Positions 1 through 45,044 of a DNA stretch of 45,044 nt are shown piece after piece. Source of the stretch: Spirochaetales bacterium (GTDB lineage: Bacteria; Spirochaetota; JAAYUW01). Within the stretch, counting starts at the first letter, position 1, and each line of letters opens with the position of its first letter. The notes beneath the pieces were generated by a model that was not told the origin of the DNA, made no database searches, and was given only the letters and a program-made list of their open reading frames with translations. The DNA lies in the NCBI GenBank assembly GCA_012797605.1, contig JAAZOT010000021.1, forward strand, positions 1 to 45,044. The letters are read 5' to 3'. The translations under genes were made by a program, and so were the position numbers.

Positions 1-211
1 TGAATTTTTATTATACTATGGATTATTAGTTGGTTCTTGCCTCGGAGGTAATATCACTCCATTTGGTGCTTCTGCTAATGTTGTTTCTGTAGGTCTTTTA
101 AAAAAAGAAGGTTACAAAACAAATTTTTGGGACTTTGTTAAGATTGGTCTTCCTTTTACTTTAATTTCAACAATTGTTGCAGCCACAATTAACTGGTTTT
201 TAATGAGATAG
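1..211 (+). CDS. C-terminal fragment of an ArsB/NhaD-type ion permease (5' end outside window)
   Basis: This reading frame is open from base 2 to a TAG at 209-211 and gives 69 residues; it is missing from the ORF track because its start lies outside the window. It contains GGNITPFGASANVVSVGL followed by a hydrophobic segment ending in NWFLMR. The G-N-x-T-x-x-G-A-S-A-N pattern is typical of the last half-repeat of ion-transporter superfamily permeases (ArsB, NhaD, P-protein/CitM type), which move anions or Na+ across the inner membrane. Substrate cannot be read from the fragment. It converges on the RNase H gene, with only 3 bases between the two stop codons. Confidence 0.75.
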   Translation, partial: EFLLYYGLLVGSCLGGNITPFGASANVVSVGLLKKEGYKTNFWDFVKIGLPFTLISTIVAATINWFLMR

Positions 212-214
212 GAT

Positions 215-979
215 TTAAATATTTGATGCTTTTTTGGCAAGTTTATCAACTAGTTCATTAAAATAATCTCCACTATGTGCTTCAATTTTTATAAATTTCA
301 AATTTAAATTTTTTTCTAAAATTAGCTTTTTGATTTTGTGTATAATATCTTCTATATTCTTGCTTTTAACCTTCCAGTCTCCATTTATCCACTTTTCTAT
401 ACCCTTATAATCATAATAAATGCTTGCTTGTATTATGTTATTTTCATTTAGCCAAATTAAACTTTTATATAATGCATATATTTCAGCAATTACCTGTTTT
501 GTTTTATCTTCATTTTCATCGTATACACCAAAATCCTTGTGAATTACTTCAAATTCTTTTACTACACAAAAAGCCCATCCTGCTTTTTTAGTTTTTTCAT
601 TGTAAGATCCATCCACATAGATTCTTAACATATTTTTATCTAAAATATCATCATCTTCTGATTTAATATTATTTATTTTTTCATTACTAACATTGCTAAA
701 ATCTAATAAATTAATCTGATTTTGGGTGTGATTAAAAATTTGAATAATAATTGAATCGTAATCTGTATTTTTTGTTATAAGAAGTCTATAACTATTTGAT
801 GATGGTTTGTAGTAAATCTTGATTTTTAAAGATTCAAAATCTTTTAATTCTTTGGTTTTTATTTCGCTTATAAAATGATAATCATGAAAAATTGGTTCTG
901 AAATTTCAATTTTGTGTTTTAAAAGATTTGATTTAAAGATTTCATAAAAGTCTTTTAATTTATCCATTTCTTTAAACAT
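215..979 (-). CDS. rnhA: Ribonuclease HI family protein with an uncharacterised N-terminal region
   Basis: The C-terminal half (about residues 115-254) is an RNase H fold: first acidic residue in YVDGSYNEKTKKAGWAF, the glutamate in AEIYALYKSLIWL, an aspartate in YYDYKGIEKW, and the final His/Asp pair in EAHSGDYFNELVDKLAKKA. These are the metal-binding residues that cut RNA in RNA-DNA hybrids. About 115 residues precede the domain and do not look like the usual viroplasmin-type hybrid-binding domain. At 254 aa the protein is well above the roughly 150 aa of plain RNase HI. The ATG at 967 (MDKLKDF) is an alternative start; neither candidate has a strong ribosome-binding site. Confidence 0.8.
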   Translation of the reverse strand: MFKEMDKLKDFYEIFKSNLLKHKIEISEPIFHDYHFISEIKTKELKDFESLKIKIYYKPSSNSYRLLITKNTDYDSIIIQIFNHTQNQINLLDFSNVSNEKINNIKSEDDDILDKNMLRIYVDGSYNEKTKKAGWAFCVVKEFEVIHKDFGVYDENEDKTKQVIAEIYALYKSLIWLNENNIIQASIYYDYKGIEKWINGDWKVKSKNIEDIIHKIKKLILEKNLNLKFIKIEAHSGDYFNELVDKLAKKASNI

Positions 980-1177
980 AGGTACTAAAATATACCAAAA
1001 TCCAGTCTTATTGCAAATTTTTTAATCAAAAATATATTTATCAAAAAATTTACTTTTCTGATAGTTTTTTATTAAATTATTAATAGATAAAATAATTTTT
1101 ATGTATATTTAATAAATAAACTGAAGTTTTAGATTATATATTCTATAAAATTTATTTTGGAGAAACAGGATTTTAAA

Positions 1178-2332
1178 ATGAAAAAAATAATTTTTGCATC
1201 CCATGATGCAGGTGGTGGTCATCGTGCCCCTGCAGAAGCAATACATAAAGCTTTAAATGAACTTTTCCCTGGCAAATATGATTCTGTAGTTATAGATTTT
1301 ATTGATGCTGTTGGATGTAAAAATTTAGCAGAAAACTCAAAAAAGAACTGGGACAAAATGCTTGCAATGCCATTTATTAATAAATTAGGAATAATTTTTC
1401 TTGAACTTTTCCCTTTTGTTATAAAAATCTATTATAATATTTACTTAAAAACATTTTTCCCACTTTTGGAAAAATTCTTAGGTGAAAATAAGATAGATTG
1501 TATTTTCTCTACTCATTTTTTTAATTCATATGCTCTTACTTTAATGAAAAAAAAGAATAAAGTAAATTTTCCAGTTTTTCAATTTATAGCTGAAATATAT
1601 GATGTTTCAGTCATATGGCACTTCGGAAACACATTCCCATATATCGTATGTTCAGAAAAAGCGAAACAACTATTATTAAAAAGAAAAACAAGAGAAGATC
1701 TTATACATGTTTTCCCTTACCCGATAAAGCCTCATTTCACTGAAATAAATAGAAGTAGAAATGAAATTAAAAAATCCATTGGTATAAACAATATTTTCCC
1801 AACTTTATTAATATCATTTGGAGCTCAAGGTGTTGGTAATATTGAAAAATTTATAGATATATTGGTAAATAACAAGCTTAATATGAACATAGTTGTAATA
1901 ACTGGAAAAAATAAAAAATTATATAAAAAGCTCGTAAGAGAGTATAGAGGGATTAGAAATGGTTTCCCTAGTATTTACATTTTAGGTTTTGTATCAAATA
2001 TGAATGAGATAATCTATGCTTCTGATTTTTGTTTTATAAAACCAGGACCTGCAACTACTATGGAGTGTTTGAGTTTAGGTAAACCTGTAATTTTCTATCT
2101 ATCTGCCACCTTTTCAGAATTCACAAATGTTCATTTTGCAGTAAAGAAGAAAGTCGGTTTTTATGCTATGGACAATGAATATCTATTTTTAAAATATGTA
2201 AAGAAACTTTTAGACGAAAAATATTACAACTCAATTATCAAAAATATGCAATATTTTTCGGTTTCAAATGGAGCATATCAAATAGCAGAATTTTTAGATA
2301 GATATTTAAGCAATTCAAAGGATCAAAATTAA
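1178..2332 (+). CDS. MGDG-synthase/UgtP-like diacylglycerol glycosyltransferase (GT28 family)
   Basis: Probably transfers a sugar from a nucleotide sugar to diacylglycerol or a similar lipid at the membrane. The N-terminus has the family signature ASHDAGGGHRAPAEAI. The C-terminal half has LLISFGAQGVGNIEKF, then VVITGKNKKLYKKL, then the donor-binding stretch FIKPGPATTMECLSLGKPVI. Both halves of the two-domain GT-B fold are present, at about 384 aa, typical for the family. The ORF track starts at a TTG at 1157, but the ATG at 1178 has AGGA seven bases upstream and gives the canonical MKKIIF start, so I use it. The lipid substrate is not determinable from sequence alone. Confidence 0.82.
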   Translation: MKKIIFASHDAGGGHRAPAEAIHKALNELFPGKYDSVVIDFIDAVGCKNLAENSKKNWDKMLAMPFINKLGIIFLELFPFVIKIYYNIYLKTFFPLLEKFLGENKIDCIFSTHFFNSYALTLMKKKNKVNFPVFQFIAEIYDVSVIWHFGNTFPYIVCSEKAKQLLLKRKTREDLIHVFPYPIKPHFTEINRSRNEIKKSIGINNIFPTLLISFGAQGVGNIEKFIDILVNNKLNMNIVVITGKNKKLYKKLVREYRGIRNGFPSIYILGFVSNMNEIIYASDFCFIKPGPATTMECLSLGKPVIFYLSATFSEFTNVHFAVKKKVGFYAMDNEYLFLKYVKKLLDEKYYNSIIKNMQYFSVSNGAYQIAEFLDRYLSNSKDQN

Positions 2333-2417
2333 CTATATTTTTTAACAATAATTTTTATTAAATCAATTGAACCAATATTAAAAAATTTATTGCCCTAGGT
2401 TTTTTATAGCATAACTT

Positions 2418-4583
2418 TTAACTATGAATTAATGCATTAATTAAAATTAGAAAGCTAGAAAAAACTATAGCAACCATACTCATAAGTTTTATAAGAATAT
2501 TTATAGATGGACCAGCAGTATCTTTCAAGGGATCCCCTACGGTATCTCCAACCACTGCAGCTTTATGCTGGATAGAGTTTTTCCCACCATGTTTTCCTTT
2601 TTCAATAAATTTTTTAGAATTATCCCAAGCTCCCCCGCAATTTGCCATCATTATTGCAAGAACAAAGCCAGAAGCTGTGGCTCCAGCCAATAGAGCTATT
2701 ACTGAAACAGGTCCAAATAGAATACCGGTAATTATTGGTGCAATAATTGCAATCAAAGAAGGAAGTATCATTTCATGTTGCGCACTTTTCGTAGATATTA
2801 ATATACATTTTGCGTATTCTGGTTTAGTTTTATGATCCATAATACCAGGAATTTCCTTAAACTGTCTTCTCACTTCAACAACCATTTTACCTGCTGCTTT
2901 CCCGACAGCTTCCATTAAAAGTGCACTAAAGAAAAAAGGAAGAACTGCTCCTATAATAAGTCCAGCTATTGTATATGGATTGACTAATCCAGAAATAGAT
3001 ATTGATTCTTTTAAGTTTAAAAGATAGTTTTCAAATTTTAAGTTGGCAGGGTTACTTAAAATAGTACTTATTCCTTCAAAAAGTTTATTTCGAAATTCTG
3101 CAATAAGAGCAAGTGCCGTCAATGCTGCTGAACCTATAGCAAAACCTTTACCAGTTGCTGCGGTTGTATTTCCAAGTGCATCTAGATTATCAGTCCTCAT
3201 CCTTACTCTTGGAGCAAGTCTTGCCATCTGAGCTATTCCTCCAGCATTATCTGCAACTGGACCATATGCGTCTGTAGCTAAAGTTATACCTAAAGTAGAA
3301 AGCATTCCAACAGCTGCGAGTCCTATCCCATAAAGACCAAGATCAAGTACTTTTAAGCCTCCTGCTGCTATATAGGCTACAACAATAGCTGTAGCTATTG
3401 TAATAACTGGAATAAGAGTAGATCTCATTCCCAGACCTAAACCAGATATTATGATAGTTGCCGTTCCAGTTTCTGATGATTCTGCTAATCTTTGTGTTGG
3501 TTTATATGTATCTGATGTATAATATTCAGTAAAAAATCCAATAATTATACCAGAAAAAAGCCCCACAAGCATTGAAAACCATAAATTAATATAGATTTTC
3601 CCAAAATAAAAATAGATAAAAATACCTGAAAAAATAGCGATACAAACTGTTGCAAAATATATGCCTCGCCTTATAGCATAAAGTAATGTTCTTGTGGAAG
3701 CATTTTCTTTGGCTCTTACAAAAAATGAACCAATTATAGAAAAAATTATACCTAAAGAAGCTATAAATAATGGAAGTTCAATTAATTTTAATGCTTCAAC
3801 CTTTATTCCATTTTTCATCGCTGTCATAGAAGCTACTGATCCCAATGCCATGGTAGCTACAATAGAGCCAACATAACTTTCATATAAATCCGCACCCATT
3901 CCAGCGACATCTCCAACATTATCTCCTACATTATCTGCTATTACTGCTGGATTTCTGGGATCATCCTCTGGAATTTCTGATTCAACCTTACCGACAAGAT
4001 CTGCTCCTACATCAGCAGCTTTTGTAAATATACCACCACCAACTCTAGCAAATAATGCCATTGTTGAAGCACCCATACCAAATGTAATCATAATAGGCGG
4101 TATATCAGCATCTTGTATATGAAATCCGAATTTCAATACAGTAAACCATATGGATAAATCTAAAAGTCCAAGCCCTACAACTGTCAATCCCATAACAGAA
4201 CCAGCGGAGAAAGCTATACGAAGGGCAGAATTTAAACTTTTTTTTGCAGCTTCTGTAGTTTTAGTATTTGATCTTGTCGCAATATTCATTCCTATAAATC
4301 CAGCAAGACCAGAAAAAAAACCACCAGTGATAAAAGCGAAAGGAACAAATATTGATAATAATTTAAAAACATAAGTTAATATAGAAAGTATTATAAAAAT
4401 ACCAATAAAAACCAAGCCAACAATGAAATATTGTCTTGAAAGATAAGCTTTAGCACCTTCTTGAATCGCCTTTGAGATTTCAACCATCGCCTCGGTTCCA
4501 TTTTCCTTTTTGTTTAAATAAAAAATGAGGTAAATTACGAATAATAACGCGATAATTGAACCAATCCATGAAGATAGAATCAT
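2418..4583 (-). CDS. hppA: Membrane-bound ion-pumping pyrophosphatase, predicted K+-dependent and Na+-translocating
   Basis: This integral membrane enzyme hydrolyses PPi and pumps cations; it is about 721 aa with some 16 hydrophobic segments. The PPi/Mg site is intact: [18 protein letters not shown] (184-201 in ORF numbering), the [17 protein letters not shown] stretch (219-235), and a C-terminal repeat with [20 protein letters not shown]. The cation site reads NTTAATGKG (474-481); Ala where K+-independent enzymes have Lys marks the K+-dependent class. The gate glutamate sits in DLYESY (E237), the position used by Na+ pumps, rather than four residues later as in plant H+ pumps. Start: the ATG at 4589 touches the AGGAG, so the ATG at 4583, six bases after it, is preferred. 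Family assignment is near certain; ion specificity is inferred. Confidence 0.95.
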
Positions 4584-4775
4584 TTTCATCTCCTTTTTTT
4601 ATTATTTAACAGTAAATCAAAGCTTAATATTATTAACCAACATTTATATTTAATAAATTTATATGACCTAATTTAACATTATTTTATAATTATTCAAGAT
4701 ATTTTTTATTGAATATAATTTGATTTTAATTATTATTTAGATAGTATAAAAAATAGAGATATTTTAGGAGTTTTT

Positions 4776-5417
4776 ATGGAAATCGAAAGAAGAACATATA
4801 ATGAAATTAATATTTCTAAAGCACTAGACAATTTTAAAAAAAGAAACTTTGATCCATATTTCTTCGAAAAAAAAGATATGGCTATCTCTTTTTTCTTTAA
4901 TAATGTTAATAAAGAACAAACCATTGGATATGGTGGGTCAAGAACATTATCTCAACTAAAGATTATAGAAAGGCTTAGAGATGAAGGTTTCAATCTTTTA
5001 GATAGAAATAATGAATCAAATACTGCTGAAACTCGTGCAAAACTTGAAAGAGAAACCTTTTTTGCTGATGTTTTCATAGCCTCAGTAAATGCCGTGTCGA
5101 TAGAAGGACAAATAGTCAGTCTTGATTTATGGGGTAACAGAGTTTGTGCTACTGGTTTTGGACCAAAAAATGTCTATCTATTTATTGGATATAACAAACT
5201 AGTTCAAGATTTAAATAGTGCTATTTATAGAACTAAAAATATTGCAGCAGTTATGAATGCAATAAGATTTAATAAAAAAACGCCTTGTACCAAAATTGGT
5301 AGATGTATTGATTGTTTTTCTGAGGATAGAATTTGTGCAACCATGACTATTATAGATTGGTGCCATCCAAAAGATAGAATTAAATTACTATTTATTAATG
5401 AAGAACTTGGATTTTAG
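4776..5417 (+). CDS. LUD-domain protein (LutC/YkgG-like), stand-alone
   Basis: A 213 aa soluble protein of the LUD family, whose best-known members are subunits of the LutABC L-lactate oxidation complex. Visible family features are TIGYGGSRTL near residue 50, FIASVNAVSIEGQIVSLD, and a C-terminal cysteine set in TPCTKIGRCIDCFSEDRIC (spacing C-x5-C-x2-C-x7-C) that could bind a metal or cluster. A clean AGGAG lies five bases before the ATG. No lutA or lutB homologue is adjacent, so a role in lactate oxidation is not supported here; stand-alone LUD proteins mostly lack a known function. Confidence 0.8.
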   Translation: MEIERRTYNEINISKALDNFKKRNFDPYFFEKKDMAISFFFNNVNKEQTIGYGGSRTLSQLKIIERLRDEGFNLLDRNNESNTAETRAKLERETFFADVFIASVNAVSIEGQIVSLDLWGNRVCATGFGPKNVYLFIGYNKLVQDLNSAIYRTKNIAAVMNAIRFNKKTPCTKIGRCIDCFSEDRICATMTIIDWCHPKDRIKLLFINEELGF

Positions 5418-5507
5418 TTTTTTATAATGTTGAAGTATAGAACTTCTAAAAATTAAAGATTTCATATTTGATTTTAATTATTAATTTTTGAATTTTACTA
5501 ATAAAAT

Positions 5508-5786
5508 TTAATAAAAGGTGATTCCTATAATTTCTTTTTCATTTTCTTCTTCTAGTCGAACAACTGTCCCTTCAAATTTTAAATATGAAGTATCTGATGC
5601 AAGAACAAAACTAACTAAGCAACCTATAGGTATTTCATTTTTAATATCTTTCTTTTCTACATAGCAAGAAGCTCCACAAGCTGAAATATCTTTTAAACTT
5701 CCTTCTACTGTCTTATCTTGTAATGTCAATATTATTTTATATGGTAAACTTACTCTTTCATGTCTTCTTCTATCTTTTTCTTTCAC
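5508..5786 (-). CDS. Single-domain PilZ protein (cyclic-di-GMP receptor)
   Basis: At 92 aa this protein is essentially only a PilZ domain. The two cyclic-di-GMP contact motifs are present: RRRHERV near the N-terminus (RxxxR type) and DISACGASC (D/N-x-S-x-x-G type). The start is GTG with AAGGAG seven bases upstream, and that site overlaps the TAA stop of the upstream phosphofructokinase gene (10 bases between the genes), implying translational coupling. Motifs for ligand binding are intact; the partner it controls is unknown. Confidence 0.85.
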   Translation of the reverse strand: MKEKDRRRHERVSLPYKIILTLQDKTVEGSLKDISACGASCYVEKKDIKNEIPIGCLVSFVLASDTSYLKFEGTVVRLEEENEKEIIGITFY

Positions 5787-5796
5787 TTTTTACTCC

Positions 5797-6819
5797 TTAA
5801 TCCAATAACATAGAAGCTAAGTCTATATAATATTTATTAACAAGTCTGCGTTGGTTAATTGCATTAGAAATGGGGTAAGAGTAAACCTTTCCATTTTCAC
5901 ATCCAATAGTCACACCATGGACATCTTTTTCGCAAAGCTTTATCGCTTCAAAAGCTAATCTATCAGCCAAAACAACATCATAAACATCAGGAGTCCCACC
6001 TCTTTGAATGTATGATAAAATTACAACTTTCGGTTTTCTATAACCTTTCTGTGAAATTAAATCAGATATGGTGAATGTAATTCCAGTCAATTCTGCTTCA
6101 CTATAAATCTCATCATCATCTAATTCTCTTTTTATTCCTTTACACTCTACCCCTTCTGCTATTAGTATTATATTATCTAAATAACCTTTTTCTCTTCTTG
6201 TAGAAAACAATTTTATCATGTCATCGATATCAATTATCCCCATTTCTGGTATAAAAAATCCTTCAACCTTTGTTGTCATTGCAGAAAAAACAGTTAGCCA
6301 TCCAGCTTTTCTTCCCATAGTTTCAATCAAAATATCTCTTTCATGAGACTCATTTGTAGTTCTAATTGTTTCAATCGCGCTTACTATATTTTTGACTGAC
6401 GAATAAAATCCTAAAGAAAAATCAGTACCATTAATATCATTATCTATTGTCTGAGGAATTGTTATTAAAGGAATTCCTGCATTTGATAGTTGTAAAGCTA
6501 TTCTATGTGTATCAAATGAACCTATTACAATTATTTGATCAATGGATAATTGAGAGATCCATAGTTTTATCTTAATTACATTTTCTTCATTTTTTAATGG
6601 GTTAAATTTAGAATTTTTTAATATAGATCCACCAGTAAATGCTATGTTTTTTACATCTGATTCTGTTAGTAAAGTATATTCACCGTGAATTAATCCTTCC
6701 CAACCACGATAAACACCATATAGAGTATGCCCTCTTTTTGCACAAAAATAATAAAGGCTTCTGATGAAAGCATTTATACCAGGAGAATCTCCACCAGCAG
6801 ATAAAACTGCTATATTCAT
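5797..6819 (-). CDS. Phosphofructokinase family protein with an altered phosphoryl-donor site
   Basis: A 340 aa protein that aligns over its whole length with bacterial PfkA. Conserved: N-terminal GGDSPG (9-14), the catalytic TIDNDI (124-129), the sugar-phosphate arginine in SHER (161), MGR (168-170) and YIQRGG (260-265). Not conserved: the donor loop, normally GGDGS (ATP enzymes), GGDDS or GGEDT (PPi-like enzymes), reads GSFDT (100-104), so the Mg-nucleotide acidic residue is a phenylalanine. The residue before TIDND is Gln instead of Gly (ATP type) or Lys (PPi type). The retained Asp of GSFDT argues for PPi ancestry. It could be active with an unusual donor, or a regulatory paralogue. It forms an operon with the downstream PilZ gene. 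Confidence 0.85.
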   Translation of the reverse strand: MNIAVLSAGGDSPGINAFIRSLYYFCAKRGHTLYGVYRGWEGLIHGEYTLLTESDVKNIAFTGGSILKNSKFNPLKNEENVIKIKLWISQLSIDQIIVIGSFDTHRIALQLSNAGIPLITIPQTIDNDINGTDFSLGFYSSVKNIVSAIETIRTTNESHERDILIETMGRKAGWLTVFSAMTTKVEGFFIPEMGIIDIDDMIKLFSTRREKGYLDNIILIAEGVECKGIKRELDDDEIYSEAELTGITFTISDLISQKGYRKPKVVILSYIQRGGTPDVYDVVLADRLAFEAIKLCEKDVHGVTIGCENGKVYSYPISNAINQRRLVNKYYIDLASMLLD

Positions 6820-6957
6820 TTTAAAATAACCACCATTAATCTTTCTAATTAAAATTATAAGATTAACTTTAATATTTTCAACATCAAATTTAAATTTATC
6901 TTGAAAAAAGAAAATATCTTGTATTAATTAATAACGACAATAAATTAAGGAGATAAA

Positions 6958-7848
6958 ATGAACTTTAAGAATCTTTTAGATAAGATTTCAAACAGAAATG
7001 AAAAAATTAGAAAGATAGGTGTAGCTGGTGCAGAAAACGACCATATATTGGAAGCATGTATAAAAGCCAAAAAGATGAATATAGCGGATTTTATTCTTGT
7101 TGGAGATTCTAATAAAATTCTTGAAACATTGGATCAACTTAATATTAACAAAGACTATTTTGAAATTATAAATATCGAAAATGATTCGAAAAAAGCTCAA
7201 AAATGCTGTGAATTATTCAAAGATAAAAAAGCTGACCTTATAATGAAAGGTTCTGTAAGCACTCCAACTCTTTTGAAAGAAGTGTTAAAGGAAGAATATG
7301 GGATTAGAGGGAGTGGATTTTTATCTCATATTGCTTGCATAGAATTTCAAGATAGGCTTCTTGGTATTACGGATGGTGGTTTGAATATTGCTCCAACTTT
7401 AGAAGAAAAAGTAAAAATTGTCCAAAATGCTATAGATTTTTACAGAAAAATTGGTGTGGAAAAGCCAAAAGTTGCAATGACATGTGCAATTGAAATCCCA
7501 AATCCTAAGATGCAAGCTACTGTTGATGCTTCTATTATAGCAAAGATGTCTGAAAGAGGTGATATTAAAGGTGGGATAGTCGACGGACCTCTTGGTCTGG
7601 ATAATGCTTTAAATATTGAAGCTGCAAAGATTAAAAAAATTGTTTCACCAGTCGCTGGATTTGCAGATATTATAGTAGCTCCAGATATAGAAGCTGCTAA
7701 TATGACAGCCAAAGGAATTATCTATACAAGCAAACCACAAAATGGTGGGGTAATAATAGGATCTTTAACTCCTATTATTCTTTTATCAAGAGCCGATGAT
7801 GCTGATACTAAATTTAACTCAATTTTACTCGCATTAAATGGTATATAG
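6958..7848 (+). CDS. ptb: Phosphate butyryltransferase / phosphate acyltransferase (Ptb family)
   Basis: This 296 aa protein has the phosphate acetyl/butyryltransferase fold: DLIMKGSVSTPTLLKEVL, then ITDGGLNIAPTLEEKVKIV, GGIVDGPLGLDNAL, and the C-terminal DIIVAPDIEAANMTAKGIIY. It exchanges CoA for phosphate on acyl-CoA, making acyl-phosphate for ATP formation by an acyl kinase. The length and N-terminus resemble Ptb more than the longer Pta. A strong site (AAGGAG) lies five bases upstream of the ATG. No butyrate kinase gene is adjacent, so acyl-chain preference cannot be judged from context. Confidence 0.85.
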   Translation: MNFKNLLDKISNRNEKIRKIGVAGAENDHILEACIKAKKMNIADFILVGDSNKILETLDQLNINKDYFEIINIENDSKKAQKCCELFKDKKADLIMKGSVSTPTLLKEVLKEEYGIRGSGFLSHIACIEFQDRLLGITDGGLNIAPTLEEKVKIVQNAIDFYRKIGVEKPKVAMTCAIEIPNPKMQATVDASIIAKMSERGDIKGGIVDGPLGLDNALNIEAAKIKKIVSPVAGFADIIVAPDIEAANMTAKGIIYTSKPQNGGVIIGSLTPIILLSRADDADTKFNSILLALNGI

Positions 7849-7855
7849 TTTTTAA

Positions 7856-9679
7856 TTAGCGTATTATCCCCATAAGAATATCATAAAGTTCGTTTTGTTG
7901 AGCCATATATTTAGCTGCTGCTTGATATGCTTTTTGAAATTTAAGCATATTTGCAAGTTCTTCATCCATATTTACACCAGAGTATGCTAATTTGATATTC
8001 CTAAAGCTATTCAAAGTTAATTCATGAAAACCATAATTTTGACTAACCTCATTACCAAAAGAAGCTACATCCATAATCATTGAAGCATAAAAATCTGTCA
8101 AACTTTGCGAATTTCTTACTAAAAATTTACTATCTATCAATTTACTAATCTTTTGTGCAATACTTCCATCACCTTCTTTAATTTCACTAGAAATTTCAGA
8201 AGTTGCAATATTTGTAGGATCTTTTTTTATCTCGTCACTTAAATCGATCCAAGCTGCAATATTTTTCTCTGGTGATAAAAGATATATCTGATCAGTCATA
8301 AAAAGAGATTCAATTGTAGTCATATTATTCTCATTAAAAGAAGCGTTATAAGCTAAAATACCAGTAATATTTGACAAGAATTGACCACTATCAGATAGAC
8401 TTTTTATTGAATATATTCCATCACTCGAATTATTCCCTTTGATTTCTAGTTTTCCATTTTGAATATAAAAAGTAACACCGGTGTTTGCCATATTAATTTT
8501 TTTAATTATATCTGAAATGCTATCTGATGGTCCGTACTGAATTTCCACACCATTTATATTCAATGTACCAGATATCATTACTTTCTCATTTGGATCAATA
8601 TCTTTAGTTCCAACAATTTTATAAATAGTTATTGAATCATTAATCCCATCTTGATTTTTATCATATTCTCCATTTTTATAAATTGTTAAAGGAATTTCCT
8701 TAAAGAAAAGTATTCCACTTTCTCCTTTTGAATTCATTCCCTGTTGATGTAAAGCATTTACACTCTCCATAGTAGATAGCGCAAGTTGGTTTAGTTTTTC
8801 TAAAAATCCACCCAAAACCTTATCTCTACTTGTTATTAAACCCATTAGACTACCCGAATTTGCAACTACTTTTTCATTTTGAAAATATAAATCATACATC
8901 CCTTCATTACCATTTCTTACAAGATCAAATCCATGATAGATGTCATTTTGAACAAGTATTTTCCCATTATAGTATAGATAAAAAGAATCGGTTTCTTTAA
9001 ATGTCACTGGAATAAATTTGGAAATTTCATTTACTATTTTATCTCTTCTATCTTTTAAATCATTTGCCTTTTGACCAGTAGCCTCAATCTTCTTAATCTG
9101 ACTATTTAAGTTAGCAAGATCCTTTAGTAAATTATTTAAACTACCAACCTGAAGTTCTAGATTTGAATTAATTTCTTTTTGCATATCCTTTGTCGCATTA
9201 AAAAGTTCATGAAATCGTGAGACCAGACTTTCCGCTTTTTGTTGAACTAGTATTTTCTTTTCAATGCTAGAAGGATCTAAAGAAAGTGAATTAAATGCAT
9301 TGAAGAAATCTCTTAATAATCTATCTAATGAAACACCAACAGGTTCTTGAATGATACCTTCTAGTTGTTTTATATAATTTTCCAAAGTGTTAAAATAACT
9401 TGCAAAAGATGTCTCATTATTTATTTTCCCATCTAAAAACATATCTTTTATCCTATCTATAAGTGCAACAACACTTCCTTGCCCAACCTGACCTGAAGAT
9501 GTCGACATCGTTGAAATTCCCGGAAGCCAAAGCGGTGGAACTTCTTGAAGTGTCACAGTTTGTCTGCTATAATCTGGATTTTCAGCATTTGTAATATTAT
9601 TCTGTATAATATATATAGATTGTTGATTATTTTGAATTGCTCTTTTTGCTAATTCTATTCCCATAAAAGTTGAAAGCAT
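7856..9679 (-). CDS. flgK: Flagellar hook-filament junction protein FlgK
   Basis: At 607 aa this is HAP1, which joins hook to filament. The N-terminus carries the flagellar rod-type motif (NNITNAENPDYSRQ, about residues 27-40), followed by GQVGQGSVVALIDRIKD. The C-terminus has the matching helical motif SGVNMDEELANMLKFQKAYQAAAKY. The variable centre (about 330-480) corresponds to the exposed domain. A strong AGGAG precedes the ATG. It lies 38 bases after the flgN-like gene, in the same direction, fitting its chaperone partnership. The usual downstream neighbours flgL, fliW and csrA are absent; a convergent butyryltransferase gene lies there instead. Confidence 0.93.
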   Translation of the reverse strand: MLSTFMGIELAKRAIQNNQQSIYIIQNNITNAENPDYSRQTVTLQEVPPLWLPGISTMSTSSGQVGQGSVVALIDRIKDMFLDGKINNETSFASYFNTLENYIKQLEGIIQEPVGVSLDRLLRDFFNAFNSLSLDPSSIEKKILVQQKAESLVSRFHELFNATKDMQKEINSNLELQVGSLNNLLKDLANLNSQIKKIEATGQKANDLKDRRDKIVNEISKFIPVTFKETDSFYLYYNGKILVQNDIYHGFDLVRNGNEGMYDLYFQNEKVVANSGSLMGLITSRDKVLGGFLEKLNQLALSTMESVNALHQQGMNSKGESGILFFKEIPLTIYKNGEYDKNQDGINDSITIYKIVGTKDIDPNEKVMISGTLNINGVEIQYGPSDSISDIIKKINMANTGVTFYIQNGKLEIKGNNSSDGIYSIKSLSDSGQFLSNITGILAYNASFNENNMTTIESLFMTDQIYLLSPEKNIAAWIDLSDEIKKDPTNIATSEISSEIKEGDGSIAQKISKLIDSKFLVRNSQSLTDFYASMIMDVASFGNEVSQNYGFHELTLNSFRNIKLAYSGVNMDEELANMLKFQKAYQAAAKYMAQQNELYDILMGIIR

Positions 9680-9717
9680 TTTTCTCTCCTTGTTATCAAA
9701 AATTATCTTTGTAAAGA

Positions 9718-10194
9718 TTAAACATTATAACGAACAGTTGAAAAATAAGATTCACATAATGAACCTTTTTCATTGTATATATTTTCTCTATTTAAACCAT
9801 CAATGACAATTTTTGAAATTGAGTAGGTTGTATCAAGAATTATTTTATTTTTATTATTTAATTCTGCTAATTTTGATAATATCGTTTTTAGTTTTTCTTT
9901 TATTTCATCATATCTTTCGAATTCCTCTGCTAAATAGATTTTAACTATTTTTTCAATATTAATAATATCATCTTTAAGTTCACTCTTAAATAATTCGATT
10001 ATTGATTTTTTATATTCTAAAATAGTTCCAATTTTGTTTAAAATTAAACTTGAAGTTTCATTTCTTTTATTAAAAAGTTCTATCTCATGTTCATAAACAA
10101 GACAACCTTTATCAAATTCATTAAAAAACAGTTCATTATAAAGACTTAGTTCTTTTTCTAATAAATTTATCAATTCTTTTGCTTTTTCTTTCAT
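9718..10194 (-). CDS. flgN: FlgN-like flagellar export chaperone
   Basis: A 158 aa, almost wholly helical, highly charged protein with Leu/Ile heptads (for example LINLLEKELSLYNELFF at the N-terminus) and a long coiled-coil centre. The size, helical character and position directly upstream of flgK match FlgN, the cytoplasmic chaperone that holds FlgK/FlgL before export. Sequence conservation in FlgN is weak, so the call rests mainly on context and architecture. The stretch NEFDKGCLVYEHEIELFNKR resembles the FlgN region where the first helices meet. Confidence 0.72.
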   Translation of the reverse strand: MKEKAKELINLLEKELSLYNELFFNEFDKGCLVYEHEIELFNKRNETSSLILNKIGTILEYKKSIIELFKSELKDDIINIEKIVKIYLAEEFERYDEIKEKLKTILSKLAELNNKNKIILDTTYSISKIVIDGLNRENIYNEKGSLCESYFSTVRYNV

Positions 10195-10333
10195 AATTCA
10201 TCTTCTTTTTTTTATTTTCGGATTGTAATATAAAAGTTTATTTTTTAACAAAATTTCAAACTTGTCTTTTAAATTTATTGTGCATTAATAAAAGCGGAAA
10301 TAATTTTAGTAAAATTTTCTTTTTGGGGGATAT

Positions 10334-11062
10334 ATGAGACTTCAAAACAAAGTAGCTATTATAACTGGAGCAGCATCTGGTATAGGAAAAGAGACTGCTA
10401 TTTTATTTGCTCAAGAAGGTGCAATTGTCATAGGAACAGATATTCAACAAGATCTTTTAACTGCGTTAGAAAAAGAGCATTCTAATATCCATGGATATGT
10501 TTTAAATGTCACCGATCGACCAGCTATTTCAAGTTTCGTTGAAGAGATAAAAAATAAATATGGTAAAATTGATATACTTATAAATAATGCAGGAATAACT
10601 TCTGATGCATTATTAATAAGAATGTCAGAAGAAGCATGGGACAAAGTTATCAATATAAATTTAAAAGGTGTTTTCAACATGACTCAAGCTGTAGTTCAAG
10701 TTATGTTAAGTCAAGGTAGTGGAGTTGTATTAACAACTTCTTCAGTTGTAGGTAGATATGGAAATATCGGTCAGACAAATTATGCAGCTACTAAAGCTGG
10801 AGTCATTGGGATGACTTATAGTTGGGCAAAGGAGTTTGGAAAAAAAGGTATAAGATTCAATGCAGTAGCTCCTGGTTTTATTAAAACTCCTATGACAGAG
10901 AAACTTCCTCAAAATGTCATTGAAATGATGGTAGAAAAAACACCTTTAAAAAAATTTGGAGAACCAATTGATGTTGCAAGAGCTTTTCTTTTTCTAGCTT
11001 CTGATGATGCTTCTTTTATTACTGGGCAAGTATTAGGCGTTGATGGTGGTCTTGTCATTTAA
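10334..11062 (+). CDS. fabG: 3-oxoacyl-ACP reductase-type short-chain dehydrogenase
   Basis: A 242 aa classical SDR with the NADP(H)-binding TGAASGIGK (11-19), NNAG (84-87), and catalytic Ser137, Tyr150 and Lys154 in SSVVGRYGNIGQTNYAATKAG. PGFIKTPMTEKLP and the C-terminal ITGQVLGVDGGLVI are typical of FabG, which reduces 3-oxoacyl-ACP in fatty acid elongation. A GGGGGA site lies three bases before the ATG. It stands alone without other fab genes, so acetoacetyl-CoA reductase or another SDR role is possible; FabG is the best family fit. Confidence 0.88.
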   Translation: MRLQNKVAIITGAASGIGKETAILFAQEGAIVIGTDIQQDLLTALEKEHSNIHGYVLNVTDRPAISSFVEEIKNKYGKIDILINNAGITSDALLIRMSEEAWDKVININLKGVFNMTQAVVQVMLSQGSGVVLTTSSVVGRYGNIGQTNYAATKAGVIGMTYSWAKEFGKKGIRFNAVAPGFIKTPMTEKLPQNVIEMMVEKTPLKKFGEPIDVARAFLFLASDDASFITGQVLGVDGGLVI

Positions 11063-11094
11063 CTTGATCTTTTTGTTTAGTTTTTTTCTCAATA

Positions 11095-11123
11095 TTGACA
11101 TTAAAGATATTTTTTATTAAATT
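11095..11123 (+). promoter_or_regulatory. Candidate sigma-70 promoter for the small exported protein gene
   Basis: A perfect -35 box TTGACA (11095-11100) is followed after 17 bases by TAAATT (11118-11123). It lies about 95 bases before the ATG at 11217. In such AT-rich DNA the -10 match alone means little; the call rests on the full -35 box and spacing. Confidence 0.4.
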
Positions 11124-11216
11124 TTATTTAAACATATATCATAAATCATTCTATATTTTTTTTTACTTGTAGTTTTAAGAATTTACTAAGTTTTTAATTA
11201 TCTGCAGAGGATTCTT

Positions 11217-11726
11217 ATGAAGAGTAAAATATTTTTTTTATTATTTGTAGCTTTATTAATTTTTAGTACCTTTTTGTCCTTTCAAAACAATACAGTTTTA
11301 TATAATGATTTATTGATATTTTTTAATGATCCACTTAATATTATGCCTAATCTTGCATTAAAATATACATCTAGTTCCCTTTTTCAGTATTTCAGTGTAA
11401 AAGGTGTAAAAGTATACACAGAATATCCACTATCTTTAGATGCTGCTTTTAAGGTAGCCAAGGAAAAAGATTTAAATTATCTATTGGAAATAAAAAGTAA
11501 TCTTTTAAGTTACGCAAGATCATCCTCAGGTTACTCTGTTAAAATAGAAGTAATAGTTTCTATTTTTGTATTAAACGATTCAACATCCAAATTCAGTAGT
11601 GTAGATACAGGTATATCTGAGAATGCTTTATCTTCTGATATTGCATATGCCTATGCTTTATATGATGGTTCTATTAAAGCAATAAGTAAAATAGAAAAAG
11701 ATCTATTAAATCTACTAAAAAAATAG
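11217..11726 (+). CDS. Small exported protein of unknown family
   Basis: At 169 aa, it begins with a clear signal peptide (MKSKIFFLLFVALLIFSTFLSF) without a lipobox cysteine, so the mature protein is probably periplasmic or outer-membrane associated. The rest alternates beta-like and helical stretches (KGVKVYTEYPLSLDAAFKVA; LNYLLEIKSNLLSYA; VKIEVIVSIFVL), reminiscent of small periplasmic alpha/beta proteins of the LpoB/CsgG-like type, but I cannot place it in a family. AGAGGA lies five bases before the ATG. It is followed within 50 bases by tRNA-Glu, which has its own promoter. Confidence 0.75.
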   Translation: MKSKIFFLLFVALLIFSTFLSFQNNTVLYNDLLIFFNDPLNIMPNLALKYTSSSLFQYFSVKGVKVYTEYPLSLDAAFKVAKEKDLNYLLEIKSNLLSYARSSSGYSVKIEVIVSIFVLNDSTSKFSSVDTGISENALSSDIAYAYALYDGSIKAISKIEKDLLNLLKK

Positions 11727-11730
11727 TTTC

Positions 11731-11758
11731 TTGACAAATATTTTTACTTTGTTAAATT
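11731..11758 (+). promoter_or_regulatory. Promoter of tRNA-Glu
   Basis: TTGACA (11731-11736), a 16-base spacer, then TAAATT (11753-11758); transcription would start a few bases before the mature tRNA 5' end. The same perfect -35 with a 16-base spacer is found before tRNA-Phe in this window. Confidence 0.6.
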
Positions 11759-11769
11759 CCTTTTGTTAA

Positions 11770-11841
11770 GGCCCATTCGTCTAGTGGTTAGGACACTAGA
11801 TTTTCAATCTAGCAGCGGGAGTTCGATTCTCCCATGGGCTA
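11770..11841 (+). tRNA. tRNA-Glu (anticodon UUC)
   Basis: A full cloverleaf can be folded: acceptor GGCCCAT/ATGGGCT, D-arm in CGTCTAGTGGTTAGGAC, anticodon arm TAGAT-TTTCAAT-CTA region with anticodon TTC, and T-arm GGGAG-TTCGATT-CTCCC. The discriminator base is A (11841). The first acceptor pair is G1-U72 rather than G-C. CCA is not encoded. A Rho-independent terminator follows at once. Confidence 0.95.
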
Positions 11842-11844
11842 ATA

Positions 11845-11870
11845 AGCGGCAGAAATTGCCGCTTTTTTTT
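11845..11870 (+). terminator. Rho-independent terminator after tRNA-Glu
   Basis: The perfect 7-bp stem AGCGGCA / TGCCGCT has a 5-base loop and is followed by a run of eight T. It is unusually GC-rich for this genome. Confidence 0.93.
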
Positions 11871-11950
11871 TATTTTATTATCCATCTTAAATCTCTTTGA
11901 TTTTTAAATGATCTTTAACATTCAAGTTTTATTAATAAACTTTCATTATA

Positions 11951-11980
11951 AAAAAAGCCCTGCCGTGGTTCTTGGCAGGG
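11951..11980 (-). terminator. Rho-independent terminator of the trmI-side minus-strand transcript
   Basis: On the minus strand, CCCTGCC/GGCAGGG form a 7-bp GC stem with a 9-base loop, followed by GC and then seven T (plus-strand A run 11951-11956). It lies about 90 bases after the trmI stop codon, so it ends that operon and/or the candidate small RNA described next. The minus orientation is chosen because only that side has a U-tract. Confidence 0.85.
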
Positions 11981-12013
11981 TTTAGGAGGGTGGTTATATC
12001 TAACGATATAATC
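11951..12013 (-). ncRNA. Candidate C-rich small RNA or 3'UTR-derived RNA
   Basis: Reading the minus strand from 12013: a hairpin (GATTATATC, loop GTTA, GATATAACC), then an unpaired C-rich stretch ACCCTCCT complementary to the Shine-Dalgarno sequence, then the GC-rich terminator hairpin and U-tract. This two-hairpin layout with an exposed CCUCC is like trans-acting small RNAs that block ribosome-binding sites (C-rich RsaE-type). It could equally be just the 3'UTR of trmI. No convincing dedicated promoter is visible upstream. The remainder of the 345-base gap between genes (11727-12071) holds the tRNA, two terminators and AT-rich sequence. Confidence 0.3.
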
Positions 12014-12071
12014 ATTATTAATATCGTATTTTTATTTTTTTCTTAAGAAAAAAATTATAAAAAATATTGAT

Positions 12072-12863
12072 TTATATTGATGAAGAAGCGAAATATATGT
12101 ATGCAGTATGAGCAATCATTCTATCAACTGGTCTAGACTGCCCTGTTTTGATTTTCATATTTCTCTCGAGAATTTCAAAACAATCTAAATTGATAAAATT
12201 ATTTTGCTCTAAAGCCTCATAAGTTTTTGCGACTTGTTCAACAGTTGGAGATAAAAATCCAGATCTATAGCCTTTTTTAAGTATTTTATTTACCAGTGGA
12301 ACAACTTCCCATGGGGTTGGAATATCAACAAAAACTGCATCAAAATAATTAGTAAAAGGGATATTCTGATTTTCAAGATTATGAAGATCGTCAACTGTTT
12401 CACATAGAATAAACTCGATATTTTCAAGTAAACCTTTGCTGCCAAGTCTAGAAATATTAGCTTTTGCAGTTTTATGAGATAACTCACTTATATCTATTGA
12501 AACTACTTTACCTTCTTTACCTACTGTCTCTGCAAGTATCATTGTAAAAGCACCTGAACCAGTACCTATCTCAGCTACTTTTTTACCTGGTAAAATACCA
12601 AGTTCATAAATTATCCTTGGGGCTTCTTTAGGATAGACAATAGTATGGGACCTTTTTACTTTCATTGCCCGATCTTTTAAAGTAGGAGGTAAAATATAGA
12701 AGACATATCCTTTATTAGAAATTAGCTTTTGACCAAACTCTAGATTAGTAGGTAAAATTACCTGTCCTTTATGACAATTAAATTCTATATTAGGTTTATA
12801 TTCAATAAGGAATTTAGTCTGTGATGAATGAAATAGAAGAATAAATTCGCCAGAGTCGATCAT
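12072..12863 (-). CDS. trmI: tRNA (adenine-58-N1)-methyltransferase TrmI
   Basis: At 263 aa, it has an N-terminal beta domain and a class I SAM-dependent methyltransferase domain: VAEIGTGSGAFTMILAETVG is the SAM-binding glycine loop, VVSIDISE holds the ribose-binding acidic residue, and FDAVFVDIPTPWEVVP is the family catalytic region. RSHTIVYPKEAPRIIYELGI before motif I and GQSRPVDRMIAHTAYIYFA at the end are characteristic of TrmI, which makes m1A58 in the tRNA T-loop, often in thermophiles. It starts one base after the cheX stop codon, so the two are translationally linked despite unrelated functions. Confidence 0.9.
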   Translation of the reverse strand: MIDSGEFILLFHSSQTKFLIEYKPNIEFNCHKGQVILPTNLEFGQKLISNKGYVFYILPPTLKDRAMKVKRSHTIVYPKEAPRIIYELGILPGKKVAEIGTGSGAFTMILAETVGKEGKVVSIDISELSHKTAKANISRLGSKGLLENIEFILCETVDDLHNLENQNIPFTNYFDAVFVDIPTPWEVVPLVNKILKKGYRSGFLSPTVEQVAKTYEALEQNNFINLDCFEILERNMKIKTGQSRPVDRMIAHTAYIYFASSSI

Positions 12864-12864
12864 T

Positions 12865-13350
12865 TTATTTGGTTTCTTCTCTTTCTCTTAATGCAATATT
12901 AATCTCTATTGTACCAAATCGAGAAGAAAAATATACTGCAATAGTGTGTATCTTGATAAACTGAATATTATAATCTCTTCCAATCACAATTGTAGGAGGT
13001 GTAATACTTAGCATTTTACTTTGACCTGATAAATTAATAGTTGCCCTTCCAGTAATTATATTTGCCATCTCTGCTATTGCACTTCTAAGCATTTCAGTAT
13101 CATTTCTTTTCTTTTCATCAGAGATCATGCATTGAGCTATCCTTTCAGCTGTATGTTCTTTAAAAGAATATATTACTTGTCCTTCAATGAAACCAGCAAC
13201 TCCAACTATAATTGATATATCATTATCTGGAGTTGGGTCTGATTTTAGCTTCATATCTGATTTTGTAAGTTCAACACCCGCAAGTTGTTCAAACACCTCT
13301 ATCGCATTACTAATAAAAGGATTAACATATTCAGCTTTTATAGTTTTCAT
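12865..13350 (-). CDS. cheX: Chemotaxis phosphatase CheX
   Basis: A 161 aa CheX/CheC-type protein that removes phosphate from CheY-P. The catalytic E-x-x-N signature is in AIAEMANIITGRA. Other family features are the N-terminal NPFISNAIEVFEQLAG and the loop STPPTIVIG-like segment here read as SITPPTIVIGRDY. A single E-x-x-N, rather than two, fits CheX. AAGGGG lies six bases before the ATG. It follows a chemoreceptor and a receiver-domain gene in the same direction, supporting a chemotaxis role. Confidence 0.9.
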   Translation of the reverse strand: MKTIKAEYVNPFISNAIEVFEQLAGVELTKSDMKLKSDPTPDNDISIIVGVAGFIEGQVIYSFKEHTAERIAQCMISDEKKRNDTEMLRSAIAEMANIITGRATINLSGQSKMLSITPPTIVIGRDYNIQFIKIHTIAVYFSSRFGTIEINIALREREETK

Positions 13351-13444
13351 TTATAACCCCTTTAGATATCAAATTATTTAAATTACAAAACTATTATAAT
13401 TATTTTATTATTCTTTTCAAGTTCTTTTTCGTTTAATTTAAAAA

Positions 13445-13780
13445 TTATAAAATCTTATTAATAACATCTACTAAATCAGGTTTAAATATAAACTTATCGT
13501 ATTTTACAGACTCAACTATTTCTTGCTCAGTTAATCCAGACATAATAATAATCTGACAATTTTTATTTTTTGATTTAATAAATTCTGAAAAATTGTTTAA
13601 TTTATTTTTTTCTATATTATAATCTATAAATATATAATCAAAAAAGCTACCATTATTTATTAATTCATAAGCTAAATCAAAATTATCTGCAATTTGAACA
13701 TTATGTCCTTTTTTTATGGCTATTTTAGATATTAATTTTGCAATATATTCTTCATCATCTAAAATTAAAATATTTGACAT
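13445..13780 (-). CDS. Single-domain response regulator (CheY-like receiver)
   Basis: The stretch from MSNILILDDEEY is a full receiver domain of about 111 aa: acidic pair DD in ILILDDEE, phosphoacceptor Asp in YIFIDYNIEKN, the Ser of IIIMSGL and the Lys of FIFKPD. The ORF track starts 18 codons earlier, inside the preceding chemoreceptor gene; the ATG at 13780 begins exactly at the domain edge and 25 bases after that stop, so I prefer it although its ribosome-binding site is weak. With cheX downstream and a chemoreceptor upstream it may act in a chemotaxis branch. It has no output domain. Confidence 0.8.
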   Translation of the reverse strand: MSNILILDDEEYIAKLISKIAIKKGHNVQIADNFDLAYELINNGSFFDYIFIDYNIEKNKLNNFSEFIKSKNKNCQIIIMSGLTEQEIVESVKYDKFIFKPDLVDVINKIL

Positions 13781-13805
13781 AAATAAACCCAATAAAATAC
13801 TTATG

Positions 13806-15329
13806 TTATTTATTTGTAATTTCTTCGTTTTCAATATTTGTCTTATACTTGGAGACCATAACTAAAAGATTGTCGATAGTATTTCTAGTTTCTTTTGAAT
13901 CTGATAGTAACTGATCACCAATAATCTTAAACTCTTCAAATTTCATATTAATTTCTGAAATTGAATCGGCTATTCTATCAAGGTTGGCTTTTTGACTTTC
14001 TGAAGCATTGTTAACAAATGTATTGATATCAGAAATTCTTGTTATGTCATTCTGTATTTTTACAAAGGATTCATACAATTGCTGATATTTTTCTAAGAAA
14101 TCTCTAAGTTCGTTTTTTAGTTGCTTAATAGTTTTTGAAATGTTTTTAGTTATTTTATCTGATTCATCTGCTAGTTTTCTAATCTCAGAAGAAACTACTT
14201 CAAATCCTTTTCCGACTTCACCAGCTTTTGCCGATTCGATTGCTGCATTTAATGATAACAAATTTGTTTGATCAGATATTTCAGAAATCGAAGTTACAGC
14301 GTTAGTCATACTTTCAATTTGCTTTATAAGATTTTGTGTTTTTAACTTAAAATCATTTAAAACAGCTGAACTATTTTCTACGGTAATCAAACTAATTTTA
14401 GATTCACTCGCGACTTCATTTATTTTTTCTACTATTTCCGTGTTATGTGAAACAACTTCTTCAATCGAAACCATAATGTCTTTGATTAAATCAGAAAAAT
14501 GAGAAATGGCCGATTCGATTTTAGAAGACATTTGAACATTATCTTCAATATGTTTTTCAAGAATTGAAAATTCTTTTTTAACATCTGAAATAATAAGAGA
14601 AAATGATTCTATCAATGTATTAATTGAATCTTTTAATGTGTTAACTTCATCTATTCTAGAATCTTTCGTTTCAATATTAATGAAGGTATTTGTTTCAACT
14701 ATCTTTTTCATACCTTTTTGAAGTTGGGATATAGGTTTTGAAACTTGGGCAGAAAGGATAAAAACTACTATACTTGCTAAAACTACTAATGAACCTACAA
14801 TAATAGCGATGTACTCGATCAAAGTCTGAATCGGTGCTAAGTATTCAGAATCTGAAGCACCTATAACTAAATACCAATTCCAATCATGCAATTTCATAAA
14901 TCTAGCATGATATCTATCTTCGTTGTAATTAAATTGAATAGTCTTACCTGGAAAATTTGAATACTTCTTTAATGCTTCGAATATAGGGCTTTCAATATCT
15001 TCTTTTTTAATCTTTGAAGAAATGTTAAAAAACAATCTTTCTCCATTGAAATCATAAATACCAGAATAACCCTTTTGACCAATTTGGTTGTTTATAACAT
15101 AAGTACTAACCATAGATTTTATCTGGTCTTCAGAAATATCGAATTGAGCACCTAGTTCTTTGATTCTTATAATATAACCATCTATATCATCAAATTTGGT
15201 CTTTAAAGAGATATCAATTAAATCTAAGGCATATGTTTTAACCATCTGATATATTAACACACCAGACAAAACCATAAGTATGATAATCAATGGTATTAAG
15301 AATATAAGTAAATTATTTCGTAATTTCAT
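13806..15329 (-). CDS. Methyl-accepting chemotaxis protein with periplasmic Cache-like sensor
   Basis: At 507 aa: TM1 at 7-30, a periplasmic region at about 31-168 with single-Cache features (GYSGIYDFNGERLF and HDWNWYLVIGAS), TM2 at 170-193, a HAMP segment starting at SKPISQLQKGMKKI, and a cytoplasmic coiled coil whose hairpin tip reads EISDQTNLLSLNAAIES (350-366) and GKGFEVVSSEIRKLADES. The tip binds CheA/CheW. The tip departs slightly from the usual form (SLNAAIESAKAGEVG for ALNAAIEAARAGEQG). It heads a run of receiver, cheX and trmI genes on the same strand. Confidence 0.92.
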   Translation of the reverse strand: MKLRNNLLIFLIPLIIILMVLSGVLIYQMVKTYALDLIDISLKTKFDDIDGYIIRIKELGAQFDISEDQIKSMVSTYVINNQIGQKGYSGIYDFNGERLFFNISSKIKKEDIESPIFEALKKYSNFPGKTIQFNYNEDRYHARFMKLHDWNWYLVIGASDSEYLAPIQTLIEYIAIIVGSLVVLASIVVFILSAQVSKPISQLQKGMKKIVETNTFINIETKDSRIDEVNTLKDSINTLIESFSLIISDVKKEFSILEKHIEDNVQMSSKIESAISHFSDLIKDIMVSIEEVVSHNTEIVEKINEVASESKISLITVENSSAVLNDFKLKTQNLIKQIESMTNAVTSISEISDQTNLLSLNAAIESAKAGEVGKGFEVVSSEIRKLADESDKITKNISKTIKQLKNELRDFLEKYQQLYESFVKIQNDITRISDINTFVNNASESQKANLDRIADSISEINMKFEEFKIIGDQLLSDSKETRNTIDNLLVMVSKYKTNIENEEITNK

Positions 15330-15427
15330 ATTTCCACTTCTTTATTTTCTTATGTTTTTATGTTTTAAGTATCGAAAAAAAACTTACAAATATTTATTCA
15401 TAAACTAAATTATTTTTTTCTATATCA

Positions 15428-15940
15428 CTAAACACTTTTCAATTCAACCTGTCCTGGAAAGAATGTTTTAAAAATATTTAAAAATTCATTAAATTTCTCT
15501 TCAGTCAATCTATTTTCTATTATTAATGTTTTATCTTTAATTTTCAATCCAAACATATAAAAATATTTTTCTGAAAATTGAAAAGCCAAAGGGTTTGGCA
15601 TTTTTAAAGTTTTTCTAAATATAACAGCTTCAAAATCATCAAAGCTATATTCATATTTTTTGAATAAAAACAAAAGTCCTTTTTTAATGATAATTTTATT
15701 CCCTTTTTTTGAAAATCTAATTTCATCTAAATAAAATGTGCCTAAAAATGAGAGAAGTATTATAATAATTAGAAAAATTATTTGAAAAAAATAAAATTCA
15801 AATATTTCAGAAACTGATAAATTAAATATTAGCATAGCCATAAGAGAAATAAAAAAAATTGTAGACAATATCCTTGTTAATATTTTCATCCTAAAAATTA
15901 GCAATTCTTTTTTTATATTAACATATATTTCATAAAACAT
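15428..15940 (-). CDS. Small membrane protein, PH-like C-terminal domain, function unknown
   Basis: A 170 aa protein with two hydrophobic segments (about 20-43 and 50-70) and a soluble C-terminal half rich in beta strands (KGNKIIIKKGLLFLFKKYEY; KDKTLIIENRLTEEKF), a layout seen in small bacterial PH-like membrane proteins. Family membership is a guess from architecture. AAGGA lies seven bases before the ATG, and a short (ATT)5 run (15955-15969) sits just upstream of that site. It precedes the chemoreceptor gene in the same direction with a gap of about 100 bases. Confidence 0.65.
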   Translation of the reverse strand: MFYEIYVNIKKELLIFRMKILTRILSTIFFISLMAMLIFNLSVSEIFEFYFFQIIFLIIIILLSFLGTFYLDEIRFSKKGNKIIIKKGLLFLFKKYEYSFDDFEAVIFRKTLKMPNPLAFQFSEKYFYMFGLKIKDKTLIIENRLTEEKFNEFLNIFKTFFPGQVELKSV

Positions 15941-16120
15941 TCTAATTCCTTAATATTATTATTATTATTGAAATTTCCTATTTTCACTTATTTGTATTTA
16001 GTTTATTATATTTTTTTTTATTGTAAATTATTTATTAATCTTATGTATACTAAATTATTAAAATCTCAATCATTTAACTTTTTTATAAAAAATTCAATAA
16101 TTAAGACAAATAAACATCAT

Positions 16121-16157
16121 AAAAAAAGGGATCATCCGTAATTTCGGACAATCCCTT
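16121..16157 (-). terminator. Rho-independent terminator of the opp operon
   Basis: On the minus strand AAGGGAT and ATCCCTT pair, with an inner TCCG/CGGA stem separated by a two-base internal loop, and a T run follows (plus-strand A run 16121-16127). It lies about 20 bases after the oppF stop codon. The rest of the 15941-16177 gap is featureless AT-rich sequence. Confidence 0.9.
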
Positions 16158-16177
16158 ATTTTATTTATATTTATAAC

Positions 16178-17287
16178 CTATTTGTTATATAACCAACAAG
16201 CTACAAAATGATCTTTTGAAACTTCTATCATTGGTGGTTCTTCTTTAGAGCAGATATCCATTTTTTGACTACATCTTGGATGGAAGTTACATCCTTTAGG
16301 CGGATTTATAGGAGATGGCACATCTCCTGTTAATATTATTCTTTGCTCTCTTTTTCTTTCTGGGTCAGGTATTGGAACAGCAGAAATAAGAGCTTGAGAA
16401 TAAGGATGCATTTTGTTATCATATAGTTCATTTTTAGAAGCTATTTCAACTATTTTTCCTAGATACATTACGGCTATATCATCTGAAAAGTACTCGACTA
16501 CAGAAAGATTATGTGCGATAAAAAGATAAGTTAGTCCAAATTCATCTTTTAATTTATTTAAAAGTTTTAATATCTGAGTTTGAATTGATACATCAAGTGC
16601 TGAAACAGGCTCATCAAGAACTAAAAGTTTAGGTTTTAATGCAATTGCTCTTGCTATACCAATTCTTTGTCTTTGACCACCAGAAAACTCGTGAGGATAT
16701 CTATTTATATATTGTGGATCAAGTCCGACCCTTTCCATAAGATCTTGTAAAATAAGTTTTCTTTCCTTTTTAGAAGAATACTTTTTATGAATATCTAATC
16801 CTTCAGCTATTATATCCCCTACTGTCATTCTTGGACTTAGAGAACCATAAGGATCTTGAAAGACCATTTGAAAATTTACTCTTGCCTTTCTTAATTTTTC
16901 TTTTGAATAAGCATAGATATCATATTGTTTTCTAAGTTGTTTAAGCCTCATTGAAATTTGCTTAAACTCATCATTCTGTTTTTTCTCTTTTAGCATTTTC
17001 TTATATTGATTCTGAAGAGAAATAATTTCTGAAGTAATATCTGATGGGACATCAAAGAACATCTCTCCTTCATGTGGTTTATATAAACCAACTATAGTTC
17101 TTCCGACCGTTGTCTTTCCGCAACCAGATTCTCCAACTAAACCAAGAGTTTTACCCCTTTTAATTTTGAAAGAAACACCATCTACAGCCTTAACATAGCC
17201 AACTGTTCTTTTTATTATACCTGCTTTTATTGGGAAGTAAGTTCTTAAATCATATAATTCAACAAGATATGGATTAGTATTTTCCAT
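16178..17287 (-). CDS. oppF: Oligopeptide ABC transporter ATP-binding protein OppF
   Basis: At 369 aa: Walker [10 protein letters not shown] (52-60), Q-loop FQDPYGSL (143-150), signature FSGGQRQR (201-208), Walker B LLVLDEP (221-227), His switch AHN (258-260), and the C-terminal oligopeptide-permease tail with four cysteines (333, 339, 346, 364) of the cluster-binding type. Between Walker A and the Q-loop there is an extra charged helical insert of roughly 45-50 residues (about 81-128), which most OppF proteins lack. AGGAG precedes the ATG. Last gene of a four-gene operon. Confidence 0.92.
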
Positions 17288-17315
17288 TTAATCTCTCCTT
17301 TTATAATATCTGAAA

Positions 17316-18302
17316 TTAATTATAAAGAAAACATCTTACAAAATGACCTGGTTCGACTTCTTTAAGCTCACACTCCTGCTGAGAACAAATTGGCATTCTT
17401 TTATTACATCTATCAGCAAAATAGCATCCTTTTGGTAAATCTATGAGATTTGGAACTCTTCCTGGAATTTCTTGTAATTCTTTGCCTCTCTGACCAAGTA
17501 TAGGTATTGAATTAAGTAAACCTATTGTATAAGGATGCATCGGATTCTTGAATAATCTTTTTACTTCTGTTTTTTCAACTATGACACCAGCATACATAAC
17601 CGCAACATAATCAACAGTTTCAGCAATAACAGCAAGATCATGGGTTATTAAAATAACAGCAGAATTGAACTTCTTTTGCATTTCCTTTATAAGTTCAAGT
17701 ATTTGAGCTTGAATGGTTACATCTAGTGCTGTTGTAGGTTCGTCAGCAATTAAAAGTTTTGGGTTGCAAGTTAAAGCCATAGCGATCATTACCCTTTGTC
17801 TCATACCACCCGAAAGTTCAAAAGGATATTGATTGAATCTTTTTTCTGGTTCAGGAATACCGACTATTTTAAGTAATTCTATTGTCTTTTCCTTTGCTTC
17901 TTTTTTAGAAATATTCTGATGAAGAGTAAAAACTTCTGAAATCTGATGTCCGACTGTAAATACTGGATTTAAAGCGGTCATAGGCTCTTGGAAAATCATT
18001 GAAATTTTATTCCCTCTTATATTATGCATCTCATTTTCAGAAATATTGATTATATCTTGACCTTCAAAAAGAATCTGACCTGAAATAATTTTTCCAGGAG
18101 GGTTTGGAATAAGTTTCATAATAGATAAAGATGTTACAGATTTTCCACAACCAGATTCTCCAACCAATCCTAATGTCTCACCTTCACCAACTTCAAAAGA
18201 AACATCATTCACCGCTTTTACAACACCTTCTTCTGTAAAGAAAAAAGTTTTTAAATTCTTTACTTCAAGAAGTTTTGATGATTTATCTATATTAGTAGAC
18301 AT
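17316..18302 (-). CDS. oppD: Oligopeptide ABC transporter ATP-binding protein OppD
   Basis: At 328 aa: Walker A GESGCGKS (48-55), Q-loop FQEPMTALNP, signature LSGGMRQR (163-170), Walker B LLIADEP (183-189), His switch THD, and the C-terminal tail KGCYFADRCNKRMPICSQQEC with the family cysteines. It energises import with OppF at the inner face of the membrane. The length matches the family, without the insert seen in OppF. AAGGAG precedes the ATG; the gap to oppF is 28 bases. Confidence 0.93.
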   Translation of the reverse strand: MSTNIDKSSKLLEVKNLKTFFFTEEGVVKAVNDVSFEVGEGETLGLVGESGCGKSVTSLSIMKLIPNPPGKIISGQILFEGQDIINISENEMHNIRGNKISMIFQEPMTALNPVFTVGHQISEVFTLHQNISKKEAKEKTIELLKIVGIPEPEKRFNQYPFELSGGMRQRVMIAMALTCNPKLLIADEPTTALDVTIQAQILELIKEMQKKFNSAVILITHDLAVIAETVDYVAVMYAGVIVEKTEVKRLFKNPMHPYTIGLLNSIPILGQRGKELQEIPGRVPNLIDLPKGCYFADRCNKRMPICSQQECELKEVEPGHFVRCFLYN

Positions 18303-18329
18303 TTTTATCTCCTTAATTAATCAGTTAAA

Positions 18330-19211
18330 TTATAGGTTTCTAAGTCTTGGGTCAAGAGCATCTCTAAGTGCATCACCTATGAGGTTCAATGCAAGTATGA
18401 ACAACCATATAAAAGGAACCGCTCCTATAAAATTTTGCCACCTTCCAGCACTAACCTCTTGAGAAGCATCGGCAATCATTGTCCCCCATGTTGGAACTCC
18501 AACTATTGAAAGTCCAAGATATGCAAGTAATACTTCTGACATTATTACTCCAGCAAAAGTCAAAATTGCTGAAATAATAACATAATGAAAGACATTTGGC
18601 AATATATGTTTAAAAATGATTCTTCCATCTTTTGCACCTAAGGTTCTTGCGGCTAAAACATATTCAAATTCTTTAGCTTGCATAAATGCACCTCTTATAA
18701 CCCTTGCAAGGCCAACCCATCCTGTTAGAGCAAAAGCCAAAGCTATTGTTAAAAAAGATGGTCCAACCAATAAAATAAAAGCAAGTATTATGATCAAACC
18801 AGGTACTGAATAAATTATAGACATAAGATATTGTATAGCATCATCTATAAAACCACCATAATAACCAGCGAGGGCACCCATAATAATTGCTATAGGTATT
18901 TCGATTAGAATAGTTAAAAAACCTAAATACATAGAGATCTTAGAGCCATAAACCGCTCTATATAGTACATTCCTTCCGAAAATATCTGTCCCAAAAGGAG
19001 CAGATTTATCTTGAAATGGAGGAATAAAAGATCTATTTACATCTTCAATATGACTTGTCGCAAGATTATATATATTTCCAATATTAAAAACTGAGTATAA
19101 AGCCATGAGAATATAAATAAAAAGAATGACAAACATAATCATAGCAAGTCTATTTCTATATATTCTTCTTGCAGCATCAAACAGAAGACTTCTACCTTTA
19201 ACTACTTCCAT
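18330..19211 (-). CDS. oppC: Oligopeptide ABC transporter permease OppC
   Basis: A 293 aa permease with an N-terminal cytoplasmic segment, TM1 at about 25-45, a periplasmic region with the OppC motif DKSAPFGTDIFGRNVLYR, and five further hydrophobic segments. The coupling helix (EAA loop) reads ARTLGAKDGRIIFKHILPN, the contact with the ATPases. C-terminal LNLIGDALRDALDPRLRNL is the classic OppC/DppC ending. AAGGAG precedes the ATG. Confidence 0.93.
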   Translation of the reverse strand: MEVVKGRSLLFDAARRIYRNRLAMIMFVILFIYILMALYSVFNIGNIYNLATSHIEDVNRSFIPPFQDKSAPFGTDIFGRNVLYRAVYGSKISMYLGFLTILIEIPIAIIMGALAGYYGGFIDDAIQYLMSIIYSVPGLIIILAFILLVGPSFLTIALAFALTGWVGLARVIRGAFMQAKEFEYVLAARTLGAKDGRIIFKHILPNVFHYVIISAILTFAGVIMSEVLLAYLGLSIVGVPTWGTMIADASQEVSAGRWQNFIGAVPFIWLFILALNLIGDALRDALDPRLRNL

Positions 19212-19230
19212 TTTATTCTCCTTTTAATAA

Positions 19231-20172
19231 TTAACTAAGTTTAACTCTTGGATCTACAATACTATATGAAATATCAGTAATAAGGGAGAAAAAGATAAAG
19301 AAAAGTGTATAAACTACAACCATAGCTTTTAATACTGGTAAATCATAACTAGTAACAGCTGTAACTGTTAAATCTCCTATACCAGGAATCGAAAAGAACC
19401 TTTCTGTTAATAGAGCTCCTAAAAGCAATCCAGGGATTGACATAATAACAGCAGTTAAAATAGGAATCAATGCGTTCTTAAAAACATGAGTATACATAAT
19501 CTTTCTAGTTGAAAGACCTTTTGCTTTAGCAGTTCTAACATAATCCTTATTTACCTCTTCAACAAAGACTGTTCTATAATATCTTACACTTCCACCAACA
19601 TTAGAAAATGTGATGAGTATCCATGGTAAAATCAGGTATTTTATCCTTTCTATCCCAAAACCCCATCCTGAAATAGGGAAAATTCTCCATTTTGCAGCTA
19701 AAAAAGATTGTGCAATGATTATTAAGGCAAGATAAGGGAAAGCCATAAATATTGTGGCAAATACAGTTATTATCTTATCGATAAATTTTCCTCTATAAAA
19801 AGCGCATAAAAGAGCTAAAGCCGTAGAGATTAAAAAATCGAAAATAAAAGGTGGAAAAGTTACGCTTAAAGATACTGGTACACACCTTTTTATTAAGTCT
19901 GCAATTCTTTGCTTTTTAGCTAGAGATTTACCAAAATCCATTGTTGCTGCTTGTTTGACATAATCTAAATATTGTAAAAAAAGTGGTTTATCTAAACCAA
20001 GTTGATGTCTTAATGTAGCTATCTGCTGAGGAGTTCTTGATTTAGGAGATAGCATATTGTACAAAACCTTATCCTGACCACCGATAACATTGAAAAGCAA
20101 GAAAAAGATTATCATACAACCAAGTAATGTTGGAATAAGGTTAATAAGTTTTCGAATAATATAATTAATCAT
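19231..20172 (-). CDS. oppB: Oligopeptide ABC transporter permease OppB
   Basis: First gene of the operon. From MINYIIRKLINLIPTLLG it is 313 aa, the usual OppB length, with six hydrophobic segments, the EAA loop RTAKAKGLSTRKIMYTHVFKN and the C-terminal SYSIVDPRVKLS. The ORF track begins 15 codons earlier, but AGGAG lies nine bases before the ATG at 20172, which is the normal N-terminus. No oppA-like binding-protein gene precedes or follows the operon in this window, so the binding protein must be encoded elsewhere. It is divergent from the HD-GYP gene. Confidence 0.93.
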   Translation of the reverse strand: MINYIIRKLINLIPTLLGCMIIFFLLFNVIGGQDKVLYNMLSPKSRTPQQIATLRHQLGLDKPLFLQYLDYVKQAATMDFGKSLAKKQRIADLIKRCVPVSLSVTFPPFIFDFLISTALALLCAFYRGKFIDKIITVFATIFMAFPYLALIIIAQSFLAAKWRIFPISGWGFGIERIKYLILPWILITFSNVGGSVRYYRTVFVEEVNKDYVRTAKAKGLSTRKIMYTHVFKNALIPILTAVIMSIPGLLLGALLTERFFSIPGIGDLTVTAVTSYDLPVLKAMVVVYTLFFIFFSLITDISYSIVDPRVKLS

Positions 20173-20326
20173 AAAGTATGACTCCTTTATTTGCTTAAGC
20201 TGTCTCTTAGTTAACATATTTTTTCAGCTAAATCAAGAATTTTATTTTATTTAAGTTTATTGCAGAAAATGTAGAAAATATAGATATAATTATTATAATA
20301 TATTATAATTTATTTCAGGAAAACTA

Positions 20327-21565
20327 ATGAAGTATTCTATTAGAAAAAAAGAACTTGAGGTAATAATTTCTCTTTTTAACTCTCTTTCAAAAGTTAAAAA
20401 CTTTAATGAATTATTAGAAATAATTATAGATTCATCAAGGATTTTAGCTAACTGCGATGGTGGTACTATTTATATTAAAAATGACGAGGACATGCTAGAA
20501 TTCGCTCATTCCAAATCTTATTTCCTTTCTTCTAAATATAGTGAAGAGGTTGTTCAAGAAATATTTAAACCATTCCAATTAAATATTGATGAAAACTCAA
20601 TAGCTGGTTATTGTGCCTTAACAAAGAAAATTATCAATATTTCAGATATTCAGAAATTTGGGAATTTAGTTCAATTTAAATATAATGACTATTGGGACAA
20701 GAAATACGGGTATAATACTATTTCAATTTTAACGGTACCTTTAATAAATAATCAAAATGATTTAATAGGTGTACTTCAACTTATCAATGCTAAAGATAAA
20801 GAAACTGGCAAAATATCATATTTTTCTCCCAGAGTTGAATATATTATAGATATGATATCTAAACAATCGGCTATAGCAATATATAATTTTCAATTAACAA
20901 ACAAACTTTATGTTTCTCAAGTTGAAACAATATTAAAATTAGGTATAGCATCAGAATATAAGGATAAAGAAACTTACAACCATCTTAGAAGAATGAGTGA
21001 ATATAGTAAACTTTTGGCATATAAAATAAAAGGCTCAAATTCATATGCCGAAAATGTTAGGTTGGCTTCAATGATGCATGATATTGGTAAAATTGGAGTA
21101 CCAGATTCAATTTTATTAAAACCTGCTGGTTTAGATCAAAATGAAAAAAAAACAATGCAAAAACATACTATATATGGAGCAATGATTTTAAAAGATTCTG
21201 AAGCTTTTGTTTTGCAACTGGCAGCAAGAATTGCACTTACACACCATGAAAAATGGGATGGAACAGGATATCCTCTTGGTTTAAAAGGAGAAGCTATCCC
21301 ATTGGAAGGTAGAATTGTTGCACTAGCTGATGTTTTTGATGCCCTTTCTTCAAAAAGAGTATATAAAGAAGCAATGACAATAGATGAATGTAAGTCGTTC
21401 TTATTGAATGAAAAAGGTAAACATTTCGATCCAAATCTTGTTGATATTTTTATCGAAATGCTGCCAGAAGTTTTGGAAATAAGAGATAGATATCTTTCAG
21501 ATGAAAATATTTCTCCAGAAATTTTTTCAATTGGTGATATAATAGTCGATCTATCTTCAATATGA
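20327..21565 (+). CDS. GAF / HD-GYP cyclic-di-GMP phosphodiesterase
   Basis: At 412 aa: an N-terminal GAF domain (about 25-190, with NCDGGTIYI and LTVPLINNQNDLIGVLQLIN) and an HD-GYP domain (about 205-375). The metal site is intact: HD at 251-252 in MMHDIGKIGVPD, HH at 306-307, and the GYP motif in HHEKWDGTGYP, followed by ALADVFDALSSKRVYK. It should hydrolyse cyclic-di-GMP under control of a GAF ligand; it has no membrane segment. The AGGA site is six bases before the ATG. Confidence 0.92.
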   Translation: MKYSIRKKELEVIISLFNSLSKVKNFNELLEIIIDSSRILANCDGGTIYIKNDEDMLEFAHSKSYFLSSKYSEEVVQEIFKPFQLNIDENSIAGYCALTKKIINISDIQKFGNLVQFKYNDYWDKKYGYNTISILTVPLINNQNDLIGVLQLINAKDKETGKISYFSPRVEYIIDMISKQSAIAIYNFQLTNKLYVSQVETILKLGIASEYKDKETYNHLRRMSEYSKLLAYKIKGSNSYAENVRLASMMHDIGKIGVPDSILLKPAGLDQNEKKTMQKHTIYGAMILKDSEAFVLQLAARIALTHHEKWDGTGYPLGLKGEAIPLEGRIVALADVFDALSSKRVYKEAMTIDECKSFLLNEKGKHFDPNLVDIFIEMLPEVLEIRDRYLSDENISPEIFSIGDIIVDLSSI

Positions 21566-21700
21566 GAAAGAAGATTAAATAAGGATTTAAAACGATTTAT
21601 AATGATTTAAGCAATTTTCCGCTATCTTTCTATTCAATAAAAAAGATAATAAATTTCTCTATATTAAATATTAAATATTAAAGTATAATAAATTAAAATT

Positions 21701-22648
21701 TTAATGAATTGGAACTAAAATATAACCAGAAATTAGCCATACTTGGTTTTTCAGAATTAAATAAAACTCACCATCAAATTTTTCTATAATATTTTTGTAT
21801 TTAAATTCTAGATATACATATATGATTGCCTTATCTTTTTCGATTATTGATTTTTTAATCTCAAAATGGATCAAATCATTGTAAAATTCAGATATTCTTT
21901 CTTTTTTAAAATCTTCAATAATTTTAAGTCTATCTTGTTCTGATGCATATAAATAAATATCTCTATACTTTGAATACTGTATTATGTATGAATCAAAGTC
22001 AAAAAATGTAAAAAATAAATCCCAATTATGATCAATTCTAGCCTTTAATGCCATTTCAACAATTTTATATGGAGGCAAATCTTTCAAGTTTTGCTGAGTA
22101 ATCTTTGCTTGTACATACTCTTTTGCAGTTTTTTCAGAGGGGAAAAAGCTCTTTGGAGGATTAAGTTCAAGTTTTAAAATATTTTTAGTTAAAAAAACCT
22201 GATCCCTTTCAATTGAAGGATAAAATAATCCCTGTATAAAATATATCCCTCCTTCTTTAAATTCAAACCATTGACTTATATCCACAGTATATGATAGACT
22301 TTGGTTTGGTGTTAACATCAAAGTTCTAGTATATACTTTTTCTTTTGTTGCTTTTGACAAAATATAGTATTTAGAGTATGGGACCTGTTCTGCATAAGAA
22401 GTAAAAACCTTAAAATCAACAGTAAATATTAAGTTTTCTGCTACTTCAAAGAAATAATTGTTTGGGGATTTATTTGTTATTTCGATTTTTATAAGAATAG
22501 GGGAATTCAAAAAATATATTTCTTCATTTTCAAATTTCAAAAAAACTTCGATGTTATTATTATTAGGATTCGAATCAAATCCTAAGAAAATATTACAGAT
22601 ATTCAAAAACAATAAAAGTAATAAAATTTTTTTTGTCTTATTTATCAT
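21701..22648 (-). CDS. Exported protein of unknown function, two domains
   Basis: A 315 aa protein with a signal peptide (KKILLLLLFLNICNIFLGF). Residues about 30-160 are beta-rich with an Ig-like pattern (ILIKIEITNKSPNNYFFEV; TPNQSLSYTVDISQWFEF). Residues about 190-315 look like an NTF2-like alpha+beta cone (VEMALKARIDHNWDLFFTFFDF, then strands ending LILKNQVWLISGYILV). No catalytic motif is visible. It may be a periplasmic or envelope protein typical of this lineage. AGGGG lies six bases before the ATG. I cannot name a family. Confidence 0.72.
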   Translation of the reverse strand: MINKTKKILLLLLFLNICNIFLGFDSNPNNNNIEVFLKFENEEIYFLNSPILIKIEITNKSPNNYFFEVAENLIFTVDFKVFTSYAEQVPYSKYYILSKATKEKVYTRTLMLTPNQSLSYTVDISQWFEFKEGGIYFIQGLFYPSIERDQVFLTKNILKLELNPPKSFFPSEKTAKEYVQAKITQQNLKDLPPYKIVEMALKARIDHNWDLFFTFFDFDSYIIQYSKYRDIYLYASEQDRLKIIEDFKKERISEFYNDLIHFEIKKSIIEKDKAIIYVYLEFKYKNIIEKFDGEFYLILKNQVWLISGYILVPIH

Positions 22649-22762
22649 TAAAAACCCCTATTGATAACATTCTATTTTTCTAAGTTTCGGATTATTTCAA
22701 AAATATTGAAATATTAGATTTAAAACATATTTTTATTAAAAATAAAACTATGGGAGTCTTTT

Positions 22763-23503
22763 TTGAGATTAGTATTTTTAGAAAAGGAGAATTTTGAAGA
22801 AAACTTATATTATTTATCTTTTGAAGATAGTAAACATCTCTTTGCAAATAGATATAAAATAAATGATTCTATTTTAGCCGTCCTTGGTGATAAAATCGGT
22901 GAATTTACTATAAAAAAAATAAATAAAAAAATTATTTATGGTTCTTTCAATCCAAAAAGTTTATTGGAAAAACCTTTGTATAAATTAAATCTAATAATTG
23001 GACTACCAAAAGATAGAGCATTGAATCCTATAATTGAAAAATCAGCTGAAATAGGTGTAAACAATATTTTTATTATTCCATTGGAGTTTTCAAATAGAAA
23101 AGATTTTTCTTTAAAAAATATTTTAAGATTAAACAAAATTTTGAAAGAAGGTTGCAAGCAATCAGGTAATCCATTTATACCAGAAATCTATTACTTAGAT
23201 AAAATTACTCAAATTGACAATCTTACAGAAATAAAAGATGACTTTAAAATATTGCTTGATGAAAATTGCCAAAAAAAACAAGACTTTTTTACATTAATTA
23301 ATGATAATAGAGTTGAAAATTTCAAAAAAATAAGTATCTTTATTGGACCCGAAGGTGGAATTTCAAATAATGAAAGAACCTTTCTTTTAAATAAAGGTTT
23401 TAATTCTGTTACTGTTGGTAAAAATATACTTAGAACAGAAACAGCTGCAATATCTTCGATGTTTTTTTGGAGACTATATCAGAGTAGTATTTTCAAAATT
23501 TAG
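22763..23503 (+). CDS. rsmE: 16S rRNA (uracil-1498-N3)-methyltransferase RsmE
   Basis: This 246 aa SPOUT methyltransferase modifies U1498 of 16S rRNA. It has an N-terminal PUA-like region and a C-terminal trefoil knot: IGLPKDRALNPIIEKSAEIGVN, FIGPEGGISNNERTFL and VTVGKNILRTETAAISSM are the RsmE motifs for SAM and dimer contact. The start is TTG (MRLVFLEKENF) supported by GGGAG six bases upstream; no ATG fits. First gene of a run with the tagA-like gene and hisS. Confidence 0.9.
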   Translation: MRLVFLEKENFEENLYYLSFEDSKHLFANRYKINDSILAVLGDKIGEFTIKKINKKIIYGSFNPKSLLEKPLYKLNLIIGLPKDRALNPIIEKSAEIGVNNIFIIPLEFSNRKDFSLKNILRLNKILKEGCKQSGNPFIPEIYYLDKITQIDNLTEIKDDFKILLDENCQKKQDFFTLINDNRVENFKKISIFIGPEGGISNNERTFLLNKGFNSVTVGKNILRTETAAISSMFFWRLYQSSIFKI

Positions 23504-23518
23504 CCGGAGAATTTAATT

Positions 23519-24295
23519 ATGAATAAAATTTCAGTTTTTGGAATAAGTATTGCAAATGGTAATAGTGAAGAATTTATCGAATTCATTTTTAAAAATCTTG
23601 AGGAAGGGAAAAAAACACATATTGTTACATTAAATTCTCTAATCCTTCTTAGGAGCTTATTTTCACCAAAACTTAAAAATATAATAAAAAATTCAGAACT
23701 TGTATTTATAGAAAGTATAGGGGTTGAATTAGCATGTAAACTTATTGGTTTTAAAGTAAATAGGAGAATAGCTGGAATAGATTTTTTTAGAGAGCTATTA
23801 CATTATATCGATAATAGATTTAAGTCTATTTATCTATTAGGAAGTTCCTTTGATACTATCACTAAAGCAGAAAAAAATATTAAAAAGGCATTTCCTTCTA
23901 TAAAAATAGTTGGCAGATATCATGGATATTTTAAAAAAGATGAAGAAGAAAAAATAAATATAGCAATAAAAAAATCATCACCAGATTTCATTTTCGTTGC
24001 AATGGGTAGTCCTAAACAGGAATTATGGATTGCATCCAATTTAGATATAATTAAAGTTGCTATGGGAGTTGGAGGTTCTTTCGATGTATTTGCAGGTAAA
24101 AAAAGAAGGGCACCCAAAAAATTTATAGATAATGGTTTTGAATGGCTTTATAGAATAATTACTGATCCTAAAAGGATTTTTCAGATTTTTCCATTATTTT
24201 TGTTTGCATTAATAACCTTAAACTATGCTATTTTTATAAGGATAAAAAACTTATTTCATAAAAAGGATAAAACAAGCGGAGGAAAAAATGATTGA
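23519..24295 (+). CDS. WecG/TagA/CpsF-family glycosyltransferase (GT26)
   Basis: This 258 aa enzyme transfers a sugar, in known cases N-acetylmannosamine(uronate), onto a lipid-linked GlcNAc in envelope polymer synthesis. Visible motifs: HIVTLNSLIL near 35, RIAGIDFFREL, YLLGSSFDTITKAEKNI, FVAMGSPKQELW, and the C-terminal GGSFDVFAGKKRRAPKKF with EWLYRIITDPKRI. The C-terminal hydrophobic/basic tail (about 225-250) fits membrane association. It starts 15 bases after rsmE and its stop codon overlaps the first 8 bases of hisS. Confidence 0.9.
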   Translation: MNKISVFGISIANGNSEEFIEFIFKNLEEGKKTHIVTLNSLILLRSLFSPKLKNIIKNSELVFIESIGVELACKLIGFKVNRRIAGIDFFRELLHYIDNRFKSIYLLGSSFDTITKAEKNIKKAFPSIKIVGRYHGYFKKDEEEKINIAIKKSSPDFIFVAMGSPKQELWIASNLDIIKVAMGVGGSFDVFAGKKRRAPKKFIDNGFEWLYRIITDPKRIFQIFPLFLFALITLNYAIFIRIKNLFHKKDKTSGGKND

Positions 24296-25580
24296 ACCAA
24301 AAGTATTAAAGGGTTTTAAAGATTCACTTCCACAGGAAGAATTTTATAGAAAGTATCTTATATCGAAAATTGAAGATAACTTAAAATTGTATGGTTATCT
24401 ACCTATTGATACACCTACTTTAGAATATAAAGAAATATTACTTGGGAAAGGTGGTGGTGAAACCGATAAACAAGTATTTATATTTAAAGATAAAGGAGAC
24501 AGAGAAGTTGGACTTAGATATGATTTAACTGTACCACTTGCAAGATTTATAGCAATGCATGAGAATGAAATAGTATTTCCATTTAAAAGGTACCATATTG
24601 CAAAAGCATGGAGAGGCGAAAAACCACAAAGAGGAAGATTTAGAGAATTTTATCAAGCAGATTTTGATATTATAGGAATAGATAGTATAGAAAGTGATAT
24701 AGAAATAATCTCGCTTATCTATAATTTATTAAAAAACTTAGGTATAGATAATATAACCATTAAAATTAATGATAGAAGCCTTATGCATCAAATTTTTAAG
24801 AAAATTGGAATTTCCAATTATGAAAAAGAGATATTATTAATCCTCGATAAATATTATAAAATCCCTGAAAAAGAATTTATTGAAAACTTAAAAAATATCA
24901 TTGGAGATAAAAGTGAGGAAATTCTAAGAATTACAAAGTTTGAAAATAGAGAAAATTTGTTCGATTTTCTAAAAGATAGATATGATATTTATAGTACTCG
25001 TTTAGAAAAAGTAATTGATTTTTTCAAACAGATAAATTTACAAGAATTTGTCACTATAGATTTCACAATTACAAGAGGTCTTGATTATTATACTGGAATC
25101 GTATTTGAAACTTTCATTAAAGATTATGTTGAACTTGGATCTGTTTGCTCAGGTGGTAGATACGATAATCTTACATCTATATTTTCTAAAAACAAATACA
25201 GTGGGATTGGAAGTTCTATAGGACTTGATAGATTGATTTCATATTTATTTGAAAAAAATCTCATCCCGAAAGTATCTTTTTGCAATCTATTGATTGCTAA
25301 CTTAAATCCATCAGATTTGGGTTTATATTACAAAATACTAAATAAAATGCACAGTTCCCAGATTTCTTGTGAAATATACCCTGAAGCGACTAAATTAAAA
25401 AAACAGTTTAAGTATTCAGAAGATAAAAATATTCCTTTTATTCTTTTTTTAGGGGAAGAAGAAAAAGAAAAATCAATCTTAAAACTCAAAAATATAGATA
25501 CAGGTAAAGAAATAGTTTTTTCAACAATTGAAAAATTAATCGATTATCTAAAAAACCCGCAAAACTCTACTAGTTTATGA
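24288..25580 (+). CDS. hisS: Histidyl-tRNA synthetase
   Basis: A 430 aa class II synthetase that charges tRNA-His. Motif 1 region begins GFKDSLPQEEF; motif 2 is FKRYHIAKAWRGEKPQRGRFREF; the histidine-specific motif is ITRGLDYYTGIVFE, followed by CSGGRYDNL; motif 3 is GSSIGLDRLISYL. A C-terminal anticodon-binding domain (about 330-430) is present, arguing for HisS rather than the regulatory HisZ. GGAGG lies within the end of the preceding gene. Its 3' end overlaps the convergent PilZ gene by 37 bases. Confidence 0.95.
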   Translation: MIEPKVLKGFKDSLPQEEFYRKYLISKIEDNLKLYGYLPIDTPTLEYKEILLGKGGGETDKQVFIFKDKGDREVGLRYDLTVPLARFIAMHENEIVFPFKRYHIAKAWRGEKPQRGRFREFYQADFDIIGIDSIESDIEIISLIYNLLKNLGIDNITIKINDRSLMHQIFKKIGISNYEKEILLILDKYYKIPEKEFIENLKNIIGDKSEEILRITKFENRENLFDFLKDRYDIYSTRLEKVIDFFKQINLQEFVTIDFTITRGLDYYTGIVFETFIKDYVELGSVCSGGRYDNLTSIFSKNKYSGIGSSIGLDRLISYLFEKNLIPKVSFCNLLIANLNPSDLGLYYKILNKMHSSQISCEIYPEATKLKKQFKYSEDKNIPFILFLGEEEKEKSILKLKNIDTGKEIVFSTIEKLIDYLKNPQNSTSL

Positions 25581-25882
25581 AGTATTTCTGAATATTTCTT
25601 ATCTTTTTCAACTATTTGTATACCTATATCATAAAAACTTTCATTTATATCTTTTGATATTCTTTTAACTATACCAGTGAAGTGAAGAGTATCCCCCTCG
25701 TTTATTTCTTTTGGAAGTTTTAATTTTAATTTGAGTTGTTTCTCTTCTGGAATTTCTGTCTCAGACATCATAAGAATACCGCCTTCAGAAATATCAAGGA
25801 GATAGCCTAATAGTATATCATTTTCATCAAAAATTCTCAAATAGAAAATTAAATGTCTTCTAGTATATTTTCTTCTATCCAC
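25544..25882 (-). CDS. Second single-domain PilZ protein
   Basis: At 112 aa, a PilZ domain with the arginine motif in DRRKYTRRH and the second motif in DISEGGILM, both needed for cyclic-di-GMP binding. Like the other PilZ protein here it starts with GTG preceded by AGGAG six bases upstream. It overlaps the end of hisS by 37 bases in the opposite direction; the overlap region still encodes sensible ends for both proteins. Confidence 0.85.
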   Translation of the reverse strand: MDRRKYTRRHLIFYLRIFDENDILLGYLLDISEGGILMMSETEIPEEKQLKLKLKLPKEINEGDTLHFTGIVKRISKDINESFYDIGIQIVEKDKKYSEILHKLVEFCGFFR

Positions 25883-25943
25883 TTTTTTCTCCTTTTCTAT
25901 TATTGATTAATTTAATAATAAATCAAAAAAATTTAGTTTCAAA

Positions 25944-27278
25944 TCATAGGCTATCAATATTTTGCATAATAATATATTTTTCCTCAAGGTTCAATCCTAA
26001 ATATTTGATTATATCTTTTCTAGTAACTATACCAATGATATTATCATCTTCTAAAATAGGTAAATGCCCTATATTATATTTTTGAAAAAGTAATTCAATA
26101 GATTCTATTGTCATATCTTTGGTTCCAGTAATTACCTTTTTATGCATATAAGCACTTACTGGTGAATTCATTTGATTTATTTTTCTTGCTTTCATTATGT
26201 CTCTTAATGAAATAAAACCGACTAGTTTTCCACTTTCATCAACTACAGGTGCTCCTGTATAATTTATAAATTCTAAGTAGATTGATGCTTCTTTTACAGT
26301 CCAATTCTCTTTTATCATATATACATTTTTAGTCATAATATCATAAGCTTTTTTAGCAAATTCAATTTTTTCTTCGATATCTTTTTTAAATGATAAAAAA
26401 ATTCTTTTTATATCATCATTTTCAATCTTAGCTGAACCTGCAAAAATATGACCGCCACCACCATATCTATATAAAATATTATTTATATTAATCTCTTCTT
26501 TTTTACTTCTTGCTATAATTAAACCTTTTTTATTTTTTAAAAAATAGAAGAATGCAAAATAAGCATCTGGGTTTTCTATCTCAAAAACTTTTTCTACTAT
26601 TCCTGAAAGACCTGGGAATTGTTCATCAAGTTCAATGTATGAAAGAGTTATATAATGCCCTTTAATAGTTTTATAGATTAGATTATTCAATATATTATGA
26701 AATAATGATATCTGTCCTTCATGGTTTATTAATTTTATTTTCCTCGTTGCAACTTTAATGTCTGCACCATTTTTAATTAAATAGTGTGCAGCTTCAAAAT
26801 CTAAATCTTTTGTGCTAGCATGAGTAAAATTCCCAGTATCAGCATAGATTCCAGTTAAAGCAATAGTTGCATCGATCGGATTTATCTTAATATTATTCTT
26901 AATCAAAATAGAAGCTATTAGTGAAGTGTTTGCTCCAGTTTCTTCAGAAATCAACTTCGCACTTTCAATGTCAAAGCTATCTGCTATATGATGATCCCAA
27001 ACTTCAACTTCTAAAGATGAATTCAAAAGATGTATATATTCATTGATTCTTGCTTTTGTTCTAGTGTCGACTATAACTAGTTTATCTATTTTTTGGTCAG
27101 ATATTTCATTTTGAGTCTTTAGGCTCAAAAAATCAGCATAAAGAGAATATAGATTTTTTGCAACAGGATGGATGAGAGTACTTTTTATTAATATAGCCTC
27201 TGGATATATATATCTCATCAAAACCATTGAACCTAGGCAATCATTATCTGTATTTGAATGACCAATTACTGCAATCAT
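25944..27278 (-). CDS. DHH/DHHA1 phosphoesterase fused to a CBS-domain pair
   Basis: At 444 aa: an N-terminal DHH domain with metal-binding sets GHSNTDNDCLGS, VIVDTRTKA, VWDHH and GIYADTGNFTHAS; a DHHA1 part with YGGGGHIFAGSAKI; then two CBS motifs (about 315-435; TGAPVVDESGKLVGFISLRD and GHLPILEDDNIIGIVTRKD). This is the arrangement of the front half of the long DHH-CBS-nucleotidyltransferase proteins related to CCA-adding enzymes, but the protein ends after the CBS pair with no nucleotidyltransferase. It may act as a nanoRNase-like or nucleotide phosphoesterase controlled by adenine nucleotides at the CBS pair. No clear ribosome-binding site. Confidence 0.88.
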   Translation of the reverse strand: MIAVIGHSNTDNDCLGSMVLMRYIYPEAILIKSTLIHPVAKNLYSLYADFLSLKTQNEISDQKIDKLVIVDTRTKARINEYIHLLNSSLEVEVWDHHIADSFDIESAKLISEETGANTSLIASILIKNNIKINPIDATIALTGIYADTGNFTHASTKDLDFEAAHYLIKNGADIKVATRKIKLINHEGQISLFHNILNNLIYKTIKGHYITLSYIELDEQFPGLSGIVEKVFEIENPDAYFAFFYFLKNKKGLIIARSKKEEININNILYRYGGGGHIFAGSAKIENDDIKRIFLSFKKDIEEKIEFAKKAYDIMTKNVYMIKENWTVKEASIYLEFINYTGAPVVDESGKLVGFISLRDIMKARKINQMNSPVSAYMHKKVITGTKDMTIESIELLFQKYNIGHLPILEDDNIIGIVTRKDIIKYLGLNLEEKYIIMQNIDSL

Positions 27279-27386
27279 ATTTATAATTTATAATATAATT
27301 TTTAAAAATCAAAATTAAAATCAAATTATTGACTTAATAAATTTTTATTCGATAAATTTCTTCAGAATTAACAAGAAGAAAAGCAA

Positions 27387-29990
27387 ATGGATAAAATTAT
27401 AAAAATCCCAGAATTAATTGCACCTGCAGGTAGTTTAGAAAGTGCAATTTATGCATTTAATGCTGGAGCTGATGCTGTATACTTCGGTTTATCTAGTTTT
27501 TCAGCTAGAAAATATGCAGTTAACTTTGACGAAAAACAATATAGGAAACTTTTATTTTATGCAAAAAATAATAATAAAAAAGTATACTTAACATTGAATA
27601 CAATAATAAAAGAGGATGAATTAGAACAATTATTTAAATTATTGAAATTTCTTCAAATTTTCCCTCCGGATTCTATAATAATTCAAGATTTTGGCATTAT
27701 TAGTTTAATAAAATATTTTTTAAAAGATATTAATATTCATGCTTCAACTCAAAGTGGTACTTACTGCTGCTATTCTTATGAACTTATAAAAAATTTAGGT
27801 ATAAAAAGAGTCATACTAGCAAGAGAAAACAGTTTGAATGATATTGATGATATTAAAAAAGAATTTAAAGAAATTGAAATAGAAATCTTTATACATGGAG
27901 CTTTATGTTACAGTTTTTCGGGATATTGCCTTGCATCTGGAATCTTACTAAAAAGAAGTGGAAATAAGGGTGAATGTGCTCAAATATGTCGTAATTATTT
28001 TAATTTTTCTTCAAAAACTAGGTATGGTAATTTAGATTTAACCTCATTTTCTTGCAATGATTTAAATTTAAATAAAAATATCATAAAGCTAGCAAAGATA
28101 GGAGTAGATTCATTTAAGATTGAAGGAAGAATGAAAGATCCAGAATATACTTTTAATACTGTTAAAAATTACAGAAATATTTTAGATAGATTTGCTGAAA
28201 ACCCAGAAGACTTTTTATATGACCATACATTTAATAATAATTCCAAGAATATATTCCTTTCATTTTCAAGGATTCCTACTAATGGCTATTTCAACCATAA
28301 AAATGGTGAGAAACTTATAAATCCATTTTTTCCTTTTCATATAGGAACAAATCTCGGTACTTTTAAGAGTTTAAGTAAAAATTCTATTTTAGTGAAACTT
28401 GAAGAGGATATTAGTCAAAGGGATGGAGTATTACTATTAGTAAAAATAGAAGATAGAATCATCTCTTTTCCATTTTCTGCAGTAAAAATATTCACAAATA
28501 ATAGAGAAGTATATAAGGCGCATAAAGGTCAAATAGTAAAAATATCTTCCCCTTCGTTAATTGAGTTTTATAATATTTTTAATTCTAAATATACCAATAA
28601 ACAAAAAAAGGATAAAAATATATTTTCCAGTAATATTAATCTTGATGAATTCAACTTGGAAAATATCTTGAAGAGTAACTTTTTTATTCTTAGAAAAATT
28701 TCAGATAGAAATCTAGATTTAAAAAAAATAAATGAAAATCTTTTAAAAGAGCAAAAATTAATAATACCAATTGAATTCAAGATAGATGAATTAAAAAAAA
28801 TAGACTCTAAAATTGCAATGAAAAAGTTAGATATCTATAAAAATTATAAAATTGAAAATGATATTGATTTATATGATATTAATATGATTTATTCTTATAA
28901 TATTCTTGATAGAAATTTCAAAAAAAAATTGAATTTTATTGGTCAAAAAAGAATTGGTGATAGATCCTATTTAGAAATTTTCGAGCACGAAATTTCAAAA
29001 TCTCAAAAAGAAGACAATTTTGAAATTAAGGCTAATTTAGATTTTAGGTTACAAGATATTTTTGATAAAATTTTTGTCCAGCCTTCTTTGAATAAAAAAA
29101 TAATAAATCAAATTAAAGATGATGTCAGAAAAGGTATAGATGATTTTTTAAATTTTGATTATGATATATTTATGAGTAATTCATCTTTTAAAAACTTTCC
29201 CTTTCCAAAAACCTTTTTTGAAGATAACTCTTCCCCAACTGAATTTTTTAAATCCATTGATAAAACTAATATAATTAATCAAAAAAATTTGGTTTTGGAT
29301 AAATTGTATAAGAATAATATTATAATAGATAATTTTTTTTATAGAAAGAAAATTTCTCCTAAGAATTATATAGAACAGCTTGATGATGATAAATTTATTC
29401 CTTTTATAACCTTTGATAACCTAAAAGAGTCGGATATAAAAAAAAACAAAACTATATACAAAGTTGAAAATATCATCTTTTTACCATTACATCCTATTAT
29501 AGATAATGTAAATATATATATAGAATCAATAGAAAAAATGATTGAAAGAAACCCCGAATTTATTTTTATTTTTGGAATAAACTCTACTTGGCATTTTTAT
29601 TTTTATAAAAAATATTTGAATAGTTCAAATGTCTTTTTTTATTTTGATTTTTATATCTATATTGCTAATATAGTCTCTTATATGTATTACTCAAATTATA
29701 ATAAATCTTTGTTTGGTTTATTCTGGATAGAATTTCAAGATGAGATAAAAAAAGAGTTGAATAATAATAAATTGACCTTTGATATTAATAAAAATTTACC
29801 TTTATTTGAATTAAAAGACTTTAATCCACCATTATTTATAAGCAGAGGTTGTTTACAAAGGAATATCTTTAATGATTTTACCTGTGAAAAAGATTGCAAA
29901 AAAAAGTACATCTATAAATTAAAAAATCAGAAAAATGAGTTTTTGTACATAATTCAAAATTGTATTTCATATTTTTTCAAAATTACCTAG
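27387..29990 (+). CDS. Long U32 family peptidase / RlhA-type RNA-hydroxylation protein
   Basis: At 867 aa, the N-terminal 270 residues are a U32 domain: ELIAPAGSLESAIYAFNAGADAVYFG, NIHASTQSG, IFIHGALCYSFSGYCLAS and GNKGECAQICRNYF with conserved cysteines, then SFKIEGRMKDPEYT. The long remainder corresponds in position to the DUF3656-type region of RlhA, which hydroxylates a 23S rRNA cytidine; it is Lys/Asn-rich and poorly conserved. Four more cysteines cluster near the end (SRGCLQRNIF; FTCEKDCKKK) and could complete an iron-sulfur site. The RNA target is inferred from family only. A TTGACT box at 27329 may be its promoter. Confidence 0.85.
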   Translation: MDKIIKIPELIAPAGSLESAIYAFNAGADAVYFGLSSFSARKYAVNFDEKQYRKLLFYAKNNNKKVYLTLNTIIKEDELEQLFKLLKFLQIFPPDSIIIQDFGIISLIKYFLKDINIHASTQSGTYCCYSYELIKNLGIKRVILARENSLNDIDDIKKEFKEIEIEIFIHGALCYSFSGYCLASGILLKRSGNKGECAQICRNYFNFSSKTRYGNLDLTSFSCNDLNLNKNIIKLAKIGVDSFKIEGRMKDPEYTFNTVKNYRNILDRFAENPEDFLYDHTFNNNSKNIFLSFSRIPTNGYFNHKNGEKLINPFFPFHIGTNLGTFKSLSKNSILVKLEEDISQRDGVLLLVKIEDRIISFPFSAVKIFTNNREVYKAHKGQIVKISSPSLIEFYNIFNSKYTNKQKKDKNIFSSNINLDEFNLENILKSNFFILRKISDRNLDLKKINENLLKEQKLIIPIEFKIDELKKIDSKIAMKKLDIYKNYKIENDIDLYDINMIYSYNILDRNFKKKLNFIGQKRIGDRSYLEIFEHEISKSQKEDNFEIKANLDFRLQDIFDKIFVQPSLNKKIINQIKDDVRKGIDDFLNFDYDIFMSNSSFKNFPFPKTFFEDNSSPTEFFKSIDKTNIINQKNLVLDKLYKNNIIIDNFFYRKKISPKNYIEQLDDDKFIPFITFDNLKESDIKKNKTIYKVENIIFLPLHPIIDNVNIYIESIEKMIERNPEFIFIFGINSTWHFYFYKKYLNSSNVFFYFDFYIYIANIVSYMYYSNYNKSLFGLFWIEFQDEIKKELNNNKLTFDINKNLPLFELKDFNPPLFISRGCLQRNIFNDFTCEKDCKKKYIYKLKNQKNEFLYIIQNCISYFFKIT

Positions 29991-29995
29991 AAAAA

Positions 29996-31177
29996 CTAGC
30001 TGTATAACAAATCATATAATTCTGGATATCTAATTTTTACCTCTTGTTTTGGTTTATAAAGTCTATGTATTGAATGTGGATAAATAACTTCTTTATTTAC
30101 CGTCGAAAGATAATAGTGTGGTTCTTTGAAATTTGGTTTAGTGGTCCAAGTATATTTTGAATTCAGATCAAAATAAACCGATGCTACTTTAATATTTTTA
30201 TGATTTAAGTTTCTTCTAAGTCCCTCTTTCAACTTGTCCACAACTGGATTCACATAAATACCTGCTTTAAAAGTTGTATCTATGATCAGAATCTTACTTG
30301 TATCCTCAACTCTTTCTAAAAGGTACGGTAGACCAATTATATTACTCTTATATGAGAGATGCGAAGAAGATGTGTTTATGGCAACATGATCTGGATTTTT
30401 CTTTGGGTTTCCATTTATCTTATTTAAATACTTATATGTTTCATGAATATAAATACCTGAAATAACACCACCAGGCCATAGAGCAATCAAAAAGTCTGGT
30501 TCGAAATCAGAGTAAAATACATTTACACCTAGTTTTATTGAATCTATCTGTATTTTTTCTGGTGTTAACCATAGATAATCTTCAGGAATATCTAAGTTTT
30601 CAACAGGAAAAGATTTTTTAGATAATAAATCAAATATATCTGGATAATTTTCTTTAAGTACACTATTTTTATTATCTATTAAAAGATCTGATATTTCATG
30701 TGGATAATTTACCCAACAATCTTTATCATAGTCATTTAAATAAATTAAATTTGTTTTGTATATATTTTTTTCTGGTTTTCTATCTAAAGTTGCAACATAA
30801 ATTTGGTGGGGCATGTTTTTTCTTGTTTGATGCTGTAATAGTGTAAGTAGATGTGATATAGTTTCACCAGTGTCGTAAATATCGTCAATTATCAAAAGAA
30901 TATCTTCTGGGACAACGACCTTAATCACATGCTCTAAACCTTTTACTATTACTTCTTTTTGTGTAAAGTTTTCCCCATAAGTAGAAGTAGTTATGGCTGT
31001 ATGATTTATAAAAATTCCTTGAAGTCTAAAATATTCATTTATCCCAATCCCAACAATAGTCCCACCTCTCCAAAGAGAAATCGCATGATTTGGTCTGATA
31101 TTTAAATCATAAAGTTTTTTACCGAGTAAAAATGATTCATACATTATTTGTTGGGCTGATTTAAATACAAAATTCAT
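29996..31177 (-). CDS. Tandem phosphoribosyltransferase, second domain degenerate
   Basis: At 393 aa, two phosphoribosyltransferase-like halves can be aligned by eye. First: SLWRGGTIVGIGINEYF (34-50), PRPP loop LLIIDDIYDTGETI (94-107), WVNYPHE (155-161) and YPDIFDLL (178-185). Second: ALWPGGVISGIYIHETY (232-248), degenerate loop ILIIDTTFKAGIYV (296-309), IYPHSIH (365-371) and YPELYDLL (384-391). The first keeps the acidic pair and D-T-G that bind PRPP; the second has lost them. The base substrate is unknown, possibly a purine. It is the only gene on its strand here, converging tightly on the U32 gene. Confidence 0.85.
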   Translation of the reverse strand: MNFVFKSAQQIMYESFLLGKKLYDLNIRPNHAISLWRGGTIVGIGINEYFRLQGIFINHTAITTSTYGENFTQKEVIVKGLEHVIKVVVPEDILLIIDDIYDTGETISHLLTLLQHQTRKNMPHQIYVATLDRKPEKNIYKTNLIYLNDYDKDCWVNYPHEISDLLIDNKNSVLKENYPDIFDLLSKKSFPVENLDIPEDYLWLTPEKIQIDSIKLGVNVFYSDFEPDFLIALWPGGVISGIYIHETYKYLNKINGNPKKNPDHVAINTSSSHLSYKSNIIGLPYLLERVEDTSKILIIDTTFKAGIYVNPVVDKLKEGLRRNLNHKNIKVASVYFDLNSKYTWTTKPNFKEPHYYLSTVNKEVIYPHSIHRLYKPKQEVKIRYPELYDLLYS

Positions 31178-31315
31178 ATTTTACCTTCATATTAAATATT
31201 TTTTAAGATTTTAATTTTTTTTTTTATAAAGTAAATAACTAAGCTAAACAATTTCTTGACTTATTTATCTTATATTGTTTTTTGATTAAAAATAATACTT
31301 TTTAAAGGAATTAAA

Positions 31316-32473
31316 ATGGCAAATACATATCTATTTACATCAGAATCAGTAGGAGAAGGTCATCCAGATAAACTTTGTGATCAAATTTCAGATGCGATTT
31401 TAGATGCAGCATTAACTTTACAACCAGATGCAAGAGTTGCTATTGAAACATTTGCTTCAAACGGTGTCATTGTCATAGGTGGAGAAATGACTTTAAGTAA
31501 AGGATATATTGATATACAAGATGTGGCTAGAGGAATCATAAGAAAAGTTGGTTACGATAATCCAGATTATGGACTAGATTATAAATCTTGTGGAATATTG
31601 ACAAATATAAATAGACAATCACCTGATATTGCTTTGGGGGTTGATGAAAAAAAAGAACATGAGATGGGTGCTGGAGATCAAGGGATGATGTTTGGTTATG
31701 CTTGTAAAGAGACAGAACAACTAATGCCAGCACCAATTGTATTTGCTCATAATATTATGCTTAAAGCATCAGAGGTTAGGAAAAATGGTTTAATGCCTTG
31801 TCTTAGACCAGATGGAAAATGTCAAGTTACTGTAGAATATAAAGATGGTATTCCTTTTAGAATTCATACAGTCGTTCTCTCTCACCAGCATGATCCAGAT
31901 ATCTCATATGAAGAACTAAGAGAAAGCTTGATTGAAAAAGTAATAAAACAAGCATTACCTGTAAAAATGCTAGATTCAAAAACAATTTATCTTATAAATC
32001 CAACAGGGCGTTTTGTCATAGGTGGTCCTATGGGAGATACTGGTCTTACAGGGAGGAAAATTGTTGTTGATACTTATGGTGGGGCTGGTAAAGTTGGTGG
32101 TGGAGCTTTTTCAGGTAAAGATCCCACAAAAGTAGATAGATCAGCTGCTTACATGGCAAGATATATATGCAAAAACATAGTAAAAGCAGATATAGCAGAA
32201 AAATGTGAAATTGAACTTGCCTATGCAATTGGTATAGCCCATCCAGTATCTGTTACTTTAAATTTCTTTGGAACTGGAAAATATCCAGAAGATAAGGTTG
32301 AGGAAATAGTCGAAAAGATCTTCCCTTTAAAACCAAAAGATATCATAAATCATCTTGAACTTCAAAAACCTATCTATACTGAAACAGCTACATTTGGTCA
32401 TTTTGGAAGAGATAAATTTTCATGGGAAAAAACCGATAAAGTAGAGGAGTTATTAAAATATTTAAAGAAGTAG
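31316..32473 (+). CDS. metK: S-adenosylmethionine synthetase
   Basis: At 385 aa, MetK makes SAM from methionine and ATP. Motifs: TSESVGEGHPDKLCDQISDA near the start, GAGDQGMMFGYA (ATP site), GRFVIGGPMGDTGLTGRK and the P-loop-like GGGAFSGKDPTKVDRS, with the C-terminal FGHFGRD. AAGGA lies six bases before the ATG. I searched its 5' region for SAM-riboswitch pairing and saw none. The next gene, a chemoreceptor, begins ten bases after its stop codon. Confidence 0.96.
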   Translation: MANTYLFTSESVGEGHPDKLCDQISDAILDAALTLQPDARVAIETFASNGVIVIGGEMTLSKGYIDIQDVARGIIRKVGYDNPDYGLDYKSCGILTNINRQSPDIALGVDEKKEHEMGAGDQGMMFGYACKETEQLMPAPIVFAHNIMLKASEVRKNGLMPCLRPDGKCQVTVEYKDGIPFRIHTVVLSHQHDPDISYEELRESLIEKVIKQALPVKMLDSKTIYLINPTGRFVIGGPMGDTGLTGRKIVVDTYGGAGKVGGGAFSGKDPTKVDRSAAYMARYICKNIVKADIAEKCEIELAYAIGIAHPVSVTLNFFGTGKYPEDKVEEIVEKIFPLKPKDIINHLELQKPIYTETATFGHFGRDKFSWEKTDKVEELLKYLKK

Positions 32474-32482
32474 GAAATATAA

Positions 32483-34297
32483 ATGACAGCAAAACTACCC
32501 TCTTCTAATGTTAAAGAAAAGAAATTGAATAAACCTTCAAAAACAAAGAAAAAAGAAAAGAGAAATATTACTGAATTTAAAACTAAAATTAGAAGAGTCA
32601 AAAATGCTTTAGGCGAAAGAAACTTAAATAGAACTTTCTGGAAAAAGATAGATGAAATATTAAAAGAAAAAGATGTTAATGCAGAAGAAAGTTCTTTTGC
32701 TGATTTTGAAAAATTGCTGATTAATCAAGCATATAAAATAGCAAAAAGAGCAGACTATTTTTCTTATTTTATAAATATTATTTTAGGCTTAGCGATATAT
32801 TTTATTTTTTATTTAATTTTTCAAAATAAAGAATTTTTCAAAAATATTTTTTCAAATTTTGAATTTAATAAACCAGATATTATATTCATCCTATTCTTAA
32901 TTAATGGTGTTATTTTTAATCTATCACAGATAAGAATTTCATCCTACGAAATTTTTTCTCTTGATTATTCTTTAATGATTCCTATCACGATGATTTATGG
33001 TCCAATTTATTCAGTTTTAACTTTTTCTTTTATTTACATTATAAGAGTAATAAGAGATTCAAGAAGAGGTTATATTGCTAGAGGGAGAATTTATAGATTT
33101 GAAAATTTTATATCAAGTTTATCTTATTATTTTTCAAGCATTGGTTCTGTCGGAGCAGAAATACTATTAATATCATTCGCTTCATCTTTATTTAATTTGT
33201 CTGTTATAGAATTCAATTTGGGATTTTTAGCATTCCTTGTTGCTCTATTTATTTTAGGTCCGTTAGTTCATGATTTAATGGCACTAATAGGAATTTGTTC
33301 TCGTGGTACATATATAGGCCATATTATCAATCTTACATTTCTTGCTTCTAAAGGCGTAGATGCAATTATATTATTAAATGGTTATTTATATTTTGTTGTT
33401 GTCAAAACATTTGGTTATTTTGGATTTGGATTTTATACTGCCATATTATATGGAGTTTTAATAGCATTTATAAGACTTTCAAAAGTAAATGAAATCGTTC
33501 AGAAACAAAAAGAAGAAATTGAAAATGAAAAAAAATTACTATCAAAATTAAATTCTGATATGAATAAAGCTGCTACGATATTACAAGAGAAAACGAAAGA
33601 CAACCTTGATATCACTAAAGTCATAAGCATACAAGCAGAAAATGTCGGTCAGCAATTTTTAAATGTTAAAGATAAACTTTCTAGTTTAATTTCCTATCTA
33701 TCTGCAGTAACAAAAGGATTTAATGATATAACTAAAAAGACTGAAGAAACTACATTAAAAATCGAACAATCTAAAGAGATAATTTCAAAATCATCCAATA
33801 TGTTAAAAGAGTTTAGAGATTCAACCGAAGTCGTTGAAGAATCTTTAACTTTGATCACGGAAATTTCAGAGCAAACTAACCTTTTAGCATTAAATGCATC
33901 TATTGAAGCAGCAAGAGCAAAAGAAAGTGGTAAAGGCTTCGCTGTTGTTGCAGGGGAGATCAGAAAACTTGCTGAAAAAACCACAGAATCAACAGATAAA
34001 ATATATTCTGTAATTACAGCAAATTATAAAATAGCAGATAGACTAAAAAAAGTATTTGATGAACTTTCATTATTGTTTTTAAACTATCAAAATGATATAA
34101 AATCTATAAAAGATGATATTCAAAAATTGAATACTAAATATAATGAAATAAATACTTCTATTTTAGGCATTGGAAATTCGATAGATGATTCTGTTACAAC
34201 ATTAAACATATTTAACAACATCTCCAACGAAATCGCTGTCATCACAGATGAGTTGAATTCACTTAATTCTGAATTAAAAACAAACCTAAATAAATAG
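32483..34297 (+). CDS. Methyl-accepting chemotaxis protein with a polytopic membrane sensor
   Basis: At 604 aa: a Lys-rich cytoplasmic N-terminus (1-90), then about six or seven hydrophobic segments between 92 and 330 with little periplasmic sequence, no HAMP that I can recognise, then a coiled-coil signalling domain with tip [30 protein letters not shown]. The signalling part is canonical. The membrane part (for example [19 protein letters not shown]) resembles in layout the polytopic MASE/5TMR-type sensors but I cannot name it. It is ten bases downstream of metK, almost certainly co-transcribed. Confidence 0.88.
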
Positions 34298-34302
34298 AAA
34301 AA

Positions 34303-35349
34303 TTAAATTTTTCCTTCCACTATATCTATCATATTTTTTAGACTAATTAAACTGTATTTTAATTCGGATTTATCTATAATTATTTCATTACTATCTACTT
34401 TTTCTTCTTTTATTTTTAACAACAAATTGTATAGATTATCTAAATTTATTTTTTGCATATTTTTGCAATATGATTCTTTCACAGAAAAAATCTTTTTGTC
34501 TGGATTCTCTTTTTGAAGTCTGTTAACAAAAGTTGATTCTGTTCCAACAGCCCATACAGAACCGCTTTCAGATCTCTTAATCAAATTATATATATACTCC
34601 GTAGAACCAGAAAAATCTGCTAGACTTACTACTTCAACTTTTGATTCTGGATGAACTACTATCTTTATTTGAGGGTAATTTTTTCTAAGATTTAAAATAT
34701 CTTCTTCTGAATATAATTGGTGAACTGGACAAAAGCCATTCCATAAAAAAATATCTGCATCATCATAGTTTTCTTCCTCTTTTAAATTCATTTCATCTCT
34801 TAAGAATATACTTTTAGTCCTTACATTTTTCATCTTTATGGCCGTATTAGAACCAAGATAGAAATCTGGGACAAAAATTATCTTTTTCTTTTTATCTAAA
34901 TAATACTTGATTATTTTTTCTGCATTTGAAGAAGTACAACAACTTCCACCATTTTTACCGGTAAAAGATTTAATATCAACATAAGAATTCACATAAGTTA
35001 TTATAACCACATCAAGATTTTTTTTATTCTTAAGAAAATAAAATATATTTTCCAAATCCTCTAATTTTACCTTTTCTGCGAGTGGACATAATGAATAATA
35101 ATCAGGTATAAAGACTCTTTGATCTTCATTTGCAAGTATCTTTGCTGTCTCAGCCATAAATCTAACGCCGCAAAGTACTATATTTTTTTTTATGGTACTA
35201 GATGCCTTTTTAGCAAGCATATAAGAATCCCCTACAAAATCTGCTAGATCTATAATTTGCTCGCTTTGATAATGATGAGCGGCAATGATTAAATTTTCTT
35301 TTAATTTATCTTTTATTTCTAATATTTTACTTTTCAATAATTCCACCAT
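34303..35349 (-). CDS. nadA: Quinolinate synthase
   Basis: At 348 aa, NadA condenses iminoaspartate with dihydroxyacetone phosphate to quinolinate for NAD synthesis. Motifs: IIAAHHYQSEQIIDLADFVGDS at the start, VLCGVRFMAETAK, GKNGGSCCTSSNAE, and FSVKESYCKNM, which hold the three cysteines of the 4Fe-4S cluster. AGGAGG sits only two bases from the ATG and overlaps the nadC stop (TAG); the next codon, GTG at 35346, has better spacing and may be the real start. No nadB is present here. It is convergent with the chemoreceptor gene. Confidence 0.95.
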   Translation of the reverse strand: MVELLKSKILEIKDKLKENLIIAAHHYQSEQIIDLADFVGDSYMLAKKASSTIKKNIVLCGVRFMAETAKILANEDQRVFIPDYYSLCPLAEKVKLEDLENIFYFLKNKKNLDVVIITYVNSYVDIKSFTGKNGGSCCTSSNAEKIIKYYLDKKKKIIFVPDFYLGSNTAIKMKNVRTKSIFLRDEMNLKEEENYDDADIFLWNGFCPVHQLYSEEDILNLRKNYPQIKIVVHPESKVEVVSLADFSGSTEYIYNLIKRSESGSVWAVGTESTFVNRLQKENPDKKIFSVKESYCKNMQKINLDNLYNLLLKIKEEKVDSNEIIIDKSELKYSLISLKNMIDIVEGKI

Positions 35350-35355
35350 CCCCTC

Positions 35356-36204
35356 CTAATCGATAAACTTCATTGAAAAATCAAATGATTTTACAGAATG
35401 AGTCAATGATCCTATAGATATATATGTTGGCATGAGACTAGAATATTTTATAATTTTTTCTTCATCCATATTTCCTGAAATCTCGGTTTCAACCTTATTA
35501 TTAATAATTTTTAAAGCCTCTTTTGCAGTTTCAAAATCCATATTATCTAGCATTATTCTATCAACATTTAAATTTAAAGCTTCCTCAACTTCTCGCAGAT
35601 TTCTTGTTTCTACTTCAATTTTATATCTATTTTTATATTTATCCCTTACTTTTTTAACTGCATTGGTAATACCTTTAGCGCCATCTATATGATTATCTTT
35701 TATCATAATCATATCATAGAGACCATACCTATGATTTTTTGCACCACCACATCTTGCAGCATATTTTGCCAAGACTCTATAACCAGCTAGAATTTTTCTT
35801 GTATCCAAAATTGAAGTTTTATTTGATGTTAATTCGACAAATTTAGCAGCCTTTGTTGAGATCCCACTTAAATAACCAAGAAAATTTAATGCAGTTCTTT
35901 CTGCTTTAAGTAATGAAAGTAAACGACCTTCAACTGTTGCTATAATTTCTTGATTATGGATTATTTGAGAATCAAATTTATGTTTTTTAAAAATTATAGT
36001 TTTATCTACCATTAAAAAGACTAATTCAGCGATATCAATACCAGATAAAACTCCATCTTGTTTTGCAATGATCTGTACTTTACCCTTTTCATCTGAAAAA
36101 ATAGCAGAAGAAGTTATATCACCTTTGGTACTAAAGTCTTCTTTTAAGCCGATTTTAATGATTTTTTTAATTGATTTTATATTTTTTTTTAATTCTGTAT
36201 CCAT
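35356..36204 (-). CDS. nadC: Nicotinate-nucleotide pyrophosphorylase (carboxylating)
   Basis: At 282 aa, NadC converts quinolinate and PRPP to nicotinate mononucleotide. Motifs: LKEDFSTKGDITSSAI, LKAERTALNFLGYLSGIST, DTRKILAGYRVLAKYAARCGGAKNHR (substrate-binding arginines, lysine and histidine), MIMIKDNHIDGAKGI and VEVETRN-like IEVETRNLREVEEAL. It precedes nadA with six bases between the genes; its TAG stop lies inside the nadA ribosome-binding site, so the pair is translationally coupled. GAGGT precedes its own ATG. Confidence 0.96.
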   Translation of the reverse strand: MDTELKKNIKSIKKIIKIGLKEDFSTKGDITSSAIFSDEKGKVQIIAKQDGVLSGIDIAELVFLMVDKTIIFKKHKFDSQIIHNQEIIATVEGRLLSLLKAERTALNFLGYLSGISTKAAKFVELTSNKTSILDTRKILAGYRVLAKYAARCGGAKNHRYGLYDMIMIKDNHIDGAKGITNAVKKVRDKYKNRYKIEVETRNLREVEEALNLNVDRIMLDNMDFETAKEALKIINNKVETEISGNMDEEKIIKYSSLMPTYISIGSLTHSVKSFDFSMKFID

Positions 36205-36361
36205 TTTTACCTCACTAATAATTTATTGCTTATCAATATAAAAGTTCAAGCATAAAATTAAAATAATTTATATTTAATTACGATAATATTGAAAATATCT
36301 AGATAAAGTAAAAGTAAAACTATGAAAGATATATTTTTTTTTATTTACTAATGAGGAATAA

Positions 36362-37432
36362 ATGGATACAGATAATAATTATAATAATGACAATTCAAAT
36401 AAACTTAATCAAAAGCTCAGTGATTACAAGTCTTTAATAGAGATAGGATTAATTATTTCTTCTGAAGGAGATATTAACTCCATATCAAAAGAGATATGTT
36501 ATGGACTTATAACTAAATATCAAATAGAATATATAGTAGTTTTACTATTTCCAGATGAAGTTCAAAAAGAGATGAAACTCTTTGTTTTTCAAAATTTTCA
36601 AGAAAAAGAAGAAAAAATCGAAATTAATGATTTCAATCCCATAAGGTCATTTTTTCTATCTCACCCTAATCAGGTTGATTTTTCAACATTTTCATTCTTG
36701 TTACCTGTAGATATGGTTACTCAATTTTTGAAATTCAAACCAGAGATTATATTTCCTTTAAAATCAACTGAAAATGTCTTTGGATTTCTAATGCTTTCAC
36801 AAAATGAAACAGGTAAGTTTACTCAAGATGATATAGAATATATTTCTAATATTTCATCATTTGCTTCTGTTGCTATCCAAAACAAGAAAAACTACTTAAA
36901 AGCAATTACTGATATGAAGACTGGACTTTATATCTACACTTATTTTATTCAAAGGATGAATGAAGAAATCGAAGTTTTTAAAAGATATTCAGATGTTTTT
37001 TCCGCTTTAATGCTAGATATTGACTTTTTTAAAGAAGTAAATGATAAATATGGGCATTTAATAGGTGATCTTGCTTTGATAGAACTCGCAAAAATTATTA
37101 AAAATAATATAAGGTTAAATATTGACATCCCAGCAAGATTTGGTGGTGATGAATTTGCAGTTCTATTTCCTAGAACATCAAATATCGTAGCATTTCAAAT
37201 CGCTGAAAGAATTAGAAGGAAAGTAAATCAATCAATATTTTACTTTGAAGGAAGAGAGGTTAGATTTACGGTTTCTATTGGTGTTTCTACCATTGTCCCG
37301 ACAGTAAATGAACCAGAAAACTTTATAAAATTATGTGATAAAGCTTTGTATTATTCAAAAAGAGCAGGTAAGAATCGAGTGACTTCCTTTTATAATAATA
37401 AATATGGTGTGTATAAAATTAGTTCAGAATGA
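36362..37432 (+). CDS. GAF / GGDEF diguanylate cyclase
   Basis: At 356 aa: a GAF-like N-terminal region (about 25-175) and a GGDEF domain. The active site is intact: MLDIDFFKEVNDKYGH supplies the metal aspartates and RFGGDEFAVLFP (259-270) the GGDEF loop, so it should make cyclic-di-GMP from two GTP. The product-inhibition site (RxxD, ending five residues before GGDEF) reads LNID, so feedback inhibition is probably missing. It is soluble, without membrane segments. Its end overlaps the convergent truD gene by nine bases. Confidence 0.92.
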   Translation: MDTDNNYNNDNSNKLNQKLSDYKSLIEIGLIISSEGDINSISKEICYGLITKYQIEYIVVLLFPDEVQKEMKLFVFQNFQEKEEKIEINDFNPIRSFFLSHPNQVDFSTFSFLLPVDMVTQFLKFKPEIIFPLKSTENVFGFLMLSQNETGKFTQDDIEYISNISSFASVAIQNKKNYLKAITDMKTGLYIYTYFIQRMNEEIEVFKRYSDVFSALMLDIDFFKEVNDKYGHLIGDLALIELAKIIKNNIRLNIDIPARFGGDEFAVLFPRTSNIVAFQIAERIRRKVNQSIFYFEGREVRFTVSIGVSTIVPTVNEPENFIKLCDKALYYSKRAGKNRVTSFYNNKYGVYKISSE

Positions 37433-38743
37433 TATTTTTTCTGCTTTCCCAAATTTACCTTGTAAAAATATTCCCTTTATAATCATTGTCGCATAGCTAC
37501 CTTTATTAAGGATAAATTCCATTCTTACTTTTTTCTTGCCTTTAAAAAAATCATCATCTTCGAAATTATATATCTTAAAATCTTTTGGTATTAAATATGC
37601 CTTTCTTTTTTGACTCTTTATATTTATACCTAAAAATCTTGCGTCTAGTTCTTTAAAATTAATTTTTTCACTTTTTTCAATTTCAAATAGGATATCTTGT
37701 AAAATTTTATTAAATTCAAACTTATTTTCTCCCATAAAAATATGACTATCAGAATAGATTTCTGTATCTAAATTTTTTGAAGGGATAGGTAATAAGATAT
37801 TTGATATAAAATTGAATAAATCATCATTTAAAAATTCTGGAAAAAGATATTGCTGCACTTCACCTTTCAAATAGTAGAAGTTATTTCCTTTGTTTAGTTT
37901 TACTAAAATTTTAGATAAAAGAAGATTAAAAAGATAAGATTGATATGCATGAAAAAGAAGGATTAGATATCTTCTATCCATAGATTTAAAAGCTTTGAAA
38001 AAAATTATATCCCTTTCTTTGATTTCATGACTCTTTTTTTTCATTTCTTCTTCGTAGATTGTTATAAAGAATTTTTTAAGTTCTGGTGGTAACTTTTTAA
38101 TTGTTTGTTGATAATCAATTTTATTATCATTGTTTAATATAAAATTTAAAGCATCTATTTTAGATTTTTTAACATCTTTTCTATCATATTTTGATGTCAT
38201 AAAAAGTAGATTGACCCCTGAAATAAAATCCTTTTTTATTAAGCTTTTTGCAACAAAGCCTTGCTGATGCCTTGCACTTCCAAATCTTTGATCATCAAAA
38301 TAATTTGGAACTCCTTGATTTTTAACTATTTCTACTCTATCTAATATTAAAGGTATCTGTTTATCATCTATTGATCTTACGACAATAGAAAATTTGTTAT
38401 AATCAATACTTTCACTTTTTATCTGTTTTTCAATGAAACCTATAAAAGAAAAATCAACATTTGGAATTATTTGTTCATTTCTATTTATTACATCAATCAT
38501 CTTATTTGCAAACTCTCTTCTAATTGACATATAAGAAGTAGTTACTGCATGCCTATCTTTTATACCTGCAATAGATATTTCATTTTTTGGAACTTTTAAT
38601 CTTGTACTCAATGAAGATATTAAATCAAATGTGCTCCATCCCTTTTTCTTAAAAGTAAATAGACCAAATTCCGCATCAGACTTAATATCAACTGTTAAAT
38701 ATTCTTCAACAATAAAATCTTCAGGAAATGTTCGGATTTTCAT
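37424..38743 (-). CDS. truD: tRNA pseudouridine(13) synthase TruD
   Basis: At 439 aa, TruD isomerises U13 of tRNA-Glu and others. Motifs: FPEDFIVEEYL at the N-terminus, the catalytic aspartate in AGIKDRHAVTTSYMSI, VPNYFDDQRFGSARHQQG, and the TRUD insertion domain in the second half. It is longer than E. coli TruD (about 350 aa), mainly in the middle and C-terminal regions. It overlaps the end of plsC by 23 bases in the same direction, so it is likely translated by coupling; it has no ribosome-binding site of its own that I can see. Confidence 0.93.
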   Translation of the reverse strand: MKIRTFPEDFIVEEYLTVDIKSDAEFGLFTFKKKGWSTFDLISSLSTRLKVPKNEISIAGIKDRHAVTTSYMSIRREFANKMIDVINRNEQIIPNVDFSFIGFIEKQIKSESIDYNKFSIVVRSIDDKQIPLILDRVEIVKNQGVPNYFDDQRFGSARHQQGFVAKSLIKKDFISGVNLLFMTSKYDRKDVKKSKIDALNFILNNDNKIDYQQTIKKLPPELKKFFITIYEEEMKKKSHEIKERDIIFFKAFKSMDRRYLILLFHAYQSYLFNLLLSKILVKLNKGNNFYYLKGEVQQYLFPEFLNDDLFNFISNILLPIPSKNLDTEIYSDSHIFMGENKFEFNKILQDILFEIEKSEKINFKELDARFLGINIKSQKRKAYLIPKDFKIYNFEDDDFFKGKKKVRMEFILNKGSYATMIIKGIFLQGKFGKAEKISF

Positions 38744-39470
38744 AATCTTTTTCTATGATGCCCTTAATATTTTCGAGAATTTCTTTGTGATCATATTTAT
38801 CTATTATCTCATATGGAATTGGTTTATGAAAATAAAGTGAGATTTCTTTCTTATAATAGATTAAAAAGCTCCATTTGGGCTTAACAATGTATGTACCATT
38901 TATTGTTACTGGTAAAAGATCGAATTTTGTGTTTTCCCAGATTGAAATAAATCCTCTTTTAAATTTATGAATATTGCCATCTAAAGTTCTTGTTCCTTCA
39001 GGAAATATAGCTATTGAACTAGATCTATTTTTTCTTAATTTTTTGGATCTCTCGTTGATTTTTAAAATTGTTTCATTTATCTTCTTTGAATCTATAGGAA
39101 TTGTATCCATTTCCTTTAATAAGGCACCGAAAAAAAGGACTTTAAAAAATCTTTTATTGGCTACCCAAATTGTATTTGGCATAAAGTACATTATCGCAGC
39201 GATATCATAATAACTTGCATGATTTGCAACTATTAGATAGTTTTTGTTTTTCTCAATATTTTCAAGTCCATAAGCTTTTAATTTTATCCCTATTATCTTA
39301 AAAAATAATAATGACCAATATTTAGATAAAAAGATGAAAATATTGTTTAATTTTAATACTTTTGCTAATAATCCTATAAAGAAAAATACAGTTTGGATAG
39401 GAAGAGCTATAATATAAGTTATAAAAGAACATAGTATAGTTGAGAATTTTATTTTTCTTTTTGGCTTCAT
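38721..39470 (-). CDS. plsC: 1-acyl-sn-glycerol-3-phosphate acyltransferase PlsC
   Basis: At 249 aa, it has an N-terminal hydrophobic anchor (about 10-35) and the acyltransferase motifs: NHASYYDIAAI (catalytic N-H-x4-D), a central GALLKEMDTIPIDS, and FPEGTRTLDG (glycerol-phosphate binding). It makes phosphatidic acid in phospholipid synthesis, complementing plsY further along. The call PlsC is the usual one, but related lyso-lipid acyltransferases share these motifs. No strong ribosome-binding site before the ATG. Confidence 0.9.
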   Translation of the reverse strand: MKPKRKIKFSTILCSFITYIIALPIQTVFFFIGLLAKVLKLNNIFIFLSKYWSLLFFKIIGIKLKAYGLENIEKNKNYLIVANHASYYDIAAIMYFMPNTIWVANKRFFKVLFFGALLKEMDTIPIDSKKINETILKINERSKKLRKNRSSSIAIFPEGTRTLDGNIHKFKRGFISIWENTKFDLLPVTINGTYIVKPKWSFLIYYKKEISLYFHKPIPYEIIDKYDHKEILENIKGIIEKDYENPNIS

Positions 39471-39571
39471 TTTAGCTAAATATAAAAACTAATCTTTTTT
39501 TTTCAATATTTTAAATATACTAAATCTTGCATAATTAAAATTATATTTTATAGGTTATAAAAAGGATTAAA

Positions 39572-41329
39572 ATGAAATTAAAGGGAATAGGTATTTCAGG
39601 GACAATTTCTTGGGGTAAAGTCTATCTCTATCTACAAGAATCTTATTCTATTCCAAAATATAATGTTATTGATATTCCTTCTGAAATAAATAGATTCATA
39701 AAAGCTCTTGATAAAACGATAGAAGATATAAATAAAATAAAACTATCACTTGAAAAAACAGTTTCTAAAGATGAGCTTTTTTTATATACATCTTTCATAC
39801 TTTTACTAAATGATCAAAATTTCGTTTCTATGGTTACAAATGAAATTAAGAAAGGACAGAAAAACGCAGAATGGGCTTTATATATTGTCCTTGAAGAATT
39901 AATTTCGAAATTCCAGAATATACCTAACATTTCTTTTGCCCAGCGATCTGAAGATATTTCATCCATTGGGGAAAAGATAATGATGAATCTTCTAGCCAAA
40001 AAAGAAGATGAGAATTTTAATATACCTCCAAATTCAGTAATAATAGCAAGGTCTATCTCTCCAACTGATCCAATAATTATGGAACATAAAAATATTGCTG
40101 GTCTTATAACGGAATTAGGTGGGTATGCTTCACATACCGCAATAATGACTAGGAGTCTTTCTATACCTTCTGTATTAGGTGTTGAATTTATAACTTCAAT
40201 AGCTCAAAATGATGAAGATATAATATTGAATCCTCTTACAGGTGAAGTTATATTAAAACCAACCGATGAAGAATTTAAAGAAGCAAAATCTCTTCAAGCT
40301 AAACAAAAAAGACTCTTATCTAGTTTTCATCCATTTATAAATAAAGAATCTAAAACAACAGATGGAACCTCAGTAGATATACTTGCAAACATTGCATTTG
40401 TGGAAGAAATTCCTTCACTATTAAAAACATCATCTAAAGGGATAGGTCTTTATAGATCAGAGTTTATTGTTCTTCAATCAAATTCATTTCCACCAGAAGA
40501 AACTCAATATAAGATGTTGAAAAAGCTTTTTTCAACTTACCATCTAGATAAAGAAATTACAATTAGAACCTTAGATTTAGGTGGAGACAAAATTATTCCA
40601 GGTTATGCATCAGCAAATGAGAAAAATCCTTTTTTAGGATATAGAGCAATCCGTTTTTGTCTTTCCAGACCAAAACTTTTTCTTGAACAGATTAGGTCTA
40701 TTTTAAGAGCTGCTTACGGAGCAAAAAACTTAAAAATAATGATTCCAATGGTATCTAACTATGAAGAAATAGTCGAAACTAAAATGCTATTTAATGAAGC
40801 AATAGAGCAACTTCAAAGAGAGAACATTCCTTATTGTAAATCATTTAAAATTGGGATAATGTTTGAAATCCCTTCCATTTACTATATTTTAGATGAACTT
40901 TCAAAAGAGATTGATTTTATTTCTATTGGAACAAATGATTTAATTCAATACCTGCTTGCTTGTGACAGAGGAAATGAAAAAGTAGCTTATCTTTTTAAGT
41001 ATTCAAACCCATCTGTGCTGAGATTCTTGAATGATACAATAAATAAAGCAAATCAATTGAAAATTGAAGTTTCTATGTGTGGAGAAATGGCTTCAGATAT
41101 TTATTCTATCCCGATTTTATTAGGTATGGGGTTAAGAAGATTTTCAATACCACCATCTTCTTATATGCTTTTTAACAAACTATTGCACTGCATAAGCATG
41201 AAAGAATGCGAAGAACTTACAAAAGAAGTTTTAACCTTAATCTCAGCAAATGAGATAGAAAATAAGGTTGATAAATGGATAAAAGAAAGAGCATATGAAG
41301 TATATGAATTTTTTCATTTGCTAAAATAA
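39572..41329 (+). CDS. ptsI: PTS enzyme I (phosphoenolpyruvate-protein phosphotransferase)
   Basis: At 585 aa, close to the usual length, EI takes phosphate from PEP and passes it to HPr. The N-terminal domain has the phosphorylated histidine in GGYASHTAIMTRSLSIPSVLG; the PEP-binding barrel has TIRTLDLGGDK, NPFLGYRAIRFCLSR, MIPMVSNYEE, IGIMFEIPS, SIGTNDLIQY and the catalytic cysteine in MCGEMASD. It is complete in all blocks. No ptsH or EII gene lies next to it, so its role in sugar uptake versus regulation cannot be judged here. AAGGA precedes the ATG. Confidence 0.96.
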   Translation: MKLKGIGISGTISWGKVYLYLQESYSIPKYNVIDIPSEINRFIKALDKTIEDINKIKLSLEKTVSKDELFLYTSFILLLNDQNFVSMVTNEIKKGQKNAEWALYIVLEELISKFQNIPNISFAQRSEDISSIGEKIMMNLLAKKEDENFNIPPNSVIIARSISPTDPIIMEHKNIAGLITELGGYASHTAIMTRSLSIPSVLGVEFITSIAQNDEDIILNPLTGEVILKPTDEEFKEAKSLQAKQKRLLSSFHPFINKESKTTDGTSVDILANIAFVEEIPSLLKTSSKGIGLYRSEFIVLQSNSFPPEETQYKMLKKLFSTYHLDKEITIRTLDLGGDKIIPGYASANEKNPFLGYRAIRFCLSRPKLFLEQIRSILRAAYGAKNLKIMIPMVSNYEEIVETKMLFNEAIEQLQRENIPYCKSFKIGIMFEIPSIYYILDELSKEIDFISIGTNDLIQYLLACDRGNEKVAYLFKYSNPSVLRFLNDTINKANQLKIEVSMCGEMASDIYSIPILLGMGLRRFSIPPSSYMLFNKLLHCISMKECEELTKEVLTLISANEIENKVDKWIKERAYEVYEFFHLLK

Positions 41330-41422
41330 AATATTGAAATAATTTTTTTTTTAATCTAATTTCATTTAAGTCAATTGGATAAAATATCTTAGTAGAGAAT
41401 TTAGGATTTATCAAGGATTAAT

Positions 41423-42877
41423 ATGCAAAAAAGAAATGATTATTATAGAATTGTACTAGCTGGGCGACCGAATGTCGGAAAATCTACAATATTTAATATT
41501 TTTGCCAAAAAGAGAGTAGCTATAGAGTTTGCAAAGCCAGGTACGACTAGGGATCCAATAGAAAAAATTGTTGAAATTGGAGATAAAAAGGTACTATTGA
41601 TAGATACTGGTGGTTTTGAATTTGAAAGTAAAGATCCTTTATATACTTTAATTGGGGAGAAAGCAAAACAATGTATCCAAAATGCCGATTTAGTTCTTTT
41701 TATCGTTGAGAAAGATAAGATTATTGATGAAGATATCGCCTTTTTAAGGTTTATAAAAAAGAATTCGAAAAAATATATACTGATTATAAATAAGTCTGAA
41801 GGAAAATATAAAGATCTTTTACCTACTGAGATTTATAGATTAGGCGTTAAAACAATGGTTCCCATATCTGCTATCCATAGAGATAATATTGATATATTAG
41901 AAGATACCATTATTGAGATTATGAATCAGGATTTAATTGAATCTGATACTTGCTCGAATCAAAAAGATAACAAAAATAAAGAAAAATTAGATTTAATTAA
42001 TAAAAATTGTATTAGTGAAAATTTTGAAAAAGACATTTTGAGACTTTCCATCGTTGGTAGGCCAAATACTGGTAAATCTACCTTATTAAACTGTATTTTA
42101 AATGAGGAAAAAGCCATTGTTTCAGATATACCAGGTACTACACGGGATGCTATTGAAACTCGTATCAATTATAAGGGGCAACAGATTATATTAGTTGATA
42201 CTGCGGGGATAAGAAAGAAAAGTAAAATTGACACAGATCTAGAATATTATTGTATAAAAAGAAGTTTTGACGCCATTGATAATAGTGACATTGTAATTCA
42301 TCTTGTTGAATCTAATGATTTAATAACATCTCAAGATAAGAAAATTTCAGATTATATAATAAATAAAGGTAAAGGTTATATCTTAGCTTTAAATAAAATA
42401 GATTTACTTATGAAAGACATTGAAAAATCTAGTGAATCAGTAAATATAGCAAAAATCAATCAAGCTTATGAAAAATTAGATGAGACAATTAATTATCAAT
42501 TTCCTCAAATTTCTTATGTTAAAAAATTTTTTATTAGTGCAAAAAATAATTTTAATGTCGATTTACTACTTGATTATTGTATTGACCTGTTTATAAGAAT
42601 TAAACTTGAACATAAAACTTCTCAACTAAATAAAGTCATTGAAAAAATATCTGAAATAAAACCTATTCTAATAAATTCCTCTTTCTTGAACCTTTTATAT
42701 ATGGTTCAAGTAAAAGATATCCCGAGGATCTATAAGATTTTTACGAATAAAGAAAGCAGAGAAATCCCATCATATTATACTCAATACATCATAAATGAAC
42801 TAAGAAAACAGTTGAATTTAGAATCAATTCCTATTAGAATAAAATATGAAAAAAGAAAAAATAAAAATCAGGAATAA
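41423..42877 (+). CDS. der: Ribosome-assembly GTPase Der (EngA)
   Basis: At 484 aa with two GTPase domains and a C-terminal KH-like domain, needed for 50S assembly. First domain: GRPNVGKST, DTGGFE and NKSE (glutamate in place of the usual Asp in NKxD, also seen in some other Der first domains). Second domain: GRPNTGKST, DTAGIRKKSKI and NKID. A variable linker (about 165-205) separates them. AAGGA precedes the ATG. It is followed five bases later by plsY. Confidence 0.95.
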   Translation: MQKRNDYYRIVLAGRPNVGKSTIFNIFAKKRVAIEFAKPGTTRDPIEKIVEIGDKKVLLIDTGGFEFESKDPLYTLIGEKAKQCIQNADLVLFIVEKDKIIDEDIAFLRFIKKNSKKYILIINKSEGKYKDLLPTEIYRLGVKTMVPISAIHRDNIDILEDTIIEIMNQDLIESDTCSNQKDNKNKEKLDLINKNCISENFEKDILRLSIVGRPNTGKSTLLNCILNEEKAIVSDIPGTTRDAIETRINYKGQQIILVDTAGIRKKSKIDTDLEYYCIKRSFDAIDNSDIVIHLVESNDLITSQDKKISDYIINKGKGYILALNKIDLLMKDIEKSSESVNIAKINQAYEKLDETINYQFPQISYVKKFFISAKNNFNVDLLLDYCIDLFIRIKLEHKTSQLNKVIEKISEIKPILINSSFLNLLYMVQVKDIPRIYKIFTNKESREIPSYYTQYIINELRKQLNLESIPIRIKYEKRKNKNQE

Positions 42878-42882
42878 ATATT

Positions 42883-43512
42883 ATGATTTTTTTTATAATT
42901 TATTTATTAATTTCATTTTTAATTGGAGCAATACCAACTGGTCTTATTATTGGAAGGATTAAAAAAGTCGATATAAGAAGTCAAGGATCAAGAAATATTG
43001 GAGCAACAAATGTGACAAGAACTCTAGGTCCGATATTTGGCATCATAACTCTTTTTATAGACTGTCTTAAAGCCTTTTTCCCTTTAATTTTATTTAAACC
43101 TATTTCAAGTTATTTTTCAGCATCACAGCAACTATTAAATTTAGAATTAAGCAGATCCATAATAGCCGTTGCTATATTATGTGGCAATACATTTAATCCA
43201 TTTTTAAGATTTAAGGGAGGTAAAGGTGTAGCAACTGGTCTTGGAATAATGCTATTTTTAAATCCTATTGGAGTCGCAATATCTTTTGCCATTTTTTTTA
43301 TTACAGTTCTTATTTCAAAATATGTATCACTTGGTTCAATTTTAGCTGTGATTACTATTATTATTTCATCTTTTTTTCTTTTAAAATCATTTTACATCAT
43401 TGGTGCTATTATTTTAATTGGTCTTATAGTTTTAGTTAGACATAAAGAAAATATAAAGAGACTTTTAAATTCCACTGAAAATAAATTTGCATTTAAGAAA
43501 AATAAAAAATAA
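42883..43512 (+). CDS. plsY: Acyl-phosphate:glycerol-3-phosphate acyltransferase PlsY
   Basis: At 209 aa with five hydrophobic segments, PlsY starts membrane phospholipid synthesis by acylating glycerol-3-phosphate. All three family motifs are visible: GAIPTGLIIGR with SQGSRNIGATNVTRTLG, FLRFKGGKGVATGLG, and VRHKENIKRLL. It overlaps in expression with der (AGGA lies in the end of der). The acyl-phosphate donor would come from PlsX, not present here. Confidence 0.95.
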   Translation: MIFFIIYLLISFLIGAIPTGLIIGRIKKVDIRSQGSRNIGATNVTRTLGPIFGIITLFIDCLKAFFPLILFKPISSYFSASQQLLNLELSRSIIAVAILCGNTFNPFLRFKGGKGVATGLGIMLFLNPIGVAISFAIFFITVLISKYVSLGSILAVITIIISSFFLLKSFYIIGAIILIGLIVLVRHKENIKRLLNSTENKFAFKKNKK

Positions 43513-43556
43513 AATTTTATGATATATCCATTTTTTTAAGTTTTATTTTTTACATA

Positions 43557-43644
43557 AACTAAAGTTATAATAAGGATAAATTAAAGTTATAATAAATATG
43601 AATTAAAATTATAATGAAGATAACTTAAAGCTATAAGAAGAGAA
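43557..43644 (+). repeat. Four 22-bp imperfect tandem repeats upstream of the merR-type gene
   Basis: Four consecutive 22-base units (43557-43578, 43579-43600, 43601-43622, 43623-43644) share the core TTAAAGTTATAAT; for example unit 2 begins AATTAAAGTTATAATAAA and unit 3 AATTAAAATTATAATGAA. The array ends four bases before the ATG of the regulator. The 22-base period is close to two helical turns, so all copies face the same side of the DNA. Possible uses are an operator array for the downstream regulator, or overlapping -10 boxes (three units contain TATAAT). Confidence 0.75.
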
Positions 43645-43648
43645 ATAT

Positions 43649-44044
43649 ATGGAAAATGATAAGATCTATTATTCTATTTCAGAGGTTTGCAAAATTTGTG
43701 AACTTAAACCTCATACTCTTAGAAGTTGGGAAGAAGGTATAGTTGCATTAAAACCAAAAAAAAACAAATTTGGACATCGCATTTATACAAGTCAGGATAT
43801 AAAAAAAATAAAGATAATAAAAAAACTTGTATATATTGATAAATTGTCAATTAAAGGGATAAACGATTACTTTTTATCCAAATTTAACAATACAAAAGCA
43901 CAAAAAATAGCTGAGATTCAAAGTTTATGGTATGAAATATATGATAAAACACAAAATTTAAAAAAATTTATTGACAATTTGGAATCAAATGGTATTTTGC
44001 ATTTCGTAAGCCGAGATAGCTCAGTCGGTAGAGCAAAGGACTGA
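43649..44044 (+). CDS. MerR-type transcriptional regulator whose reading frame ends inside tRNA-Phe
   Basis: At 131 aa, the N-terminal 70 residues are a MerR winged helix: YYSISEVCKICELKPHTLRSW, KPKKNKFGHRIYTSQDI and a following helix. Then comes a helical stretch (about 90-118). This is the short MerR family often found beside tRNA genes. No stop codon occurs before tRNA-Phe: the last 11 codons (SRDSSVGRAKD) are read from tRNA sequence and the TGA is at 44042-44044 in the anticodon arm. AGAAG lies upstream of the ATG. Target and effector unknown; the 22-bp repeats directly upstream are candidate binding sites. Confidence 0.8.
   Translation: MENDKIYYSISEVCKICELKPHTLRSWEEGIVALKPKKNKFGHRIYTSQDIKKIKIIKKLVYIDKLSIKGINDYFLSKFNNTKAQKIAEIQSLWYEIYDKTQNLKKFIDNLESNGILHFVSRDSSVGRAKD
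43971..43998 (+). promoter_or_regulatory. Promoter of tRNA-Phe inside the merR-type gene
   Basis: TTGACA (43971-43976), a 16-base spacer, then TATTTT (43993-43998). Transcription would begin about five bases before the mature tRNA end. The layout matches the promoter of tRNA-Glu in this window, so the tRNA can be made independently of the regulator. Confidence 0.6.
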
Positions 44045-44082
44045 AAATCCTTGTGTCGGCGGTTCGATTCCACCTCTCGGCA
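44010..44082 (+). tRNA. tRNA-Phe (anticodon GAA)
   Basis: Acceptor GCCGAGA/TCTCGGC, D-arm GCTC-AGTCGGTA-GAGC, anticodon arm AAGGA-CTGAAAA-TCCTT with anticodon GAA, variable loop GTGTC, T-arm GGCGG-TTCGATT-CCACC. The T-stem has one C-A mismatch at its third pair, where most tRNAs would have U-A. The discriminator is A and CCA is not encoded. It overlaps the end of the merR-type reading frame. Confidence 0.93.
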
Positions 44083-44084
44083 TT

Positions 44085-44122
44085 AGGGGCTCTCCTTAGA
44101 CTAAGGATAGCCCTTTTTTTTT
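44085..44122 (+). terminator. Rho-independent terminator after tRNA-Phe
   Basis: A long hairpin (GGGGCT/AGCCCT and TCCTTA/TAAGGA separated by one mismatched pair, three-base loop) is followed by about nine T. It would end both the tRNA and any read-through transcript from the merR-type gene. Confidence 0.93.
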
Positions 44123-44187
44123 AATTTTAAATTTTGATTTTATCAATAAAATATTTTATTATTAATATGTTAGAAAAAAAGGCAAAT

Positions 44188-45042
44188 ATGGGCGAATATC
44201 AATTCGATTTAAGTTTGAATACTTTAAAAAAAGCGATTGAGATTTATTTAAAAATAGCCTATGAAAACTCAGAGATCCCTCAAATTATTAAGTCAAGATT
44301 GGATCCTATATTTAATAGTCAATCAATTGATGAGGCTTTAAATAATTTTAAGTTTGAATCATTTAATGCTTCGCCATCTTATAAGCTTCAGCTTGGTTCT
44401 TCAAAGTATCCATTTTTAAAACTAGTTTACGAGAAAGCGGCTTTTTCAGATGAATATGGCTTCTATATAGATAGACATTCTGAATATATAGCTGTAGATT
44501 CTACTTCTCCGGAATTTAAAAAGGAACTTGAAATTAAAAACTATACATCGGAGATAAAATATAAGATTGAATCTGAGTTCGAAAATCAGGATATACCAAC
44601 TTATAGAAAATTAGTTAAAGAGTATGTTTCTAAATGTAAAAGCAGTTTAAGTTCTTCTTCTATTTCAAAAAAAGGTAAATTTATTTTACTTGTTGAAGAT
44701 GACCCAGATATAAATGATATGCATAAATTAGAGTTAATGATTTTGGGTTATGATGTTGAAACTGTTTTCAATGGTTACGATGCACTTAAACTTGTTGAGA
44801 ATAAATATTTTGATTTAATGATTTTAGATTTGATGATGTCTGGAATTTCTGGACAGGAAGTAATTAAAAGAGCTGGAAAAGAGATAGATATAATTGTACT
44901 TTCTGCTTTATCTGATAAATTTACTAAAGAAAACTGTCTTAGTTTGGGAGCTAAAGCTTATCTAACAAAACCAGTCCACAAAGATGATTTGAGGGACTTT
45001 TTATCAGATTTTTTCAATAAAAAAGCATTAAATCAAAATTAA
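44188..45042 (+). CDS. Response regulator with an unknown N-terminal domain and C-terminal receiver
   Basis: From ATG 44188 it is 284 aa. The C-terminal 115 residues are a full receiver domain: acidic pair in FILLVEDDPDIND, phosphoacceptor in FDLMILDLMMSG, Ser in IIVLSAL and Lys in AYLTKPVH. The first 150 residues (YQFDLSLNTLKKAIEIYLKI onward) form an unrecognised alpha+beta region joined by a Ser-rich linker (KSSLSSSSISKK). Having the receiver at the C-terminus is the reverse of most response regulators. The ORF track begins at a TTG at 44134; ATG 44167 is also possible, but 44188 has AAGG six bases upstream. It ends two bases before the window edge and is complete. Confidence 0.82.
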   Translation: MGEYQFDLSLNTLKKAIEIYLKIAYENSEIPQIIKSRLDPIFNSQSIDEALNNFKFESFNASPSYKLQLGSSKYPFLKLVYEKAAFSDEYGFYIDRHSEYIAVDSTSPEFKKELEIKNYTSEIKYKIESEFENQDIPTYRKLVKEYVSKCKSSLSSSSISKKGKFILLVEDDPDINDMHKLELMILGYDVETVFNGYDALKLVENKYFDLMILDLMMSGISGQEVIKRAGKEIDIIVLSALSDKFTKENCLSLGAKAYLTKPVHKDDLRDFLSDFFNKKALNQN

Positions 45043-45044
45043 AA

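Follow-up and report, generated by a model that had tools for sequence, protein, structure and literature searches.

The window analysed here is the whole stretch of 45,044 nucleotides from contig JAAZOT010000021.1 of a Spirochaetales bacterium that branches deeply among the spirochaetes. On its minus strand it carries one gene for a tandem phosphoribosyltransferase (PRTase)-fold protein, which reads from ATG through 393 residues without internal stop. The gene is divergent from metK, the two being 138 bp apart; metK also flanks the tandem gene in two other genomes, G001 and G003. Directly after metK lies a plus-strand gene (32483–34297) for a 604-residue protein with a C-terminal MCP signalling domain, and a homologue of this protein is also found after metK in G003. 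On the other side of the tandem gene, with a U32 peptidase gene in between, the minus strand encodes a 444-residue DHH-DHHA1 protein with two CBS domains (25944–27278). It is possibly a regulated pyrophosphatase or phosphoesterase, located near a PRTase that would produce PPi. The features of the tandem gene are collected in Table 1.

Table 1. Positions in the window of the tandem gene, its two halves and their active-site motifs or motif counterparts
Feature	Position	Strand	Basis
Tandem PRTase-fold gene, 393 aa	29996..31177	-	ORF from ATG to stop; orthologues of similar length in nine other genomes
Half 1 (residues ~1–187), PRTase domain with intact active-site motifs	30617..31177	-	PF00156 and TIGR01203 matches below cut-off; structure match to HGXPRT
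Half 2 (residues ~204–393), PRTase-fold pseudo-domain	29999..30568	-	Half 2 modelled by itself matches PRTases in structure
Half 1 PPi loop, W36-R37-G38-G39	31061..31072	-	Family-invariant
Half 1 PRPP loop, LIIDDIYDTGET (residues 95–106)	30860..30895	-	D98, D99, D102 and T106 family-invariant
Half 1 Lys134, at the purine-binding position	30776..30778	-	Invariant in the family and in single-domain relatives
Half 1 base-side motif, W155-VNYPHE	30695..30715	-	Aligned with 4z1o and 1vdm by profile
Half 2 segment matching the PPi loop, W-P-G-G, which lacks the Arg	30467..30478	-	P or K in 9 of 9 relatives compared
Half 2 segment matching the PRPP loop, LIIDTTFKAGIY, dead	30254..30289	-	D99 to T301 invariant; D102 and T106 positions variable
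Half 2 VIYPHSIH, which matches WVNYPHEIS minus the Trp	30065..30088	-	Alignments

The initial annotation had ascribed the protein to internal duplication, and comparison of the two halves, split near residue 189, bears this out. Their Smith-Waterman alignment spans them from end to end and scores 163; when half 2 was shuffled 2,000 times, the scores averaged 35 (s.d. 6) and never exceeded 71. Family profiles made for each half from ten orthologues can be aligned across 179 columns, at an hhalign probability of 99.6% and an E of 6e-24 for this single comparison. The 393-residue protein is the product of an internal duplication. An assembly artefact or a frameshifted fusion of two genes was ruled out, since the gene is one open frame in ten genomes and the tandem layout recurs in the nine other than that of the window.

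The AlphaFold2 model of the whole protein (pLDDT 89, pTM 0.90, from a 21-row alignment) contains two confident domains, with the strand/helix order of PRTases present twice. Its best PDB matches are the Sulfolobus HGXPRT and the Pyrococcus purine PRTase. When folded alone, half 2 gave a pLDDT of 84 and a pTM of 0.84, with low confidence at residues 78–83, and the top matches were those of the whole model. The PRTase fold of half 2, on which the earlier reading had been staked beforehand, was upheld: the model of half 2 alone matches Sulfolobus HGXPRT with a Foldseek E of 3e-9 and a probability of 1.00. The target-normalised TM-scores are moderate, roughly 0.6–0.75. In the predicted structures, both halves possess the α/β core of type I PRTases.

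Half 1 retains a full set of active-site motifs. Its PRPP loop, LLIIDDIYDTGET, is kept, as had been claimed from the sequence; it follows the 13-residue PRPP motif of type I PRTases (hhhhDD-x-h-D/A-T/S-G-x-T), and half 1 appears competent for PRTase activity. Across 9–10 relatives, R37-G38-G39, Y67, D98-D99, D102, T106, K134, W155 and P159-H160-E161 of half 1 are invariant within the family; in G004, the loop glycine is replaced by Ser. Both hallmarks of 6-oxopurine PRTases, the purine-contacting Lys and the C-terminal aromatic/YP motif, are present. The base-side motif reads W155-x-x-Y/F-P-H-E across the family and was aligned with W-I-x-F-P, its equivalent in archaeal purine PRTases; W155, H160 and E161 are invariant in the single-domain relatives as well. 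The roles of these residues, including the purine contact of Lys134, are presumably those that they have in HGPRTs in general.

At the spot matching the PRPP loop, half 2 reads LIIDTTFKAGIYV, and the binding residues are gone, in agreement with the initial annotation. The loss is wider than was seen at first, and also takes in the equivalents of Arg37, Lys134 and Trp155. In nine relatives, the R37 position of half 2 is occupied by P or K and that of D99 by T, the D102, T106 and K134 positions are variable, and W155 is deleted. The counterparts of D98-D99 are mostly D followed by T; the change of D99 to T is fixed in 10 of 10 proteins, so the loss appears to be older than the divergence of the two spirochaete groups. 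Of the features of active type I PRTases, half 2 retains neither the PRPP motif, nor the PPi-loop residue, nor the Lys and the aromatic residue that bind the base. Base binding of the ordinary kind, one of the functions first proposed for half 2, is unlikely because the equivalents of Lys134 and Trp155 are lost.

The two halves are conserved to a similar degree. To the closest relative, half 2 has a dN of 0.042 versus 0.057 for half 1 (dS is saturated and ratios are rough), mean pairwise identity is 56% versus 59%, and 48 versus 52 positions are invariant. Judged by this conservation, half 2 is a maintained pseudo-domain and not a product of decay. A decaying remnant is ruled out by the similar constraint, with G045 as the exception; in this genome (L011, 1489–2589), half 2 is truncated and fast-evolving, and the C-terminal ~25 residues are missing. 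Half 2 may be dispensable in G045, where a second stage of loss is possible. Being dead yet conserved, half 2 in general probably supports or controls the live half 1. Since half 2 is under strong purifying selection and has acquired invariant residues of its own, it could also be alive and catalyse a different reaction at a re-tooled site. This is very improbable, as the residues of the Mg-PRPP and 5′-phosphate loops are unconserved and no new catalytic or metal site was recognised.

On balance, we think it probable that the protein is a PRTase of the purine-salvage type, in which a catalytic N-terminal domain is joined to a C-terminal pseudo-enzyme partner that arose by internal duplication. 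From the motifs and the predicted folds, we infer that half 1 would most likely use PRPP to phosphoribosylate hypoxanthine, guanine and/or xanthine. Half 2, which appears to keep the fold without the residues for Mg-PRPP or usual purine binding, would most likely be a partner subunit in cis, stabilising half 1 as a 'prozyme' or as one side of a pseudo-dimer built into the chain; possibly, it also tunes half 1 through its remodelled site.

Nine invariant polar residues of half 2 (N268, S272, S275, K277, S278, N310, R322, H354 and H371) are absent from half 1, and several of them, within the N268–N310 group, are aligned with the old active-site loops. They could line a remodelled pocket through which another ligand (a nucleotide, ppGpp or a base) turns half 1 on or off; half 2 would then be an allosteric sensor. 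One structural relative, 5vog, was solved with ppGpp bound, and the allosteric site of PRPP synthetase, the tandem known best, lies at a chain interface (PMC6332680). However, positions 304, 308 and 337, the counterparts of phosphate-loop and purine-contact positions, vary and have not been re-conserved; the proposed ligand is purely hypothetical, and the invariant residues of half 2 may equally face half 1. We regard the sensor as unlikely, and as equally unlikely the more specific reading that the fused dead twin is a cis-acting pseudo-PRTase, dedicated to allosteric control by a purine nucleotide or an alarmone. An allosteric pseudo-domain layout for salvage PRTases was not described in the literature searched.

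Under the preferred reading, a salvage enzyme with a pseudo-enzyme partner, half 1 would work like an HGXPRT; it is not filed as one because it scores under the curated cut-offs. Its match to PF00156 is below the cut-off, and its match to the HGPRTase model TIGR01203 has an E of 1e-6 and 28.7 bits, compared to a cut-off of 150. Among the NCBIfam models, none passed its cut-off for the tandem protein, and half 1 scores far below any named PRTase. By profile, the other PRTase-family genes in the window's genome are those of APRT, UPRT, OPRT, PRPP synthetase, PurF and ComF. The same APRT/UPRT set was recognised by eye in three relatives of its class, and OPRT was seen in G001 and G003. The window's genome contains two near-identical APRT genes near separate contig ends (L082 and L083, on contigs C94 and C39), which are probably a strain variant or an assembly duplicate.

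TIGR01203 matched above its cut-off in only one (G073) of 13 genomes searched, nine of them holders of the tandem protein (G038 was left out), and the absence of HGPRT from the others rests on draft MAGs that are 84–97% complete. In G073, an ordinary HGPRTase and the tandem protein occur together. Given the HGXPRT-like fold, the motifs and the absence of other HGPRTs, half 1 appears to be the lineage's best candidate for the salvage of 6-oxopurines (hypoxanthine, guanine or xanthine).

The tandem protein might instead be a regulator that works by attenuation or repression, as do the PRTase-fold proteins PyrR and PurR. In pseudomonads, pyrR lies beside ruvX, and in five of the six tandem-holding genomes of a second spirochaete order (L075, L076, L077, L078 and L080), a ruvX/yqgF-type gene stands directly before the tandem gene; we counted both in favour of a regulator. 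The two genes overlap by 4–14 bp in four genomes and are separated by a short gap in one; the upstream RuvX was confirmed by Pfam in two genomes and assigned by eye in the others. In G045, the upstream gene resembles dnaN. The ruvX/yqgF linkage suggests co-expression in the second order. Against a regulator, half 1 has the full catalytic motif set together with the W-x-x-Y/F-P-H-E base motif, no gene of a pyrimidine or purine operon was noticed adjoining, and no Rfam element near the tandem gene scored above the gathering threshold. PyrR and PurR were absent from the NCBIfam matches at E up to 1, and identity with either is ruled out for want of a family match. Overall, we consider a regulatory protein improbable.

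The two-domain protein is present in 10 spirochaete genomes, comprising four of four in the window's class and six of nine in the second order; in whole-genome searches, the orthologues are 40–90% identical. For tandem members beyond the spirochaetes, one genome-wide scan with a single protein returned only two close relatives, in records titled Exilispira sp. and Brachyspira murdochii. Record DYJT01000008.1 (L002), titled Brachyspira murdochii, contains a 90%-identical orthologue, and its title is likely wrong. Among 393 spirochaete genomes searched, 217 further ones match the family profile without having the tandem protein; among the matches listed with coordinates, the fit is to half 1, mostly in single-domain frames of ~200 residues. 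Each tandem holder gave one family-profile match, with no separate single-domain match at E ≤ 1e-5.

These single-domain spirochaete PRTases share the motif residues and are homologous to the whole of half 1 (hhalign E 5e-26), but they are only ~200 residues in size, have no second half and occur in genomes without the tandem protein. Judged from a gene ~100 kb along the main contig, they probably include Borrelia BB0103, which is annotated as gpt (PMC2764106). In a tree of the halves, which is unrooted and has long branches, the half 2 sequences group in a single clade (100/99), support for half 1 is weak (69/68), and the spirochaete single-domain proteins make up a clade of their own. One 183-residue single-domain PRTase with an intact motif, WP_347092881.1 from a Sphingomonas plasmid, serves as a stand-in for the state before duplication. 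Its identity is 36% with half 1 and 28% with half 2, and this match to both halves is a separate line of evidence for the descent of half 2 from a PRTase. This gene was the sole match in the plasmid search, the phage search gave no match to the tandem protein, and virus contigs matched half 1 alone. A phage or plasmid origin is ruled out, as there is no phage match and the virus and plasmid matches are single-half or single-domain.

The best profile match of half 1, and the best fold match of both halves, are archaeal single-domain purine PRTases, namely the Sulfolobus solfataricus HGXPRT GpT-2 (4z1o, 4zfn, 5bqo and 5bqp) and the Pyrococcus horikoshii protein 1vdm. They share the PRPP loop DD-x-x-D-T/S-G and the W-x-x-F/Y-P motif with the tandem protein. 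Different from the tandem protein, which adds a second, inactive copy, the archaeal enzymes have one domain of 150–180 residues. Identity with PRPP synthetase is ruled out; no ribose-phosphate diphosphokinase model, ribP_PPkin included, matches the tandem protein, and the same genome has a separate PRPP synthetase. Compared to the tandem protein, the order in PRPP synthetase is reversed, its C-terminal domain holding the ribose-phosphate loop. The architecture had been called unfamiliar, which stands insofar as the protein is no PRPP synthetase; however, a chain of two type I PRTases does have a precedent in that enzyme, which contains two such folds in one chain, related by pseudo-twofold symmetry (PMC6332680).

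Like the tandem protein, the PRPS pseudoenzymes (PRPSAP) and the inactive APRT2 paralogues of yeast and trypanosomes place an inactive PRTase-fold copy beside an active one. These are separate chains in trans, whereas the copy in the tandem protein is fused in cis. PRPS pseudoenzymes have been proposed to regulate active PRPS (PMC13252144); the APRT2 of T. brucei keeps its PRPP motif, and prozymes have been discussed for APRT2 (PMC8836349). No description of a fused active/inactive pair of purine PRTases was found in the literature searched, which covered few subscription papers. The fused pair is a modest variant of the known PRTase family.

Taken together, the tandem protein is a clear natural example of a pseudoenzyme domain that has been kept in cis, in two spirochaete groups, with its intact twin as the internal control. 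It shows that a chain of two PRTases can arise by a route other than that of PRPP synthetase, and it may close a gap in purine salvage in a lineage that yielded no ordinary HGPRTase.
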